A DNA stretch of 64,000 bases, from positions 1 to 64,000 of the forward strand of contig NZ_JAINFJ010000004.1 in NCBI RefSeq assembly GCF_019966595.1, given 5' to 3'. Shown here piece after piece: positions 1 through 64,000 of the stretch. The notes under the pieces were generated by a model. It was given only the letters and a program-made list of their open reading frames with translations. It had not been told where the DNA came from and made no database searches. The stretch is from Oricola indica (GTDB taxonomy: Bacteria; Pseudomonadota; Alphaproteobacteria; Rhizobiales; Rhizobiaceae). Each line of letters starts with the position of its first letter. The first letter of the stretch is position 1. The position numbers were made by a program, and so were the translations under genes.

Positions 1-45
1 GTTATGCCGCCGAGATGACGGCCTGATTGCGAGAAATCACCACTC

Positions 46-261
46 TTGCAATCAACGTCAAGTAACTTGGCAATGCCCTCGGAAGACCTCGCGGCGTTGC
101 AGCGGGCGATACGCTGGGGCGACGGCGATGCGCTGTTCACCCTGTTCACGCATACCCGCGCCGTCCGCCGCTCGATCATCGAGGCCGGGCAGGAAGTCGA
201 CGCACCGGATTTCGGCCGCCATGGCGAAATCGCGAAAACGAAGGAATCCGAGGCGGACTGA
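46..261 (+). pseudogene. 3' remnant resembling prephenate/arogenate dehydrogenase (TyrA/TyrC)
   Basis: From about base 76 the reading frame encodes a stretch (EDLAALQRAIRWGDGD, then TRAVRRSIIEAG and APDFGR) that I recognise as the C-terminal end of the rhizobial prephenate/arogenate dehydrogenase family, which acts in tyrosine synthesis. A stop lies in frame at 16-18. None of the three forward frames of bases 1-75 continues the expected upstream sequence, so only about 60 of roughly 300 residues are present. The only starts are a TTG at 46 and an ATG at 73, with no convincing ribosome binding site. The location, facing DUF2125 and ChaC, is where I would expect the full gene in rhizobia. It may be a truncated gene, a rearrangement junction or an assembly edge; family recognition is from memory. 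Confidence 0.5.
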
Positions 262-326
262 CCGCCTCGGCTGCCTGCCGGCAAACGCGGCAGGCTCCAT
301 GTTCGACTGTCACCGGAGGGCAAACC

Positions 327-842
327 ATGACCCTGTCGCTTTATGACGTGACCATACCGGTCTTCACGCGCGCGCTACACACCATGTCGGGGCTGCTCGA
401 TACGGGACGCACCTGGGCCGACGAAAGCGGCCTCGAACATGACGAACTGCTGCAGGCGCAGCTCTATCCCGACATGAAACCGCTGATCCACCATGTCCGC
501 CTCGCCTGCGATACCGCCCGGCTTACCGCCGTACGCGTCGGCGGGGTGGAGCGGCTGGACCTGCCGGCGACCGAAACGGGTTTTGACGATCTGAAGGCGC
601 GGATCGTGCGAACGCGCGCGTTCCTTGAAGCGGTCCCGAAGGAAAGCATGGAGGGCAAGGAGGACAACACGGTCGTCCTGGCAACGCCCGACCGGGAACT
701 GACATTTACCGCCCGCGACTACGTGCTGCGGTTCGCCATTCCCGATTTCTTCTTCCATGACATGACGGTCTACGCCCTGTTGCGCCACAATGGCGTACCG
801 GTTCGCGAGCCGGATTTCATCGGCGGAGCGGAAGTGTCCTAG
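327..842 (+). CDS. DUF1993 domain-containing protein
   Basis: A 171-residue soluble protein matching the DUF1993 family in length and layout: N-terminal LSLYDVTIPVF, a helix with HTMSGLLDTG, then LYPDMKPLIHHVRLACDTA, and a C-terminal FFFHDMTVYALLRHNGV segment. DUF1993 proteins have a DinB-like four-helix fold; no enzymatic role is established for them. No signal peptide or membrane segment is visible. The ATG follows a GGAGG ribosome binding site by about eight bases. The gene stands alone between the broken dehydrogenase remnant and convergent DUF2125, and its stop lies inside a palindromic repeat at 839-883 that could end transcription from both sides. Function cannot be stated more precisely. 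Confidence 0.85.
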   Translation: MTLSLYDVTIPVFTRALHTMSGLLDTGRTWADESGLEHDELLQAQLYPDMKPLIHHVRLACDTARLTAVRVGGVERLDLPATETGFDDLKARIVRTRAFLEAVPKESMEGKEDNTVVLATPDRELTFTARDYVLRFAIPDFFFHDMTVYALLRHNGVPVREPDFIGGAEVS

Positions 843-883
843 TGCATTTCAGGGCGCAACAGCATCGGAATGCACTGCACTAG
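839..883. repeat. Palindromic intergenic repeat, copy A
   Basis: Eight-base inverted arms CTAGTGCA (839-846) and TGCACTAG (876-883) flank the gap between two convergent genes, with an alternative inner pairing AGTGCATT/AATGCACT. The interior (ATTTCAGG, then ATCGGAATGCACTGC) resembles the left half of the element at 22547-22645. It may form a bidirectional transcription terminator, although no T-run follows. Confidence 0.55.
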
Positions 884-1881
884 TCGAGCGGGGGGAGTTG
901 CCCGATCGGGATAAACCCGAGCGCGATACGCCCGTCGCGCACGGTCACCGGCACCTTGACCTCCGGTGTCCCGTCCGGCCCGTCCTGCTCCGGCAGGGCG
1001 CCGAGCATTTCGATTTGCGAGGCGTATTCGGGAAAGACCGGCTTCATCGTGCCCGCGACGCCGTCCGGATCGACGATGATGGCTTCCAGTTCCGCGTCGA
1101 GCAGGCCATCCGCGCCGACGGCATAGGTGCCGCTGACCAGCAGGCCCTGTTTCGGCGTCAACAGCAGCGCCAGACGCCGCACGTCGCCCGACAGGCCGCG
1201 CAGAGAGGTAATCCCGCTGGCGGCAAGCGCCGCGCCGCCATCGACCGACAGGTCGGCGTCACCGGCAAGGACCGGCAAGCGGCGGCCGCCCGAAAGTGCG
1301 GGATCGACGACGAGGCCCTCATAGCGCAGGGCGAGGTCGAGATCCGCGTCGTTGAGGCGCATATGCGCCTCGGCATGGGCGGCGGAAATCGCATCCTCCA
1401 GACCATCAAAGGCGACCTCGATGTCGTCGATGGAAATCGAACCGCGCTGCGGAACGGGATCGGCAAGCGTTGCGGTCGCCCGCGCCAATGACCAGTCGAT
1501 CCGCGCCGATCCCGCCAGCGCGCTTTCGACCGTGACCGGTGAGTCGAGTTCGGCATAAATGCGTTTCGGGTCGTAGACCTGCGCCGCGCCGCGCAATCCG
1601 CCCGCCTCGATCGCCAGCCCATCCGCAGGCCGGGCGAAATCGAGGGAGGTGCAGAAAACCTCCAGCCGGAACGGATATCCGCGCACCTCGCGATCGGCGC
1701 AGTCGATCGCCGTGCCGCGTTCGCGCTGCGCCGCGAGAAGCTTATCCGCCCCGGCATCCACCCTGCCGGCGATCCAGTACCAGCCGGCGGTCCATACCGC
1801 GATGGCGATTACGATACCGATGCCGAGACGGCGGATGCGCTTGCCGGCATTGTAGCGCGGTTTGGCTTTGGCTTGTTCCAT
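880..1881 (-). CDS. DUF2125 domain-containing membrane-anchored protein
   Basis: A 333-residue protein with a basic N-terminus (KPRYNAGKRIRRLG), one transmembrane segment at about residues 21-38 (IGIVIAIAVWTAGWYWI), and a long extracytoplasmic part of alternating beta-like segments. It matches the alphaproteobacterial DUF2125 family in length and in the early motif CADREVRGYPFRLEVFC. The family has no established function. The gene ends head-on against DUF1993 and is divergent from chaC, only about 43 bases away, so the two promoters must share or overlap a very short gap. The ATG at 1881 gives the basic start expected before the membrane anchor. Confidence 0.85.
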   Translation of the reverse strand: MEQAKAKPRYNAGKRIRRLGIGIVIAIAVWTAGWYWIAGRVDAGADKLLAAQRERGTAIDCADREVRGYPFRLEVFCTSLDFARPADGLAIEAGGLRGAAQVYDPKRIYAELDSPVTVESALAGSARIDWSLARATATLADPVPQRGSISIDDIEVAFDGLEDAISAAHAEAHMRLNDADLDLALRYEGLVVDPALSGGRRLPVLAGDADLSVDGGAALAASGITSLRGLSGDVRRLALLLTPKQGLLVSGTYAVGADGLLDAELEAIIVDPDGVAGTMKPVFPEYASQIEMLGALPEQDGPDGTPEVKVPVTVRDGRIALGFIPIGQLPPLD

Positions 1882-1924
1882 GCTAGACGCCCATCGCCTC
1901 CGATTGTGGAATCAGTAAGGGCTT

Positions 1925-2452
1925 ATGGAAGATTTCTGGGTATTCGGCTACGCGTCGCTGATGTGGAAGCCGGGCTTCGATTTTGTCGAAAAGCGCCGGG
2001 CACGGCTCTTCGGCTATCATCGCAGCCTGTGCATCGCCTCATACGAGCACCGCGGCACACGCGAAAGGCCGGGCCTCGTGATGGGTCTCGATCGCGGCGG
2101 CTCCTGCGTCGGCGTGGCGTTTCGCGTCGCTGCCGCCGACCGCGAGCCTGTCATGGCCTATCTGCGCGCCCGCGAACTCGTGACCAATGTCTATCTGGAA
2201 CGCACCGGCATGCTGGCGCTGGGGGACGGGCGGAACGCACCGGCCGTCGCCTATGTGGCCGACCGCGCCCACGGGCAATATGCGGGACGCCTGACGGTCG
2301 ACGATGCGGTCGAACGCGTTTGCGGCGCCGTCGGCGGCATGGGACCGAACGAGGACTACGTGATCAACACCGCCGAGCATATCCGCCTGCTCGGCATACG
2401 CGATCACTGGCTGGAACAGGTCGTGGCGGAGATCAGGAAGCGGACGCCCTGA
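1925..2452 (+). CDS. chaC: Gamma-glutamylcyclotransferase (ChaC family)
   Basis: A 175-residue protein opening with the family signature WVFGYASLMWKPGF, the substrate-binding loop near the N-terminus. The YLRARELVTNVY segment near residue 80 carries the Arg-Glu pair that includes the family's catalytic glutamate. ChaC enzymes split glutathione into 5-oxoproline and Cys-Gly in the cytoplasm. The length fits bacterial ChaC proteins. The gene is divergent from DUF2125 and its 3' end overlaps the convergent acyltransferase gene by 20 bases, so antisense interference between the two transcripts is possible. Specificity for glutathione over other gamma-glutamyl compounds is inferred from the family. 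Confidence 0.9.
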   Translation: MEDFWVFGYASLMWKPGFDFVEKRRARLFGYHRSLCIASYEHRGTRERPGLVMGLDRGGSCVGVAFRVAAADREPVMAYLRARELVTNVYLERTGMLALGDGRNAPAVAYVADRAHGQYAGRLTVDDAVERVCGAVGGMGPNEDYVINTAEHIRLLGIRDHWLEQVVAEIRKRTP

Positions 2453-3245
2453 AATCGCCGGAAGACCCGGCGCGAAGCTCCTCGACACGCTTGCGCGCCG
2501 ATTCGGGCAGCGGCGGCGCGGACGGGTCGTCCGCGAGATCGAGCAATTGCCGGTCGCAGGCGCCCTCTGTCGCCGCGATCAGCGCCTGCTGGAAGTCCTT
2601 GCCGGAGAGACCGGGCTGGATCGGTTCGAGAACCTCGACCTTGATCGTGCCCGGATAGCGCATGAAGGAGCGCCGCCGCCAGTAGAGCCCGGCATTGTGC
2701 GCGATCGGCACGACCGGAACGTCCAGCTTCTCGTAGAGATTGACGACGCCCTTCTTGTAGGACGGCTCCGCGCCCGGCGGGCGGCGCGTGCCCTCGGGAT
2801 AGATCAGGATCTGCCGGCCCTGCGTGACGGCGCGCGCCGCGCCGCGATTGACCGACGCGATCGCCTGAGAGCGGTTGCCCCGATCGATTGCGATCATGTC
2901 CATCTTCTTGACGTACCAGCCGAACAGCGGAATCCACATCAGTTCGCGCTTGAGGATCAGCGTCGGGTCCGGAAGCCAGGGCAGGAACGCGAACGTGTCC
3001 CAGGCGGACTGGTGCTTCGGCGCGATGATGTAGGGACCGTCGGGCAGGTTCTCGCGTCCGATGACGACATGGTCGGTGCCGACGACGATCTTCATCAGCC
3101 AAAGATGCGTTTTCGCCCAGAATTTCGGGACGAACCAGGCCATCTTGCGCGGCGCAAGGAAGAAGAACGGCGTGAACACGATCATCTCGATCAGCGTGAC
3201 CGTGTAGAACAGGAAATTGAACAGGAAGGATCGAATTACCAGCAA
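2433..3245 (-). CDS. plsC: 1-acyl-sn-glycerol-3-phosphate acyltransferase (PlsC-like)
   Basis: A 270-residue membrane-associated acyltransferase. A hydrophobic N-terminus (about residues 5-31) precedes the catalytic HX4D box at His78/Asp83 (KHQSAWDTF) and the phosphate-binding EGTR motif at 151-154 (IYPEGTRRPPG). The family transfers an acyl chain to lysophosphatidic acid on the inner face of the cytoplasmic membrane, giving phosphatidic acid for phospholipid synthesis. The ORF can be extended upstream in another frame only by non-family sequence, so the ATG at 3245 is preferred. It converges with chaC, overlapping by 20 bases. Which lysolipid it uses cannot be told from sequence. Confidence 0.9.
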   Translation of the reverse strand: MLVIRSFLFNFLFYTVTLIEMIVFTPFFFLAPRKMAWFVPKFWAKTHLWLMKIVVGTDHVVIGRENLPDGPYIIAPKHQSAWDTFAFLPWLPDPTLILKRELMWIPLFGWYVKKMDMIAIDRGNRSQAIASVNRGAARAVTQGRQILIYPEGTRRPPGAEPSYKKGVVNLYEKLDVPVVPIAHNAGLYWRRRSFMRYPGTIKVEVLEPIQPGLSGKDFQQALIAATEGACDRQLLDLADDPSAPPLPESARKRVEELRAGSSGDFRASAS

Positions 3246-3330
3246 TGCCGCACCCGGACTTCTTTGATCGAACGTGGTTCAGGCGATACACGCCACATGA
3301 CGAGAACGCAAAGGCGGCAAAGTGGTTTCG

Positions 3331-4059
3331 TCACTCCGACGGCGACAGCGATGCCTTGGCGAAGGTGGAGTTCGAGCCGGCATGCGGCGTCACCAGCGTC
3401 CGCAACCGCGCCGCGCTGTATTTGAGATATTCGCCGAAAAGAACCCTGTAGCGATCCGCCTGCGCCTCCGCGCTCTCGGGGTCGCGCTGGCTCGCCACGA
3501 CAGCATGCGGAATGAGCTCTATGCCGTCCATCGCGTCGCCCAGTTCGAGCAGGCTGCGCGGCATGTGATAATCGTTTGTCACCACAAGAAGCGACGAGAA
3601 GCCGTTGTCGCGGGCCCATTCGGCGGTCTGGGTGGCGTTGCCGATCGTGTCCAGCGCCTCGTGATCGATGTCGATGCAGCAGTCAAAGCGGTCCTCGTCC
3701 ACCGCGAAAGCCTTCGCCAGCACGGCGGGAGAGGCCGACGGATGCACCCCGCTGATCAGAAGGCGCTCGCCCTTCTTTGCATCGAGCAGGCGTACTGCCT
3801 CGTCGACGCGGGAATATCCTCCGGTCAAAACGACGATACCGTCCGCCTGTCGGTCGGTCGTCGGCGTTCTGAAGGCGGATACATCGGCGAGGAACACGAA
3901 GAAGCCGGCACAATAGGCCACGACGCCGACTAGCGACGCCGCCGCGACAAAACGCGCGAACCGGCGCAACCGGTGCGGAGCCTGCCTGGATTCCGTCACC
4001 GCATTGCCCGCATAAACTGACGTCGCACCTTGCCCATTGGTGTCAGCTGCTTCGATCAT
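3331..4059 (-). CDS. YdcF family (DUF218) membrane protein
   Basis: The protein has a cytoplasmic N-terminus, one membrane span (FVAAASLVGVVAYCAGFFVFL) and a DUF218 domain with its typical blocks: IVVLTGGYSRVDEAVRLL, GNATQTAEWARDNG and LLVVTNDYHMPRSLLEL. DUF218 proteins such as YdcF and SanA are envelope proteins with unclear biochemical roles. A longer reading from a TTG at 4101 is possible, but I chose the internal ATG at 4059; neither has a strong ribosome binding site. It lies downstream of ftsX on the same strand, with a gap of about 95 bases, so it may be read through from ftsEX. Confidence 0.85.
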   Translation of the reverse strand: MIEAADTNGQGATSVYAGNAVTESRQAPHRLRRFARFVAAASLVGVVAYCAGFFVFLADVSAFRTPTTDRQADGIVVLTGGYSRVDEAVRLLDAKKGERLLISGVHPSASPAVLAKAFAVDEDRFDCCIDIDHEALDTIGNATQTAEWARDNGFSSLLVVTNDYHMPRSLLELGDAMDGIELIPHAVVASQRDPESAEAQADRYRVLFGEYLKYSAARLRTLVTPHAGSNSTFAKASLSPSE

Positions 4060-4153
4060 GCCAAAATCGATAGCCCTGAAATGGGGCACGCGATAGACCA
4101 AAATCAGACGGGATTGGGTCGCCTGGCGGCAAAAATCGATTAGACAAAGCGAT

Positions 4154-5197
4154 TTAATCCAGCCGGCCGGGATCGGCGCGCCGGTCGTCGATATCGCGCA
4201 GAGTGCGCAAGACCGTGATTCGCGTCGTCAGCGCGGTGAGGAACCCGACGAGCACGATGACGGCGAAAACGCCGGCATAGGCGCCGGCCCCGATGGCGAA
4301 ATCGCCGAAAAAAGCCGATGCCTGTTCGCCTTCGGGCGTGATGATGTTGCGCGCCGCCCACCAGCTCACCAGAAGAAAGACCACCGTCGCCGCGCCGCCG
4401 CCGATAAGCCCGCCCCAGATACCCGACAGCAGGAACCGCGTCTGGAACTGCCGCGCGATGAAGCCGGAGCGCGCGCCGACGAAATGCAGCACCTCGATGA
4501 CGTGCTGACTGCCGGACATCGCGCCCCTCGTGGCGAAGATGACGGTCAGGACAAGCGCGGTCAGGACGAGGACCAGAATGCAGACACCGATGACCGTTGT
4601 CGTTCGGGCCATGCTGACGAGCCGGTCGACCCAGGCGCGGTGATCGTCCAGCGAGGCGTTGGGCACCGAGCCGATGATCGTATCGCGCAATGCGGAGAAT
4701 TCGGGCGGCGCGGCCTCGTCCACCGTGACGACGACAAGGCGCGGAACCGGCAGTTCGTCGAAGCCGAGGCCGGAGCCGAGCCACGGTTCGAGCAGGGCCA
4801 CGGTTTCGTCGCGCCCGATGATCCGTGCGCCGCGGACGCCGGGGAAACCGGCCGCCAGAGACCGCGCCTTTTCCAGCGCGGCATCCATGTCGAAATCGTC
4901 GCCGGGACGGATCTGGATGGTCGCCTCCCGCGCGATCTGGCTCTGCCATGTTTCCGCGCTCTTGTTGACGAGCGAGACCGCCCCGACCGCGAGACAGGCG
5001 AGAAACGACATGATCGCGATGACGAGGATGAGCGCCTGGCTGGCGGCGTTGGCGTTGGGCACGATCGGCGCAAGGGTCCGCAGGCCCGGAACGCGGGACT
5101 TCTCGCCCGTTCCCTTTTTCCACGGGCCGACGGATCGCGGCAGGCGCGACCCGGCACCCTTGGGCAATTTCATCCTTATGGCCGGGCGCTCATTCAT
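4154..5197 (-). CDS. ftsX: Cell division protein FtsX
   Basis: A 347-residue FtsX. A cytoplasmic N-terminal tail of about 50 residues is followed by a first membrane span (ALILVIAIMSFLACLAVGAV), a periplasmic domain (WQSQIAREATIQIRPGDD onward) and three C-terminal spans of the FtsX/MacB type, including TVIGVCILVLVLTALVLTVIF. With FtsE it forms an ABC-type complex at the division site that controls periplasmic cell-wall hydrolases. The start overlaps the end of ftsE by eight bases, indicating coupled translation. The basic N-terminal extension is longer than in E. coli but, as I recall, common in rhizobia. Confidence 0.93.
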   Translation of the reverse strand: MNERPAIRMKLPKGAGSRLPRSVGPWKKGTGEKSRVPGLRTLAPIVPNANAASQALILVIAIMSFLACLAVGAVSLVNKSAETWQSQIAREATIQIRPGDDFDMDAALEKARSLAAGFPGVRGARIIGRDETVALLEPWLGSGLGFDELPVPRLVVVTVDEAAPPEFSALRDTIIGSVPNASLDDHRAWVDRLVSMARTTTVIGVCILVLVLTALVLTVIFATRGAMSGSQHVIEVLHFVGARSGFIARQFQTRFLLSGIWGGLIGGGAATVVFLLVSWWAARNIITPEGEQASAFFGDFAIGAGAYAGVFAVIVLVGFLTALTTRITVLRTLRDIDDRRADPGRLD

Positions 5198-5849
5198 AAA
5201 TTTCGAGCTGCCCGTTCGAGAGAATCATGCGCCGCGCATCGACCTGATCCATCAGGCCGAGATCGTGGGTGGCGATCACCACCGCCGTGCCGAGCCTGTT
5301 CAGTTCGAGAAAAAGCCGCAGCAGGCGCTGCGCCATCGGCGTATCGACATTGCCGGTCGGCTCGTCGGCGAGAAGGATCTCCGGCTGGTCGATCAGGGCG
5401 CGAGCGATTGCGACGCGCTGCTTTTCGCCGCCAGAAAGGACCGGCGGCAACGCGTGAATGCGCTCGCCGAGCCCGACCCATTTGAGCAGTTCCAGCACAT
5501 CGTGCTGATAGGAGCTCTCCTCCTTGCCGCGCACGCGCAGCGGCAGGCCGACATTCTCGTAGATCGTCATGTGATCGAGGAGGCGGAAATCCTGGAAGAC
5601 CACGCCGATCCGCCGCCGCAGAAGCGGCAGTTCGGCCGGCTCGATCATCGCCATGTCCTTGTTGAAGATGGTGATCAACCCGCGTGTCGGCCGCAGAGAC
5701 ATGAACAGCAGACGCAGCAATGTCGTCTTGCCCGCGCCGGATGGCCCGGTCAGGAACTGGAACGACTGCTTGGGAATATGGAACGAGACGTCGCGCAGGA
5801 CTTCCGGTCCCATTCCGTAGCGCAGTCCGACATTCTCGAATTTGATCAA
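5190..5849 (-). CDS. ftsE: Cell division ATP-binding protein FtsE (TTG start)
   Basis: The protein is 219 residues from a TTG at 5849 (LIKFENVGLRYG), the usual FtsE size. Walker A is GPSGAGKTTLLRLL, the signature is LSGGEKQRVAIARAL and Walker B is EILLADEPTG followed by NVDT; the switch histidine is in VIATHDLGL. The open frame runs 108 codons further upstream, but that part has no family similarity and overlaps the divergent gene, so I reject it. FtsE powers the FtsEX complex. The gap of about 175 bases to the divergent neighbour probably holds the promoter. It is translationally coupled to ftsX. Confidence 0.92.
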   Translation of the reverse strand: MIKFENVGLRYGMGPEVLRDVSFHIPKQSFQFLTGPSGAGKTTLLRLLFMSLRPTRGLITIFNKDMAMIEPAELPLLRRRIGVVFQDFRLLDHMTIYENVGLPLRVRGKEESSYQHDVLELLKWVGLGERIHALPPVLSGGEKQRVAIARALIDQPEILLADEPTGNVDTPMAQRLLRLFLELNRLGTAVVIATHDLGLMDQVDARRMILSNGQLEIYE

Positions 5850-6024
5850 GCGGCCCGTCCGATTCGCAAGAACAGCAATGGCGAAGGAATAGAGCAGGCG
5901 ACCCGCGAATGGAACCGACCCCGCATCCGCAACGGCCTTCCAAAACCTTCGATTAACCAAAGCCGCGTACATCTCAATCATGGCGGTTCCGCGTTGCGCG
6001 GCCCGAATATCGAGGAGCGCGCGC

Positions 6025-6582
6025 GTGGCGCAGGATATTATCGACGCGGAATTCGAGACAATCCGCCGCGATGACGACGGGCACCCGGTCCGCAAAACGC
6101 CGGTCGAGCCCGCTCCCGGCATCGATATCGCGGATGACGACCAGATCGAGATCCTGAAATCGGAGGCCGGCAAAAGCGAGATTCCCGGTCGGCGCGCGCA
6201 GATCCTTTACGCGCTCTCCGTCCTGTTTTCCTCCGTCGCCGCCTTCCTGATTTCCGGCGGCCACGTCCTGTTCCAGGCCGGCCCCGCCGCGCTCGACCCG
6301 CCGGCGCTCGAAATCGCCGCCGATCCGGTTCGACCCCTCATCGGACGCAACGATGTCATGACCGTGAGCGCCACTGTCCGCAACGCGACAGGCGATGCGA
6401 AGCGCATTCCCGATGTCCTTCTCACCTTCCGTTCTCCCGACGGTCAGGCCAGCCTCGTCTACCGCGTGGCGCGCGGCGAGACGCTCGAACCCGGCAAAAG
6501 CCTTGCGTTTACCGTGAGAATGCCGAAAAAACCCGGTTACGGTCAGGCGCCGAGCCTGAGGTTCGACAATAGCGGGGTTTGA
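6025..6582 (+). CDS. Single-pass membrane protein with DUF3426-like extracytoplasmic domain
   Basis: A 185-residue protein, read from a GTG at 6025 preceded by GAGGAG seven bases away; a longer ATG reading from 5980 lacks this signal. A charged cytoplasmic part of about 60 residues is followed by one membrane span (ILYALSVLFSSVAAFLISGG) and an extracytoplasmic domain with the beta-rich pattern of DUF3426 (NATGDAKRIPDVLLTFRSPDG, then LEPGKSLAFTVRM). In related genomes this position between ftsE and hpt is, to my memory, filled by an MJ0042-type zinc-ribbon protein. Here the N-terminus has no CxxC pairs, so the zinc ribbon appears to be lost. The gene ends four bases before hpt. Function unknown. 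Confidence 0.7.
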   Translation: MAQDIIDAEFETIRRDDDGHPVRKTPVEPAPGIDIADDDQIEILKSEAGKSEIPGRRAQILYALSVLFSSVAAFLISGGHVLFQAGPAALDPPALEIAADPVRPLIGRNDVMTVSATVRNATGDAKRIPDVLLTFRSPDGQASLVYRVARGETLEPGKSLAFTVRMPKKPGYGQAPSLRFDNSGV

Positions 6583-6586
6583 CAAC

Positions 6587-7135
6587 ATGGCGGTCGTCAG
6601 GGGCAAGCGAATAGAGGTTCTCTATTCCGCATCGACCATTGCAGCGCGCAATCTGGAACTCGCCAAGGAAATCGGCGAACGCGATTACCGGGACCTTCTG
6701 GTGATTTCGGTGCTGAAGGGATCCTTCATCTTCTCCGCCGATCTCGTGCGCGCCATGCACGATGCCGGGCTCGAGCCGGATGTCGAGTTCATCATGCTGT
6801 CCACCTACGGCGCCGGGACCGAGGCGGGCGAAGTGAAAATCCTGCGCGATATCGATTCCGATGTCGCCGGGCGCGACGTGCTTCTGGTCGACGACATTCT
6901 CGAATCCGGCAAGACGCTGACATTCGCCCGCGACCTGATCATGCAGCGCAGCGCGAAGAGCGTCGGCCTCTGCGTGCTGCTCGACAAGTCGATGCGCCGC
7001 CAGGCCGCGACGCCGCTGCAGGCCGATTTCGTCGGCTTCGAATGCCCAGACCATTTCGTCGTCGGATACGGCATGGATGTCGGCCACGCTTTTCGCGAGT
7101 TGCCCTTCGTCGGCGTGGTCGCGGGAGACGCGTGA
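6587..7135 (+). CDS. hpt: Hypoxanthine phosphoribosyltransferase
   Basis: A 182-residue purine salvage enzyme that joins hypoxanthine or guanine to PRPP. The PRPP-binding loop VLLVDDILESGKTL lies at residues 98-111, with the acidic pair Asp102-Asp103. The flexible-loop segment LSTYGAG is near residue 71, and VLKGSFIF near 42 matches the family's pyrophosphate loop. Length is normal for bacterial Hpt. The start is four bases after the upstream stop, and its own stop overlaps the ATG of cpdR by one base, so the three genes 6025-7500 look like one operon. The hpt-cpdR pairing is one I recall from rhizobial genomes. Confidence 0.93.
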   Translation: MAVVRGKRIEVLYSASTIAARNLELAKEIGERDYRDLLVISVLKGSFIFSADLVRAMHDAGLEPDVEFIMLSTYGAGTEAGEVKILRDIDSDVAGRDVLLVDDILESGKTLTFARDLIMQRSAKSVGLCVLLDKSMRRQAATPLQADFVGFECPDHFVVGYGMDVGHAFRELPFVGVVAGDA

Positions 7136-7500
7136 TGGCTTCCATCCTGCTTGTCGAGGACGATGATTCGGTCCGTACATTCACGGCGCGCGCGCTGCAG
7201 ATCGACGGTCACTCGGTCGATCAGGCGGAAGACGGCGATATCGGGCTTGCCCGCGCGGCGGAAAAAGGCGGCGCCTATGACCTCGTCCTGTCGGATATCC
7301 GCATGCCCGCCATGGACGGGATCGCGATGGCGACCGAAATGGCGAAGGATTTTCCCGACCTGAAGATCCTGCTTATGACCGGCTATGCCGAACAGCGCGA
7401 GCGAGCGCGCGAGGTGTCGGCGATCATCGTGGATGTGGTGCAGAAACCCTTCACGCTGGCGGAAATCCGCTCGGCGGTTTCCAGGGCGCTTGCGGCCTAG
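7135..7500 (+). CDS. cpdR: Single-domain response regulator CpdR
   Basis: A 121-residue stand-alone receiver domain. The acidic pocket is Glu8-Asp9-Asp10, the phosphoacceptor is Asp54 (LVLSDIRMPAMDG), and the conserved Thr and Lys are in LLMTGYAEQ and VVQKPFT. There is no output domain. CpdR in its unphosphorylated form directs ClpXP to degrade cell-cycle proteins such as CtrA and is controlled by the CckA-ChpT phosphorelay. I chose the ATG at 7135, overlapping the hpt stop, because longer readings extend into hpt and add no receiver sequence. The adjacency to hpt supports the CpdR assignment over a generic receiver. Confidence 0.87.
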   Translation: MASILLVEDDDSVRTFTARALQIDGHSVDQAEDGDIGLARAAEKGGAYDLVLSDIRMPAMDGIAMATEMAKDFPDLKILLMTGYAEQRERAREVSAIIVDVVQKPFTLAEIRSAVSRALAA

Positions 7501-7517
7501 AGAGCCGAGGTCATGCG

Positions 7518-8306
7518 ATGAAGATCAGGTTTTCCATCCTTGCGATCATTGCGCTCGCGCTGTCCACAACGACAGCCAGGGCACAGTTCAGCGAGCGCTA
7601 TCACATCTGGGCGTCCGACAAGGCGATCGCCGAATCCCAGATCGGCCAGAACTGCCTCGGCGCGTACGCCGCCGTCCGGGAGTTCTCCTACCTGACGCGC
7701 CTGTTCGAACATGACGGCAACGACCTGACGGGTTTCGACCTCGAACGCGACATCTTCACGATCAGGGCGAAGGCGATGCGCCTGGAGCAGGACAACACGT
7801 CGGAACTGACGACGATGCTGGCGCTGCAGATCGGAAACGACCTGACAAAGGACGAGGACCTGTTCATGCAGGTCGGGATCGCACGGGAAGTCTTCGCGAT
7901 CCTGCGCGAATGCCAGGCATATTTCGATATTCCCGTGACCGTCCGGTTCAAGCGGCCACCGCCGGCACGCATGCCGACCGACCGGGAATGCGGCATTCGA
8001 TACGCGACGCTGTTGCATCACGATGCCGGGGCCGTTTCCCGGCAGGTCTTCACCGAACGGTCCTCCCATGCGGCGAATGCGATCAAGGCCGCCAATCCCG
8101 GCCTGTCCCCGCAGGAGATCTTCCTGATCGTCGATACGGCGGCACAGAGGGCGGCGGACGGTCTGTGGATCGGATCCGTGCCCAACCGCGGCGCGGTGCG
8201 CGACGCCTACGAAAATGCGCGCGCCTGCGACGCCAAATACGGCTTCGCTCCGGTTCCGGTCCCCGCGGGCACCGGCGATCTACTTGGAAAGCCCGGCGGC
8301 CAATAG
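7518..8306 (+). CDS. Secreted protein of unknown function
   Basis: A 262-residue protein with a clear signal peptide: basic MKIRF, a hydrophobic core (SILAIIALALSTTTA) and likely cleavage after ARA. The mature part is mostly helical and contains at least four cysteines (QNCLGAYAAV, LRECQAYF, DRECGIRYATLL, ARACDAKYGF) that could form two disulfides in the periplasm. I recognise no family. It follows cpdR by 17 bases on the same strand and may be cotranscribed with it, but nothing ties its function to cell-cycle control. It converges with the DUF4175 gene, 21 bases away. Confidence 0.75.
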   Translation: MKIRFSILAIIALALSTTTARAQFSERYHIWASDKAIAESQIGQNCLGAYAAVREFSYLTRLFEHDGNDLTGFDLERDIFTIRAKAMRLEQDNTSELTTMLALQIGNDLTKDEDLFMQVGIAREVFAILRECQAYFDIPVTVRFKRPPPARMPTDRECGIRYATLLHHDAGAVSRQVFTERSSHAANAIKAANPGLSPQEIFLIVDTAAQRAADGLWIGSVPNRGAVRDAYENARACDAKYGFAPVPVPAGTGDLLGKPGGQ

Positions 8307-8327
8307 GCGCTGCCGGCCGGGCGCGGA

Positions 8328-10883
8328 TCAGTTCAGCTCAAGCAAGCGCTCGAGATATTCCTTCTCCAGCTGCGGCGACAGCGCGTTGCCGAGACGCCTG
8401 CGGATCGCCTCGAGGATTTCGCGGGCGCGGCGAATGTCGATCTCGTCGGGAATCTCGACCGATTCGCCGAAATCCGGTCCGGCCGAGCGTTGCGGCCGGC
8501 CGAGCGGATCACGGTCGAGCGCGTTGCGACTGCCGCCGGGTTCCGACGCACCAGTACCGCCATCCATCGCCTGCTGCATCTGCTGCATCATGCTGTCGGC
8601 GCCGCGCCGAAGCGCGTCCATCGCCTGGCCCTGGTCGGAAAAGGCCTGCTCGCCCTCGCCCTCGCCAAGCGCCTGTCCGGCTTCGCCCATCTCGCGGCCG
8701 GCCTCGCCGAACTCCTCGCCGGGATTGATGCCCATGCCGCGCAGGCCGTCCATGAACTGCTCCAGCCGCTCGCGCAGCGCCTGCTGGCCGGGCGCGAGCC
8801 CCTGCAGGCCATTTTGGCCCTGTCCCTGCTGGCCTTGCTCGCCGTTTTCGCCCATCTGCTGGTCGCCCTGCTGGCCTTGCTGACCCTGCTGGCCTTCCTG
8901 ACCCTCCTGCCGGGGCTGACCCTGTCCGCGCCGGCTCTGGCGGTAGGTCTCGTTCATCAGTTCCTGCTGCTCGCGCAGGATTTCACCCAGCTCGTTCATC
9001 TGCTGCTGGGCCTGGTTCTGCTGGTCGCCCTGCTGATTGCGGTGCTGGCCCATCTGCAGATTGTTCATCATGTCCTGAAGCTGCGACAGCATCTCCTGCG
9101 CCTGCTCACGCGCGCCGGACTTCGCCAGTTCCTCGATCCGGTCGAGCATGTCCTGCAGGCTCTGCATGTCCATTTCCTGCATGTTTTCCGGCATTTGCTG
9201 CTGGGCCATGTTCGGATTGTTTTCCATCTGCCGCGCCAGTTCGCGCAGATAGTCCTGCATGGCCTCGCGCAACTCGGCCATCAACTGCTCGATCTCCTCG
9301 TCCGACGCGCCGTTTTCGAGCGCTTCCTTGAGCGCCTGCTGCGCCTGGCGCATGCGGCGCTCGGCGTCCGACAGATTGCCGTCCTCGATCGTCCGCGCGA
9401 ATTCCCACAGATAATCGACGACGCCGCGCAACGCTTCGTCGTTTCCGCGCGCTTCGAGAAGCCGCGCCCGGGCGGTCACGAGACCGAGAAAATGGCTCGC
9501 ATCCTTGATCGTCTCCTCCGGCCACAGGGTCAGGACGTCGATCACGTCGACGATGTCGGGAACCGAATTGGCGTCGAGGGCCAGATTGCGCCGCTGCTCG
9601 ATGATGGCGCGGGCGAGCGGATTGGAGAAAGGCCGGCCCGGCAGCACCAGCGTCTTGGTCTCACTGCGGCCGGTCTGTCCGCGATCGTCCTCGGCCTCCA
9701 GCGTCATCGCAACCCGCGCGCCGGCCCATGGATGTTCGCTGAGATCGCGCATCGTCTTGGCCGCGCCGTCTTTCGACGAGCGTCGGGGAAGCGACAGCGG
9801 CAGGTCCGGCGCCTCGTAGAGCGGACGTGCGCCCTCGGCGTCGTCATTGGCCAGTTCGACGATACCGCGCGCCTTGGTGACACGATGGTCGTCCTTGGCG
9901 AAATATTCGAGCGTCATGGTGCCGTTGGCCGCGCGCACCGGGTCACCCGCAAATTCGATCGTCGGCGCATCATCCGGCGAGACGGCAAAGGACCAGTCGC
10001 GTTGCGCATCTTCCGCGCCGCCGGAAATCGACAGCGAGCCGGACTGTTCGAGCGTCACCTCGAAGCGCCGCGACGCCGCGGGCTCCGGACGTCCGTCACC
10101 CGTCGATGTGCCCAGCGGCGTTTGCGGACCCGGCCATGTGACGCTTTCCTGCCCGGTGCCGCCGGCAATGCGCACCACGGCGACACTGCCTTCCGGCACG
10201 GTGAAGTCGCTCCGGGCGGCGTTCTGTTCCGAGGTCAGGAAGATCGGCGCCATGCCCGTATAGGCGGGCGGCGTGACCCAGGCGTCGATACGCGCCGGTA
10301 CGGCCTCCGCGACCTGATGACTGCGGAACGCATCGCCGAGCGACCCGCCGGAATTGCCGTAAGACCATGCGAAGGCCGTCACCAGAAGCAGCGCGACGGC
10401 CGCGCGCAGGGCAAAGGGATCGCGCCGGGGAATGTCGGTGCGGGCGTTCGCGCCTTGAACGCCATTAACGCGTTCGGCCATGCGCCGCTGGTGTTCGCGC
10501 CACAACACGCCGGCGAATGCGTCATCCGAGGTGCCGGACAGCCGGTCGTCCTGCGTGGTGATCGGTGCGTGGGACAGCGCGTTCTCGCGTTCGAGCCGCC
10601 GGTCGATTTCGAGCACGCCAGGCATCCGCATCGAGCGCAGCGGCCAGAGGCTCGCAAGTCCGGCAAGCGCGAAGACGGCAATGAGCCCGAGACGCACCGT
10701 ATCGGGCATGGACCTGAACAGGCCGAACCATGACAGGATCGCGAAGAGCGCGATGACGCCGGCCAAGGGCAAAAGACGCGGCAAGAGGCGCTCGCCGATC
10801 ATGGCGGCGCGGGTTGCCGCGCGGACAAGCCTGAGCCTGCGCGAAAGGTCCTGCGGGGCGGAATGCTTGGTGTCTGGTGCCAT
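8328..10883 (-). CDS. TIGR02302 / DUF4175 family membrane protein with Gln-rich coiled region
   Basis: A protein of about 850 residues matching the alphaproteobacterial TIGR02302 (DUF4175) family. Two membrane spans lie near residues 40-85, with a third hydrophobic segment near 165-185 before a large extracytoplasmic beta-rich part. A helical region follows, and at about residues 560-770 there is a glutamine- and methionine-rich low-complexity stretch (repeats of QQGQQGQQGD type). Function is unknown; an envelope role is inferred from topology. The ATG at 10883, with AGGAG eleven bases upstream, is preferred over a GTG at 10916. It lies 107 bases downstream of lysA on the same strand and is probably the last gene of the argH-lysA group. 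Confidence 0.85.
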   Translation of the reverse strand: MAPDTKHSAPQDLSRRLRLVRAATRAAMIGERLLPRLLPLAGVIALFAILSWFGLFRSMPDTVRLGLIAVFALAGLASLWPLRSMRMPGVLEIDRRLERENALSHAPITTQDDRLSGTSDDAFAGVLWREHQRRMAERVNGVQGANARTDIPRRDPFALRAAVALLLVTAFAWSYGNSGGSLGDAFRSHQVAEAVPARIDAWVTPPAYTGMAPIFLTSEQNAARSDFTVPEGSVAVVRIAGGTGQESVTWPGPQTPLGTSTGDGRPEPAASRRFEVTLEQSGSLSISGGAEDAQRDWSFAVSPDDAPTIEFAGDPVRAANGTMTLEYFAKDDHRVTKARGIVELANDDAEGARPLYEAPDLPLSLPRRSSKDGAAKTMRDLSEHPWAGARVAMTLEAEDDRGQTGRSETKTLVLPGRPFSNPLARAIIEQRRNLALDANSVPDIVDVIDVLTLWPEETIKDASHFLGLVTARARLLEARGNDEALRGVVDYLWEFARTIEDGNLSDAERRMRQAQQALKEALENGASDEEIEQLMAELREAMQDYLRELARQMENNPNMAQQQMPENMQEMDMQSLQDMLDRIEELAKSGAREQAQEMLSQLQDMMNNLQMGQHRNQQGDQQNQAQQQMNELGEILREQQELMNETYRQSRRGQGQPRQEGQEGQQGQQGQQGDQQMGENGEQGQQGQGQNGLQGLAPGQQALRERLEQFMDGLRGMGINPGEEFGEAGREMGEAGQALGEGEGEQAFSDQGQAMDALRRGADSMMQQMQQAMDGGTGASEPGGSRNALDRDPLGRPQRSAGPDFGESVEIPDEIDIRRAREILEAIRRRLGNALSPQLEKEYLERLLELN

Positions 10884-10990
10884 GCGCCTCGTTTCTCCTG
10901 ACCAAAAGAGTAGCACTCTTCATGGCAAAGGCGAGGCCCAATACCCGGTATTGCGATCACACTCTTGTCAGAGCGAACGGGAAATGCGGC

Positions 10991-12256
10991 TCAGAACCAG
11001 TCCGGCACGCTGTCGAGGCCGATCAGCTCCTCGTAGCTCGGGCGCGGCCGGCAAACGTGGAAGTCTCCGCCCTTGACGATCACCTCGGGGACGAGAAGCC
11101 GCGAATTGTAGGTTCCCGCCTGCACCGCGCCATAGGCGCCGGCCGATCCGAAAGCGATCAGATCGTCGGGGGCCAGCTGCGCGATATCACGGTCCTTTGC
11201 GAGGTAATCGCCGGATTCACAGACCGGGCCCACGATATCGGCCGTTATGCGCGTTTCGTCCGCGCCCGGTTCGCGAACCGGGATCATGTCGTGCCATGCC
11301 TCGTAGAGCGTCGGGCGGATGAGGTCGTTCATCGCCGCATCGACGATAACAAAATTCTTCTCCTCCGCCTGCTTCACAAAGATCACTGAGGTGACGAGGA
11401 TTCCCGCATTGCCGGCGATCATCCGCCCCGGCTCGAAGATCGCCTTCACGCCGAGCGGCCGGATATGCTTCTTGACGATCTCGCCATAGGCGGCCGGCAG
11501 CGGCGGCGGCGCATTGTCGTTGCGATACGGAATCCCGAGCCCCCCGCCCATATCGACATGCTCGATCACATGCCCGTCGGCGCGCAGCTGCGCGACCAGG
11601 TCTGTCAGAAGGCGGATCGCGTCATCGAAGGGCTGCAACTGCGTGATCTGGCTGCCGATATGCATGTCGATGCCGGCGACGCGCAGACCCGGCAACTCCC
11701 CGGCTCGGCGATAGACGTCGCGCGCCCGGAGCCAGGAAATGCCGAACTTGTCGCCTTTCTTGCCCGTCGAAATCTTGTGGTGCGTTTTCGCGTCGACATC
11801 GGGGTTGATGCGCAGCGAAACCCGCGCGGTCTTGCCGGCCGCGACGGCCCGCGCCGAAAGCTGCTCCAGCTCGGGCTCCGATTCCACGTTGAAGCAATGG
11901 ATGCCCTCGGCAAGTGCAAAATCCATTTCCCGCGCCGTCTTGCCGACGCCGGAGAACAGGATCTTCTCCGCCGGGATGCCCGCGGCGAGGGCCCGCCGCA
12001 ATTCGCCCTCGGACACCACGTCGGCGCCGGAGCCCAGTTCGGCCAGCGTCCGCAGGACCGCCTGGTTGGAATTGGCCTTCATCGCGTAGCACACCAGCGC
12101 GTCGATATCGCCGAAAGCCTCGGCGAAGACACGGTAGTGACGCTCCAGCGTCGCGGTCGAATAACAATAGAATGGCGTGCCGACAGCCTCCGCGATCAGC
12201 GGAAGGGGCACGTCTTCGGCGTGAAGCACGCCATCGCGATAGTCGAAATGGTTCAC
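10991..12256 (-). CDS. lysA: Diaminopimelate decarboxylase
   Basis: A 421-residue PLP enzyme performing the last step of lysine synthesis, decarboxylation of meso-diaminopimelate. PLP-binding Lys60 is in CYAMKANSN; the HIGSQ motif, the glycine-rich phosphate site DMGGGLGIPY, EPGRMIAGNAG and the catalytic-cysteine segment GPVCESGDYLAKD are all present in order. Length is typical. It sits 28 bases downstream of the small lipoprotein gene and after argH on the same strand, an order I recall in many rhizobia. No internal disruption is seen. Confidence 0.95.
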   Translation of the reverse strand: MNHFDYRDGVLHAEDVPLPLIAEAVGTPFYCYSTATLERHYRVFAEAFGDIDALVCYAMKANSNQAVLRTLAELGSGADVVSEGELRRALAAGIPAEKILFSGVGKTAREMDFALAEGIHCFNVESEPELEQLSARAVAAGKTARVSLRINPDVDAKTHHKISTGKKGDKFGISWLRARDVYRRAGELPGLRVAGIDMHIGSQITQLQPFDDAIRLLTDLVAQLRADGHVIEHVDMGGGLGIPYRNDNAPPPLPAAYGEIVKKHIRPLGVKAIFEPGRMIAGNAGILVTSVIFVKQAEEKNFVIVDAAMNDLIRPTLYEAWHDMIPVREPGADETRITADIVGPVCESGDYLAKDRDIAQLAPDDLIAFGSAGAYGAVQAGTYNSRLLVPEVIVKGGDFHVCRPRPSYEELIGLDSVPDWF

Positions 12257-12284
12257 CGGAAAGCCCTGCTGCGAAGAGGCGAAA

Positions 12285-12458
12285 TCAGATCAGTGGATCG
12301 AGGATGAAGGGACGGTCCTCGGCGGGCGCGTCGGCGGGTTTTTCCTTCTGCGCCGCTGCCGCCGCCGGAGGCAATTCCGGATCGCCCGCACGCCCGCAGG
12401 CGGCTAGCGTCGCGGCGAACGCCGCCAGAAGGAGAATGCGCGTGATGCCGATACCCAT
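12285..12458 (-). CDS. Small lipoprotein (LptM/YifL-like)
   Basis: A 57-residue lipoprotein. From the ATG at 12458 the protein begins with a short signal sequence, GITRILLLAAFAATLAAC, whose lipobox cysteine is followed by GRAGDPELPP; the rest is rich in proline, alanine and charge. Small lipoproteins of this form between argH and lysA are annotated LptM-like. In enterobacteria LptM helps mature the LptD lipopolysaccharide translocon. That role is only an analogy here. A longer reading from 12527 would put a basic stretch before the signal peptide, so I prefer the internal ATG with AAGG about 12 bases upstream. Confidence 0.75.
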   Translation of the reverse strand: MGIGITRILLLAAFAATLAACGRAGDPELPPAAAAAQKEKPADAPAEDRPFILDPLI

Positions 12459-12555
12459 CGTCGTCAACCTTTTCCGCTGTTTCCGGCGCGCGCCGGACCC
12501 GAACAATCGTTTTCCTAGCGCGGCCATGCGTGAATGAACACCCCCGGCGAAACGC

Positions 12556-13968
12556 TCAGCCTTCCTTGTCGAGCTTGCGCCGGTGATAGCGGATCTGGCG
12601 GCCGACTTCCTGCGGTGCCGTGCCGCCGAAGCTCTTGCGGCTCGCCGCGGACTTTTTCACCGTCAGCACGTCGAAAACCGCATCCGTGATGCCGTCATGG
12701 ATCGATTGGAGGTCGTCCAGCGTCAGCCGGTCGAGCCGCACGCCCTTCTCCTCGGCGAGCGCCACAGCCCGCCCCGTGACGTGATGCGCCTCGCGGAAGG
12801 GGATGCCCAGTTCACGCACCAGCCAGTCCGCGAGATCGGTCGCCGTGGAGTAGCCGGACGCCGCGGCCTCGCGCATCGCCTTCTCGTTGACAGCGAGGTC
12901 GGCGACCATGCCGGTCATCGCGGCCAGCGCCAGTTCCAGCGCTTCCGCCGCGTCGAACACGGCTTCCTTGTCTTCCTGCATGTCCTTCGAATAGGCGAGC
13001 GGAAGGCCCTTCATCACCGTCAGAAGAGACACGAGATCGCCATTGATGCGCCCGGTCTTGGCGCGCACCAGCTCGGCGGCGTCGGGATTCTTCTTCTGCG
13101 GCATGATGGACGAGCCGGTCGAGAACGCATCCGACAGCGTGACGAAGCCGAATTGCGGCGTCGACCAGATCACGATTTCCTCGGCGAAGCGCGAAAGATG
13201 CGTAGCGCAGATCGAGGCGGCGGCCATGTATTCCAGCGCGAAATCGCGGTCGGACACCGTGTCGATGGAATTGCGCGTCGGCCCGGCAAAGCCCAGCGCC
13301 TTCGCCGTCTGGTGACGGTCGATGGGAAAGCCCGTGCCGGCCAGCGCCGCCGCGCCGAGCGGACACTCGTTCATGCGTTCGAGACAATCCGCCATCCGCG
13401 ACCTGTCGCGCGAAAACATCTCGACATAGGCCATCAGGTGATGTCCGAAGGTGACCGGCTGCGCCGTCTGGAGATGGGTGAAGCCCGGCATCACGGTTGC
13501 GCGGTGCTCCTCCGCGCGGGTCAGAAGCGTCTCGACAAGGCTCTTGAGAAGCCCGGCCGCCTTTTCGGCCTCGCCGCGCACCCACATGCGAAAATCGAGT
13601 GCGACCTGGTCGTTGCGGGACCGCGCGGTGTGCAACCGCCCGGCCGTCGGACCGATCAGCTCCGACAGGCGGGCCTCGATATTCATGTGGATGTCTTCGA
13701 GCTTGCGCGAGAAGGCGAAGTCGCCGGCCTCGATCTCTGACCGGATCGTGTTCAGGCCGTGAACGATCTTGTCGCGATCCTCCGCCGAAATTATGTGACA
13801 GTCGGCGAGCATGGTGGCATGCGCGATCGATCCGTCGATATCCTGGGCGTAGAGCTTGCGGTCGTAACCGATGGAGGCGTTGATCTCCTCCATGATTGCC
13901 GCCGGGCCGGACGCGAAACGTCCGCCCCACATCTGATTAGAAGCGCTTTTTTTGGTATCGTCGGACAT
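12556..13968 (-). CDS. argH: Argininosuccinate lyase
   Basis: A 470-residue ArgH, the last step of arginine synthesis (argininosuccinate to arginine and fumarate). Recognisable blocks are [12 protein letters not shown] at the start, [44 protein letters not shown], and the fumarase-superfamily signature [12 protein letters not shown] carrying the catalytic serine loop. The open frame extends 163 codons upstream, but these are antisense to tlpA and without similarity, so the ATG at 13968 is used. That ATG and the tlpA ATG lie on the same CATG palindrome, so there is no intergenic space between the two divergent genes. Confidence 0.95.
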
Positions 13969-14656
13969 GAACGAAAAAATCCCGGAAACGAGTGACGGAA
14001 AGTCGGCGGAGAGCCGTCCCTCCATCCTGAAAATCGCGGCGATCGCGGTCGCGATAGGGGCGATCGCCGGCGCGGGCGGGATATACGCCACCGGAATGCT
14101 CTCTGGCAATGCCGGCGGGACCGAGACGGCCTGCGCCGCCGCGATCGAGACCGGCGCGTCGCTGAAACCTCTCCTGACCGGCGAGGTCGCGGCGATGGCG
14201 CCGCGAACGCAGGCAAACGATCTTTCCGGACTGACCTTCAATGACGGAGACGGCAACGCGATCACGCTCGCCGATACGGGCGGCAAGCCCCGCCTCGTCA
14301 ATCTCTGGGCGACGTGGTGCGCGCCATGCCGCGCCGAGATGCCGGCGCTCGACGCATTGCAGGCCGAGAAGGGCGGCGACGATTTCGAGGTCGTGGCGAT
14401 ATCCGTCGACGGCGGTGACGACGCCAAGCCCCGCGCCTTCTTCGAGGAGATCGGCATCGAGACGCTCGGTTTCTATCACGATCCGACAATCGGGGCCTTT
14501 AACACGATGAAAAAGGAAGGCCTCGCCTTCGGATTGCCGGTCACGGTGCTGGTCGATTCGCAAAATTGCGTCGTCGCCAACATGAACGGCCCGGCTGAAT
14601 GGGCGAGCGAAGACGCCTATCGCCTGATCGACGCTGTTAAGGCAAAAAACGAATGA
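13967..14656 (+). CDS. tlpA: TlpA-family membrane-anchored thiol:disulfide oxidoreductase
   Basis: A 229-residue protein: cytoplasmic N-terminus, one membrane anchor ([22 protein letters not shown]), then a periplasmic thioredoxin-like domain with the redox motif WCAPC (Cys118-Cys121) and the cis-proline segment GLPVTVLVD. TlpA proteins reduce periplasmic disulfides, for example in cytochrome oxidase or cytochrome c maturation; the substrate here is unknown. One extra cysteine (ETACAAA) follows the anchor. The ATG at 13967 shares CATG with the argH start; a GTG at 13952 is an alternative. Placement opposite argH is an arrangement I recall in rhizobia. Confidence 0.9.
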
Positions 14657-14799
14657 ACAGGCCGCGCCGAACCGCCAAAGGTTAACAGCACGCGACACAA
14701 GCACCCCGTCTCTCCGCGATGAATCGTTAAAGTTGTGTCCATCGCGAGAGCGGACACGCTATATGTGGTGAGAACAAAACGGGAAATCATCGGAAACAG

Positions 14800-14841
14800 C
14801 GATTCGTCGCCGATTCGTTCCGCCTCGGTTCTGTTTCTTAA
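14800..14841 (+). repeat. 42-base module, copy 1 (two GATTCGT iterons, GTTCTG, TTAA)
   Basis: The first 22 bases are identical to those at 15073. They contain two GATTCGT iterons 11 bases apart, followed by GTTCTG at offset 28 and TTAA at offset 38. Confidence 0.75.
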
Positions 14842-14876
14842 CGGAAACTTACCGGGAGGTTAACCCGCATGGTTAA
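14838..14876. promoter_or_regulatory. Ladder of CtrA-like half-sites
   Basis: TTAA (14838), TTAC (14849) and TTAA (14860) are spaced by exactly seven bases each, the CtrA box spacing, giving two overlapping 7-of-8 matches to TTAA-N7-TTAA. A further TTAA follows at 14873 after nine bases. GGTTAAC occurs twice, at 14858 and 14871. CtrA binding is inferred from the motif only. Confidence 0.4.
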
Positions 14877-15072
14877 CAAGACATGAAGAAAGTCGATTAA
14901 ATTCAATTTGTTAACGAGCATCGCAATTGGCGGCACAGGGGCTTTCGCCAAGCGTTAACAAACCGGACCGGAACGCCTCGAATGACTCACGCAATGATTC
15001 ACGTACTGGTAGGCACCAGCCACTGCGCCACCACATCTGGTAGGGAACAAAGCTGCAACCTATGAGAGTCAC

Positions 15073-15114
15073 CGATTCGTCGCCGATTCGTTCCAGACTC
15101 GTTCTGGTTGTTAA
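15073..15114 (+). repeat. 42-base module, copy 2
   Basis: The first 22 bases are identical to the copy at 14800, with GTTCTG and TTAA at the same offsets. Here a third GANTCGT iteron (GACTCGT at 15096) is intact, so three iterons sit in 11-base phase. The two copies lie 273 bases apart in the same orientation. Confidence 0.75.
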
Positions 15115-15263
15115 TTTCCACAACCCTGGAGCGGTAGAACCCATGCATTTTCGCGTGTTTTTCGCCCTGTAATTGCCGAAACGGCGTGCTAAACGCTGTG
15201 TCAGCTCTCCGGGACGCCCATCAGCGCCGGAATCCCCCGGACTCGAACTTCAAGACAGAGTCA

Positions 15264-18200
15264 ATGCCTTCCGATTTTTTTGACGGCCATACGGTCAAGG
15301 CGGTACTCGGCCCCACCAATACCGGCAAGACCCACTACGCCATCGAGCGCATGGTCGCCCATTCGAGCGGCGTCATCGGCCTGCCGTTGCGCCTGCTCGC
15401 GCGCGAGGTCTATGGCCGCGTCGCCCAGAAGGTCGGGACGGACCAGGTCGCGCTGATCACCGGCGAGGAAAAGATCGTGCCGCCCAAGGCGCGCTACTCG
15501 GTCTGCACCGTCGAGGCGATGCCGTCGCAAACCGACGTGGCCTTCGTCGCCATCGACGAGGTTCAGCTGGCCGGCGATCTCGAACGGGGTCACATTTTCA
15601 CCGACCGCATCCTCAACCTGCGCGGCCGCGAGGAGACGCTGTTGCTCGGGGCGGGAACCATGACCGGCATCCTGCGCGCCCTGATACCCGGCATCGATAT
15701 CGTCTCGCGCCCGCGCCTGTCTCACCTCGCCTATGCGGGATCGAAGAAGATCACGCGTCTTCCCCGCCGTTCGGCGATCGTCGCCTTCTCCGCCGACGAG
15801 GTCTACGCCATCGCCGAACTGATCCGCCGCCAGCGCGGCGGCGCGGCGGTCGTGATGGGTGCGCTGAGCCCGCGCACCCGCAACGCCCAGGTCGAACTCT
15901 ACCAGAACGGCGACGTGGAATACCTCGTCGCCACCGACGCCATCGGCATGGGCCTCAACCTGGATGTCGACCATGTCGCCTTCGCGCAATTGCGCAAATT
16001 CGACGGCTATGCGTTTCGCGACCTGAACCCCGCCGAGATGGGCCAGATCGCCGGCCGCGCCGGCCGCCACATGCGCGACGGCACATTCGGCGTGTCGGGC
16101 CACGCCCACCCGCTCGACGACGAGACGGTGAAGCGCATCGAGGGCCACGAATTCGACCCCGTGAAGGTCCTGCAGTGGCGCTCGCGCAATCTGGACTTCG
16201 GGTCGATCGCCGATTTGCGCCGCTCGCTGGAAGTGCCGCCGGAGACACCGGGCCTGACCAAGGCGCTGCCGGCGGTCGACCAGCGGGCGCTCGACTTCCT
16301 GTCGCGCGACGCCACCGTCGCCGACACGTGCCGGGGCCGCGACGAGGTCTCGCTTTTGTGGGACGCCTGCGTCCTGCCCGATTATCGCAAGATCGCGCCG
16401 GCCCAGCATGCCGATATCATTTCCCAGATTTTCCTCGATCTGGTCCGGCGCGGCCACGTCGACGAGGACTATATGGCCGAGCAGGTGCTTCGCGCCGACC
16501 GCGCCGACGGCGAGATCGACACGCTGTCGGCCCGAATCGCGCAAATCCGCACCTGGACCTATGTCGCCAACAGGCCCGGATGGCTTGCCGATCCGCTACA
16601 CTGGCAGGAAAAGACGCGCGCCATCGAGGACAAGCTGTCCGACGCGTTGCATGACAGGTTGACGAAACGCTTCGTAGACCGCAGGACATCCGTGCTCATG
16701 AAGCGGTTGCGAGAGAACGTGACAATGGAAGCAGAAATAAGCCCTAGCGGCGATGTAACTGTCGAAGGCCATCATATCGGCCAATTGGACGGATTCCGTT
16801 TTTCAGCGGACAAATCCGCCGAGGGCGAGGATGCGAAGGCCGTCAAGGCAGCCGCCGCGAAGGCGCTCGCAACCGAGTTCGAGGCGCGCGCCGATCGCTT
16901 TGCAGCGGCGGGCAATTCCGATTTCGCCCTCGGTTCCGATGGCGTGCTGCGCTGGCTTGGCCAGCCGGTCGGAACGCTGACGGCGGGCGAGGAATGGCTG
17001 AAGCCCCGCCTCGTCTTGCTGGCCGACGAACAATTGACCGGCCCGGCGCGCGACAAGGTCGCCGCCCGCGCCGAGCGTTTCGTCGGACATCACATCGAGA
17101 CGCATCTGAAGCCGCTGGTCGATCTCGGCCGCGCTGACGAACTGTCCGGGATCGCGCGCGGCATCGGGTTCCGTCTGATCGAGAATTACGGCATCGTTCC
17201 GCGCCGCGAGATCGCCGACGAGATCAAATCGCTCGACCAGGACGGCCGCGCCGCGCTGCGCCGCTATGGCGCGCGTTTCGGATTCTACCACATCTTCGTT
17301 CCGTCCCTCGTCAAACCGGCGCCCGCCGGCCTTCTGACCCTGCTCTGGGCCTTGCAGAACGACGGAAAGGACAAGCCGGGCTACGGCGATGTCGTGCAGC
17401 AGCTGGCGACAGGCCGCACGTCGCTCGTGCCCGACCCGTCCTATGACACCGCCTTCTACAAGCTCGCCGGCTACCGGCATCTGGGATCACGCGCGGTGCG
17501 TGTCGATATCCTCGAGCGGCTGGCCGACCTGATCCGCCCGGCGCTGCAATGGCGCGAAGGCTCCGGGACGCTGCCCGAAGGCGCGGCCGGCGGCGGCCGC
17601 TTCTTCGTCACTCCGGCGATGATGTCGATCCTCGGCGCGACGGCGGAGGACATGGAAGCCGTGCTCGGCAGCCTCGGCTACCGCCACGACAAGGTGGAAC
17701 CGGCGGAATTCGATGAAAAGCTCGCGGCACTGAAAGCCGCCAACGCGCCCGCCGCACCGGAGACACCGACCGAGGAGCCAGCGGCCGCATCCGCCGAAGC
17801 CCAACCGGAGACGCCGGAACAAGCCGAAGCGCCCGCGCAAGAGGACCGTGCGGAAGCGACGACAGCCGAAGCCACACCGGAAACACCCGCCCCCGAAGCC
17901 GACGCAACCGAGCCGACCCCGGAACCCGTGGCGCAGGAAGCCCCGGCACCGGCCGAGGTCGTGGAGACACCCGCCGAACAACCGGTGGAACAGGCCGCAG
18001 AACCGGAAGAAGCCGAGGAGCCGAAGCCGGTCATGGTCTGGTACCAGGTGCGCGGCGACCGCAACCGGCGCGGCCAGCGCCCGCAAGGCCAGCGGCCCGA
18101 CGGCGACCGGAGGGGCAAGGGCGGTCACGGCAAGCCGAAAGGCAAGCGCGATCATGGCCACAAGGGCAAGCCGAAAGGCGACGTGGCCGCGTCTGCCCGC

Positions 18201-18281
18201 CCGCCGCGCCGCGAAAAGCCGATGGATCCGGATTCACCCTTCGCGAAACTCGCCGCCCTGAAGGACCAGATGAAGAAATGA
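15264..18281 (+). CDS. Suv3-like DExH-box RNA helicase with acidic and basic C-terminal tail
   Basis: A protein of about 1005 residues. Walker A is GPTNTGKT at residues 16-23, the DExH-type box is AIDEVQLAGDLERGH near residue 98, and helicase motif VI is QIAGRAGRHMRDG, followed by the EFDPVKVLQWRSR segment typical of mitochondrial Suv3-type helicases. A long C-terminal domain ends in a low-complexity tail: about residues 826-919 are rich in Pro, Glu and Ala, then about 930-980 are rich in Gly, Arg, Lys and Gln. The tail suggests RNA or RNase binding. I chose the ATG at 15264, just before the conserved start; a GTG at 15186 is possible. It begins the helicase-S4-fdxA-carD block known from rhizobia. 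Confidence 0.9.
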   Translation: MPSDFFDGHTVKAVLGPTNTGKTHYAIERMVAHSSGVIGLPLRLLAREVYGRVAQKVGTDQVALITGEEKIVPPKARYSVCTVEAMPSQTDVAFVAIDEVQLAGDLERGHIFTDRILNLRGREETLLLGAGTMTGILRALIPGIDIVSRPRLSHLAYAGSKKITRLPRRSAIVAFSADEVYAIAELIRRQRGGAAVVMGALSPRTRNAQVELYQNGDVEYLVATDAIGMGLNLDVDHVAFAQLRKFDGYAFRDLNPAEMGQIAGRAGRHMRDGTFGVSGHAHPLDDETVKRIEGHEFDPVKVLQWRSRNLDFGSIADLRRSLEVPPETPGLTKALPAVDQRALDFLSRDATVADTCRGRDEVSLLWDACVLPDYRKIAPAQHADIISQIFLDLVRRGHVDEDYMAEQVLRADRADGEIDTLSARIAQIRTWTYVANRPGWLADPLHWQEKTRAIEDKLSDALHDRLTKRFVDRRTSVLMKRLRENVTMEAEISPSGDVTVEGHHIGQLDGFRFSADKSAEGEDAKAVKAAAAKALATEFEARADRFAAAGNSDFALGSDGVLRWLGQPVGTLTAGEEWLKPRLVLLADEQLTGPARDKVAARAERFVGHHIETHLKPLVDLGRADELSGIARGIGFRLIENYGIVPRREIADEIKSLDQDGRAALRRYGARFGFYHIFVPSLVKPAPAGLLTLLWALQNDGKDKPGYGDVVQQLATGRTSLVPDPSYDTAFYKLAGYRHLGSRAVRVDILERLADLIRPALQWREGSGTLPEGAAGGGRFFVTPAMMSILGATAEDMEAVLGSLGYRHDKVEPAEFDEKLAALKAANAPAAPETPTEEPAAASAEAQPETPEQAEAPAQEDRAEATTAEATPETPAPEADATEPTPEPVAQEAPAPAEVVETPAEQPVEQAAEPEEAEEPKPVMVWYQVRGDRNRRGQRPQGQRPDGDRRGKGGHGKPKGKRDHGHKGKPKGDVAASARPPRREKPMDPDSPFAKLAALKDQMKK

Positions 18282-18293
18282 TCCGCAAAGGCC

Positions 18294-18680
18294 ATGAGCG
18301 CTGATCGCCAGCGCATCGACAAATGGCTTTTCTTCGCCCGCGTGGCGAAATCGCGGACGCTCGGCGCGAAGCTTGCCCAGGGCGGTCATGTCCGGGTCAA
18401 CGGCGCCAAGATTTCGGTGGCAAGCCATGAGGTCAGGCCGGGCGACGTCCTGACCGTGACGCTGCCCCGGCGCGTTATCGTCTACAAGGTGATCGATTGC
18501 GGCACCCGGCGCGGCCCCGCGCCGGAAGCCCGCCTGCTCTACGAAGACCATTCCCCGCCACCGCCGCCGAAGCCCGACAATGCGCTCGATCGCGTTTCCG
18601 GCAAGCGCGAGCCGGGCGCGGGCAGGCCGACCAAGAAGGAAAGGCGCGCGCTCGACAAATTGACCGGCGATGACGATTGA
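18294..18680 (+). CDS. S4-domain RNA-binding protein (Hsp15-like)
   Basis: A 128-residue protein with an N-terminal S4 RNA-binding domain (RIDKWLFFARVAKSRTLG, GGHVRVNGAKI, PGDVLTVTLPRRVIVYKV). A proline stretch and a basic tail (RPTKKERRALDKL) follow. Hsp15 in E. coli binds stalled 50S subunits that carry nascent chains; an equivalent ribosome-related role is inferred. It starts 12 bases after the helicase stop and is surely cotranscribed with it. Confidence 0.9.
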   Translation: MSADRQRIDKWLFFARVAKSRTLGAKLAQGGHVRVNGAKISVASHEVRPGDVLTVTLPRRVIVYKVIDCGTRRGPAPEARLLYEDHSPPPPPKPDNALDRVSGKREPGAGRPTKKERRALDKLTGDDD

Positions 18681-18731
18681 CGCCTCGCGGTTTCATCGCG
18701 ATAAGCCAACTGTAACGATAAAGTGAGCCCG

Positions 18732-20063
18732 ATGACCTTCTCCTTGCGCCGATCCGACTTTCCCGACGATTTCATTTTCGGAGCGGCGACGGCCGCCTAC
18801 CAGATCGAGGGTGCGTCCTTCGGCGGCGCCGGGCCCTCGCATTGGGACACCTTTGCCGCGACGCCGGGGAATGTCCGAAATGCCGATACCGGCGCTGTCG
18901 CCTGCGACCACTATCACCGCTACGCGGACGATCTCGACCTGATGCGCGCGGGCGGTTTCGATGCCTACCGCTTCTCGACCTCCTGGGCGCGGGTGATGCC
19001 GGACGGCGTATCGGTCAATCCGGAAGGCCTCGATTTCTACGACCGGCTCGCCGACGCGATCGTCGAGCGCGGTTTGAAACCGTATCTGACCCTCTACCAC
19101 TGGGACCTGCCGGCCGCTCTGGCGGATCTCGGCGGCTGGCGCAACCGCGACACCGCGTCCCGTTTCGCCGACTATGCGCAAACGGTCGTCGCCCGTATCG
19201 GCGACCGCATGGAAAGCGTCGCCACGATCAACGAGCCATGGTGCGTCGCCTGGCTCTCGCATTTCCTTGGCATCCACGCGCCCGGCATGCGCGATATCCG
19301 CGCGACCGCGCGCGCCATGCACCATATTCTTGTGGCCCATACCCGCGCGACCGAGGCGCTCCGCGCCGCCGGCCAGAAGAATCTCGGCATCGTGCTGAAT
19401 TTCGAACATGCCAACCCGGCATCGGACATAGAAGAAGACATCGCCGCGGCGAGGCGACAGGACGGGCACTACAATCGCTGGTTCATCCAGGCGCTGACGC
19501 AAAAGAGCTATCCGGAGGATATCCTGGAAGGCTTCGCCGGGCACATGCCCGATGGCTACGAGAACGATCTGGACGCCATCGGCGCGCCGATCGACTGGCT
19601 TGGCGTGAACTACTACACCCGCTCCAATATCGCCCATGATCCCGCAAGCGCATGGCCGTCGCTCAAACCGGTTCCGGGCCCGCTGCCGAAAACGGGGCTT
19701 GGCTGGGAGATCTATCCGGAAGGTCTCCACGGGTTCCTGACGCGGCTCGCCCGCGACTACACCGGCGAGACTCCGATCATCGTCACGGAAAACGGTATGG
19801 CCTGGCCGGACACTATCGAAAACGGCCGCGTCGACGACAGCGAGCGCGTCGCCTATTTCGACGCCCATCTCCAGGCCGTGCACCGTGCGATCGCGGACGG
19901 CGCGCCGGTGAAGGGCTATTTCGGCTGGTCGCTGCTGGACAATTACGAATGGGCGGAGGGCTATGCGCCGCGCTTCGGCCTCGTCCATGTCGACTACGAG
20001 ACGCAGCTCCGCACGCCGAAAGCCTCTTTCGAGGCCTTCCGGCAGGCCATCGGCGGCAACTGA
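18732..20063 (+). CDS. GH1 family beta-glucosidase
   Basis: About 443 residues of a family 1 glycoside hydrolase. The N-terminal signature is [14 protein letters not shown]; the acid/base glutamate is in TINEPW (about residue 168) and the nucleophile in [10 protein letters not shown] (about residue 353). The C-terminal [28 protein letters not shown] block is typical. The enzyme cleaves beta-linked glucose from the non-reducing end of glucosides, most likely in the cytoplasm since no signal peptide is present. Both the GTG at 18723 and the ATG at 18732 are possible, without a strong ribosome site. The gene lies between the S4 and fdxA genes, which I remember as neighbours in many rhizobia, so it looks inserted into this block. 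Confidence 0.95.
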
Positions 20064-20214
20064 GAACCAGATTGCGCGCGCGGCCCGATCCGTCGAAAAA
20101 TGGTTCGGCACCGCGCGTTTTTGCCCTCTTGCACGCTTCTGGCAAAGCCGCTACCCATCCGCGCGACTGTTTCGCCGGCTCTCCGCCGGCCCCCGACCGT
20201 ACTGGAGCGTGGCT

Positions 20215-20553
20215 GTGACCTACATCGTCACCGACAACTGCATTCGCTGCAAATACACCGATTGCGTGGAAGTTTGCCCGGTGGATTGCTTCTATGAAGG
20301 CGAGAACATGCTCGTCATCCACCCGGACGAATGCATCGATTGCGGCGTCTGCGAACCGGAGTGCCCGGCCGACGCGATCCGCCCGGATACCGAGCCCGGT
20401 CTGGAAAACTGGCTCAAAATCAACACGGAATATGCCGAGAAGTGGCCGAATATCACCGTTCGGCGCGAACCGCCGGCCGACGCCAAGGACCTCGACGGCG
20501 TTGACGGGAAATACGAGAAATACTTCTCTCCCGAACCGGGCGAAGGCGACTGA
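20215..20553 (+). CDS. fdxA: 7Fe ferredoxin FdxA (GTG start)
   Basis: A 112-residue ferredoxin from a GTG at 20215 with GGAG upstream. The cysteine pattern [14 protein letters not shown] and [12 protein letters not shown] fits a [3Fe-4S][4Fe-4S] protein of the FdxA type, and the tail [10 protein letters not shown] is also family-typical. It transfers electrons in the cytoplasm; the partner is unknown. Longer in-frame readings start inside the upstream gap and lack similarity. The fdxA-carD neighbourhood is common in alphaproteobacteria. Confidence 0.95.
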
Positions 20554-20912
20554 CCGGCCGGACACGCGCGCTCCCGAGCGCCAAAGCGCCTTGAAAAACG
20601 GGCGCGGGATTTCCATTTCCGTTAAGGCAATTCCGCGAAAGCCGCGACCCTTCGGCCTGATATTTGTGCAACGCATTGAAAAACGCGCATTTTTGTGCTA
20701 TACACACAAGAATGTCATCGCACGTCACGCTTTTGGGCTGTTTGACGCTCCCTCTATGAAGGAACGCCTCTGCAACCGGTAGTCTATCGGGTAGGTCTTT
20801 ACGACTCCAGTCGGCTCCGGTTTGGCGCATGCGCATGTGCGGGAATGGCAAGAAACGAGTTGCGGCCCCGGCGGAATGGTCCGGCGGGCGCCCGACAGGG
20901 AGTAAGCGAAGT
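20554..20912. other. fdxA-carD gap with long carD leader
   Basis: These 359 bases hold one strong promoter match (20676-20704) and then about 200 bases of leader before carD. No ORF of note, tRNA or repeat was seen. The leader could carry regulation, but no structure was identified with confidence. Confidence 0.5.
20676..20704 (+). promoter_or_regulatory. Sigma-70 type promoter for carD
   Basis: TTGAAA (20676-20681) and TATACA (20699-20704) are separated by exactly 17 bases, close to the housekeeping consensus. The gap is otherwise without coding content, so this is the best candidate for the carD start signal. Confidence 0.65.
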
Positions 20913-21488
20913 ATGGCGACTGCCTCGAAAAAGACGTCTCAACGGCAGGGTTTCAAGACCAGCGAGTTCATCGTGTATCCGGCTCACGGTGTTGGCCAGA
21001 TCGCGGCCATCGAAGAGCAGGAAGTAGCGGGCCACAAGCTCGAACTGTTCGTCGTCGAATTCCAGAAGGACAAGATGCGCCTGAAGGTGCCGGTTGCGAA
21101 AGCCGTGGCGATCGGCATGCGCAAGCTGTCCGAGCCGGATTTCGTCGAACGCGCGCTGAAGATCCTTCAGGGCCGTGCCCGCGTGAAACGCACCATGTGG
21201 TCGCGCCGCGCGCAGGAATATGACGCCAAGATCAATTCCGGCGACCTGATCTCCATCGCCGAGGTCGTCCGCGATCTCTATCGCGCCGAGAACCAGCCGG
21301 AGCAGTCCTATTCCGAGCGTCAGCTCTACGAGGCTGCCCTCGACCGGATGGCGCGCGAAATCGCGGCCGTCAACAAGATCTCCGACACCGAGGCCGTCCG
21401 CCTGATCGAGACCAATCTCAACAAGGGTCCGAAACGCGGCGCCAAGGCGGAAAACGACGAGTCCGACGCACAGGAAGAAGCGGCCTGA
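20913..21488 (+). CDS. carD: CarD family transcriptional regulator
   Basis: A 191-residue protein from an ATG at 20913 with GGGAG about ten bases upstream. The N-terminal RNA polymerase-binding CarD/TRCF domain begins FIVYPAHGVGQIAAIEEQEVAG and includes the beta-rich FVVEFQKDKMRLKVPV. A helical domain follows with RVKRTMWSRRAQEYDAKINSGD. CarD binds the polymerase beta subunit and stabilises open promoter complexes, notably at rRNA promoters. A factor-independent terminator follows directly, and rpoH is next on the same strand, as I recall in rhizobia. Confidence 0.93.
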   Translation: MATASKKTSQRQGFKTSEFIVYPAHGVGQIAAIEEQEVAGHKLELFVVEFQKDKMRLKVPVAKAVAIGMRKLSEPDFVERALKILQGRARVKRTMWSRRAQEYDAKINSGDLISIAEVVRDLYRAENQPEQSYSERQLYEAALDRMAREIAAVNKISDTEAVRLIETNLNKGPKRGAKAENDESDAQEEAA

Positions 21489-21522
21489 CAGGCCGACGAA
21501 CCTTCGTCACGAAATCGTGAAG

Positions 21523-21549
21523 CCCGGCCCCTGCGGCCGGGTTTTTCTT
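21523..21549 (+). terminator. Terminator after carD
   Basis: The seven-base stem CCCGGCC/GGCCGGG with a five-base loop is followed at once by TTTTT CTTT. It lies 35 bases past the carD stop. Confidence 0.85.
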
Positions 21550-21678
21550 TTGCGGAGAACAACTTGCGCGCGTTGTTCATCCGGTATTGACGGCCCGTCC
21601 AGCCGAAACGTGATCTAATCGCCATAAAAAGGCGTATCGTGGATAAACATTCCAAATTCAAACGATCGGGAGAGCGGC

Positions 21679-22545
21679 ATGGGTTCGGAACTGGCAAGAC
21701 GTTCGATGGTCAAGGCCGCAATGGCCGCCCCTTACCTCGAACGTGAAGAAGAGCACGATCTCGCCGTCCTGTGGAAAGAAAAGCAGGACCAGAACGCCCT
21801 TCACAGGATCACGACCGCGCATATGCGCCTCGTCATCTCCATGGCGTCGAAATTCCGCAATTTCGGCCTTCCGATGAACGATCTCATCCAGGAAGGTCAT
21901 GTCGGCCTGCTCGAAGCGGCCGCGCGTTTCGAACCGGAACGCGACGTGCGCTTTTCCACCTATGCCACATGGTGGATACGGGCCTCCATGCAGGACTACA
22001 TCCTGCGCAACTGGTCGATCGTGCGCGGCGGCACGAGTTCCGCCCAGAAATCCCTGTTCTTCAATCTGCGTCGGCTGCGCGCGCGCCTCGCGCAAGGCGG
22101 CTCGACATCGTCCCAATCGTCGATGTACCGGCAGATTTCCGACGCGCTCGGCGTCTCGGAGAAAGATGTCGCCCTGATGGATTCGCGCCTGTCCGGGCCG
22201 GACACCTCACTCAGCGCTCCGGTCTCCTCCGAGGATGAAGCCGGTGCCGCGCGGATGGATTTTCTCGTCGACGATCGTCCGCTGCAGGACGAGGTGGTCG
22301 AAGGGATGATCGACGACAAGCGGCGCTCCGAGTGGCTGCAGGACGCGCTGGAGATTCTCAATGACCGCGAAAAACGGATCATCGTCAGGCGGCGCCTGAC
22401 CGAGGACGGCGCGACGCTGGAAACGCTCGGAACAGAGCTTGGTATCTCGAAGGAGCGCGTGAGACAGATCGAGAACCGGGCTCTGGAAAAGCTGCGTGGC
22501 GCACTCGTCAGCGGCAATCCCGACATGGCGGCCATGCACGCCTAA
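21679..22545 (+). CDS. rpoH: Sigma-32 family RNA polymerase factor (RpoH2-like)
   Basis: A 288-residue sigma factor. Region 2 includes MRLVISMASKFRNFGLPMNDLIQEG and FSTYATWWIRASMQDYILRN; the RpoH box QKSLFFNLR is at residues 123-131; region 4 helix-turn-helix is LETLGTELGISKERVRQIENRALEKL. RpoH directs transcription of heat-shock or related stress genes. Position just after carD matches the rhizobial RpoH2 paralogue, linked to oxidative and other stresses, but the number is an inference. The ATG follows a GGAG site. No clear EcfG-type promoter was found in its 130-base upstream gap. Confidence 0.92.
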   Translation: MGSELARRSMVKAAMAAPYLEREEEHDLAVLWKEKQDQNALHRITTAHMRLVISMASKFRNFGLPMNDLIQEGHVGLLEAAARFEPERDVRFSTYATWWIRASMQDYILRNWSIVRGGTSSAQKSLFFNLRRLRARLAQGGSTSSQSSMYRQISDALGVSEKDVALMDSRLSGPDTSLSAPVSSEDEAGAARMDFLVDDRPLQDEVVEGMIDDKRRSEWLQDALEILNDREKRIIVRRRLTEDGATLETLGTELGISKERVRQIENRALEKLRGALVSGNPDMAAMHA

Positions 22546-22546
22546 T

Positions 22547-22645
22547 GGATTTCAGGTTGCGCTAGAATCGAAATGCGCTGCCTCTCGCCTTTGGCGCGAA
22601 CGCGCATTCTCGATGCTGTTGTTTCAATCCAAACCCGAATTGCAC
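22547..22645. repeat. Palindromic intergenic repeat, copy B (two inverted halves)
   Basis: The left half (22547-22582: GGATTTCAGG, then AATCGAAATGCGCTGC) resembles copy A. The right half (22601-22645: GCGCATT, CGATGC, GTTTCAATCC, GAATTGCAC) matches copy C near base 45,200. The halves are inverted relative to each other and sit between convergent rpoH and the M48 gene. Confidence 0.6.
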
Positions 22646-22664
22646 CCGGAACCACGGTTCCGAC

Positions 22665-24179
22665 TCAGTCGGTCACGATCTTGTAGGACCGCCCGGTCTC
22701 GACCCTCTCGCCGGCGCCAAGCCCGTTGAGCACGCGGAACAGTTCGAGCGGACGCGACACGCCGCGCATGCGGGCGGCGATCGACCTGTCGGTCTCGCCA
22801 GGCACGGCCTTGACGATGTCCAGTGTCAATGGCTTCAGCGCCTTCTTCTCGGCCGCGGACAACCGGCGAAAACTGCCTCGCACCGACTGGGCGAGCGCGC
22901 CGAGTTGCGATGAGCCGCGCGGCATTGCGGTCAGGATGCGGTAAACCGAGCTGCCGGCGCGAACCACGGTAATGTCGAAATCCCACTGGTCGGCGGTGGC
23001 ACGGGCCATCGCCGCATTCATGCCGTTGACGGTGATTGGACGGATCGATGTCGGATCGAGCCCTTCCACCCAACCGCTTGCGATATAGGCCGCCAGCGAC
23101 TGGTTGGACGACACCTCCGCGCCGTCGAAGCGGATCGCGGCGTTATCGGACTCGCGCGAACCGAGCACCGCCTCCGCCCGGTTGTCGATGTCGAAGCCTT
23201 TCGGGAAGGTGAAGGTGATGCCGAGCGCGGCGTGCGAATAGACCTGTCCGCGCACATAGCCTTCCTCGGCCGTGTCTCCGAACAGCATTCCGTCGATACC
23301 GGCGAGATAGCTCTCGCGGTTCCGCTCGCCCTGGCCGCGCGAGCCGAACTTGCGCGCATGGCCGATCGCCAGTTCGATACGCTGCGGCGTCGAGGGATGG
23401 GTTGCGAGAAAATCGAGGCTCGTGTCGCCGTCACCCGATTTGTTGCGGAATTCCATATAGGCCGCCATGGTCTTCTGGAAATCGGCGGCGGCATAGGGGT
23501 CGAAGCCGGCTTCGCCGATGGCCGCGATCCCGATCGCGTCGGCCTGAAGCTCCTGGTTGCGCGAGAACTGCGCGAGACGCAACTTTCCGCGCACCAGCGC
23601 GCGCCGTCCGGCGTCCTTGTCCGACAGCACGTCCGACACGACGCGGCTTGCAAGTTCGACCTCGGCTTCCTTCTGCTGGCGCAGGATACCGTGATTGGCC
23701 GTGACATGGCCCATCTCATGCGCGATCACGGCGGCAAGTTCGGCCGTGTCGTTGGCAAGCGCAAGCAGGCCGCGCGTGATGTAGAGATACCCGCCCGGCA
23801 AGGCGAACGCGTTGACGTTCGGCGAGTTGAGGATGGTGATCTGGTAGACTTGGCTCGGATTGTCGGAAACCGTGACCAGCTTGCCGACGATGCCCGCGAC
23901 CATCCGCTCCAGTTTCGGATTGGAATATTCGCCGCCATAGGTGGCGAGAATCTTCGGATGCTGGGCCTCGCCGACACGGGCGAGCTTTCCGGAGCGCACA
24001 TTCTCGGCAATGACCGGATTGTTCGAGGGCTTGATCGAGGAGTCGCCCATCAGTTCCGACAGGTTCTGGCAAGACGCGACCAGAAGCGAAGCAGCGGCGA
24101 CAAACGCCAACCGTACGCCGCGCGAAGGCGTGGCGCTGCGTCCTGGGGCCGCTTTCATCGTGAACGTCTTGCACTTCAT
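22665..24179 (-). CDS. M48 family zinc metalloprotease lipoprotein
   Basis: About 504 residues. A signal sequence ends in the lipobox LLVASC (Cys37), so the protein is probably lipid-anchored facing the periplasm. The zinc site is HEMGH (154-158), with a third ligand in the downstream ELQADAIG block, and the PGGYLYITRGLL segment is typical of BepA-like proteases. The C-terminal half has no strong family and ends in a LysM-like segment (VLNGLGAGERVETGRSYKIV). It probably degrades or helps assemble outer membrane proteins. The ATG at 24179 has no clear ribosome site; 24158 is an alternative. It converges with rpoH across repeat copy B. Confidence 0.88.
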   Translation of the reverse strand: MKCKTFTMKAAPGRSATPSRGVRLAFVAAASLLVASCQNLSELMGDSSIKPSNNPVIAENVRSGKLARVGEAQHPKILATYGGEYSNPKLERMVAGIVGKLVTVSDNPSQVYQITILNSPNVNAFALPGGYLYITRGLLALANDTAELAAVIAHEMGHVTANHGILRQQKEAEVELASRVVSDVLSDKDAGRRALVRGKLRLAQFSRNQELQADAIGIAAIGEAGFDPYAAADFQKTMAAYMEFRNKSGDGDTSLDFLATHPSTPQRIELAIGHARKFGSRGQGERNRESYLAGIDGMLFGDTAEEGYVRGQVYSHAALGITFTFPKGFDIDNRAEAVLGSRESDNAAIRFDGAEVSSNQSLAAYIASGWVEGLDPTSIRPITVNGMNAAMARATADQWDFDITVVRAGSSVYRILTAMPRGSSQLGALAQSVRGSFRRLSAAEKKALKPLTLDIVKAVPGETDRSIAARMRGVSRPLELFRVLNGLGAGERVETGRSYKIVTD

Positions 24180-24362
24180 GCGGGTAACAGTATCCGGCAC
24201 TCGAATCGGCGGGACTTGCCCCAAGATCCCTTGCGCCGGCTTACAGGCAAGCCCATGCCGGCGACAAGTCCCTTGCGCAGGCCCAGCTGCGAACATGTCC
24301 CTCATGGAGGACGCACTGCCATTCAAATTGGGCGAAACCGCGTCCGACTGTCCCCCCGACGG

Positions 24363-25109
24363 TCAGTCGGAAACTTCCTCTTTCTCGCCGAGATAGGCAC
24401 GAACCGGCGCCGGAGCCGTCTCCGAATCGAGCAGCGACGCCGTATCGCCCTCAAGGACGACCGCCCCGTCTGCGAGAAAGACCGTATGCGCCGCGATCCG
24501 CCGCGCATCTTCCGGGAAATGGGTCACCATGACGGTGGTCATGTGTCGTTCGTCATGGATCGAGGCCAGGAGATCGAGCATGTCGGCCCGAAGCGCCGGA
24601 CCGAGCGAGGCGAATGCCTCGTCGAGCAGCAACACGGGCTTTTGCCGGACGATCACCCGGGCCAGCGCGACCCTCTGCCGCTCGCCGCCGGAAAGCTGCG
24701 CCGGCAACCGGCCGCCATAGCCGGACAGACCGACACCGGCCAGCGCCACTTCGACCCGGCCCCGGTCTTCCCCGGTCAGCCGCAGGGACGGAGAGACCCC
24801 GAGCGCGACATTGTCGAAAACGGACAAATGCGAAAACAGGTTGTTTTCCTGAAACACCATCGACACCGGCCGTTCGGAGACCGGCTCCTGTGTGATGTCG
24901 CGATCACCGAAACGGATCGCGCCTTCATCCGGCGTCTCGAAGCCCGCAATCAGATTGATCAGGGTGGATTTGCCCGATCCGCTCGGCCCGATCAGAGCCG
25001 TTACGGCGCCGGTGGGAAACGCGCAATCGAACCGCATCTCGGGCGCGTCGCCACGGTATCTAAACCGCACATCCTCGCAGGTCATCGCGACCCTTTGTTC
25101 CGTCATCAT
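24363..25109 (-). CDS. thiQ: Thiamine ABC transporter ATP-binding protein ThiQ
   Basis: A 248-residue ABC ATPase. Walker A is GPSGSGKSTLINLIAG, the Q-loop MVFQENNLFSHLSV, the signature LSGGERQRVALARV and Walker B PVLLLDEAFASLGP, with the switch His in VMVTHFPED. It powers thiamine/TPP import with ThiP and ThiB. The start ATG overlaps the thiP stop by four bases; a longer in-frame reading runs into thiP and is rejected. It is the last gene of thiBPQ. The substrate assignment rests on the operon and the TPP riboswitch. Confidence 0.92.
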   Translation of the reverse strand: MMTEQRVAMTCEDVRFRYRGDAPEMRFDCAFPTGAVTALIGPSGSGKSTLINLIAGFETPDEGAIRFGDRDITQEPVSERPVSMVFQENNLFSHLSVFDNVALGVSPSLRLTGEDRGRVEVALAGVGLSGYGGRLPAQLSGGERQRVALARVIVRQKPVLLLDEAFASLGPALRADMLDLLASIHDERHMTTVMVTHFPEDARRIAAHTVFLADGAVVLEGDTASLLDSETAPAPVRAYLGEKEEVSD

Positions 25110-26746
25110 CCGTTCTCCCGGTTTTTGTCGCTCAGCCGTCCGCCGCGATCCGCGATCGTCATCAGCACCATGGTCATCACGCACAGGATCAGGGCGAGGC
25201 CGGCGGCATCCTGGGTTCGGTAGCTGCCCATGCGCTGCAGGATCAGGTAGGGCAGCGTCTGGACGTCCTGCGACCCGAATATCGCGATCACGCCGAGATC
25301 GCCCAGCGACAGGGCCAGCGAGAAGGCCAGCGCAAGCCACATAACGCGGCGCAACAGCGGCCACGTCACGAGACGCAAGCGCGCGAACCCCGCGAGCCCG
25401 AGCTGGCGACACAGCCGGTCATAGCGCTCGGACGCGCTCATCGCGGCCGGCAGCAGCAGCCGCATGGCGAAGGGAATCGCCATCGCCGCATTGACGATCA
25501 CCACCATCAGCGGCGCGGCGGCATAGACGTCGCCGAAGCGACGGATCACGATGAACCATCCCGCCGCGATCACCACGGGCGGCACGACCAGGATCAAGCT
25601 CGAGGTCTGCCCGAGCAGGCGCTCGCTTTTCCCGGGCGCGCCCGAAAAACGCCGCGCGGCGGCCGCCTTCGCGATGCCGGTCGCAAGCATCAGCGACATT
25701 GTGACCGCCAGCAGTGACGCCAGTGCGGCGAGCACCAGGCTCGTTGTCACGGCCGCACGCACGCTCGCCTGGCCCGCGAGCCCCGGCAGGTCGGCGGCGA
25801 CACCGCGCCATATGATGACGAGGAAGGGCGCGAGAACGAACAGGGCGCCAATCAGGATCACTGCAAAGGACGCCACCCGCAGCGGGAGGCTGCGGCGCAT
25901 AGGGAACGACCGGAGCCCGCCCAGCGTCAAACCGGCGGAGACCTCGCCGCCGGCGCGCGTCAGGAGGATGAAGGCAAGCGCCGTGACCGCGACCTGGATG
26001 ACGGCGAGCAGCACCGCGCGCGCAATATCGAAATCGAAGGTCAGCGCCTGGTAGATCGCCACTTCCAGCGTCGTCGCGCGGGGGCCGCCGCCAAGCGTCA
26101 GGACCACGGTGAACGAAGTCACGCAGAGCATGAAGATCAGCGACGCCGCCGACATCAGCGCCGGGCGCATGAAGGGCCAAACAACGAAGCGGAACCGCGA
26201 AACGAAATCCATGCCGAGCTGATGCGCGAGGCGGTCATATTCCGCCGGCATCGAGCCGAGAGCCCCAAGGACGACACGCACGGCAAGCGGCATATTGAAG
26301 AACACATGCGCGATCAGGATACCCGTCAGGCCGTAGATCGACGGAAAACCCAGCCCCGCGCTTTCCGCCAGCCGGCTGAACATCCCCTGCTCCCCATAAA
26401 GGCCGACGATCGCCAGAACGGCGACGATCTGCGGCAGGGCGAGCGGCAGGACGAACAGGCGCAGCAGCGCGCCGCTTCCGGGAAAGCGGCGCAATTCGTA
26501 AAACGCGGTCGCGACCGGCACCGCGAAGGCAAGCGAAAGCGCGGTCGACAGCGCGGCCTGAAGAAGGGTGAACCGCAGCGCCCGCCAGATCACCGGATCG
26601 CCGAGCGCATCGCCGATCTCCGCGCCCGCGTCCGGCAGCGCCAACACCGCGAGCGGCAGAAAGGCGCCGGCCGCCACGAGGGCGAGGAAGGCGGCCGGCA
26701 CCAGCGCAAGGCCGCCCGCCACACTCCGTTCCTGCTTCCTTGACAT
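25106..26746 (-). CDS. thiP: Thiamine ABC transporter permease ThiP
   Basis: A 546-residue permease built of two homologous halves of about six membrane spans each, the fused form typical of ThiP. Each half has an EAA-like loop facing the ATPase: DRLAHQLGMDFVSRFRFVVWP in the first and DRLCRQLGLAGFARLRLVTWP in the second. It forms the membrane channel of the thiamine importer. The gene begins nine bases after thiB and overlaps thiQ by four bases. Length agrees with the family. Confidence 0.93.
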   Translation of the reverse strand: MSRKQERSVAGGLALVPAAFLALVAAGAFLPLAVLALPDAGAEIGDALGDPVIWRALRFTLLQAALSTALSLAFAVPVATAFYELRRFPGSGALLRLFVLPLALPQIVAVLAIVGLYGEQGMFSRLAESAGLGFPSIYGLTGILIAHVFFNMPLAVRVVLGALGSMPAEYDRLAHQLGMDFVSRFRFVVWPFMRPALMSAASLIFMLCVTSFTVVLTLGGGPRATTLEVAIYQALTFDFDIARAVLLAVIQVAVTALAFILLTRAGGEVSAGLTLGGLRSFPMRRSLPLRVASFAVILIGALFVLAPFLVIIWRGVAADLPGLAGQASVRAAVTTSLVLAALASLLAVTMSLMLATGIAKAAAARRFSGAPGKSERLLGQTSSLILVVPPVVIAAGWFIVIRRFGDVYAAAPLMVVIVNAAMAIPFAMRLLLPAAMSASERYDRLCRQLGLAGFARLRLVTWPLLRRVMWLALAFSLALSLGDLGVIAIFGSQDVQTLPYLILQRMGSYRTQDAAGLALILCVMTMVLMTIADRGGRLSDKNRENG

Positions 26747-26755
26747 CGGGGCGAG

Positions 26756-27760
26756 CTACCGGCTCATCGCCTCGAGCCACTCATCGACCCAGCCCTTGCG
26801 GTTCTCGGCGACTTCCTCCGGCGAAAAAAGCAGTGCCTGCGCCGGCTCCACCAGCTTGCCGAAGGCCTCATCCAGCGGTTCGGAGGTCGGCGCGGCGGGC
26901 AGCATCCAGTTCGTTTCGGGAATGACATCCTGAAACGCGGGGCTGATCATGAATTTGAGGAATTCGGCGGCGAGCGGATTGTCCGCCCCCTTCTTGGTCT
27001 GTCCGGCGACCTCGATCTGCAGGTAATGACCTTCGGAGAAGGCCGCCGCCCGATAGCGGTCCGTTTCCTCGGCGATCATGTGATAGGCCGGCGACGTGGT
27101 GTAGGAGAAAACCATGGGGGCTTCGCCCGACGTGAACAGGCCGTAGGATTCCGACCAGCCCGGCGTCACGGTCAGCACGCTTTCCTTCAGCTTCTCATAG
27201 GCTGCCGGGGCGTCGTCGCCATAGAGCTTCCTGATCCACAGCATCAGGCCAAGGCCCGGCGTGGACGTCCGCGGATCCTGAACGACGATCTTGCCGTAAT
27301 CGCCCGAAAGGAACTCTTCCATGCTTTCCGGTGGCTCCGCGATGGCCTGCGTGTCGTAGATGACGGCGAAATAGCTGTAGTCGAACGGGACGAAGGTGTC
27401 GTCGGTCCAGCCGCCCGGAACGGTGACGGCCTGCGTATCGATGCCATGCGGGGCGAAAAATCCGCTCTCCCGGGCTTCGGCGGTGAGATTGGTGTCGAGT
27501 CCGAGTACGATATCGGCATCCGTGCTGCCGCCCTCAAGCCGCAACCGGTTCAAAAGGGCGACGCCATCGGCGACCGAGACGAATTCGACGTCGCAACCGC
27601 ATTGCGCCTCGAAGGCGGTCTCGATTTTCGGGCCCGGTCCCCATTCGGCGGTAAAGCTCTCATAGGTATAGACCGTCAGCGTTCCTTCGGCCTGCGAAGG
27701 AAAGACGGTTGCCGCGAGCGACGCCGCGGCGGCGAGAATGATCGATGTTCTGTGCATCAC
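26756..27760 (-). CDS. thiB: Thiamine ABC transporter substrate-binding protein ThiB
   Basis: A 334-residue periplasmic binding protein. The signal peptide covers about residues 1-24 ([18 protein letters not shown]), and the mature start is [18 protein letters not shown]. Family blocks include [25 protein letters not shown] and [18 protein letters not shown]. It captures thiamine or its phosphates in the periplasm and delivers them to ThiP/ThiQ. Two cysteines (QCGCD) near residue 55 are within three residues of each other. It is the first gene behind a TPP riboswitch, which ties its expression to thiamine status. Confidence 0.95.
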
Positions 27761-27823
27761 GCACCTCCTTGGTTCGAATGGGGATCGAGGCGCGTTGTCC
27801 GTCTATGCGGATAGAGGCGTCTA

Positions 27824-27905
27824 ATCCCTACGCCGGTGCAAACCGGATCAGGTTCGACGGGTTGGCTTTCGCCTCTCAGCTGCCGTGGCAGCACCCCGTT
27901 AGAGC
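27824..27905 (-). promoter_or_regulatory. TPP riboswitch (THI element) controlling thiBPQ
   Basis: Read on the minus strand, the conserved parts occur in order: ACGGGGTGC, the CTGAGA box, ACCCGTCGAACCTGATC, then CACCGGCGTAGGGA. They fold as the two-arm TPP aptamer. It lies about 65 bases upstream of the thiB start and should lower expression when TPP is plentiful. Confidence 0.95.
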
Positions 27906-27996
27906 GAGGCCTTTGTAGAATGCGAACCGCCGGCCTTCAAGAGGCAAACACCGATTGCCGCTTGGCGGTTCCGCAAAGCTTGGGTAGTGCTTGGCC

Positions 27997-28668
27997 ATGA
28001 CCAGACGATCTTCGAACCGTTTCGCCATCCTGCTCGACGGCCGACTGCGCCCGACCGCCAGGCTGCGCGCACAGCTGGAAGGCTGCCGTGTTCTCGCGGC
28101 CGATGGCGGCATCCGTCACGCGGAAAGCCTCGGGCTGACGCCGGAAATGTGGCTGGGCGATTTCGATTCGGTCGATGACGACCTCAGCGCACGCCATGCC
28201 GGCGTGCCACGCGATTCCCATCCCGCCGAAAAGGCCGTGTCCGATGGCAATATCGCGATTCGCCATGCGCTAGATCAGGGCGCGCGCGAAATCGTCGTCG
28301 TCGGCGCGCTGGGCGGCGAACGCAGCGATCACGCCTTCTTCAACCTCGCGATCGCAACCGCGCTGGCCCTGCAAGAGCCGGATCTGACCATCATGCTGAC
28401 ATCGGGCGACGAGGAGGCAATCCCGCTGAAGCCCGGACAATCGCTTTTTCCCGACTGGCCGCATGGAACCCTTTTCTCGGTTGTGGGTTTCACGTTCATG
28501 GCGGGATTGACGGTCAAAAGCGCGAAATGGCCTTTGGATAGCGTTAACGTTCCATTCGGATCGACTTGGACGCTTTCCAATGTTTCTGGCGACGACTTGG
28601 AAATTCTGCTATCGGAAGGCAGTGCTGCGGCGATCGGTCGGTTTGACAATTCGCTGGTTCAGATGTGA
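27997..28668 (+). CDS. Thiamine pyrophosphokinase
   Basis: A 223-residue enzyme converting thiamine and ATP to TPP. The N-terminal catalytic domain has CRVLAADGGIRHAESLG and the acidic motif WLGDFDSVDDDL, followed by KAVSDGNIAIRHAL and VVGALGGERSDHAFFNL. The C-terminal beta domain (SVVGFTFMAGLTVKSAKW) matches the thiamine-binding part. It is divergent from thiBPQ, so uptake and activation sit side by side, but the riboswitch is on the other transcript. The ATG at 27997 is used; an upstream TTG is possible. A CRP-type palindrome overlaps its stop codon. Confidence 0.93.
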   Translation: MTRRSSNRFAILLDGRLRPTARLRAQLEGCRVLAADGGIRHAESLGLTPEMWLGDFDSVDDDLSARHAGVPRDSHPAEKAVSDGNIAIRHALDQGAREIVVVGALGGERSDHAFFNLAIATALALQEPDLTIMLTSGDEEAIPLKPGQSLFPDWPHGTLFSVVGFTFMAGLTVKSAKWPLDSVNVPFGSTWTLSNVSGDDLEILLSEGSAAAIGRFDNSLVQM

Positions 28669-28679
28669 CATTTGTCACA
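28664..28679. promoter_or_regulatory. Perfect CRP/FNR-type palindrome
   Basis: TGTGA-CATTTG-TCACA matches the CRP consensus TGTGA-N6-TCACA at all ten positions, with TGTGACA/TGTCACA arms. It lies 54 bases before the lipoprotein ATG at 28733 and overlaps the stop of the upstream gene. Confidence 0.5.
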
Positions 28680-28732
28680 CTAAAGCTGTTTTCGACTGGC
28701 TATCGTATGGCGGGAAAAAAGGAGATCGCCCA

Positions 28733-28987
28733 ATGAAAGTTGCAAAATCCATTGCCGTGCTCGCGGTTATCGGTTCACTCGCTGGCTGCACCACGGCCGA
28801 ACAGACCGCCACCGGCGGTGCCCTGATCGGCGGCGCAATCGGCGCTGCAACCACCGGCAAGATCGGCGGAGCCGCGATCGGCGCCTTCATCGGCGGCGTT
28901 GGTGGTTACCTGCTCGGCCGCTCGTCCAACGGCCAGTGCCGTTACCAGCGTCCGGATGGTTCGGTCTTCATCGCGGCTTGCCCGTAA
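28733..28987 (+). CDS. Glycine-zipper small lipoprotein
   Basis: An 84-residue protein with a signal sequence ending in the lipobox IGSLAGC (Cys19). A glycine-zipper region follows (GGALIGGAIGAA, GGAAIGAFIGGVGGYLLG) and a short C-terminal part with two cysteines (NGQCRYQRPDG, IAACP). Such proteins resemble outer membrane lipoproteins of the OsmB/17 kDa antigen type; the exact role is unknown. The ATG has AAGGAG about nine bases upstream. It is monocistronic between a CRP-type palindrome and a strong terminator. Confidence 0.85.
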   Translation: MKVAKSIAVLAVIGSLAGCTTAEQTATGGALIGGAIGAATTGKIGGAAIGAFIGGVGGYLLGRSSNGQCRYQRPDGSVFIAACP

Positions 28988-29008
28988 GACCTGGCCTGAC
29001 CTCAGTCT

Positions 29009-29053
29009 GAAGCCGTGGCGCGTCATTGCACGCGCCACGGCTTCTGCTTTTTT
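29009..29053 (+). terminator. Strong terminator after glycine-zipper lipoprotein
   Basis: The 14-base stem GAAGCCGTGGCGCG pairs perfectly with CGCGCCACGGCTTC across an eight-base loop. TGCTTTTTT follows, 22 bases past the stop codon. Confidence 0.92.
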
Positions 29054-29112
29054 GACACCCTTGATTTTTACCGCTGCCCGTCCGAGAAGGCGCAAGCTCC
29101 AACGGGTTGACG

Positions 29113-30945
29113 ATGGCCATTTCCCCTCCGCTTCTGCGCGCTGAAAACCTGACACTGACCTTCGGCGGCGCGCCGCTTTTTTCCGAGATCTCGTTTTCGG
29201 TTCATGCCGGCGACCGCCTCGCGCTGGTTGGCCGCAACGGGTCCGGCAAATCGACTTTGCTGAAGATCGCCGCCGGGCTTTTTGACGCGACGAGCGGCGA
29301 TGTGGTCACCGAGAAAAACGCCACGATTCGCTACCTGCCGCAGGATCCGGACCTTTCCGGGTTCCCGACCGTGGGCGATTATGCGCGCGCCGAACTCGGC
29401 CCGCTCGACGACCCGTTCCGCGTCGATTACCTGCTCGGCGAATTGGGGCTCGATGCAGACCGCTCGCCCGAAGCGATGTCCGGCGGGGAGATGCGCCGCG
29501 CGGCGCTTGCCCGCACACTGGCGCCGGAGCCCGACATCCTGTTTCTGGACGAGCCGACGAACCATCTGGACCTGCCGGCGATCGAATGGCTGGAAGACGA
29601 ACTCGGCCGGTCGCGGTCCGCGATCGTGCTGATTTCGCACGACCGCCGCTTCCTCGAAAAACTGTCTCGCAAGACGCTTTGGCTCGATCGCGGGACACTT
29701 CGCGAGAACGGCGCGGGCTTTGCCGCCTTCGAGGACTGGCGCGACAAGGTCTACGAGGAGGAAGAGCGCGAGCACCACAAGCTCGGCCGCAAGATCGTGC
29801 GCGAGGAACACTGGGTCACGCATGGCGTTTCCGGCCGCCGCAAGCGCAACATGCGCCGGCTGGGCGAACTGTCGGACTTGCGCAAATCATTTCGCGAGCA
29901 CCAGTCGCCCGAGGGGACGGCCAAGCTCGCGGCGTCCGAGACTCGGGAAAGCGGCAAGCTGGTCATCGAAGCGAAGGATATCTCGAAGGCATTTGGCGAG
30001 AAGTCGCTCGTCCGCGATTTTTCGTTGCGCGTCCATCGCGGCGACCGCATCGGTCTCATCGGCCCGAACGGTGCGGGGAAGACCACGCTGGTCAACCTGC
30101 TGACGGGCGACCTGAAGCCGGACACGGGGACCGTGCGCCATGGCGCCAATCTGGACATGGCCGTCCTCGACCAGCGCCGCGACGCGCTCGATCCGAACGA
30201 ATCGCTGGAGCATTTCCTGACCGACGGACGCGGCCAATCGCTCATCGTCAATGGCGAGCAGAAACACGTCGTCTCCTACATGAAGGACTTCCTGTTCAAG
30301 CCGGAACAGGCGCGCACGCCGGTTCGCGAACTGTCCGGCGGCGAAAAGGCGCGTCTCATTCTCGCCCGCACGCTGGCCCGGCCGGCCAACCTGCTGATCC
30401 TCGACGAGCCGACCAACGATCTCGACATGGAGACGCTGGATCTCCTGCAGGAACTGGTTTCGGGCTTTCCCGGTACCGTCCTGCTAGTCAGCCATGACCG
30501 CGATTTCCTCGACCGCACGGTCAACGCGGTTATCGCGCCCGACGACACCCGCCCCGGCGAAGGCCGCTGGATCGCCTATGCCGGCGGCTATTCCGACATG
30601 CTCGCCCAAAAGGGCGAAACCGCACGGTCACAGAAAACCAAGGCAAAACCGGCAGCATCGAAAGCGCCGGCCGCGCCTGCGGCAAAGCCGTCTCAACCCG
30701 CCAAGGGCAAACTGTCCTACAAGCAGAAATACGCGCTGGAAACGCTGCCGGCCGAGATCGAGAAACTGAGCGGCGAAATTGAAGACCTCGAGGCGAACCT
30801 TGCCGATCCCAAGCTGTTTTCGAGCGATGCGGCCGCGTTCAACCGGATCGCCGCCGATCTCGAAGCAAAGCGCGAACGCCATTCCGCCCTCGAGGAACAA
30901 TGGCTCGAACTGGAAATGCTTCGCGAGGAAGTCGAAGGCAGCTAG
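29113..30945 (+). CDS. ABC-F family ATPase (Uup-like)
   Basis: A protein of about 610 residues with two ABC ATPase domains and no membrane spans. Domain 1: Walker A GRNGSGKST, signature MSGGEMRRAALART, Walker B ILFLDEPTNHLD. Domain 2: GPNGAGKTT, LSGGEKARLILART, LLILDEPTNDLD. An Ala/Pro/Lys-rich linker leads to a C-terminal coiled coil (about residues 535-608), as in Uup. ABC-F proteins act on the ribosome. Uup affects branched DNA and ribosome assembly in E. coli, so the precise role here is open. The ATG at 29113 is preferred over a TTG six bases earlier. Confidence 0.92.
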   Translation: MAISPPLLRAENLTLTFGGAPLFSEISFSVHAGDRLALVGRNGSGKSTLLKIAAGLFDATSGDVVTEKNATIRYLPQDPDLSGFPTVGDYARAELGPLDDPFRVDYLLGELGLDADRSPEAMSGGEMRRAALARTLAPEPDILFLDEPTNHLDLPAIEWLEDELGRSRSAIVLISHDRRFLEKLSRKTLWLDRGTLRENGAGFAAFEDWRDKVYEEEEREHHKLGRKIVREEHWVTHGVSGRRKRNMRRLGELSDLRKSFREHQSPEGTAKLAASETRESGKLVIEAKDISKAFGEKSLVRDFSLRVHRGDRIGLIGPNGAGKTTLVNLLTGDLKPDTGTVRHGANLDMAVLDQRRDALDPNESLEHFLTDGRGQSLIVNGEQKHVVSYMKDFLFKPEQARTPVRELSGGEKARLILARTLARPANLLILDEPTNDLDMETLDLLQELVSGFPGTVLLVSHDRDFLDRTVNAVIAPDDTRPGEGRWIAYAGGYSDMLAQKGETARSQKTKAKPAASKAPAAPAAKPSQPAKGKLSYKQKYALETLPAEIEKLSGEIEDLEANLADPKLFSSDAAAFNRIAADLEAKRERHSALEEQWLELEMLREEVEGS

Positions 30946-30948
30946 AGG

Positions 30949-31281
30949 CTAAGCAATCGGCCCGCAGCGATGCCAACGTTCTTCAGGCTGTGGCGATCCC
31001 TCGATGATGCGCTCCAGCACCAGATCCTCATCGTGGAAAATGCGGATCCGCACATCGTGTCCCGACTCCGGATCCTCCGCCGGACCGACATAACGAAATA
31101 TGTGGTCCTTGTATTCGCCGATAACCTTGGCGCCGGACGGAATACTCGCGGTTCCTTCATGAACGCTCAGCATGCGGCCGTCGTCGGAACACCAGTTCCC
31201 GTCGATTTCATGCGCGCGCGCGGGTGCTGCGAAAAGCAAAAGTGCGGGCAGGATCAGCGCGCGTCGTTGCATGGTCTTCAT
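30949..31281 (-). CDS. Small secreted protein of unknown function
   Basis: A 110-residue protein with a signal peptide (RRALILPALLLFAAPARA, likely cleaved after ARA). The mature part of about 87 residues starts HEIDGNWCSDDGRML and ends ERWHRCGPIA, with one cysteine near each end, suggesting a periplasmic disulfide. The pattern hints at a small beta domain, but I recognise no family. Starts at 31281 or 31272 are both plausible. It converges with the ABC-F gene three bases away and lies downstream of phbB on the same strand. Confidence 0.75.
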   Translation of the reverse strand: MKTMQRRALILPALLLFAAPARAHEIDGNWCSDDGRMLSVHEGTASIPSGAKVIGEYKDHIFRYVGPAEDPESGHDVRIRIFHDEDLVLERIIEGSPQPEERWHRCGPIA

Positions 31282-31427
31282 GTCTTCGGAACGTCTTCTG
31301 CGAGCCCCGCCATGGTGACTCGCCCGTCCTCTCATTGATGGAAAGACCGGCATTTTCATGCCGGTCATTACAAAAAGTTTCTGTGGTCCGCGAGCCATAT
31401 AAAGCCGGCTCACGGCGCTCGTTTCGA

Positions 31428-32153
31428 TCAGGAGAAGAACTGCCCCCCATTGGCCGAAATGGTCGATCCGGTGATGAACCCGGCATCGTCCGAAGCCAGG
31501 AACACGACGCAGCGCGCGATCTCCTCCGGCTCGCCCAGCCGGCCGACCGGGATTTGCGGCAGGATGCGCGACTTCAGCACTTCCTCGTCGATGGCGCGGA
31601 CCATCTCGGTGCCGATATAGCCCGGGCAGACAGCGTTGACCGTGATGCCGGCCCGTGCGCCTTCCTGCGCGAGCGCGCGTGTGAAGCCGATATCGCCCGC
31701 TTTCGCCGCCGAATAGTTGACCTGGCCGGCCTGGCCCTTTTGGCCGTTGATCGACGAAATGTTGATGACGCGGCCGAACTTGCGATCCCGCATGCCCGAC
31801 CAGACAGGATGCGTCATGTTGAACAGGCCCGACAGGTTCGTGTTGATCACCGCGTCCCAGTTTTCCTTGCTCATCTTGTGGAACATGGAATCGCGGGTGA
31901 TGCCGGCATTGTTGACCAGCACCTCCACCGGACCGAGATCCGCCTCCACCTTGGCGATACCCTCGACGCAAGCGTCGTAGTCGGCGACCGACCATTTGTA
32001 GACCGGAATGCCCGTTTCCGCCTTGAATTTCTCGGCGGCCTCGTCATTGCCCGCATAGTTGGCGGCAACGGTATACCCGGCCTCCTTCAGGGCGATGGAA
32101 ATGGCGGCGCCAATGCCGCGCGATCCGCCGGTGACGATTGCTGTTTTGCTCAT
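31428..32153 (-). CDS. phbB: Acetoacetyl-CoA reductase
   Basis: A 241-residue short-chain dehydrogenase. The NADPH-binding motif is TGGSRGIG (8-15), NNAG lies at 81-84, the catalytic Ser is in INISSINGQ (about 133-134), and Tyr147/Lys151 form YSAAK. It reduces acetoacetyl-CoA to (R)-3-hydroxybutyryl-CoA, the second step of polyhydroxybutyrate synthesis. GGGAGGA precedes the ATG at 32153. It follows phbA by 73 bases on the same strand and has the length usual for PhbB, which with the context separates it from generic FabG. Confidence 0.95.
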   Translation of the reverse strand: MSKTAIVTGGSRGIGAAISIALKEAGYTVAANYAGNDEAAEKFKAETGIPVYKWSVADYDACVEGIAKVEADLGPVEVLVNNAGITRDSMFHKMSKENWDAVINTNLSGLFNMTHPVWSGMRDRKFGRVINISSINGQKGQAGQVNYSAAKAGDIGFTRALAQEGARAGITVNAVCPGYIGTEMVRAIDEEVLKSRILPQIPVGRLGEPEEIARCVVFLASDDAGFITGSTISANGGQFFS

Positions 32154-32226
32154 GAAAAGTCCTCCCTTGAAATCGCGGGCGGAGGCGTGCCTCCGCCCGA
32201 AGTCCGTTAATGTTCGAAAATGCCGA

Positions 32227-33402
32227 TCACATGCGCTCGATGCACATGGCGACGCCCATGCCGCCACCGATGCAAAGCGTGGCAAGGCCCTTGCTCGCGC
32301 CGCTGCGCTTCATCTCGAACAGCAGTGTGTTCAGGATGCGCGCGCCCGACGCTCCGACCGGGTGGCCGATGGCGATCGCGCCGCCATTGACGTTCACGAT
32401 GTCCGTGTTCCAGCCGAGGTCCTTGTTCACCGCGCAAGCCTGGGCGGCGAAGGCCTCGTTGGCCTCGACGAGATCGAGATCGCCGATCGACCAGCCGGCC
32501 TTTTCCAGCGCCTTGCGCGACGCCGGGATCGGGCCGGTGCCCATGATGGACGGATCGACGCCGGCGGTCGCCCAGGAGACGATACGCGCCATCGGCGTGA
32601 TGCCGCGCCGCGCCGCTTCCTCCTCGCTCATCAGAACGGTCGCCGCGCCGCCATCATTGATGCCCGACGCATTGGCCGCCGTCACCGTGCCCTCCTTGTC
32701 GAAGGCCGGACGAAGCTTGCCGACGCCGTCCAACGTTACGCCGTGCTTGATATATTCGTCGTCGGAAACGACGGTCTCGCCCTTGCGGGTCTTCACGGTG
32801 AAGGGAACGATCTCGTCCTTGAACTTGCCGGCCTTCTGCGCGGCTTCGGCCTTGTTCTGCGACGCGACAGCGAAAGCATCCTGCTCGTCGCGCGACAGCT
32901 GCCACTGCTTCGCGACGTTTTCGGCGGTGGTGCCCATGTGGTAGCCGTTGAAGGCATCCATCAGGCCGTCCTTGAGCATGGTGTCGATCATTTTCATGTC
33001 GCCCATCTTCACGCCGCCGCGCAGATGCGCGCAATGCGGCGCCATCGACATCGACTCCTGCCCGCCCGCGACGATGATGCTGGCATCGCCCGTGGCGATC
33101 TGCTGCATGCCGAGCGCGACCGCGCGCAGGCCCGACCCGCAAAGCTGGTTCAGGTTCCAGGCCGTGGTTTCCTTGGGGCAGCCCGCCGCCATCGAAGCCT
33201 GGCGAGCCGGGTTCTGGCCTTCGCCGGCCGTCAGGATCTGGCCCATGATGACTTCATCGACCTCGGACGCATCGACGCCCGCGCGCTCAAGCGCGCCGCG
33301 GATGGCGGCCGCGCCGAGTTCATGCGCCGGGACATTGGCAAACGCGCCGTTGAACGATCCGACCGGCGTACGCGCCGCACTTGCAATAACCACTGATGTC
33401 AT
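32227..33402 (-). CDS. phbA: Acetyl-CoA acetyltransferase (beta-ketothiolase)
   Basis: A 391-residue thiolase. The acyl-accepting Cys88 is in [11 protein letters not shown], the base His347 in [10 protein letters not shown] and the second catalytic Cys377 in TLCIGGGMG. It condenses two acetyl-CoA to acetoacetyl-CoA, the first step toward polyhydroxybutyrate. It is upstream of phbB in the same transcript and divergent from phaR, with a 238-base gap between them. This gene order is the standard rhizobial PHB locus; the synthase gene phbC is not in the window. Confidence 0.95.
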
Positions 33403-33640
33403 AAGGGAACTCCTCGTTAATTGTCCGGACTCACGCCAGACCGTACGGATATCTTATAGCCTCGCGAGCAACACTCAATGCCGCCTTTATAAATCCAACC
33501 CGTCGGGCGCTAGATAGCACTTGTTCCTACGCCTTTGGCTGCACTGCAACAAAACGCTTTGATATGAGCCGATTTTGTCACTAGTATTTCGCACATGCGG
33601 AATGCGCCGACATAAGGCGCAGCCAACGGGAGACTATGTC
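33403..33640. other. phbA-phaR divergent promoter gap
   Basis: These 238 bases must hold promoters for both phbAB (minus) and phaR (plus). A TGC-rich stretch, GGCTGCACTGCAAC (33537-33550), is a candidate PhaR or other repressor site, but I cannot match it firmly to a published operator. No ORF was seen. Confidence 0.4.
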
Positions 33641-34237
33641 ATGGCAGGAAACGGCGAGCCGACCGTTATCAAGAAGTACGCCAACCGGCGCCTCTATAAC
33701 ACCGGCACAAGCACATATGTGACGCTCGAGGACCTCGCCAAAATGGTGAAGGACGGCGAGGATTTTATCGTCAATGACGCCAAGAGCGGCGAGGACCTGA
33801 CCCACGCAGTGCTGACCCAGATCATCTTCGAGCAGGAGGGCAAGACCGGCCAGGCGATGCTGCCGGTTTCGGTGCTGCGGCAGCTCATCTCCTTTTACGG
33901 CGACCAGATGCAGATGGTTCTGCCGAGCTATCTGGAACACTCGATGGCCCTGTTTTCCAAGGAACAGGAGCGCATCCGCGAGCAGATGACGTCGATGGTC
34001 GGCAAGACGCCGATCGACATCATGGCGTCCGGCCAGCAGATGATCGAGGAACAGACGCGGCGCAACATGGAAATGTTCCGCAACGCCATGCAGATGTTCT
34101 CGCCCTTCGCGGCATCGGAAGCGGCTGGCGAAGCAACCGAGGAGGCGTCATCGGAAGAGTCCTCGCCGGACGATCTCAAATCCATGCGCGAGCAGATCGC
34201 TGCGATGCAGCGCAAGCTCGACTCGATGGACAAGTAA
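33641..34237 (+). CDS. phaR: Polyhydroxyalkanoate synthesis repressor PhaR
   Basis: A 198-residue regulator. The N-terminal DNA-binding domain starts VIKKYANRRLYNTGTSTYVTLEDLAKMV, diagnostic of PhaR. The second domain (FEQEGKTGQAMLPVSVLRQLISFYG) binds PHB. The C-terminus is an acidic linker and a short helix (MREQIAAMQRKLDSM). PhaR represses phasin and PHB genes until polymer appears. The ATG at 33641 follows GGGAG; a longer reading lacks similarity. It is divergent from phbAB. Confidence 0.95.
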   Translation: MAGNGEPTVIKKYANRRLYNTGTSTYVTLEDLAKMVKDGEDFIVNDAKSGEDLTHAVLTQIIFEQEGKTGQAMLPVSVLRQLISFYGDQMQMVLPSYLEHSMALFSKEQERIREQMTSMVGKTPIDIMASGQQMIEEQTRRNMEMFRNAMQMFSPFAASEAAGEATEEASSEESSPDDLKSMREQIAAMQRKLDSMDK

Positions 34238-34244
34238 GCCGAAA

Positions 34245-35831
34245 TTACCAACCCAGCGCGCAACCATCCTTGCGCGGGTCGGAACCACCGATCAGGAAAC
34301 CGCTTTCGCGGTCGATGACGACCGCCTGACCGCCGCCATGCGGTTTCACGGCCGCCTCGACGGGGTGGCCCATCGCCTGCAAGTCGGCCGCCAGTTCGCC
34401 GGGAATGCCGGCTTCGGCGCGGATCACGCCCTGATCGTCCCAGAACATTCGCGGATGATCGATCGCCGCCTGCGGATCCATGCCGTGATCGAGAATGTTG
34501 GACAGCACATGGGCATGGCCCATCGGCTGGAAATGTCCGCCCATCACGCCGAAGGAAATCGCCGGCAGCCCCTCCCGGGTGACCATGGCCGGAATGATGG
34601 TGTGCATCGGACGCTTGTTCGGTCCGATCGCGTTCGGGTGGGACGGATCGGCGCTGAAGCAGTTGCCGCGGTTCTGCAGCACGATCCCCGTCTCCTGCGT
34701 GACGATCTGCGCGCCGAAATCACCATAGAGCGAGTTGATGAACGAAACGGCCATGCGGTCGCGGTCGACTACGGTGATGTAGACCGTGTCCGATGTCGGA
34801 AGCTCCGGAAGGGTGAGCGAATTGTTGCGCCTGTCGGGATCGAATTGCCGTAAAAGCTCTTCGGCGAAACCCTTCCCGATCAGCGTCTCCGCCGCGACCG
34901 GCATGGTGTCCGGATCGCCGAGCCAAGCGTCACGGGCGCTGTAGGCGAGGCGCGCGGCCTCGATTTCGCGGTGATACCGGGCCGCGCTGAGCGCCGGCAG
35001 GCCGCCTGCCCCCATCAGGTCGAGAAGGTTCAGCAGGATCATCGCGACCATGCCCTGCCCGCTCGGCGGCAATTCGTGCAGATGATAACCGGAGTAAGCG
35101 ATATCCAGCGGATTGACCACGGAGGTCCTGCACGCGGCGATATCCTCCTCGGTGAGGAATCCGCCTTTCGCCTGCAATGTCGCCGCGATCTCCGCGGCGA
35201 CCGATCCGGTGTAGAATGCGTCGGCGCCCTCGCGCGCGATACGCCTCAGGACGCCAGCGAGTTCCGGCGCCCGCCGGCGCTCGCCAACTTGGGGCGTCCT
35301 GCCGTCGACCAGCAGATGCCGCCGTGCGCCGTCGTCCTTCGCGAGCGTCTCGGCACTTTTGGCCCAATCCCAGGCGACACGCGGCGCAATGGCGAAGCCT
35401 TCCTCGCCATAACGGATCGCATCGCGCAGAAGGCGGTCGAAACCAAGCGTGCCGTGCAGCGCGAGAAGCGTCTCCCAGCCGCGCACCATGCCGGGCACCG
35501 TGACAGCATGGGCGGAGTGCGGCGGGATCGTGTCGAATCCGTTGTCGGCATACCAGTCCGCGGCGGCGCCGGCGGCCGCCCGGCCCGCGCCGTCGATCCC
35601 GGTGATTTCGCCGTCCGGCCGGCAGACGATGGCGAAACAGTCGCCTCAGATCCCCGTCATCTGCGGCTCGACCACGCCAAGCGTCGCGGCGGCGGCCACG
35701 GCCGCATCGGCAGCGTTGCCGCCCTCCTTGAGAATTTCCAGCGCCGTTGCGGCGGCAAGCGGATGGGACGTCGCGACAAGACCGTTCTCGGCGAAAACCG
35801 GCGAACGGCCGGGAAGCTGGAAATTACGCAT
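34245..35831 (-). pseudogene. ggt: Gamma-glutamyltransferase gene broken by an in-frame TGA
   Basis: The minus frame from 35831 to 34245 encodes a complete gamma-glutamyltransferase of about 528 codons except for one TGA at 35646-35648. Upstream: [17 protein letters not shown] to [11 protein letters not shown]. Downstream in the same frame: GDCFAIVCRPDG, and later SDTVYITVVDRDRMAVSF, where the nucleophile threonine region is expected. The family consensus at the stop is MTGIGGDCF, so a GGA glycine codon has probably become TGA by one G-to-T change. The enzyme would transfer or hydrolyse gamma-glutamyl groups of glutathione in the periplasm, though no obvious signal peptide is seen. The downstream part has a possible internal start at 35498 but would lack the N-terminal domain. 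Sequencing error is possible. Confidence 0.85.
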
Positions 35832-35957
35832 CGATTCTCGACACTCAGGGAAAAACTGTTTGAACGAACGGGAAAACCCGAACCATGTTAGGGTCGAAGC
35901 CCGGCAGCACGCCGCGCCCTATGAAATAAACCTCAAAAACGCAAGAGAGCCCGTACC

Positions 35958-36386
35958 ATGTCAACCATACCGCTCGCCGAGGCAAACCGGATCATCGAAG
36001 CCACGCTGGCCAAGGGCCGCGAGATGGGCATCAAGCCGCTGTCGGCGGCGGTGCTTGACCCGGGCGGCCACCTGATCGCGTTTCAGCGGTCCGACAATTC
36101 GTCCTTCCTGCGGTTCGAGATCGCGGCCGGGAAAGCCTATGGCGCCCTTGCCGTCGGAGCCGGCTCGCGCTGGCTCAACGCCCAGGCGGAAACCCGGCCG
36201 CATTTTCTCGAAGGCCTGTCGAACGTCTCGGGCGGGAAGATCGTCGCCGTGCCGGGCGGTGTCCTCGTCAAGCGCGACGGCATGATCGTCGGCGCCGTCG
36301 GCGTCACCGGCGACACGTCCGACAATGACGAGGCTTGCGCCGTCGCCGGTATCGAGGCCGCCGGTTTCGAGGCCGATCCAGGCTGA
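35958..36386 (+). CDS. GlcG/HbpS family heme-binding protein
   Basis: A 142-residue protein of the GlcG/HbpS (DUF336) family. Landmarks are AVLDPGGHLIAFQRSDNS, AAGKAYGALAVG, and the glycine-rich VPGGVLVKRDGMIVGAVGVTGDTSDNDEACA. HbpS binds heme in Streptomyces; GlcG proteins accompany glycolate oxidation. No signal peptide is visible, so it is probably cytoplasmic. The gene is divergent from the broken ggt and converges with the following membrane protein with four bases between. Function is inferred only at family level. Confidence 0.88.
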   Translation: MSTIPLAEANRIIEATLAKGREMGIKPLSAAVLDPGGHLIAFQRSDNSSFLRFEIAAGKAYGALAVGAGSRWLNAQAETRPHFLEGLSNVSGGKIVAVPGGVLVKRDGMIVGAVGVTGDTSDNDEACAVAGIEAAGFEADPG

Positions 36387-36390
36387 CGGG

Positions 36391-36792
36391 TCAGCCGATC
36401 GACACGTCGCGGCCGGCCGACCGGATAGAGACGGAGAAACCGGCCATCAGATCGACCGCCGCCATCACCATCAAGAGGAAGAACACCGAGGTCGCCGCGC
36501 CGGAGACCACCAGGAATTCCACCAGGAAGGCGACGAACACGAAGGTCGACAGAAGGTGGTCGATCACCGAGGCGTTCGACGTGCGGGTCGATTTGAGGAT
36601 CTCGAAGAACATGAAGACAAGGCCGGCGAGGATAAGCGCCTCGCCGAGATCCATCCGCCAAACGCCACCGGACAGCATGGTCACCGACAGGATCTGGCTC
36701 GACCACGGATCGCCGCCCGAAAAGCCGGCGAGACCGGCGATTACGAGATTGTAGAGAATGAAGGGCACGATCATCAAAGGAATGTGCGACAC
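36391..36792 (-). CDS. Four-span membrane protein of unknown function
   Basis: A 133-residue, very hydrophobic protein with about four predicted spans: MIVPFILYNLVIAGLAG, ALILAGLVFMFFEIL, LLSTFVFVAFLVEFLVV and VFFLLMVMAAVDLMAGF. A conserved-looking KSTRTSNASVIDH segment sits between spans two and three. I recognise no named family. It is downstream of the carbonic anhydrase gene on the same strand, about 90 bases away, so cotranscription is possible. Confidence 0.78.
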   Translation of the reverse strand: MSHIPLMIVPFILYNLVIAGLAGFSGGDPWSSQILSVTMLSGGVWRMDLGEALILAGLVFMFFEILKSTRTSNASVIDHLLSTFVFVAFLVEFLVVSGAATSVFFLLMVMAAVDLMAGFSVSIRSAGRDVSIG

Positions 36793-36881
36793 CGGAAACC
36801 CCTTTCCTGGCTTTGTCCCGTCGCGCCGTTCCTAGAGCGTTTCCGGTCCAAAGGGAATTGCCCGCGCGAATTCCTTCGATG

Positions 36882-37601
36882 TCAGGTGTCGATGCGCAAT
36901 CCCGACTGCTCAAGCGCCGGTTCGAACGTATCGGCGTCCGGGTCGTAGACCCACAAGACCCCTTCGGAAATATCGAACCACGCACCGTGCAATGTCAGCC
37001 GTCCGTCGGCTTCGCGCTCGCGGATATAGGGGAAGCTCCGCAAGTTCTCGATCGATTTGCGCACAGACATGCACTCCACGGCCGTCTGCCGGGGATCGTG
37101 ATCGGAATGGACATGCGCCTCTTCGGCATGATCGGCATGCATGTGACGGATCGGATCATGTCCTTCCCCGCCGGCGACGCTTTCGATGGCATTGTCGAGC
37201 AGGCTGATCCAGTGGCCGATCGCATCGCCCTGATCGAGCATCTCGCGGCGCTCGTCCAGAGCCGCCGCAACGCCACCGCAGCGCCCGTGGCCCATCACCA
37301 CGATATGGCGGACACCGAGACTGACAACGGAAAACTCGATCGAGGCCACCGACGAGCGATAGCGCCCCTCCGCGTTATAGGGGGGAACGAGATTGGCGAC
37401 ATTGCGCAGGACGAAGATTTCGCCCGGCCCGGAATCGAAGATGATTTCCGGAGCGGCGCGCGAATCGCAACAGGCGATCACCAGCGCCTCCGGCTTCTGC
37501 CCGCTGGCGGCCAGTTCGCGATAATTGTCCGACCGTTTCCGGTAGGTGGAGTGCAGGAAGCCCTGGTAGCCGTCGAGCAGCTTTTGCGGAAATTTCGTCA
37601 T
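36882..37601 (-). CDS. Beta-class carbonic anhydrase
   Basis: A 239-residue enzyme interconverting CO2 and bicarbonate. Zinc ligands are Cys45 (ACCDSRAAP, with the Asp46-Arg48 dyad), His105 and Cys108 (VMGHGRCGG). FVLRNVANLVPPY is the usual beta-class segment. The C-terminal ADGRLTLHGAWFDISEGVLWVYD is also typical. It probably supplies bicarbonate to carboxylases such as pyruvate carboxylase, encoded at the other end of the window. The start ATG at 37601 gives the normal length. Confidence 0.95.
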   Translation of the reverse strand: MTKFPQKLLDGYQGFLHSTYRKRSDNYRELAASGQKPEALVIACCDSRAAPEIIFDSGPGEIFVLRNVANLVPPYNAEGRYRSSVASIEFSVVSLGVRHIVVMGHGRCGGVAAALDERREMLDQGDAIGHWISLLDNAIESVAGGEGHDPIRHMHADHAEEAHVHSDHDPRQTAVECMSVRKSIENLRSFPYIREREADGRLTLHGAWFDISEGVLWVYDPDADTFEPALEQSGLRIDT

Positions 37602-37657
37602 GAAATCGAATTAGCGCCGGATCGCAGGGCTTTCAAGTTGTTGCGGCGCACCAATCT

Positions 37658-38536
37658 TCATGCGCGGCGCGGCCGTGTCGCTAGCCGGCGCAGTTGCACC
37701 ATGGCCATCGGACGCGCGAAGCTGTCCCGGTCGGTTTCCAGCATCAGTTCGTCCGCCCCGCGCTTGCATGCCCGCGCGACGAGTTCGTAGACGGACGCGG
37801 TCGCCAGTTGCAGCGCCTTTTCCGGATCGCCTCCCTCGAGCAACCGCGCGAGGAACAGCGCGGCGGTCAGGTCGCCGGGCCCGTTCGGCGGGTTGTCGAT
37901 GTTGCGGTGCTCGGCGAGCACGGCCTTGCCGTCGCTCACCAGAAGGTTGCCGGTCCCGCCGGCCAGCATCGAATGAGCGCTGGTCACGAGAACATGGCGC
38001 GCCGCCAGTTCGGCGGCGGCGTAGATGATCTGCGAATTGTCGCCCGCCTGCGTGCCGGTCAGCCAGGCGAATTCGTAACGGTTGGGCGTGACGATATCGG
38101 CGGTCGAAAACAGCCGGTCGCGGATTTCCGATGCGACCGCTTCGGGCACATAGAGCCCGCCCCGATCTCCGATGACGGGATCGCAGACATGCAGGAGATC
38201 CGGATTGGCGCGGCGCGCGGCGGCGATGAAATCAGCGACCGGCAGGGCCTGTTCGGCCGCACCGAGATAGCCGGTGACCACCGCGCCGACTTCGCCGAGA
38301 TGCGGCGCGGCGGCGAGCGCCGCCATGAAATCGGCAAAGGTCGCGTTGTCGGGCACGATGCGCGGCGCGGGCCCGTGGCCGGGATGCCACGGTAGCGTCA
38401 CCGTCGGCACTGACCAGACAGGGAAACCGAGCGATTCAAGCGCGAAGACGATGGCGCGATTGCCGACGGAACCGCGCGCAACATGGCTCGAAATGGCGAC
38501 CACCGCGGGCCGCGAAGACCGTTGCGCCACACTCAT
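37658..38536 (-). CDS. pdxY: Pyridoxal kinase PdxY
   Basis: A 292-residue ribokinase-fold enzyme phosphorylating pyridoxal and related B6 vitamers. Landmarks are ISSHVARGSVGNRAIVFALE at the start, VVTGYLGAAEQ, CDPVIGDRGGLYVPE, TPNRYEFAWLTG and the catalytic anion-hole motif PPNGPGDLTAALFLARLL containing the base Asp. Length is normal. Its ATG overlaps the stop of the small membrane protein gene by four bases, so the two are translationally coupled. Confidence 0.94.
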   Translation of the reverse strand: MSVAQRSSRPAVVAISSHVARGSVGNRAIVFALESLGFPVWSVPTVTLPWHPGHGPAPRIVPDNATFADFMAALAAAPHLGEVGAVVTGYLGAAEQALPVADFIAAARRANPDLLHVCDPVIGDRGGLYVPEAVASEIRDRLFSTADIVTPNRYEFAWLTGTQAGDNSQIIYAAAELAARHVLVTSAHSMLAGGTGNLLVSDGKAVLAEHRNIDNPPNGPGDLTAALFLARLLEGGDPEKALQLATASVYELVARACKRGADELMLETDRDSFARPMAMVQLRRLATRPRRA

Positions 38537-38790
38537 CTCGAGAGATAGCCGACCAGCCAGATGGCGAGAACGACAAAGGCGATCAGGCCGAGCGCCCGGC
38601 CCGTCCGGCGGCCCCAGACCTCGACGGGATCGTTCGGATCGGCATCGTCGGCGGCCATGTGGGCACGCGCTCGATTGACCGTTCGCGCCAGGGTGGATTG
38701 CCCGAGCAGTTCCGAATCGACGGCGACGCGCTCAAGCGTTCTTTGCGCTTCTTCTTCTCTTTTTATGTCGTCGGGATGCTTGTTGGCCAT
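38533..38790 (-). CDS. Small C-tail-anchored protein of unknown function
   Basis: An 85-residue protein. The first 60 residues are highly charged and helical (DDIKREEEAQRTLERVAVD), and the last 20 form one membrane span (ALGLIAFVVLAIWLVGYLSR), so it is probably tail-anchored in the inner membrane. No family is recognised. It is the first gene of a pair with pdxY (four-base overlap) and divergent from the glutamate dehydrogenase gene. A vitamin B6 link is not supported beyond adjacency. Confidence 0.75.
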   Translation of the reverse strand: MANKHPDDIKREEEAQRTLERVAVDSELLGQSTLARTVNRARAHMAADDADPNDPVEVWGRRTGRALGLIAFVVLAIWLVGYLSR

Positions 38791-38971
38791 GGCGAACCGC
38801 CGATCCTTTGAAACCGAGCGGACACTATCGCGGGCCGCAATGCCCGGCAACCGGCGTGTTGCCGGAAGTCGGCGAGGACGAAAAAAGAAATGTGCTGCAA
38901 GCCGTAATCGCTTTGTTATGGTAGCGGCCCAAAAGAGCGGTACAGAGCCTTGAACCGGACGGGAGGGGACA

Positions 38972-41900
38972 ATGGCGAAGAACGCGAGCAAAGCGGTCGA
39001 GAAATATATCGGAGCCGTCATCGAGCATCTTGGCTCTCCCGATGACCGCATGAAGAAACTCGTCCACGCGCTGGTCTCGGAAGCGCATGAGGACGACCTT
39101 TCCCTTGTCGATCCCTCCTGTATGGCCAAGGCACTGGTTCACACAGCCGATGCGGTGGCGAATCACGCGCGCGGCGGATCGGTCGTCCGCGTCACGCCGG
39201 CCTGCGCGCCCAATTGCTGCGTCGTCTCCATCGTCAACGAGAACATGCCGTTCCTGTTCGATTCGGTGATGGGCGAAATCAACGACATGTCGCACCATGT
39301 CCGCCTCGTCGTGCATCCGATCTTCGATGTGAAGCACCACGGGCCGGAATTCGAGCTCATCGAACAGTCGCCCGCCGGCACGGCCGAGGAAGGCACGATC
39401 CGCACCAGTGTCATTCACGTCATGCTGGAAGACCTGACGGACGAAACGGCAAAGGCACTGCAGGAAAACCTGACATCCATCATCGGGCAGGTGAAGGCCG
39501 CCGTGCGCGACTGGCGCGCGATGCTGAAGCGCATGGACTCCGTGATGGAGGATCTGCAGACCCGGGTGCTTCCGGTCTCCCAGGCCGACGCCAACGAGGC
39601 GCTGGCCTTCCTCGAATGGCTGCGCGACGACAATTTCACCTTCCTCGGCATTCGCGAATACGATTATGTCGGCGGCGAAAAGAGCGGCCAGCTGGAACGC
39701 GCCGACATGGATGGCCTCGGCATCCTGTCCGATCCGACGGTTCGCGTTATGCGCCGCGGCGACGAACCGGTCACGACGACGCCGCAAATCCGGGAGTTTC
39801 TGAACTCCAGGGACATTCTCATCGTCGCGAAAGCCAACCTGAAATCCAAGGTGCACCGCCGCTCCTACATGGATTATGTCGGCATCAAGAAATACGACGA
39901 GGAAGGCAGGCTGTCGGGCGAGTTGCGCGTCGTCGGCCTGTTCACCTCGACCGCCTATACGCGGTCGGTGACGCGAATCCCCTATCTGCGTTCCAAGATC
40001 GACGGCGTCATGAAACGCTCGCATTTCGATCCCGACGGCCATTCCGGCAAGGCGCTGATGAATGTGCTGGAATCCTATCCGCGCGACGAGCTTTTCCAGA
40101 TCGACATCCCCACGCTGACCGACAATGTGCTCGCCATCGTCGCGCTGGCCGACCGACCGCGCGTGCGCGTCCTGTCGAGGATCGACCCGTTCGACCGCTT
40201 CGTCTCGGTGATCGTCTTCGTACCGCGCGACCGCTACAATTCCGAGGTCCGCGAGGAAATCGCCGATTATCTCGCCGACGCCTACAAGGGGCATGTCTCG
40301 GCCTACTATCCAGCCTTCCCCGAAGGATCGCTGGCGCGGGTTCATTTCATCATCGGCCGGCGCGAGGGCAAGACGCCGACACCGGTGCAGGCCAAGCTCG
40401 AAAGCGACATCGAGGCGATCACCCGCACCTGGGAGGATCATTTCCTCGAGGAACTGATGGCCGAGGGCATCAGCCCCGCGACGCGCGAATTGCGCGACGC
40501 GAATTTCCCCGAAACCTACCGGGACACGGTCCTGCCCGCCCAGGCTGTCCAGGACCTGCAGCGCATCGCCCGCCTGTCCGCGGCCAATCCGATCGATGTC
40601 GATTTCTTCCGCCCTACCGGCCAGTCGCACAAGGAAGTCGGCGTCCGCATCTATCACTACGGTTCGCCGGTGGCGCTGTCGGAGCGCGTGCCGCTTCTGG
40701 AGAACATGGGTTTCCGCGTCATCAGCGAACTGACCTACGCCATCGACGTCGCCGGCAAGCTCGGCAACGTCGTCTGGCTGCATGAAATGCAGATCGAAAG
40801 CCAGTCCGGCAAATCGGTGCCTCTCGACGACGACGGCGTGATCTTCGAGGATGCATTCCTGTCGGTGTGGAAGAACGAGAGCGACAACGATCCCTATAAC
40901 GGGCTCGTCCTCGCGACCGGGCTGACCTGCCGGCAGGTGACGGTGTTGCGCGCCTATGGACGCTATCTGCGTCAGGCCGGAACGCCTTACGGGCAGGCCT
41001 ATATGGCCGATGCGCTGATCCGCCATCCATTGCTCGCGCGGCAATTGCACGACCTGTTCCAGGCGATGTTCGACCCGGCCCGCGCCGCGGATCCCGGCGA
41101 GGATACCGAGGTTACGGCCAAGCACATCAAGGCCGCGATCGCCGATCAGCTCGCAGACGTGCCGTCGATCGACGACGACCGCATCCTGCGCTCCATCCTG
41201 ACGGTGATCGAGGCGACGCTGCGCACCAATTATTTCAGCCCCGGCGCGAACGGCGAAACCCGGACCTCGCTCGCCTTCAAGCTGGATTCGCGCGCCATTG
41301 CCGAGCTGCCGGATCCCAAACCCTACCGCGAGATTTTCGTCTTCGGCCCCGAGGTCGAAGGCGTCCATCTGCGTTTCGGGCCCGTTGCGCGCGGCGGCCT
41401 GCGCTGGTCGGACCGCGCCCAGGACTACCGCACCGAGGTGCTCGGCCTCGTCAAGGCGCAGCAGGTCAAGAACGCGGTGATCGTGCCGGTCGGCGCCAAG
41501 GGCGGCTTCTATCCGAAGCGCCTGCCCGCCGGCGGCAGCCGCGACGAGATCTTCGAGGCAGGTCGCGCCGCCTATATCACCTTCATCTCGACGCTGCTTT
41601 CCGTCACCGACAATCTCGAGGGCGACACCGTCGTGCCGCCGAAACTGATGGTGCGTCGCGACGGCGACGATCCCTATTTCGTCGTCGCCGCCGACAAGGG
41701 CACGGCGACATTCTCGGACACCGCCAATGCGATCTCGCAGGAAATGGGTTTCTGGCTGGACGACGCCTTCGCCTCGGGCGGTTCAGCCGGCTACGACCAC
41801 AAGAAGATGGGCATCACGGCGCGTGGCGCCTGGGAAGCGGTCAAACGGCATTTCCGCGAGATGGACAAGGACATCCAGTCCGAGCCCTTCACCGTCGTCG

Positions 41901-43783
41901 GTGTCGGAGACATGTCGGGCGACGTGTTCGGCAACGGCATGCTCCTGTCGGAGCAGATCCGCCTGATCGCCGCCTTCGACCACCGTGACATCTTCATCGA
42001 TCCCGATCCCGACCCCGCATCGAGTTTCGCGGAGCGGCAGCGCATGTTCGCGCTCGGCCGGTCAAGCTGGCAGGACTACGACACATCGAAACTCTCGAAG
42101 GGCGGCGGCATCTTCCCGCGCTCCCAGAAGTCGATCACGCTGTCGAAACAGGCCGCCGACGCGATCGGGCTGGACAAGACCAAGGCCTCGCCGAACGAGA
42201 TCATGACCGCGATCCTCAAGGCGGATGCCGAACTCCTGTGGTTCGGCGGCATCGGTACCTATGTCCGCGCCTCGGGCGAAAGCAATCTCGACGCCGGCGA
42301 CAAGGCCAATGACCCGATCCGCGTGACCGCGCGGGACGTCGGCGCCAAGGTCGTCGGCGAAGGCGCCAATCTTGGCATGACGCAGCGCGCGCGCATCGAA
42401 TACGGCCTGCATGGCGGCCGCTGCAACTCCGATGCAATCGACAACTCCGCCGGCGTCAACTCCTCCGACGTCGAGGTGAACATCAAGATCGCGCTCAAGC
42501 CCGCGATGGACGATGGCGACCTGCCGCGTCCGAAGCGCAACAAGCTGCTGGCGGAAATGACCGAGACGGTCGCCGCGCTGGTGCTGGAGAACAACTATCA
42601 CCAGACGCTCGCCATTTCTCTCGCCGAAAAGCGCGGCCTTTCGATCCTGTCGCTGCAACAGCGCCTGATGGAATATCTGGAGGAACGCGGCGCGCTCGAC
42701 CGCTCCGTAGAGTTCCTGCCCGAAAACGACGTGATCGCCGAACGCCAGAAATCGGGGCGCGGCCTGACCCGCGCCGAGATCGGCGTCCTGCTCTCCTATG
42801 CCAAGATCGTGCTCTTCGACGATCTCGTCAAAAGCCATCTGCCGGACGATCCCTATCTGCATGGCGATCTGATGGCCTATTTCCCGCCGCGCATGGTGAA
42901 GAACTTCGCCGGGCGGATCGAGAATCACAGGCTGCGGCGCGAGATCATCGCCACGCAACTCGCCAATGAGGCGATCAATCGCGGCGGCACGTCGCTGATC
43001 AGCCGTTTCGAGGATGCCACGGGCATGCTGCCGAGCGGCATCGTGCGCGCCCATGTCGCCGTGCGTGACGGCTACGGCTTTCCGCCGCTCTATGCCGCCG
43101 TTGACGCGCTCGACAACAAGATATCCGGCGAACGCCAGATTGCTATCTACGAGGAACTCGGAAACGCGCTGCGCCAGGCGACCGGGCATTTCATCAAGAC
43201 GGGTGAAAGCCATGCGCCGATCGAGGGGTCCGTCACCGCATTGCGCGACGCGACCAAGGTGCTGGAGCCGAAACTGCCTTCGGTGATGCCCGCCTATCTG
43301 GTCGACTGGGTCGGCGAACGCCAGCAGGCCATGAAGGATGCCGGGCTTTCCGACGCTGTGGCGCGGAAGATCGCGCTGATGCCGATCCTCGCCATGACGC
43401 CGGATATTCTCAGCGTCTCGCGGGTCTCCGGACGTTCCGTCCTCGATTCAGCCGATGCGATGTTCGCCGTGACCGAGATGTTCCGGATCGGTCGTCTCGA
43501 ACGGCTCGCCTACGACCTGTCGACCGACGACTATTTCGACGGGCTGGCGCAGAACCGGGCGCTCGACAATATCTACTCCGCGCGTATCTCGATCACCAAT
43601 GCGGCGCTCGCGGCCGCCGGCAAGAAGAAATCGGCGCGCGACGCGGTGGCCGAATGGCACGACACCAACGAGTTGCGCATCGCGCGCGTGCAGGACCGCA
43701 TCGGCGACATGACGACATCGGGCGGACTGACCGTTTCGCGCCTGACGGTCGCCGCCGGCCTTCTCGCGGATCTCGTTTCATGA
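38972..43783 (+). CDS. gdhB: NAD-specific glutamate dehydrogenase, large type
   Basis: A 1603-residue enzyme of the bacterial large NAD-GDH class. The long N-terminal part holds ACT-like regulatory regions (for example CCVVSIVNENMPFLFDSVMG). The catalytic region has the lysine motif PVGAKGGFYPKRLP near residue 843 and the downstream VGVGDMSGDVFGNGMLLS nucleotide-binding segment, then KVVGEGANLGMTQRARIEY. It oxidatively deaminates glutamate to 2-oxoglutarate, a catabolic role, and is usually allosterically controlled. GGGAGGGG precedes the ATG. A divergent promoter gap of about 180 bases separates it from the small membrane protein gene. Confidence 0.95.
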   Translation: MAKNASKAVEKYIGAVIEHLGSPDDRMKKLVHALVSEAHEDDLSLVDPSCMAKALVHTADAVANHARGGSVVRVTPACAPNCCVVSIVNENMPFLFDSVMGEINDMSHHVRLVVHPIFDVKHHGPEFELIEQSPAGTAEEGTIRTSVIHVMLEDLTDETAKALQENLTSIIGQVKAAVRDWRAMLKRMDSVMEDLQTRVLPVSQADANEALAFLEWLRDDNFTFLGIREYDYVGGEKSGQLERADMDGLGILSDPTVRVMRRGDEPVTTTPQIREFLNSRDILIVAKANLKSKVHRRSYMDYVGIKKYDEEGRLSGELRVVGLFTSTAYTRSVTRIPYLRSKIDGVMKRSHFDPDGHSGKALMNVLESYPRDELFQIDIPTLTDNVLAIVALADRPRVRVLSRIDPFDRFVSVIVFVPRDRYNSEVREEIADYLADAYKGHVSAYYPAFPEGSLARVHFIIGRREGKTPTPVQAKLESDIEAITRTWEDHFLEELMAEGISPATRELRDANFPETYRDTVLPAQAVQDLQRIARLSAANPIDVDFFRPTGQSHKEVGVRIYHYGSPVALSERVPLLENMGFRVISELTYAIDVAGKLGNVVWLHEMQIESQSGKSVPLDDDGVIFEDAFLSVWKNESDNDPYNGLVLATGLTCRQVTVLRAYGRYLRQAGTPYGQAYMADALIRHPLLARQLHDLFQAMFDPARAADPGEDTEVTAKHIKAAIADQLADVPSIDDDRILRSILTVIEATLRTNYFSPGANGETRTSLAFKLDSRAIAELPDPKPYREIFVFGPEVEGVHLRFGPVARGGLRWSDRAQDYRTEVLGLVKAQQVKNAVIVPVGAKGGFYPKRLPAGGSRDEIFEAGRAAYITFISTLLSVTDNLEGDTVVPPKLMVRRDGDDPYFVVAADKGTATFSDTANAISQEMGFWLDDAFASGGSAGYDHKKMGITARGAWEAVKRHFREMDKDIQSEPFTVVGVGDMSGDVFGNGMLLSEQIRLIAAFDHRDIFIDPDPDPASSFAERQRMFALGRSSWQDYDTSKLSKGGGIFPRSQKSITLSKQAADAIGLDKTKASPNEIMTAILKADAELLWFGGIGTYVRASGESNLDAGDKANDPIRVTARDVGAKVVGEGANLGMTQRARIEYGLHGGRCNSDAIDNSAGVNSSDVEVNIKIALKPAMDDGDLPRPKRNKLLAEMTETVAALVLENNYHQTLAISLAEKRGLSILSLQQRLMEYLEERGALDRSVEFLPENDVIAERQKSGRGLTRAEIGVLLSYAKIVLFDDLVKSHLPDDPYLHGDLMAYFPPRMVKNFAGRIENHRLRREIIATQLANEAINRGGTSLISRFEDATGMLPSGIVRAHVAVRDGYGFPPLYAAVDALDNKISGERQIAIYEELGNALRQATGHFIKTGESHAPIEGSVTALRDATKVLEPKLPSVMPAYLVDWVGERQQAMKDAGLSDAVARKIALMPILAMTPDILSVSRVSGRSVLDSADAMFAVTEMFRIGRLERLAYDLSTDDYFDGLAQNRALDNIYSARISITNAALAAAGKKKSARDAVAEWHDTNELRIARVQDRIGDMTTSGGLTVSRLTVAAGLLADLVS

Positions 43784-43802
43784 CGACAGGAGTTCGACGG
43801 CG

Positions 43803-45173
43803 ATGACCGTGCCGGTTTCCGATGACAAGCCGGCGGCAGCCTCGCCGTCCGTCTCCCGCAAGGGCATCCTCGGCTGGATGTTCTTCGACTGGGCGGCGCA
43901 ACCCTTCCACACCCTGGTCATCACCTTCGTCTTCGCGCCCTACTTCGCCGCGCAGGTCGCGCCCGACGCGACCCAGGGCCAGGCGATGTGGGGCTTCGCG
44001 GCAGGGCTGGGCGGGCTCTTCATCGCGGTCCTCTCGCCGATCCTCGGCGCGATCTCGGACGCGACCGGCCCCCGCAAGCCCTGGATCTTCGGCTTCTCGG
44101 TGCTCGCCGTGCTAGGCGTCTTCGCGCTTTGGTTCGTGCCGCCTGACGCGAGCCAATCGACGATTGTCCTCGGCCTCGCCGCCTTCGTGGTCGCCCTGAT
44201 CGGTTTTGAATTCGCCGCCGTCTTCAACAACGCGATGATGCCCGGCCTCGTCGACCGCGATAAACTCGGCGGATTGTCGGGCAATGCCTGGGCGCTCGGC
44301 TATGCGGGCGGCCTGATCTGCCTGATCGCCATGCTGCTTCTGATGGTCGCCGATCCGGTGACCGGCAAGACGCTGATCGGGCTGACCCCGATTTTCGGTC
44401 TGGACGCGACTCAACTCGAAGGCGACCGCGCCTCCGGCCCGCTGACCGCCATCTGGTACGTCATCTTCGTCATTCCGCTGTTCCTGTTCACCCCTGACGC
44501 GCCAAGGCGAGAACGCATCGCGGGCGCCGTGCGCGACGGGCTCGCGGACCTCTGGCGAACAGTCCGCAACATCTCGAAGGAAAAGAGCCTGTTCTCGTTT
44601 CTGGTGTCGAGCATGATCTACCGCGACGCCCTGAACGGCCTCTACACCTTCGGCGGCATCTACGCCGTCGGCGTGATCGGCTGGACGACACTGCAACTTG
44701 GCGTCTTCGGCATCCTGGCGAGCGTGACGGGCATCGGCGGCAGCATCCTGTCCGGCTGGGCGGACACCCGCATCGGCACCAAGACGGTGGTCATCGTGAA
44801 TATCCTCGTGCTGATCGCGGCCAGCGCGCTGGTCATCTCGATCACGGACACGCAAATCCTGTTCATGCCCGTCGCGGACGGGTCGAGCGCACCCGATATC
44901 GCCTTCTACCTGGCCGGCGCGCTGATCGGCGCGGCAGGCGGCGGGCTGCAGGCATCGTCACGGCCTCTTCTCGTCGACCAGACGACGCCGGACCGCATCG
45001 GCGAAGCCTTTGGCCTCTACGCGCTGTCCGGCCGCGCCACGGCCTTTCTCGCACCCTGGTCGATCGGCGTCGTCACCGTCGCCTTCGACAGCCAGCGGAT
45101 CGGCATAACGCCGATCCTCGTCCTGTTCGTTCTTGGAATGCTGCTGCTGATCCCGGTCCGCTCGCGGACCTGA
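43803..45173 (+). CDS. MFS transporter, UMF1/Atg22-like
   Basis: A 456-residue transporter with about twelve membrane spans. It opens GWMFFDWAAQPFHTLVITFVFAPYF, the signature I associate with the UMF1/Atg22-like branch of the major facilitator superfamily. A loop with GLTPIFGLDATQLEGDRASG lies between early spans, and GGGLQASSRPLLVDQTTPD near the C-terminal half is typical. Substrate unknown; fungal Atg22 exports amino acids from the vacuole. It follows gdh by 19 bases on the same strand, so coexpression with glutamate catabolism is likely and amino-acid traffic is a reasonable guess. Confidence 0.87.
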   Translation: MTVPVSDDKPAAASPSVSRKGILGWMFFDWAAQPFHTLVITFVFAPYFAAQVAPDATQGQAMWGFAAGLGGLFIAVLSPILGAISDATGPRKPWIFGFSVLAVLGVFALWFVPPDASQSTIVLGLAAFVVALIGFEFAAVFNNAMMPGLVDRDKLGGLSGNAWALGYAGGLICLIAMLLLMVADPVTGKTLIGLTPIFGLDATQLEGDRASGPLTAIWYVIFVIPLFLFTPDAPRRERIAGAVRDGLADLWRTVRNISKEKSLFSFLVSSMIYRDALNGLYTFGGIYAVGVIGWTTLQLGVFGILASVTGIGGSILSGWADTRIGTKTVVIVNILVLIAASALVISITDTQILFMPVADGSSAPDIAFYLAGALIGAAGGGLQASSRPLLVDQTTPDRIGEAFGLYALSGRATAFLAPWSIGVVTVAFDSQRIGITPILVLFVLGMLLLIPVRSRT

Positions 45174-45181
45174 CCGGCGCC

Positions 45182-45225
45182 AGCGCATTGCGATGCAGGT
45201 GTTTCAATCCAGACCTGAATTGCAC
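45182..45225. repeat. Palindromic intergenic repeat, copy C (half element)
   Basis: It matches the right half of copy B: GCGCATT, CGATGC, GTTTCAATCC, then GACC/ACCC and GAATTGCAC. It fills the gap between the convergent MFS and purH genes and touches the purH stop. Confidence 0.6.
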
Positions 45226-46841
45226 TAGTGCCGGAAGTGGCGGACGCCGGTGAAGACCATGGCGATGCCGTGTTCGTCGGCAGCGGCAACCACCTCGTCG
45301 TCGCGCACCGAACCGCCGGGCTGGATAACCGCCTTCGCGCCTGCCTCGACGGCGGAGAGAAGCCCGTCCGCGAAGGGGAAGAAGGCGTCCGACGCCACCA
45401 CGCAGCCTTTCGTCAGCGGCTCGGCAAGACCGAGCGCCTCGGCCGCGTCCTCCGCCTTGCGCGCGGCGATGCGTGCGGAATCGACCCGGCTCATCTGGCC
45501 GGCGCCGACGCCGACGGTCGCGCCATCACGGACATACACGATGGCATTCGACTTGACGTGCTTGGCGACGCGGAAGGCGAATTTCATGTCGGCGAGTTCC
45601 GCTTCGCTCGGCTGGCGCTTGGTCACGCATTTCAGATCGAGATCATCGACGACGGCGTTGTCCCGCTCCTGCTTGAGGAAGCCGCCCGCAACCGATTTCA
45701 CCAAGACGCCGCCGGCGCGCGGATCGGCAAGCGTGCCCGCCGTCAGGAGGCGCAGGTTCTTCTTCGCCGCGACGATCGCGGCCGCCTCCTCGGTGACGGA
45801 CGGCGCGATGATCACCTCGGTAAAGATCTTCACGATCTCCTCGGCGGCTTCCGCATCGAGCGTGCCGTTCAGGGCGACGATGCCGCCGAAGGCCGAGGTC
45901 TGATCGCAGGAAAACGCCTTGCGATAGGCGTCGGCCAGCGTGTCGCCGGTCGCGACGCCGCACGGATTGGCGTGCTTGATGATGGCGACGGCCGGTTTCG
46001 CCGGGTCGAACTCGCTGACGAGTTCATAGGCCGCGTCGGTGTCGTTGATGTTGTTGTAGGAGAGCGCCTTGCCCTGCAGAAGGGTGGCGGTGGCGACGCC
46101 CGGGCGCTTTTCGCCGGTGAGATAGAGCCCCGCCGCCTGATGCGGATTTTCGCCATAGCGCATGGCGAGCGAAAGCGTGCCGCCGGTCGCATGGTTGCGG
46201 CTGACGGGCGGAAGCGAAAGCTGCTCCGCCATGTAGGAGGAGATCATCGCGTCATAGCTGGCGGTGCGCTGGAACGCCTTGGCGGCCAGCCGCTTGCGCT
46301 CGTCGAGCGTCGTTGCGCCGTCATTGACTTCCAACATGGCGGTCACTTCGCCGTAATCCGCCGGATCGGTGACGATGGCGACATAGGCGTGGTTCTTCGC
46401 GGATGCGCGCACCATCGCCGGACCGCCGATATCGATATTCTCGATGGTGGTCGGATAATCCGAATCCGCCGCGACCACCGCCTCGAAGGGGTAAAGATTG
46501 ATGACCACGAGGTCGAACGGCATGATCCCGTTCGCCTCCATCGCGGCGAGGTGCTCGGGATCGTCGCGCACGGCGAGCAATCCGCCATGCACGGACGGGT
46601 GAAGCGTCTTCACGCGCCCGTCCATGATTTCCGGAAACCCGGTCACCTCGGCAACATCGACGACCGGGAGCCCTGCATCCGCGATGGCCTTGCGCGTGCC
46701 GCCCGTCGAAACCAGTTCGACGCCGCGCCCGGCGAGGTCGCGCGCGAGATCGATCAATCCATCCTTGTTGGATACGGACAGAAGCGCACGGCGTACCGTC
46801 ACGCGGTCGGGAGCGGGAATCTTCTTGGAAACGACGGCCAT
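45225..46841 (-). CDS. purH: Bifunctional AICAR transformylase / IMP cyclohydrolase PurH
   Basis: A 538-residue enzyme carrying out the last two steps of IMP synthesis. The N-terminal cyclohydrolase domain begins [20 protein letters not shown], with [10 protein letters not shown] and [16 protein letters not shown]. The C-terminal transformylase domain contains [26 protein letters not shown] (catalytic Lys-His) and [12 protein letters not shown]. The ATG at 46841 is chosen because upstream residues lack similarity. The purH-heparinase-rsmB-htpX run on this strand is one I recall in rhizobia. Confidence 0.96.
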
Positions 46842-46943
46842 AAGTCGAACTTTCGGTAACAGGGAAGCAATTGCCGCCGCTGCTAGCATGACGGGTGCGC
46901 CTTGCCTATCGCAGGGGCCCGTTTTGCAGTGAAAGATGGACCG

Positions 46944-48638
46944 TCAGACCTTGCGGATGATCCACTCGACCGTGTCGGTCTGCGGCCAGAAATCGGCGAT
47001 CACGATCTGACGCGATCGGACCGGGCCGGCGATGCCGGCGAAATACACCGAATCCTCCAGCGTCACGTCGCCCCTGTTGGCCGAAAAGAGCCAGCTCTCG
47101 CCCTGGTCGGTCGACAGGTGGATCGTTCGAGCATCCTCGCGCGAGGCATGAACGACCGGATGCAGATGAAACCGGATATCGAACTGGTACTGATGATCGA
47201 CGCCCTGCCGGCCCGGATGGATCAGTCTGTCGTGGCCGTCGACGCGCGTTCCGTCGTCATGCAGCGAAATGGCGCGTTCGTGCCACAGGCCGAACTGGCG
47301 CAGATATCCGTCATGCTGGGCCGCGAATCCCGGCTTCGCCGGGTCTTCCCGACGCTCGATGCGAACGGTGGACGGGCCGGACACGATCCGTGGCGGGCGA
47401 TCACCCGGAGACCGCGCGATGCCCGCGAAGCGTGCCGAGGACGTGTCGTCCAGAACGAGTGTCGAATGCGCCGCCGTCATGCGCGCCATTTCGCGATAAC
47501 GTTCGCGACGCAGGCCATCGATGCCGCTATTGACGATCAGGCGTTGCCGCCCGCTCGACATTTCGAAGGCGAGGCAACTCGCATGACCGCCGAAGGCGTA
47601 TGCGCCGGACGGCGCAACACCGGTGTCGGCAAGGATGATCGTGCCGCCCCGCGCGAGCCGCTGGTAGCCCGAATGCGGCATGTGGCCGAGCGGCTGCGCA
47701 CCGTTCTGGTCGTGCCTGAGAACAGCAGCCGTCAGGTTGAGATTGGTGCCGCCCGCTCCGTGAAACAGTGCGATATGGCCATCCGCATGGCGGAAGAACC
47801 GAAGCGCCGGAAATATCCGGTCGATCGCGCGGACCAGTTCCTGCGGCACCGGCTTCGACGCGGAGACGTAGCATTGCGCCAGCGGCAGCAGGTCGGCGAG
47901 CAAGCCGGGCAGCACATCGGGGCACCGGCTGGCGTGTCCGCCGTCCGGCAGGATCTGCAGGCGCAACTGGTTCTCGAGGTTTTTCGACGCCGCCTTTTCG
48001 AACCGCGCCGACGGCGGCAGGACCTGCGAGGCGTAGGCGAGCGCGATGCGCACATTCAGGGCGTCGAGGTCGTCATTCGTCGATGAAGCGAGCCCACGCA
48101 GATAACGGACCTGCCGCGCCAGCGATCCCATGAACCGCCGGTAGAAAACCGCATCGCTGTCGATCAGAAGCAGCCGCGAATACTGCATCCATGCAATGAC
48201 GCGCGCCGCGGTCACCTTCATCTTCCAGGCATTGCCCGAGAGATTGCGCCCGTGGCTGAGGATCCAGTCATTGACCAGCGCGCGCGCATTGTTGGATGCA
48301 AGGTCGCTCTGCGCGCCCTTCATGTGGCGGAGCCATCGGAACTGGTGGAGCGAGTCCTCCCATCCGATGGATGGAGGCGTCACCGAAAAGGGCGACGCGC
48401 CGCCGGTATCGACGACCCGACCGGCAAAGGAATAGCGGCCCTCATAGATATCGCGGGCGACGAGCGGGTCGGTGGGGCGCAGGTCTGGAGGGACCATGAC
48501 CAGCCGTTCCGGCACCGGTCCTATGAACCGCCAGGCAAATACCGGGCCCTTCTGGATGCGGTGACGCAATCCGGACCAAAAGATACGAACGCCCGACAGC
48601 CAATAGCCGGGATCGTTCATCAATGTGGGTCGGCCCAA
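46944..48638 (-). CDS. Heparinase II/III family protein (TTG start)
   Basis: A 564-residue protein. An alpha-helical N-terminal part (LVNDWILSHG, WMQYSRLLLIDSDAVFYRRF) is followed by a beta-rich C-terminal heparinase II/III domain with DTGVAPSGAYAFGGHASCLAFEMS, AHSTLVLDDTSSARF and YLRQFGLWHERAISLH. Family members cleave acidic polysaccharides by beta-elimination, but this rhizobial branch has no proven substrate and no clear signal peptide. The TTG at 48638 has GGAG five bases upstream; an ATG at 48620 lacks one. It lies between purH and rsmB on the same strand. Confidence 0.85.
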   Translation of the reverse strand: MGRPTLMNDPGYWLSGVRIFWSGLRHRIQKGPVFAWRFIGPVPERLVMVPPDLRPTDPLVARDIYEGRYSFAGRVVDTGGASPFSVTPPSIGWEDSLHQFRWLRHMKGAQSDLASNNARALVNDWILSHGRNLSGNAWKMKVTAARVIAWMQYSRLLLIDSDAVFYRRFMGSLARQVRYLRGLASSTNDDLDALNVRIALAYASQVLPPSARFEKAASKNLENQLRLQILPDGGHASRCPDVLPGLLADLLPLAQCYVSASKPVPQELVRAIDRIFPALRFFRHADGHIALFHGAGGTNLNLTAAVLRHDQNGAQPLGHMPHSGYQRLARGGTIILADTGVAPSGAYAFGGHASCLAFEMSSGRQRLIVNSGIDGLRRERYREMARMTAAHSTLVLDDTSSARFAGIARSPGDRPPRIVSGPSTVRIERREDPAKPGFAAQHDGYLRQFGLWHERAISLHDDGTRVDGHDRLIHPGRQGVDHQYQFDIRFHLHPVVHASREDARTIHLSTDQGESWLFSANRGDVTLEDSVYFAGIAGPVRSRQIVIADFWPQTDTVEWIIRKV

Positions 48639-48663
48639 AAGTTCTCCATCCCGCCAGTCATGA

Positions 48664-48685
48664 CGAATCGAAGTTTATCGATTCG
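48664..48685. repeat. Inverted repeat upstream of the heparinase gene
   Basis: Arms CGAATCGA and TCGATTCG (eight bases, perfect) enclose a six-base loop in the 80-base gap between rsmB and the heparinase gene. No T-run follows on either strand, so an operator is as likely as a terminator. Confidence 0.45.
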
Positions 48686-48718
48686 CCACACTGTACAATC
48701 AAGGGGCTTCTTCGAACA

Positions 48719-50128
48719 CTAGGCAAGACGCCGGAAGCGGACAGCGAAAAACCCGTCCACGCCGCTGATCGCCGGATCGCCAAGATCGAGATGCGCGGGC
48801 GTCAGCCGCAGGAACCCGTCGGACGTGATCGCATCCTCCAGCCCCGGCGCTTCCTCGCGCCGGATCGGGACGATTTCGAAATCCGTCCGCTTGCCGGCAA
48901 AGCCGCGCGCCACGGCCTCGCCCTCGTCCGGGTCGAGCGAACAGTTGGAGAAGACGATCATGCCGCCGGGCGCGACGAATTCCGCCGTCTTGTCGAGCAT
49001 CCGCGCCTGCAGATCGGCGAGTTTCGCGATATCAGCAAGCGACTTGGTGAACGGCACGTCCGGATGGCGGCGGACCGTTCCGGTCGAGGAACACGGCGCA
49101 TCGAGAAGCACGGCGTCGAACAACTCGTCGGGCGCAAAGGCGAACATATCGGTCGCGACCGTATGGCAACTGCCGGAAAGCCCCAGCCTATCGAGATTGG
49201 CCGACAGCCGCTTGAGCCGGTTCGCCGACATGTCGAGCGCGGTCACGCTTGCGCCGGCATCCGCCAACTGCGCGGTCTTGCCGCCCGGCGCGGCGCAGCA
49301 ATCGAGCGCCGTCTTGCCGGAAAGGTCCCCGAAGAGGCGCGCCGGCATGGCGGCCGCCGCGTCCTGCACCCACCAGGCTCCGTCGTCGAACCCGTCGAGC
49401 GAAACGAGATCGCGGCTCAGGCCTCCAAGCCGCAGCGACCCGGTCGGCAGGACGATAGCGCCGAGCCGCTCGGCCCACGCCTCCACCTTGTCGCGCTCCG
49501 CAGCTTTCAGAGTCAGGTCGATCGGCGCTTCCAGCCGATGACAGGCATCGATGGCGGCCGCCCTCTCCGGGCCATAGATCGCGGCCAGACGGTCGGCGAA
49601 CCATTGGGGCGCGCGCACGGGCGCGGTCGCGTAACGCGTGAGCAATGTCTCCTTCTCGCGCGCGGCGCGCCGCAGCAACGCATTGACCAGACCGGAGAAG
49701 CGCCGCGAACGGGGATCCGCCTGCGCCGAGGCGACCGCGAGGTCGACGGCGCTGTGATCCGGCACGTCGAGAAACAGGATCTGCGCGAAACCGGCAAGCA
49801 GGATGGCGTGCAGGGCCGTCGCGCCGGCTGGCAGCGGCTTTTCCGTAAAGCGCGTGATCGTGTCGTCGAGATCGCCGCAATGGCGCAGCGCGGTCAGCAA
49901 TATGGCGCGGACCAGCGCCCGGTCGCGCGGTTCCAGCGCGAGGTAATGCGGATGACCGTGCGCCTCGTCGGTGAGACCGTCCATCGACGCCTTCGCGTCG
50001 AGAATGGCGCCGAGAATGCGGTGCGCGGCCTGGCGTGCCGCAAGTCCCGGTTTGTCGGTTTGCGTGGACGGCGCGGACTTTGCGCGCGGCCTGGTTTTCC
50101 GCCTGCCGGCCGGCGCGCTCAACCCCAT
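48719..50128 (-). CDS. rsmB: 16S rRNA m5C methyltransferase RsmB-like
   Basis: About 469 residues. An N-terminal NusB-like helical domain ([14 protein letters not shown] to [10 protein letters not shown]) is followed by a Rossmann methyltransferase domain: [17 protein letters not shown] binds S-adenosylmethionine, and [17 protein letters not shown] and [13 protein letters not shown] carry the two cysteines of the RNA m5C mechanism. The enzyme methylates C967 of 16S rRNA in E. coli. A lysine/arginine-rich tail precedes the NusB part. The ATG at 50128 overlaps the htpX 3' end by ten bases; 50155 is an alternative. Confidence 0.9.
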
Positions 50129-51114
50129 GGTCCCTGGTCGCCGCCACGGCCCCATTTGCGGCCTGTTTTGGGTATGCCGGAAGAGCCGGACCGCGCGGGG
50201 CGCGACGAAGGCCGCTCGGGCTGCGGCTCAACCGGCTGAGGCGCGGGTTGCGCCCTGTCGACCCGACCATCCATGTCGGAGGCCATCGCCATCAGGGCGC
50301 GGATGCGGTTTTCCGTGTCCGGATGCGTCGAGAACAGGCTATCGGCGCGCTGGCCGTTCAGCGGATTGATGATGAACATATGCGCGGTCGCCGGGTTGCG
50401 TTCCGCTGCGACATTGACCGTTCGCCCGGCCGCCGAGGCGATCTTGGCGAGGGCGCTCGCCAGCCATTCCGGATTGCCGCAGATTTCCGCGCCGCGCCGG
50501 TCGGCGGAATATTCGCGCGTCCGGCTAATTGCCATCTGCACGATCATCGCCGCAAACGGCGCGACGATCATCGCGGCCAGAATGCCGATGAAGCCGAACG
50601 GGTTGTTGTTGTCGCGCGATCCGCCGAAGAAGAAGGCGAAATTGCCGAGCATCGAAATGGCACCGGCGAGCGTGGCCGTGATCGTCATGGTCAGCGTGTC
50701 GCGGTTCTGGATATGCGCCAGCTCATGCGCCATCACGCCGGCGACCTCCTCCTGGCTCAGGCGTTCGAGCAGCCCGGTGGTTGCCGCGACGGCGGCGTTT
50801 TGCGGATTGCGGCCCGTCGCAAAGGCGTTCGGCTGGTCGTTCTTGATCAGGTAGACCGCGGGCATGGGCAAGCCGGCGCGGTCGGCCAGGCTTTCGACGA
50901 TTCCGTAATATTCCGGCGCGTTCTTCCGGTCGACGGCGACGGCATTGTGCATGCGCAGCACCATCTTGTCGGAATTCCAGTAGGAAAAGGCGTTCATCGC
51001 AAGCGCTATGACGAGGGCGATCATCATGCCGCCCGTGCCGCCGATCATATAGCCGATGGCCATGAACAGGGCGGTCATGAAGGCGATCAGCATCGCTGTT
51101 TTCATCATGTTCAT
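50119..51114 (-). CDS. htpX: Membrane zinc protease HtpX
   Basis: A 331-residue integral membrane M48 protease. Two N-terminal spans precede the zinc motif HELAH at 130-134 ([14 protein letters not shown]). Further spans ([35 protein letters not shown]) and the third-ligand segment [12 protein letters not shown] follow. The active site faces the cytoplasm. HtpX degrades damaged membrane proteins under stress. A proline/arginine-rich tail ends the protein and overlaps the rsmB start. It is divergent from the SdhAF4-like gene. Confidence 0.95.
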
Positions 51115-51225
51115 CGCGCGGTCTCCATGTCCGGTGCCCGTTGGACTCGGGCCTTGTCAGGCTTATAATAGTGTGTGCGCCGAGGCGCATTTTCAACGGC
51201 AAAGCGGCATGGCCGGACGGATAGG

Positions 51226-51477
51226 ATGAGCGACGACATGGACAAGGACGGAGCGGACGAAACGGCCGTCGGCGAAACCGGCTCCGAATCCGCGCCGGCG
51301 AAGACACCGGACATGCTGCCACCGGCGGCACGTCGCGCACTCGCCGAGGCCGAGGCGCGCCGCGCCGAAATGGCCGCCGCCGAGGAAAAGCGCCGCCGCG
51401 AAATCGGCGGGCGTGGCGGCAAGGATCCGGCCCGATACGGGGACTGGGAGGTCAAGGGCATAGCCGTCGACTTCTGA
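51226..51477 (+). CDS. DUF1674 / SdhAF4-like protein
   Basis: An 83-residue soluble protein with an acidic, low-complexity N-terminus and an Ala/Glu/Arg-rich helix (RRALAEAEARRAEMAAAEEKRRR). It ends in the family-defining EIGGRGGKDPARYGDWEVKG followed by IAVDF. DUF1674 includes mitochondrial SDHAF4, which binds and protects flavinylated SdhA during succinate dehydrogenase assembly; the bacterial role is inferred. The ATG at 51226 is chosen over an earlier start that adds a basic non-family segment. No sdh genes lie nearby. Confidence 0.88.
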   Translation: MSDDMDKDGADETAVGETGSESAPAKTPDMLPPAARRALAEAEARRAEMAAAEEKRRREIGGRGGKDPARYGDWEVKGIAVDF

Positions 51478-51772
51478 GCGCCGTTTGCGGACTCTGTCCC
51501 GGAACGGGAGACCGGGCGCCGATTCCGGTGCCCACAGGGATCCGATAAAGCAAGCGATTCCAACGAATTCCGGCCAATGATTTCGCGGTTCTAAACGCTG
51601 TCACGCGAATTCGGGCTTATGCGTTAACCCCGCGTTTAGCGCGTTTGATAATCGATTCCCTCAAGCCCGCCGAAATTAGCCATCCGAAAACGAAGTGCAC
51701 CCTATTTTGCGCGCCAAGAGGCATGGAGTCCGCCCGGCGGACACCGAAACCAAGCCTAGCAGGAGATTGGCC
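51478..51772 (+). promoter_or_regulatory. Upstream region of the TadG-like gene with GANTC sites and a CtrA-like box
   Basis: The 295-base gap holds four GANTC sites (51490, 51521, 51556, 51654) and one TTAA-N7-TTTA match (51624-51638), 7 of 8 to the CtrA box. No ORF was seen. Control by CtrA or CcrM is an inference from motifs. Confidence 0.4.
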
Positions 51773-53089
51773 GTGCGCACCGTATTGAACTGTCTCAAGG
51801 ATTTCGCCCGCGACAAGCGCGGGAACTTCGCCACCATGTTCGTCGTGATGGGAACAACCCTTCTCATGGGGTCCGCGCTGGCGATCGACGTGGCGCGAAT
51901 GTTCCAGGTTCACAACAAGCTTGTCTTCGCCGTCGATGCGGCCGTTCTGGCGACGACGCAGGGGCTGACGCTTGGCGACATCGAATTGAAAGACGCCGAA
52001 ACCGCTGTGCGGAAATACATCGACGCCAATCTCGACGAGCGCAACATCACCGCAAAAACGGTCGATATCGATTCCATCAAGGTGGACAAGGTCAACCGCT
52101 CGCTCGAGGTCAAGGCGCACACGCTCATGCCGATGACCTTCACGGGTATCGTCGGCTATGACAATCACCGCATCGACGCGACATCCAAGGCCCAGTTCTC
52201 GAACACGGAGGTCGAGGTCGTCATGGCGCTTGACGTCACCGGCTCGATGGACAGCAAGATCGGCGGCCGTTACTCGCCGACGAAGCTGTCCGCGCTCAAG
52301 GATGCAGCCAAGCTCGGCGTCAAGACGCTGTTCGAGGATATGGACAGCGGCGACCGAATCCGCGTCGGACTCGTCCCCTATTCGGAGGCGGTCAACGCGG
52401 AACCGGTGATCGACAAGATTTCGACCACAGGCGTCACCAAAACCTATTGCAGCGGCTGGTGGTGGAACCAGAACTGCTGGACCGAGACGACATATCCGGA
52501 CTGCGTGCGCGAACGCACCGGGCCGCAACGCTTCACGGATGCCTTCGCAAGCCCGTCCGCGAAGATCGGTTCGTCCGAATATAGCTGCCCGAACGCCAAG
52601 ATCCTTCCGTTGACCGCCAGCCAGAGCACGCTCAACAACCGGATCGACAGCTTCAGAGCCGACGGGTGCACAGCGGGCCATATCGCCATCGCCTGGGCCT
52701 ATTACATGATGTCCTCGAAATGGAACTCGGCATGGCCAACGGATTCAAAGGCGGCCGATTTCGACGAGCCGGGCACCAGCAAATACGCCATCATCATGAC
52801 TGATGGCGAGTTCAACACCTTCGAGTCGAACGGTCACTCCTGCTCGAGCTATGGCACCAACTTGTCAGAGGACTACGCGCTCGGCCTGTGCAGCGCGATG
52901 AAGAACAGCGGCATCAAGGTCTATTCGATCGCCTTCGCAGCCGGTTCCTCCGCCGAATCGCTGATGAAGAATTGTGCTTCGTCCTCCAACGGGTCGAAGA
53001 ACTATTACAACGCGACGAACGAAGACAGCCTGGAAGCCGCGTTCCTCGAGATCGCGCGCGACATCAAGGGCCTGCGGCTGGTCAACTGA
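51773..53089 (+). CDS. TadG-like pilus-associated protein with von Willebrand A domain (GTG start)
   Basis: A protein of about 438 residues from a GTG at 51773 with AGGAG eight bases upstream. The N-terminal Tad segment is FARDKRGNFATMFVVMGTTLLMGSALAIDVAR, one membrane anchor. A von Willebrand A domain follows: metal-site motif DVTGSMDS, later TDGEFN. Inserted loops are rich in cysteine and tryptophan (CSGWWWNQNCW, CVRERTG, YSCPNAK, GHSCSSYG), suggesting an extracytoplasmic disulfide-stabilised surface. TadG-like proteins accompany Flp pilus systems, but no other tad gene is in the window, so this is an orphan here. Confidence 0.88.
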   Translation: MRTVLNCLKDFARDKRGNFATMFVVMGTTLLMGSALAIDVARMFQVHNKLVFAVDAAVLATTQGLTLGDIELKDAETAVRKYIDANLDERNITAKTVDIDSIKVDKVNRSLEVKAHTLMPMTFTGIVGYDNHRIDATSKAQFSNTEVEVVMALDVTGSMDSKIGGRYSPTKLSALKDAAKLGVKTLFEDMDSGDRIRVGLVPYSEAVNAEPVIDKISTTGVTKTYCSGWWWNQNCWTETTYPDCVRERTGPQRFTDAFASPSAKIGSSEYSCPNAKILPLTASQSTLNNRIDSFRADGCTAGHIAIAWAYYMMSSKWNSAWPTDSKAADFDEPGTSKYAIIMTDGEFNTFESNGHSCSSYGTNLSEDYALGLCSAMKNSGIKVYSIAFAAGSSAESLMKNCASSSNGSKNYYNATNEDSLEAAFLEIARDIKGLRLVN

Positions 53090-53118
53090 CCGGCAGGCGT
53101 GCAATGCAACGAAATGAA

Positions 53119-53142
53119 AAGGCCGCCCGAGAGGGCGGCCTT
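53119..53142. terminator. Bidirectional terminator
   Basis: The ten-base stem AAGGCCGCCC/GGGCGGCCTT with loop GAGA lies 30 bases after the TadG-like stop. On the minus strand it is followed by TTTTCATTT, the better terminator form, so it probably ends the small transcript from that strand too. Confidence 0.75.
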
Positions 53143-53219
53143 CGCAATTCCGGGTGCCGGTCGGTCGTCAGACCGCGGCGCTTCCGCGCCAATCCGGCTG
53201 CACGGGACATCGCTGTCCG

Positions 53220-53285
53220 TCAGAGGCTGCTCCGACGGAGTGAGACCCGCATAGACCGCACCGGAACCATAGAACCACTCGACAT
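53220..53285 (-). CDS. Candidate 21-residue small protein with an extended Shine-Dalgarno
   Basis: An ATG at 53285 opens a 21-codon ORF (starts MSSGSMVPVRSMRVS, ends LRRSSL) with four basic residues and three methionines. It stands seven bases after GGAGG within GAAAGGAGGTGATCC, a 15-base exact complement of the 16S rRNA 3' tail. The ORF is too short for statistical support, but the start signal is unusually strong. No homologue is recognised. Strong hairpins and a T-rich terminator follow. It could be a real small protein, a leader peptide, or a decoy site. Confidence 0.45.
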   Translation of the reverse strand: MSSGSMVPVRSMRVSLRRSSL

Positions 53286-53392
53286 CGGATCACCTCCTTT
53301 CGATTGTTGAAGACAAGCCTAATGTGAAGGCACATCTCCGATTTCGCAAGGGGTTGGCCGAAATCCGTCAGGCAGACGGTCCGGGCGGTGCG

Positions 53393-53809
53393 TCAGCCAC
53401 CCAACGGGATCGTGCAATTCGCTTTCAGCGGCACCCAGTTCGAGAACCGGTAGTCGCCCGCGCCGCGCGCCGCGATCCGGTATTTCGCGTCGATCTTGTG
53501 GTGAATGGAAAGCGTCCGCGAGATCTCGGCGACATATTTCCCGTTGATTTTCTTGGCCATCACCGTCTGGATCGGACCGGCGCCCTGGCCGTGGCGGATC
53601 ATCATGTAGCGAACCGGGCCGGCCTTGGTCGTGTAGATCCACGCCTTCAATTTGGCGTTTGCCGGGCAGGCATTCGTCGCCGGCGACTTGATCGCGAGCA
53701 TCGCCGACTTGACGTCGAACGGTCCCGATCCGCCCTGCTGGAAATTGCCTCCGGCCATTGCGCCGGTCGATATCGCGGCGAACACCGCGGCAAGGATGAA
53801 TTTTTTCAT
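53393..53809 (-). CDS. Small secreted protein of unknown function
   Basis: A 138-residue protein with a signal peptide (MKKFILAAVFAAISTGAMA) and a mature part starting GGNFQQGGSGPFDVKSAML. Two cysteines (ATNACPANAKL and KANCTIPLGG) near the two ends of the mature chain suggest one disulfide. No family is recognised. The ATG at 53809 has GGAG seven bases upstream; an ATG at 53821 is alternative. The ribosome site lies inside one arm of an inverted repeat (53812-53874), so translation may be controlled by leader structure. It is downstream of acs beyond a terminator-like hairpin. Confidence 0.75.
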   Translation of the reverse strand: MKKFILAAVFAAISTGAMAGGNFQQGGSGPFDVKSAMLAIKSPATNACPANAKLKAWIYTTKAGPVRYMMIRHGQGAGPIQTVMAKKINGKYVAEISRTLSIHHKIDAKYRIAARGAGDYRFSNWVPLKANCTIPLGG

Positions 53810-53811
53810 TG

Positions 53812-53874
53812 TCGTCTCCATGAAACGAACCTCGAGGCCTGCGCCTACGGATTCACGTTGTCTGTTGGAGACGA
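53812..53874 (-). promoter_or_regulatory. Leader hairpin that could mask the ribosome binding site
   Basis: On the minus strand, TCGTCTCCA (53874-53866) is a perfect nine-base complement of TGGAGACGA (53820-53812), the segment that contains the GGAG ribosome site of the following gene. A 45-base loop separates the arms. Confidence 0.4.
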
Positions 53875-53880
53875 AAATGA

Positions 53881-53904
53881 CACAGGCGGCCGAGGCCGCC
53901 TGTG
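53881..53904 (-). terminator. Terminator-like hairpin after acs
   Basis: CACAGGCGGCC pairs with GGCCGCCTGTG (eleven bases, two-base spacer). On the minus strand TCATTTTCG follows. It lies about 40 bases past the acs stop. Confidence 0.7.
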
Positions 53905-53941
53905 CTTGAGGTCACAAGGCCGGTGCCGACGCGAGCGCGGA

Positions 53942-55891
<1,950 letters not shown>

Positions 55892-56115
55892 TCATTACCT
55901 CCCCGGGATTCCTAGGATTTCGACGTTTTGGGCAGGCACGGAATACGCCTCCTCCATGCCCAAGTACCCGTATTGTGTGCGGTTTATAGCGAAGTGAGTC
56001 CATAGGTAAATTAGACCAAGGGCGCTCATCCATGGGCGAAACATGTGGCAAAACGCACCGCAAGTTTACCTTGCAGTGCGCCACGTCAATCCGGGCGGCC
56101 GACCGCGAATCCGGC

Positions 56116-57099
56116 TCAGGCAACAACGGTGCGCTGCGCCGGCCCGGTCCCTGCCGCGGACGGACGGTCGAGTTTCATGTCGGCGATGGCCTCGGCCAGT
56201 GCGGTTTCGAGCGGGCGGTGCGGCTCGGGGCCGATCAGCGCTTCCAGCCTGCTATTCGCCAACGAATGCGGGACGCGCCAGAGATAGGACATCTTCACAA
56301 TCTCCCGCAGGACGGGATTGAAAAGGCCGATGGCGCGCAGCAGGATCCAGGGCGTGTTCGCGCGCTTCAGCCGACGGCCTGCCGCCTTCTCGGCCGCCGC
56401 ATGCATCTCTTCGCCGGTCACGGCATGGCCACGGAAATGCAGGACCGTGAACGGATCCGTTTCCCCGCGCCTTTCGGCGACCCGCACGAAGGTCTCCGCG
56501 AGATCCGGCAGATAGGCGAAGGCATGGACAAGGTTCCAGGGGCCGGGCCATGTCATCCTGTCCTTCTTCAGGTCCTTCAGGATCATCAGGTCGAGCCAGC
56601 TTTCCGGCCGTGTGCCGCCGAAGAAATCGCCAGCACGGATGATGATCGTCCTGACGCCTTTTTGCCGCGCTGCGCGCTCGTAGAGCGCTTCCATCGCGAT
56701 GCGCAGCCGGGCCTTTTCGGTGTCGCCGGAAAACGGCGCGTCTTCATCCGTATCCGGCCGGATCGTGTAGCCAAAATTGTAGACATTGCCGGGGATCATG
56801 ATCGTCGCGCCCGCCGCTTCGGCCGCCGCCAGGACGTTTTCGGCCAGCGGGATGATCGTGTCGGTCCAGTCGTCATAGGCCGGATTGAGCGTGTGCACGA
56901 TGACATCGGCGCCCGCACAGGCGGCGATCAGCGCATCCCGGTCGAATGCATCCGCCGACACCGGCTCGACGCCGGCCGCCAAAGTCTTCACCTTCGCGCC
57001 CCGCGCGACGCCGCGCACACGCCAGCCGGCATCGAGAAACGCCCTTGCCACCGCGTCGCCATTGCGTCCGGCGGCTCCGAGAATTGCAACTGTCTGCAT
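56116..57099 (-). CDS. NAD(P)-binding epimerase/dehydratase-like protein
   Basis: A 327-residue extended short-chain dehydrogenase. The nucleotide-binding motif is AILGAAGRNGDAVARAFLDAGW at the N-terminus, and IVHTLNPAYDDW and PGNVYNFGYTI follow; the usual YxxxK pair is not obvious, as the segment EALYERAARQKG has Tyr and Lys in another spacing. The substrate is unknown. The ATG at 57099 follows AAGGAGA; a longer reading to 57147 lacks a ribosome site. It is divergent from a LysR gene 95 bases away and is the likely target of that regulator. Confidence 0.85.
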   Translation of the reverse strand: MQTVAILGAAGRNGDAVARAFLDAGWRVRGVARGAKVKTLAAGVEPVSADAFDRDALIAACAGADVIVHTLNPAYDDWTDTIIPLAENVLAAAEAAGATIMIPGNVYNFGYTIRPDTDEDAPFSGDTEKARLRIAMEALYERAARQKGVRTIIIRAGDFFGGTRPESWLDLMILKDLKKDRMTWPGPWNLVHAFAYLPDLAETFVRVAERRGETDPFTVLHFRGHAVTGEEMHAAAEKAAGRRLKRANTPWILLRAIGLFNPVLREIVKMSYLWRVPHSLANSRLEALIGPEPHRPLETALAEAIADMKLDRPSAAGTGPAQRTVVA

Positions 57100-57141
57100 G
57101 ATCCGTCTCCTTGGATTCGATTGATGCAGACGATCTAGGAA

Positions 57142-57196
57142 ATTCATGAACGAATGAATATGAATGAGAATTGATCTATGCTATTCATTATTGAAT
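57142..57196. promoter_or_regulatory. Paired palindromes between SDR and LysR genes
   Basis: ATTCAT-N6-ATGAAT (57142-57159) and ATTCA-N4-TGAAT (57183-57196) share the same half-site, ATTCA/TGAAT, about 40 bases apart. This is the usual layout of a LysR regulator's binding region; the second overlaps the lysR ATG. Confidence 0.5.
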
Positions 57197-58100
57197 GGAT
57201 GATCGTCGCTTCGACTGGAACCTGATCAAGAGTTTCCTCGCCGTGCTCGACGCCGGGACGCTTTCCGGTGCGGCTTCCGCGACCGGAACCTCGCAACCGA
57301 CGCTCGGACGCCATGTCGACGAACTGGAGACGTTGACCGGCCTGGTGCTGTTCGAACGCGGCCGGTCCGGCATGACGCCGACCCGAAACGCCCTCGCGCT
57401 GGCAGCGGAAGCCCGCGCCATGCAGGCTGGTGCCGACAGTTTCGCGATGGCAGCCGCCGGCAGGGAGACCGCCGTCGAGGGCACGATCCGCATTACCGCG
57501 TCCGAAGTCGTCTCGACCTTCCTTCTGCCCGACATGCTTGTCGCGCTCGCCGAGGAGGAACCCGCGCTCGAGATAGAACTCGTCGCCAGCGACTCGGTGC
57601 AGAACCTTATCGCCCGTGATGCCGATATCGCGGTGCGGATGGTTCGCCCGGTCCAGAACGACCTGATCGTCCGCAAGGTCAACGAGGCCGCCATGGGCGC
57701 ATTCGCGCATCGCGACTATCTCGCGAGACACGGCACGCCGAGCGGGCCTGACGACGTCTTTTCCCACCGCATCATCGGCCAGGACAGGGGCGACCTGGTC
57801 CTGCGCGGAATGGCTGCTCTCGGCATGACATGCGAGCGCTCGGCATTCACCTTCCGGACCGACCATCCGATCGCGTCATGGCAGTTGCTGCGGTCGGGTG
57901 CCGGGATCGGCTTCGCGCAGGTGGCCATCGCGGCCCGGGCGCCCGAGCTCGTGCGCATCCTGCCGCAATTGCGGATCGACCCGCTGCCCTACTGGCTCTG
58001 TTCGCATCGCGAGTTACGCCATAGCGCCAAGGTGCGCCGCGTCTATGATTTCCTGGCCGAACGGTTCTCGGCCCTGCCGCTCGGCGAACTCAGATCCTGA
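57195..58100 (+). CDS. LysR family transcriptional regulator
   Basis: A 301-residue regulator. The winged helix-turn-helix spans about residues 8-66 (FDWNLIKSFLAVLDAGTLSGAASATGTSQPTLGRHVDELE). The effector domain follows with GTIRITASEVVSTFLLPDML and VQNLIARDADIAVRM. It is divergent from the SDR gene with shared palindromes between, so it probably controls that gene and itself. Effector unknown. Its stop overlaps the convergent MFS gene by 11 bases. Confidence 0.92.
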   Translation: MDDRRFDWNLIKSFLAVLDAGTLSGAASATGTSQPTLGRHVDELETLTGLVLFERGRSGMTPTRNALALAAEARAMQAGADSFAMAAAGRETAVEGTIRITASEVVSTFLLPDMLVALAEEEPALEIELVASDSVQNLIARDADIAVRMVRPVQNDLIVRKVNEAAMGAFAHRDYLARHGTPSGPDDVFSHRIIGQDRGDLVLRGMAALGMTCERSAFTFRTDHPIASWQLLRSGAGIGFAQVAIAARAPELVRILPQLRIDPLPYWLCSHRELRHSAKVRRVYDFLAERFSALPLGELRS

Positions 58101-59304
58101 GCGAGCGCAATGAGAGCGAAAGGGCGGCGGTCGCGATCAGCACCACGGAGAAAGCGGCGAAGATCACCGCGAGGCCGAAATGCTCCGCGACGAAGCCGAG
58201 AACCGCAGGCGCCGTCAGCGCGCCCGAATACCCGAAGGCGGTGACGATCCCGATCCCGATGGCCGGTTCAATGCCCGGAAACCGGCCACCGGCCGAAAAG
58301 ACGATCGGCACCATGTTGGCAAGGCCAAGGCCGCAGATCAGGAAGCCGACAATCACCATCGGCAGACCCTCCGACAGGCCGGCGAAGGCAAAGCCGATGC
58401 TGGCGATCAGCGCCGAGACGAGGAACGTCCGTCCATCGCCGAACCGGTCTCGGATGCCGTCCCCCAGGAAGCGCATCAGCGCCATTGTCCCGGAAAACGC
58501 CGCGAAGGCATAACCCGCGATCGCCACGGGTGCGCCGTGATCCTTGGCAAGGTAGAGAGCGCTCCAGTCGAGAATGGACCCCTCCGGCACGAAGGAAAGG
58601 AACGCGCAGATGCCGAGCAGATAGATACCGAAACCGCGTGGAAGCAGGGCGAGAATACGCCCGAACGAGAATGCCTTCTTCTCCGTGTTCTCCTCGACGG
58701 CCAGCAGCTTGGCGTCCTTGAAATAGAAGAACTGCGCGCCGATCACGAGGATTCCGGTCAAGACCAGCACGCCGATCGAATGGCCCATGTCGCCGAAGCG
58801 CGACAGCATCCAGCCGCCCAGCGGCGCACCCGTCAAACCGCCGAGGCTCCAGAAACCGTGGCACGACGACATGATCGCCCGGCCGCGCGCCTTTTCCACG
58901 CTGACGGCATTGGCGTTCATCGCGCCGTCCATCGCGCCCATGAAAACGCCGAGCCAGAGCATTGAAAAAGCCGTGATGGCAACGTTCGGCGACAGGGAAA
59001 TCAGCAGCAGGCCCGGCACCAAAAGGAACGATGTCCATCGCACGATCCGGTCGGACCCGTAACGTGTCGTCAGGACCGCGCCCGTGAGCAGGGCGATCAG
59101 CGCACCGACCCCGAACATGATGACCAGCGCGCCAAGGACGGATTCGCTGATTGCCAGCCGTTCCGCCAGGACGGGAATCTTCGGTGCCCAGTGGCCGACG
59201 ACGAAACCATTGGCGTAAAAGGCGGCCGAAACCGCCCAGCGCGACGAGGACCTGTATTGTGGCGCGCGCAGCGCACCGTCTCCGGTTGTGCTTGCCACGC
59301 TCAT
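58090..59304 (-). CDS. MFS transporter
   Basis: A 404-residue transporter with about twelve spans. It contains FYANGFVVGHWAPKIPVLAERL in the first span region and ALLTGAVLTTRYGSDRIVRWT, an MFS loop. FMGAMDGAMNANAVSVEKARGRAIMSSCHGFWSLGG resembles the YbjJ/FucP-like sugar-related group. Substrate unknown. The start ATG at 59304 overlaps the DeoR stop as ATGA, and the AAGGAG in the deoR end lies nine bases before it, so the two are coupled. This suggests that the DeoR effector is a sugar phosphate derived from the transported substrate. Confidence 0.88.
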   Translation of the reverse strand: MSVASTTGDGALRAPQYRSSSRWAVSAAFYANGFVVGHWAPKIPVLAERLAISESVLGALVIMFGVGALIALLTGAVLTTRYGSDRIVRWTSFLLVPGLLLISLSPNVAITAFSMLWLGVFMGAMDGAMNANAVSVEKARGRAIMSSCHGFWSLGGLTGAPLGGWMLSRFGDMGHSIGVLVLTGILVIGAQFFYFKDAKLLAVEENTEKKAFSFGRILALLPRGFGIYLLGICAFLSFVPEGSILDWSALYLAKDHGAPVAIAGYAFAAFSGTMALMRFLGDGIRDRFGDGRTFLVSALIASIGFAFAGLSEGLPMVIVGFLICGLGLANMVPIVFSAGGRFPGIEPAIGIGIVTAFGYSGALTAPAVLGFVAEHFGLAVIFAAFSVVLIATAALSLSLRSLRI

Positions 59305-60068
59305 TGTCCGCATCTCCTTATCTTCGCGCCGGCGGCACGACAGGCTTCGACTGCCGCCTCGGGCGCATCCGCCTCGACCAGAACGGCGGCGCAATCGGCA
59401 AGTTCAAGCACGTGAAACGGAGCCGCCGTCATCAGCTTGGCCGTCGTCACCGGCACGATGGTCATCGCGCTGGCGCCGGCGATGGCGCGCTTGAAGCTCG
59501 CATCCTCGGCGTGAACCGCGGAGATACCGGCCCGTGGATCGACGCCGCAGGCGCCGAGAAAGCAGATGTCCGGACGAAAATTGCGCGCCGCATTCATGGC
59601 TTCCGCGCCGATCGCCGCCCCGACCGTCCTGTCCACCAGGCCGCCGATGGAGACGACGTCGCAATCGCCGCGCAGCGTAAGCGCGCTGGCGATTTGCGGC
59701 GCGTTGGTGATGCAGGTCAGGCCGAAATCGCGCGGCAGTGCATCGGCGATGGCGAGATTGGTCGACGCCGCGTCGAGGAACACGCTGGACCCTTCCGCGA
59801 TCCAGTCGATGGCGGCGCGAGCAAGCGCCGACTTGGCTTCGGACTGCTGTCGCGAGCGTTCGTCGAGCGTGCCGGTGGAAACGGCGGGACGCAGCGCGCC
59901 GCCATAGACGCGTTGGCAAAGGCCGCGTGCGGAAAGATCGCGCAAGTCCCGACGGATCGTGTCTTCCGAAACGTCGAGCTCGCGCGCCAGATCGACGGCG
60001 ACGACCTTCCCATCCGCCTGAAGACGGCTTGCGATGAGGTCCAGCCTTTCGCCGGGAAGCATGCTCAT
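59301..60068 (-). CDS. DeoR family transcriptional regulator
   Basis: A 255-residue regulator. The N-terminal helix-turn-helix is VVAVDLARELDVSEDTIRRDLRDLSARG followed by the typical QRVYGGAL. The C-terminal sugar-phosphate-sensing domain has the FLDAASTNLAIADALP and SIGGLVDRTVGAAIG segments and AEDASFKRAIAGAS. It is upstream of and coupled to the MFS gene, which it probably represses. Three direct repeats just upstream of its start are the likely operator. Confidence 0.92.
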   Translation of the reverse strand: MSMLPGERLDLIASRLQADGKVVAVDLARELDVSEDTIRRDLRDLSARGLCQRVYGGALRPAVSTGTLDERSRQQSEAKSALARAAIDWIAEGSSVFLDAASTNLAIADALPRDFGLTCITNAPQIASALTLRGDCDVVSIGGLVDRTVGAAIGAEAMNAARNFRPDICFLGACGVDPRAGISAVHAEDASFKRAIAGASAMTIVPVTTAKLMTAAPFHVLELADCAAVLVEADAPEAAVEACRAAGAKIRRCGQ

Positions 60069-60083
60069 GACGGTTTCCTAAAT

Positions 60084-60109
60084 CGTGCAGAAACGCGCAT
60101 AAACGTGCA
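60084..60109. promoter_or_regulatory. Three ten-base direct repeats, candidate DeoR operator
   Basis: CGTGCA (60084), CGCGCA (60094) and CGTGCA (60104) recur at exactly ten-base intervals with AAA-rich spacers. They lie 16-41 bases upstream of the deoR start, where an autoregulatory operator is expected. Confidence 0.5.
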
Positions 60110-60158
60110 AGAACACGGAGTCAACAGCAATTCGCATCACGATGCGCCGACCGGCGTG

Positions 60159-60184
60159 GGAACCGTTTCAACTCACCTGACGTT
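60159..60184 (+). promoter_or_regulatory. EcfG-type general stress promoter
   Basis: GGAAC (60159-60163) and CGTT (60181-60184) are 17 bases apart, an exact match to the alphaproteobacterial EcfG/RpoE2 consensus GGAAC-N16-17-CGTT. The DUF3309 ATG is 32 bases downstream. Confidence 0.75.
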
Positions 60185-60215
60185 ATGGGTTGGCAACCCG
60201 TTGAAAGGAACCGCC

Positions 60216-60365
60216 ATGACCGTCGGCACTATTCTTCTGATTATCCTGATCCTGCTCCTGATCGGCGCCATCCCCGCGCGCGGACGCTTCGGCAACGCCC
60301 CGCTCGGCATTGTCGGCACGATCCTGGTGATCGTCGTGATCCTGATGCTGCTGGGGATGATCTAG
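60216..60365 (+). CDS. DUF3309 small membrane protein
   Basis: A 49-residue, almost wholly hydrophobic protein with two membrane segments (TILLIILILLLIGAIP and GIVGTILVIVVILMLLGMI) joined by ARGRFGNAPL, the DUF3309 layout. AAGGAA precedes the ATG. Function is unknown. The EcfG-type promoter 32 bases upstream places it in the general stress response. It converges with the toxin gene three bases past its stop. Long readings through this region in the same frame start in deoR antisense sequence and are not real. Confidence 0.9.
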   Translation: MTVGTILLIILILLLIGAIPARGRFGNAPLGIVGTILVIVVILMLLGMI

Positions 60366-60368
60366 AAG

Positions 60369-60794
60369 TCAGCGTTGGACTTCAAATGGATTGAAGACGC
60401 CGATTTCGAGTAAATCGAAATCACGTACATTGCGTGTGGCGAGGTTAGCGCCATACGCTTTGCATATGGCGGCTATCATGGCGTCCATAACGGAAATCGG
60501 GCGCCCAGCCGCTTCCCGCGCAGCGCGAATTTCGCCAAATCGAAACGCCACGTGCTGATCGAAATCCAACACGCGATTGATGAATTGCCCGGTGAGCAAT
60601 CCTTCCAGAGCTTCGAGAAACCGGGTTGAACCATCGCGCAGCCGGATGCGCTGCCCGCCATAGGCCAGTTCCGCGACGACGGGTGCGCAAAGATAGAGCT
60701 CCCCCGGATCCACGCGCCGCAGCCAGTCAGCAACATTTGCGTCGGGAACGGATTTCGCAATCTCCGAAATAACGTTGGTGTCGAGGACGATCAT
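60369..60794 (-). CDS. VapC/FitB-type PIN-domain toxin
   Basis: A 141-residue PIN-domain ribonuclease. The acidic residues expected for metal binding are Asp5 (MIVLDTNVISE), Glu42 (VVAELAYG), Asp104 (ISVMDAMIAA) and Asp125 (TRNVRDF). Such toxins cleave tRNA or other RNA when freed from the antitoxin. The ATG overlaps the antitoxin stop by four bases, the usual toxin-antitoxin coupling. LATRNVRDFDLLEIGVFNPF at the C-terminus is typical of the FitB-like branch. Confidence 0.92.
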   Translation of the reverse strand: MIVLDTNVISEIAKSVPDANVADWLRRVDPGELYLCAPVVAELAYGGQRIRLRDGSTRFLEALEGLLTGQFINRVLDFDQHVAFRFGEIRAAREAAGRPISVMDAMIAAICKAYGANLATRNVRDFDLLEIGVFNPFEVQR

Positions 60795-61075
60795 CCGGGA
60801 TCGGGAACAGTTCGGCCCATGTCCTCGCGCCCGGCCTCGACACCTTCCATCAGCTTACCATGGTCCGCATCGGAGAGATGAGCACCGGCGAATGCCCTGC
60901 GCATCGCGTCATACGCGGTTTCGCCAGCCGGAGCCTGCTTCTCCAGATCGGCTAAAAGCCCCTTGCGAAGCAGTTCCTTTACCTCATCGGAAAGGCTGCG
61001 GCCTGTCTCTCTCGCGCGGCGCGAGATATCGGCCTTCAGATGATCAGGGATATTGCGGATGAGAAGATCGCTCAC
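60791..61075 (-). CDS. FitA/VapB-like antitoxin
   Basis: A 94-residue antitoxin. The N-terminal ribbon-helix-helix domain is LLIRNIPDHLKADISRRARETGRSLSDEVKELLRKGL. The acidic C-terminal part probably wraps the toxin. A GTG at 61075 with GAGG six bases upstream is preferred over a TTG at 61081. A perfect 14-base palindrome lies about 20 bases upstream and is the likely autoregulatory operator. It is cotranscribed with the PIN toxin. Confidence 0.88.
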   Translation of the reverse strand: MSDLLIRNIPDHLKADISRRARETGRSLSDEVKELLRKGLLADLEKQAPAGETAYDAMRRAFAGAHLSDADHGKLMEGVEAGREDMGRTVPDPG

Positions 61076-61095
61076 TGTCAACCTCGGTTTGATAC

Positions 61096-61109
61096 CGATG
61101 ATATCATCG
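61096..61109. promoter_or_regulatory. Perfect palindrome, candidate antitoxin operator
   Basis: CGATGATATCATCG is fully self-complementary over 14 bases and lies 21 bases before the antitoxin start, where ribbon-helix-helix antitoxins bind. Confidence 0.55.
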
Positions 61110-61255
61110 AGTTTCGATTTTGTAAAACTTCTCTGTTAACGCAGTATATAGCATTTCACTGAGTATTGCCGATCGAGCGCATCATTTCACGAAGACACAC
61201 GCAGTTAACGTTCCAGTCTCGAAGTTTTCCAAGTGCGCTTCATCCGTAACGGCCG

Positions 61256-64000
61256 TCAGCCTTCGTAGACGACCAGCAAGTCCTTTGCGTCGATTTGGTC
61301 GCCCGCCTTGACCGCGACTTCGGCGATTGTGCCGTCGCGTTCGGCGTGGATGGCCGTCTCCATTTTCATCGCCTCGATTGAGACCAGCACGTCGCCCGCC
61401 TTGACCTCCTGGCCGGCAGAGACGCCGATGGTGGAGATCACGCCCGGCATCGGCGCTCCGACGTGAGCCTCGTTGCCGGGCTCGGCCTTGCGGCGTGCGG
61501 CCGAGCCGGCTGCGCCATGCGCCCGGTCGGGCACCTTGATCCGGCGCGGCTGGCCGTTCAGCTCGAAGAAGACAGTGACCATGCCCTTCTCGTCCGTCTC
61601 GCCGACGGCGAGGCAGCGGATGACGAGCGTCTTGCCCTTCTCGATCTCGGCCAGCACTTCCTCTTCCTGACCAAGTCCGTAGAAATAAACCGGCGTCGGC
61701 AGTGCGGAGACCGGGCCGTACATGGCCTGGGCATGTCCGAAATCGGTGAAGACCTTCGGATACATCAGGTAGGATGCAAACTCGAACTCGCTGACCTCAC
61801 GCTCAAGCTTCTCCTCGATTTCCTTGCGCTTCGCGTCCAGATCGGCCGGCGGCAGCAGCGAGCCGGGTACGTCGGTATAAGGTTTCTCGTTCTTCAGAAC
61901 CTTCTTCTGGATGTCCTCGGGCCATCCGGAAGGCGGCTGGCCGAGATCGCCGCGCATCATCGATACGACGGAATCCGGGAAGGCGATGTCCTTGTCCGGA
62001 TTGGTGACGTCATCGACGGTCATGTCCTGGCTGACCATCATCAGCGCCATGTCGCCGACTACCTTGGAGGACGGCGTCACCTTGACGATATCGCCGAACA
62101 TCATGTTGACGTCGTGATAGGCGCGCGCCACCTCGTGCCAGCGCGTTTCGAGACCGAGCGAGCGCGCCTGTTCCTTGAGATTGGTGAACTGGCCGCCCGG
62201 CATCTCGTGCAGATAGACCTCCGAGGCGGGGCCCTTCAGGTCGCTTTCGAAGGCGGCATACTGGTTGCGCACCGCCTCCCAATAGAAGGAGATCTTGCGA
62301 ATCCACTCCGCGTCGAGCCCCGGATCGCGCTCTGTGCCGCGCAGCGCCTCTACGATGGAGCCCAGGCAGGGCTGCGACGTGTTGCCGGAGAAGGAGTCCA
62401 TCGCCGCATCGACCGCATCGACGCCGCTGTCCACCGCCGCAAGCACCGTCGCGGCCGATATGCCCGACGTGTCGTGGGTGTGGAAATGGATCGGCAGGTC
62501 GGTTGATTCACGCAGCGCCTTGAACAGCACCCGCGCCGCGGCCGGCTTGAGAAGACCGGCCATGTCCTTGACGGCCAGTATGTGCGCGCCGGCCTTTTCC
62601 AGTTCGCCCGCCAGTTCGACATAGTATTTCAGGTCGTATTTCGGACGCGCGGAATTCAGGATGTCGCCGGTGTAGCAGATCGTCGCTTCGCAGATCTTGT
62701 TTTCCTCGCACACGGCGTCCATCGAGACTCGCATGTTGTCGACCCAGTTCAGGCAGTCGAAGACGCGGAACAGGTCGATCCCGCCGGCGGCCGCCTGGCG
62801 CACGAAATGCTTGACCACATTGTCGGGATAGTTGGTGTAGCCGACGCCGTTGGCGCCGCGCAGCAGCATCTGCAGCAGCAGGTTGGGAACCTGCTCGCGG
62901 ATCTTGGCCAACCGCTCCCACGGGTCTTCGGTCAGGAAGCGCATCGCGACATCGAAGGTCGCGCCACCCCAGCATTCCAGCGACAGGAGTTGCGGAAGCA
63001 CCCGCGCATAGCAGCCCGAGATTTTCACGATATCGTCGGTGCGCATGCGCGTCGCCAGAAGGCTCTGGTGGCCGTCGCGCATGGTCGTGTCGGTCAGATA
63101 GACCTGGTTTTCCGCCCGCAGCCACTTGGCGAAACCTTCCGGCCCAAGTTCGTCCAGCTTGCGCTTGGTTCCGCCCTCGGGGATCTTGATACCCGGCCAC
63201 GGCACGATCGGCGGCGCAGCGTCCGCCGGCGGCTGCGGCCTGCCCTTGGTCTCGGGATGCCCGTTGACCGTCACGTCGGCGATATAGGTCACCAGTTTGG
63301 TTGCCCGGTCTGCGCGCTTGACCTGCTCGAACAGTTCCGGCGTGTTGTCGATGAACTTGGTCGTGTAGGTGTTGTTGCGGAACTTCTCGTGGCCGATGAT
63401 CGCCTCGAGGAAGGTCAGGTTCGTCGCCACGCCGCGAATACGGAACTCGCGCAGCGCGCGGTCCATGCGGTTGATCGCCTCCTGCGGGGTTGGCGCCCAG
63501 GCCGTCACCTTTTCGAGAAGCGGATCGTAGAAGCGGGTGATCACCGCGCCTGAATAGGCCGTGCCGCCGTCGAGCCGAATGCCGAAGCCGGTCGCGCCGC
63601 GATAGGCGGTGATGCGGCCGTAATCGGGAATGAAGTTCTGTTCCGGGTCTTCCGTGGTGATCCGGCACTGCAGCGCGTGGCCGTTGAGGAAGATGTCCTC
63701 CTGTTTTGGAACGCCCGATTCCGGCGTGCCGATCGCCGCACCTTCGAGGATGTGGATCTGCGCCTTGACGATGTCGATGCCGGTGACCTCCTCGGTCACG
63801 GTGTGCTCGACCTGGATGCGCGGATTGACCTCGATGAAGTAGAATTTACCGGTGTCGGCATCCATCAGATACTCGACGGTGCCCGCGCCGATATAGCTCG
63901 TGGCATTGGCGATGCGCAGCGAGTATTCGGCCAGTTCGGCGCGCTGTTCGGCGTTGAGATAGGGTGCCGGCGCGCGCTCCACGACCTTCTGGTTGCGCCG
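61256..64000 (-). CDS. pyc: Pyruvate carboxylase, 3' part (cut by window end)
   Basis: The frame is open to the window edge and continues the family past the first Met (NQKVVERAPAP), so about 240 N-terminal residues are missing. Visible: the end of the biotin carboxylase domain (EVNPRIQVEHTVTEEVTGID); the carboxyltransferase domain with TDTTMRDGHQSLLATRMRT, ECWGGATFDVAMRFL and the metal-site HFHTHDTSG; and the C-terminal biotinyl domain with the biotin lysine in IEAMKMETA. It makes oxaloacetate from pyruvate, bicarbonate and ATP, refilling the TCA cycle. An AT-richer gap of 174 bases separates it from the antitoxin gene. Confidence 0.97.
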   Translation of the reverse strand, partial: RRNQKVVERAPAPYLNAEQRAELAEYSLRIANATSYIGAGTVEYLMDADTGKFYFIEVNPRIQVEHTVTEEVTGIDIVKAQIHILEGAAIGTPESGVPKQEDIFLNGHALQCRITTEDPEQNFIPDYGRITAYRGATGFGIRLDGGTAYSGAVITRFYDPLLEKVTAWAPTPQEAINRMDRALREFRIRGVATNLTFLEAIIGHEKFRNNTYTTKFIDNTPELFEQVKRADRATKLVTYIADVTVNGHPETKGRPQPPADAAPPIVPWPGIKIPEGGTKRKLDELGPEGFAKWLRAENQVYLTDTTMRDGHQSLLATRMRTDDIVKISGCYARVLPQLLSLECWGGATFDVAMRFLTEDPWERLAKIREQVPNLLLQMLLRGANGVGYTNYPDNVVKHFVRQAAAGGIDLFRVFDCLNWVDNMRVSMDAVCEENKICEATICYTGDILNSARPKYDLKYYVELAGELEKAGAHILAVKDMAGLLKPAAARVLFKALRESTDLPIHFHTHDTSGISAATVLAAVDSGVDAVDAAMDSFSGNTSQPCLGSIVEALRGTERDPGLDAEWIRKISFYWEAVRNQYAAFESDLKGPASEVYLHEMPGGQFTNLKEQARSLGLETRWHEVARAYHDVNMMFGDIVKVTPSSKVVGDMALMMVSQDMTVDDVTNPDKDIAFPDSVVSMMRGDLGQPPSGWPEDIQKKVLKNEKPYTDVPGSLLPPADLDAKRKEIEEKLEREVSEFEFASYLMYPKVFTDFGHAQAMYGPVSALPTPVYFYGLGQEEEVLAEIEKGKTLVIRCLAVGETDEKGMVTVFFELNGQPRRIKVPDRAHGAAGSAARRKAEPGNEAHVGAPMPGVISTIGVSAGQEVKAGDVLVSIEAMKMETAIHAERDGTIAEVAVKAGDQIDAKDLLVVYEG

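Follow-up and report, generated by a model that had tools for sequence, protein, structure and literature searches.

The locus lies in a 64-kb window (the whole stretch of DNA that was analysed) and comprises the gap between the stop codon of tlpA, at 14656, and the ATG of a gene for a Suv3-like RNA helicase, at 15264. The gene tlpA was the upstream neighbour in the genus and stood beside the module described below only in loci of that genus; the usual partner of the module is the helicase gene, for which 116 of 121 genomes have an ortholog. The helicase is of the mgpS type. SMc03877 (mgpS, Sinorhizobium meliloti) is among the RNA helicases listed in PMC4941405, and the helicase of the gap was equated with it on the basis of the name and the helicase call, not of an alignment. 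In S. meliloti Ak57 and in a Rhizobium the helicase was followed by genes for an S4 protein and a ferredoxin (fdxA), a CarD-family gene and a sigma-32 gene; the former carried a full module and a partial one, the latter three modules.

Twelve GANTC sites had been reported for the gap in the initial annotation and all of them were found, at 14721, 14801, 14812, 14984, 14996, 15066, 15074, 15085, 15096, 15230, 15240 and 15258. Their density was, as had also been claimed, far above expectation: there are 12 sites in 542 bases, while 5,000 dinucleotide-shuffled versions of the gap had 2.6 on average, at most 10 and never 12, and about 0.9 would be expected from the genome rate. This rate comes from 464 kb, or 9.1% of the 5.09-Mb genome, made up of the window and twenty 20-kb stretches on five contigs, in which 764 sites (1.65 per kb) were counted. 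The richest 542-base stretch of the sample started at 14721 and the runner-up held seven sites, and no equal stretch was present in this 9.1% of the genome. GANTC is under-represented in the window overall, with 125 sites observed versus 380 expected from shuffles, 12 of the 125 being within the 542 bases. A weaker second group, of 7 sites in 587 bases, was observed at 51144–51730. Two GANTC separated by six bases (GANTC-N6-GANTC) occur at 18 places genome-wide, three of them inside the gap, and relatives have as many as 17 GANTC in 700 bp.

The gap was found to hold a DNA module of about 90 bp that has been duplicated in tandem; the two copies have diverged and are offset by 273 bp. The features of the locus are detailed in Table 1.

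Table 1. Features of the tlpA–helicase gap and of its flanking genes (positions in the window).
Feature	Position	Strand	Basis or remark
tlpA, upstream neighbour in the genus	13967..14656	+	NF047696
Suv3-like RNA helicase gene (mgpS-type), usual downstream partner	15264..18281	+	PF22527, synteny
Tandem duplication	14772..15114	+	copies 14772-14841 / 15045-15114, 73% identical
Further duplicated pair	14673-14687 / 14946-14960		same 273-bp offset
Module A (distal copy)	14757..14843	+	profile R1, E 4.1e-18, own genome
Module B (proximal copy)	15028..15115	+	profile R1, E 1.5e-19, own genome
Core heptamer CGATTCG (YGATTCG), module A	14800..14806	+	GANTC at 14801
Core heptamer CGATTCG, module B	15073..15079	+	GANTC at 15074
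GANTC pair at 11-bp spacing, module A	14801..14816	+	
Four GANTC, module B	15066..15100	+	15066, 15074, 15085, 15096; last three form an 11-bp tandem repeat
GANTC, 80 bp ahead of core A	14721..14725	+	conserved in 6/6 genus genomes
GANTC, 78 bp ahead of core B	14996..15000	+	site at -82..-74 in 43/65 proximal modules
GANTC not conserved in the genus	14984..14988	+	
GANTC trio	15230..15262	+	15230 not conserved; 15240 and 15258 conserved in 6/6; middle base of 15240 varies
-10-like box CTATAT, module A (putative promoter)	14759..14764	+	
-10-like box CCACAT, module B (putative)	15031..15036	+	
GAAC-N7-GAAA direct repeat, module A	14772..14786	+	
GAAC-N7-CAAC direct repeat, module B	15045..15059	+	
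GTTC-N7-GTTC, module A	14817..14831	+	both half-sites in 7/35 distal copies of relatives
GTTC-N7-GTTC, module B	15090..15104	+	both half-sites in 42/44 proximal copies
Scattered GTTAA/TTAAC words	14681..15114	+	13 overlapping matches vs 1.1 expected

In the anchored copies the parts of the module follow one another in a constant order: C.A.AT.T.G; GTGAACAAA, with GAA eleven bases past GAAC; about ten variable bases; gTCAgYGATTCG; (T/C)GTTCC; more variable bases; GTTC in the proximal copy; and TTAA at a near-constant distance. The GAAC and GTTC repeats face each other around the core, in 11-bp steps, in most copies. Within the own family one further 11-mer, and in many cases two, comes after the core (GATTCGTCGCC, GATTCGTTCCA, GACTCGTTC), and these repeated 11-mers are the source of the 11-base phase. 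The phase pointed out in the initial annotation was present between 14801 and 14812 and along 15074, 15085 and 15096, but the other neighbour spacings within the groups were 8, 10, 12 and 18, and it belongs to the tandem 11-mer, not to GANTC itself. The third phased GANTC is regarded as secondary, because it was kept in just 22 of the 44 proximal copies and the GTTC-N7-GTTC enclosing it in 42. The copies used for the module order and for the half-site and YGAKTCK counts were chosen by likeness to a 20-base core, and conservation inside this core is thus by construction. To reduce redundancy, five own-genus genomes were left out of the half-site counts (44 proximal and 35 distal copies), the word counts in 105 upstream regions, the YGAKTCK counts and the counts on 113 modules.

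The number of modules ahead of the helicase varies, and some genera have more than two, with three in L054, L082 and L381 and four in L072. Downstream of module B and ahead of the helicase ATG, a block at about 15153–15180 (around TTTTCGCCCTGTAATTGCC) is for the most part conserved across the genus. In the 105 related upstream regions GTTAAC was found 119 times versus 9.5 expected and TTAAC 373 times versus 87. These words look like a further set of binding words and may be CtrA half-sites; the CtrA-type pattern TTAA-N7-TTAA was found 5 times versus 0.7 expected, confined to three of the 105 loci.

In six genomes of the genus, whose identity to the window is 61–69% along 560 bases, 10 of the 12 GANTC sites were invariant, whereas of 543 control positions, to which the same four-of-five mask was applied, 84 were; the conservation of site positions in close relatives, on which the initial annotation had made its proposal depend, was thus observed. 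It extended over both parts of the gap: inside the modules 6/6 GANTC were invariant versus 59/169 controls, and outside them 4/6 versus 25/374. Two of the ten conserved sites keep GANTC despite a change of the middle base. Over the 105 upstream loci GANTC was counted 608 times versus 363 expected.

The base preceding GATTCG was a pyrimidine in all 131 anchored copies (73 T, 58 C), a set anchored on GATTCG, GTTC at +16 and GA(A/C)C near -29, from which four own-genus genomes were left out against redundancy. GATTC was present at the core in 52 aligned copies, picked from the profile matches as 50 from outside the family and two from G010, with other weak and family matches excluded; both sets were found partly via the core itself.

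A DNA search of 61 genomes returned parts of the element in 27, and the same Suv3-like helicase was downstream in all the loci returned except L034, which has a match of 33 bases only and no helicase in the DNA stretch examined. The profile R1, built from sequence only on 75 copies, all of the own family, was then compared with the DNA upstream of the helicase in the order. Upstream DNA was counted for 110 of the 116 genomes with the helicase. At E≤1e-5 the profile matched 80 of the 110 loci (73/100 and 7/10), with one more at 1.9e-5: 52 of 68 in the own family and 28 of 42 outside it, where no copy had contributed to the profile. At this threshold 16 of the 68 family loci and 14 of the 42 others gave no module ahead of the helicase. 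Two loci added later, L209 and L210, both have modules; five genomes without an upstream module (L211–L215) had none in longer stretches around the helicase either.

In 41 whole genomes, scanned with R1 at E≤1e-5 under stricter filters by which weak matches were lost, the matches in genomes with the helicase lay within about 1 kb upstream of it, one to three per genome. The own genome gave two matches at this threshold, both in the gap, and none elsewhere. A dispersed regulatory site was rejected, as no such match was located away from the helicase in the 41 genomes, except in G010. The exact proximal core was also present in named records of Mesorhizobium, Nitratireductor, Aquamicrobium, Aminobacter, Chelativorans and others; among the 80 stretches listed of 91 matched, it was at most 700 bp upstream of the helicase and on the same strand in 78, and that piece of DNA was missing from the other two. 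A mobile element or phage site was also rejected, with no exact core-pattern match in viral contigs and no query match in phages. The plasmid collection gave a single matching record, a 489-kb replicon with the whole helicase locus.

In a class-wide draw of 115 genomes R1 matched nine at E≤0.001. Two of these belong to the order, one of them being the own genome, and the other seven do not. In six of these seven the helicase was downstream of the module, about 900 bp away in G124 (E 1.8e-4). In G174, also outside the order, the module lies directly ahead of a different open reading frame, an arrangement that is possible for a promoter; the upstream gene adjoining the module, there and in three of the other six genomes, is presumably acyl-CoA dehydrogenase-like. 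In G010, a reduced genome of 2.0 Mb in which the helicase was not found, there are two modules, 10.7 kb apart and on opposite strands, and no long open reading frame starts downstream of them on their strand. One module copy of G010 stands alongside a group of features at about 9790–13750 and 13900–14913 of L208 (G010:C12), where a CRISPR-like repeat array adjoins what we take to be a protein with an RxxxxH (HEPN-type) motif, possibly a type VI system, and an Abi-like protein. Judged by these comparisons of sequence, the element is an ancient, real, tandem piece of cis-regulatory DNA common to many related bacteria.

The gap had been proposed to be either a methylation-sensitive control region or an origin-like element. 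The second part of the proposal did not hold. In all 12 genomes tested parS-like sites marked the origin region and the locus lay some 46 to 802 kb away from them, the GC skew had no lasting sign change at the gap within the window, and in G062 (20 sampled stretches) the skew was noisy, took a positive turn near parS and was unchanged across the module. A chromosomal origin, oriC, was rejected on the parS distance and the skew. A related alternative is a stand-alone nucleoprotein site near the origin, serving replication timing or chromosome organisation, with the helicase as a mere neighbour. It would account for the single locus per scanned genome having the helicase, for the two modules of G010 and for a distance from parS that, in the same 12 genomes, equals some 1 to 16% of the length of the chromosome or main contig. 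The word TGTGGATAA was also counted 7 times in the 105 upstream regions versus 0.1 expected, besides the excess of GTTAAC already given. This alternative is nevertheless unlikely: the element keeps its place and strand upstream of the helicase in nearly all of the listed loci, the skew does not change at the module, and the distance from the origin could merely reflect conserved gene order. The word TGTGGATAA, which is DnaA-box-like and confined to 7 of the 105 loci, was observed just upstream of module A in L086, L059 and L076.

The first part of the proposal was retained: the gap is a conserved and probably methylation-sensitive control region. In the best-supported reading, held with moderate confidence, it is predicted to consist of tandem CcrM/GcrA-responsive promoter modules for the mgpS-type helicase gene. 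Each module would be a putative promoter, with the transcript directed toward the helicase and starting just after the C.A.AT box, so that the GANTC core and the repeats would sit just downstream of the start. The consensus of the rhizobial -10 box is CTATAT. This word is present in module A, and 72 of 113 modules have C.A.AT at the equivalent position. Since the -35 is weak, with a long spacer to the -10-like box, and a sigma-70 promoter scan gave no consensus hits, these promoters are ones that we infer. A core downstream of the start would also be an unusual place for an activator.

The GANTC sites would be methylated by CcrM late in the cell cycle and become hemimethylated on passage of the fork. 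GcrA, which favours methylated YGAKTCK, would read the hemimethylation at the core and so set the output of the two promoters, and a second protein may bind the 11-bp GAAC/GTTC repeats that face each other around the core. We infer the methylation, the hemimethylation and the reading by GcrA from the motif and because the genomes carry gcrA and a CcrM-type domain. The gene gcrA was detected in 120 of 121 genomes and the RAMA domain, which we take to be the mark of CcrM, in 119, the own genome having both; as they are near-universal, their presence or absence relative to the module is uninformative on the link.

CcrM on its own tolerates any middle base and any flank of GANTC. The fixed YGATTCG core of the module matches the form that GcrA reportedly prefers: YGAKTCK/TGATTCG has been described as the extended motif of GcrA-activated sites, although the GcrA of Brevundimonas was found not to prefer it (PMC7987155). 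On either strand, 307 of the 608 GANTC of the 105 upstream regions fit YGAKTCK; the gap taken by itself (5 of 12) has no clear excess over the remainder of the window (33 of 113).

The core could instead belong to the site of another protein that binds 11-bp direct repeats, for example an OmpR-type response regulator, as the main reader of the element, and not to GcrA. The facing half-sites at 11-bp steps in most copies suit such a binder, as does the variation of the second core GATTC outside the family. We regard it as rather doubtful, given that the GANTC sites outside the modules are conserved too, that two conserved sites hold GANTC while the middle base changes and that no candidate protein was put forward. 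About equally tentative is an extension of the methylation-based reading, in which a tandem dyad-like array, ancient and alphaproteobacterial, would sense the passage of the fork near the origin by means of hemimethylated YGATTCG cores and the protein on the 11-bp repeats.

The repeats themselves, GTTC-N7-GTTC and GAAC-N7-GAA, could be LexA (SOS) boxes, from which the 11-bp phase would follow, with GANTC incidental. GTTC-N7-GTTC is the alphaproteobacterial LexA motif (PMC3323433), it is better kept in the proximal modules than the GANTC it encloses, and the best site of the gap ranks by score among the highest 7e-5 of positions across 200 kb of the own genome. A matrix was made from the lexA-promoter boxes of relatives, using 23 of 26 tabulated lexA loci (three were left out, one of them without a box). 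These 23 boxes score 17.6 to 32.7 bits, compared with 8.6 bits for the best site of the gap and medians of 3.4 and 4.9 bits for the boxes of the modules, and the lowest lexA-box score was reached by 2 of 113 modules at the first repeat and 2 of 113 at the second. The second GTTC is mostly missing from the distal copy, the exact pattern is found 102 + 68 times in the genome, and the conserved GANTC outside the modules would be left unexplained. A LexA operator was rejected on the matrix scores and is held to be quite improbable.

A structured RNA, either tandem small RNAs or an RNA leader, was also considered. There is a -10-like box ahead of each conserved block, no long open reading frame starts downstream of the G010 copies on their strand, and a terminator scan marked a hairpin with a T-rich tail in module B, at 15093–15107; the kilobase has three sites of this kind, with 1.9 expected. 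No Rfam family scored above its gathering threshold, and RNAalifold gave six pairs, none with a compensatory change. In the 131 copies the most variable pair of the GAAC/GTTC stem was formed in 56, versus 62.6 with shuffled partners; two neighbouring pairs were slightly above the shuffles (112 versus 109.2 and 119 versus 116.6, values that 23 and 12 of the 300 shuffles attained), and the remaining pairs of the stem had no clear excess. With no Rfam match above threshold and no convincing covariation, a small RNA or RNA leader was rejected as very improbable.

If the promoter reading is true, the element would be a rare fixed point in a GcrA/CcrM network otherwise described as rewired (PMC7987155), the control of an RNA helicase, and with it of RNA turnover, would be tied to the cell cycle, and a short, well-defined DNA would be at hand for studying how hemimethylation is read. 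Under the array reading, what would be coupled to the replication cycle is the RNA helicase or, in some genomes, other genes or none, and the element would be a conserved, hard-wired target of the otherwise rewired GcrA network. The conserved 11-bp repeat offers a handle on a further DNA-binding protein. No description of the element was present in the passages available from the literature searched, including PMC3323433, PMC5172544, PMC11514494, PMC8725594, PMC7987155, PMC3667746, PMC2877005, PMC4941405 and PMC9855851, and the main text of PMC5172544 mentions neither helicase nor rpoH2.

Among known systems, the MucR-shielded, hypomethylated promoters have GANTC where a regulator binds (PMC5172544), as is predicted for the present element. 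With the alphaproteobacterial LexA box it shares, in the proximal module, the half-sites and their spacing, but it scores far below the boxes of lexA promoters. The GANTC-rich control regions of repABC also have an excess of GANTC, sensed via CcrM/GcrA (PMC11514494), but no rep genes adjoin the present element. The CcrM/GcrA promoters of Caulobacter (mipZ, ctrA P1; PMC3667746) also have GANTC upstream of the gene, in the extended YGAKTCK form (PMC7987155), and gcrA and the CcrM-type RAMA domain are present here as well. The element differs from them in having at least two copies of a module of about 90 bp, with extra conserved repeats, ahead of an RNA helicase. Furthermore, GcrA/CcrM targets are described as rewired between close relatives (PMC7987155), whereas this module is conserved across the order and in seven genomes outside it.
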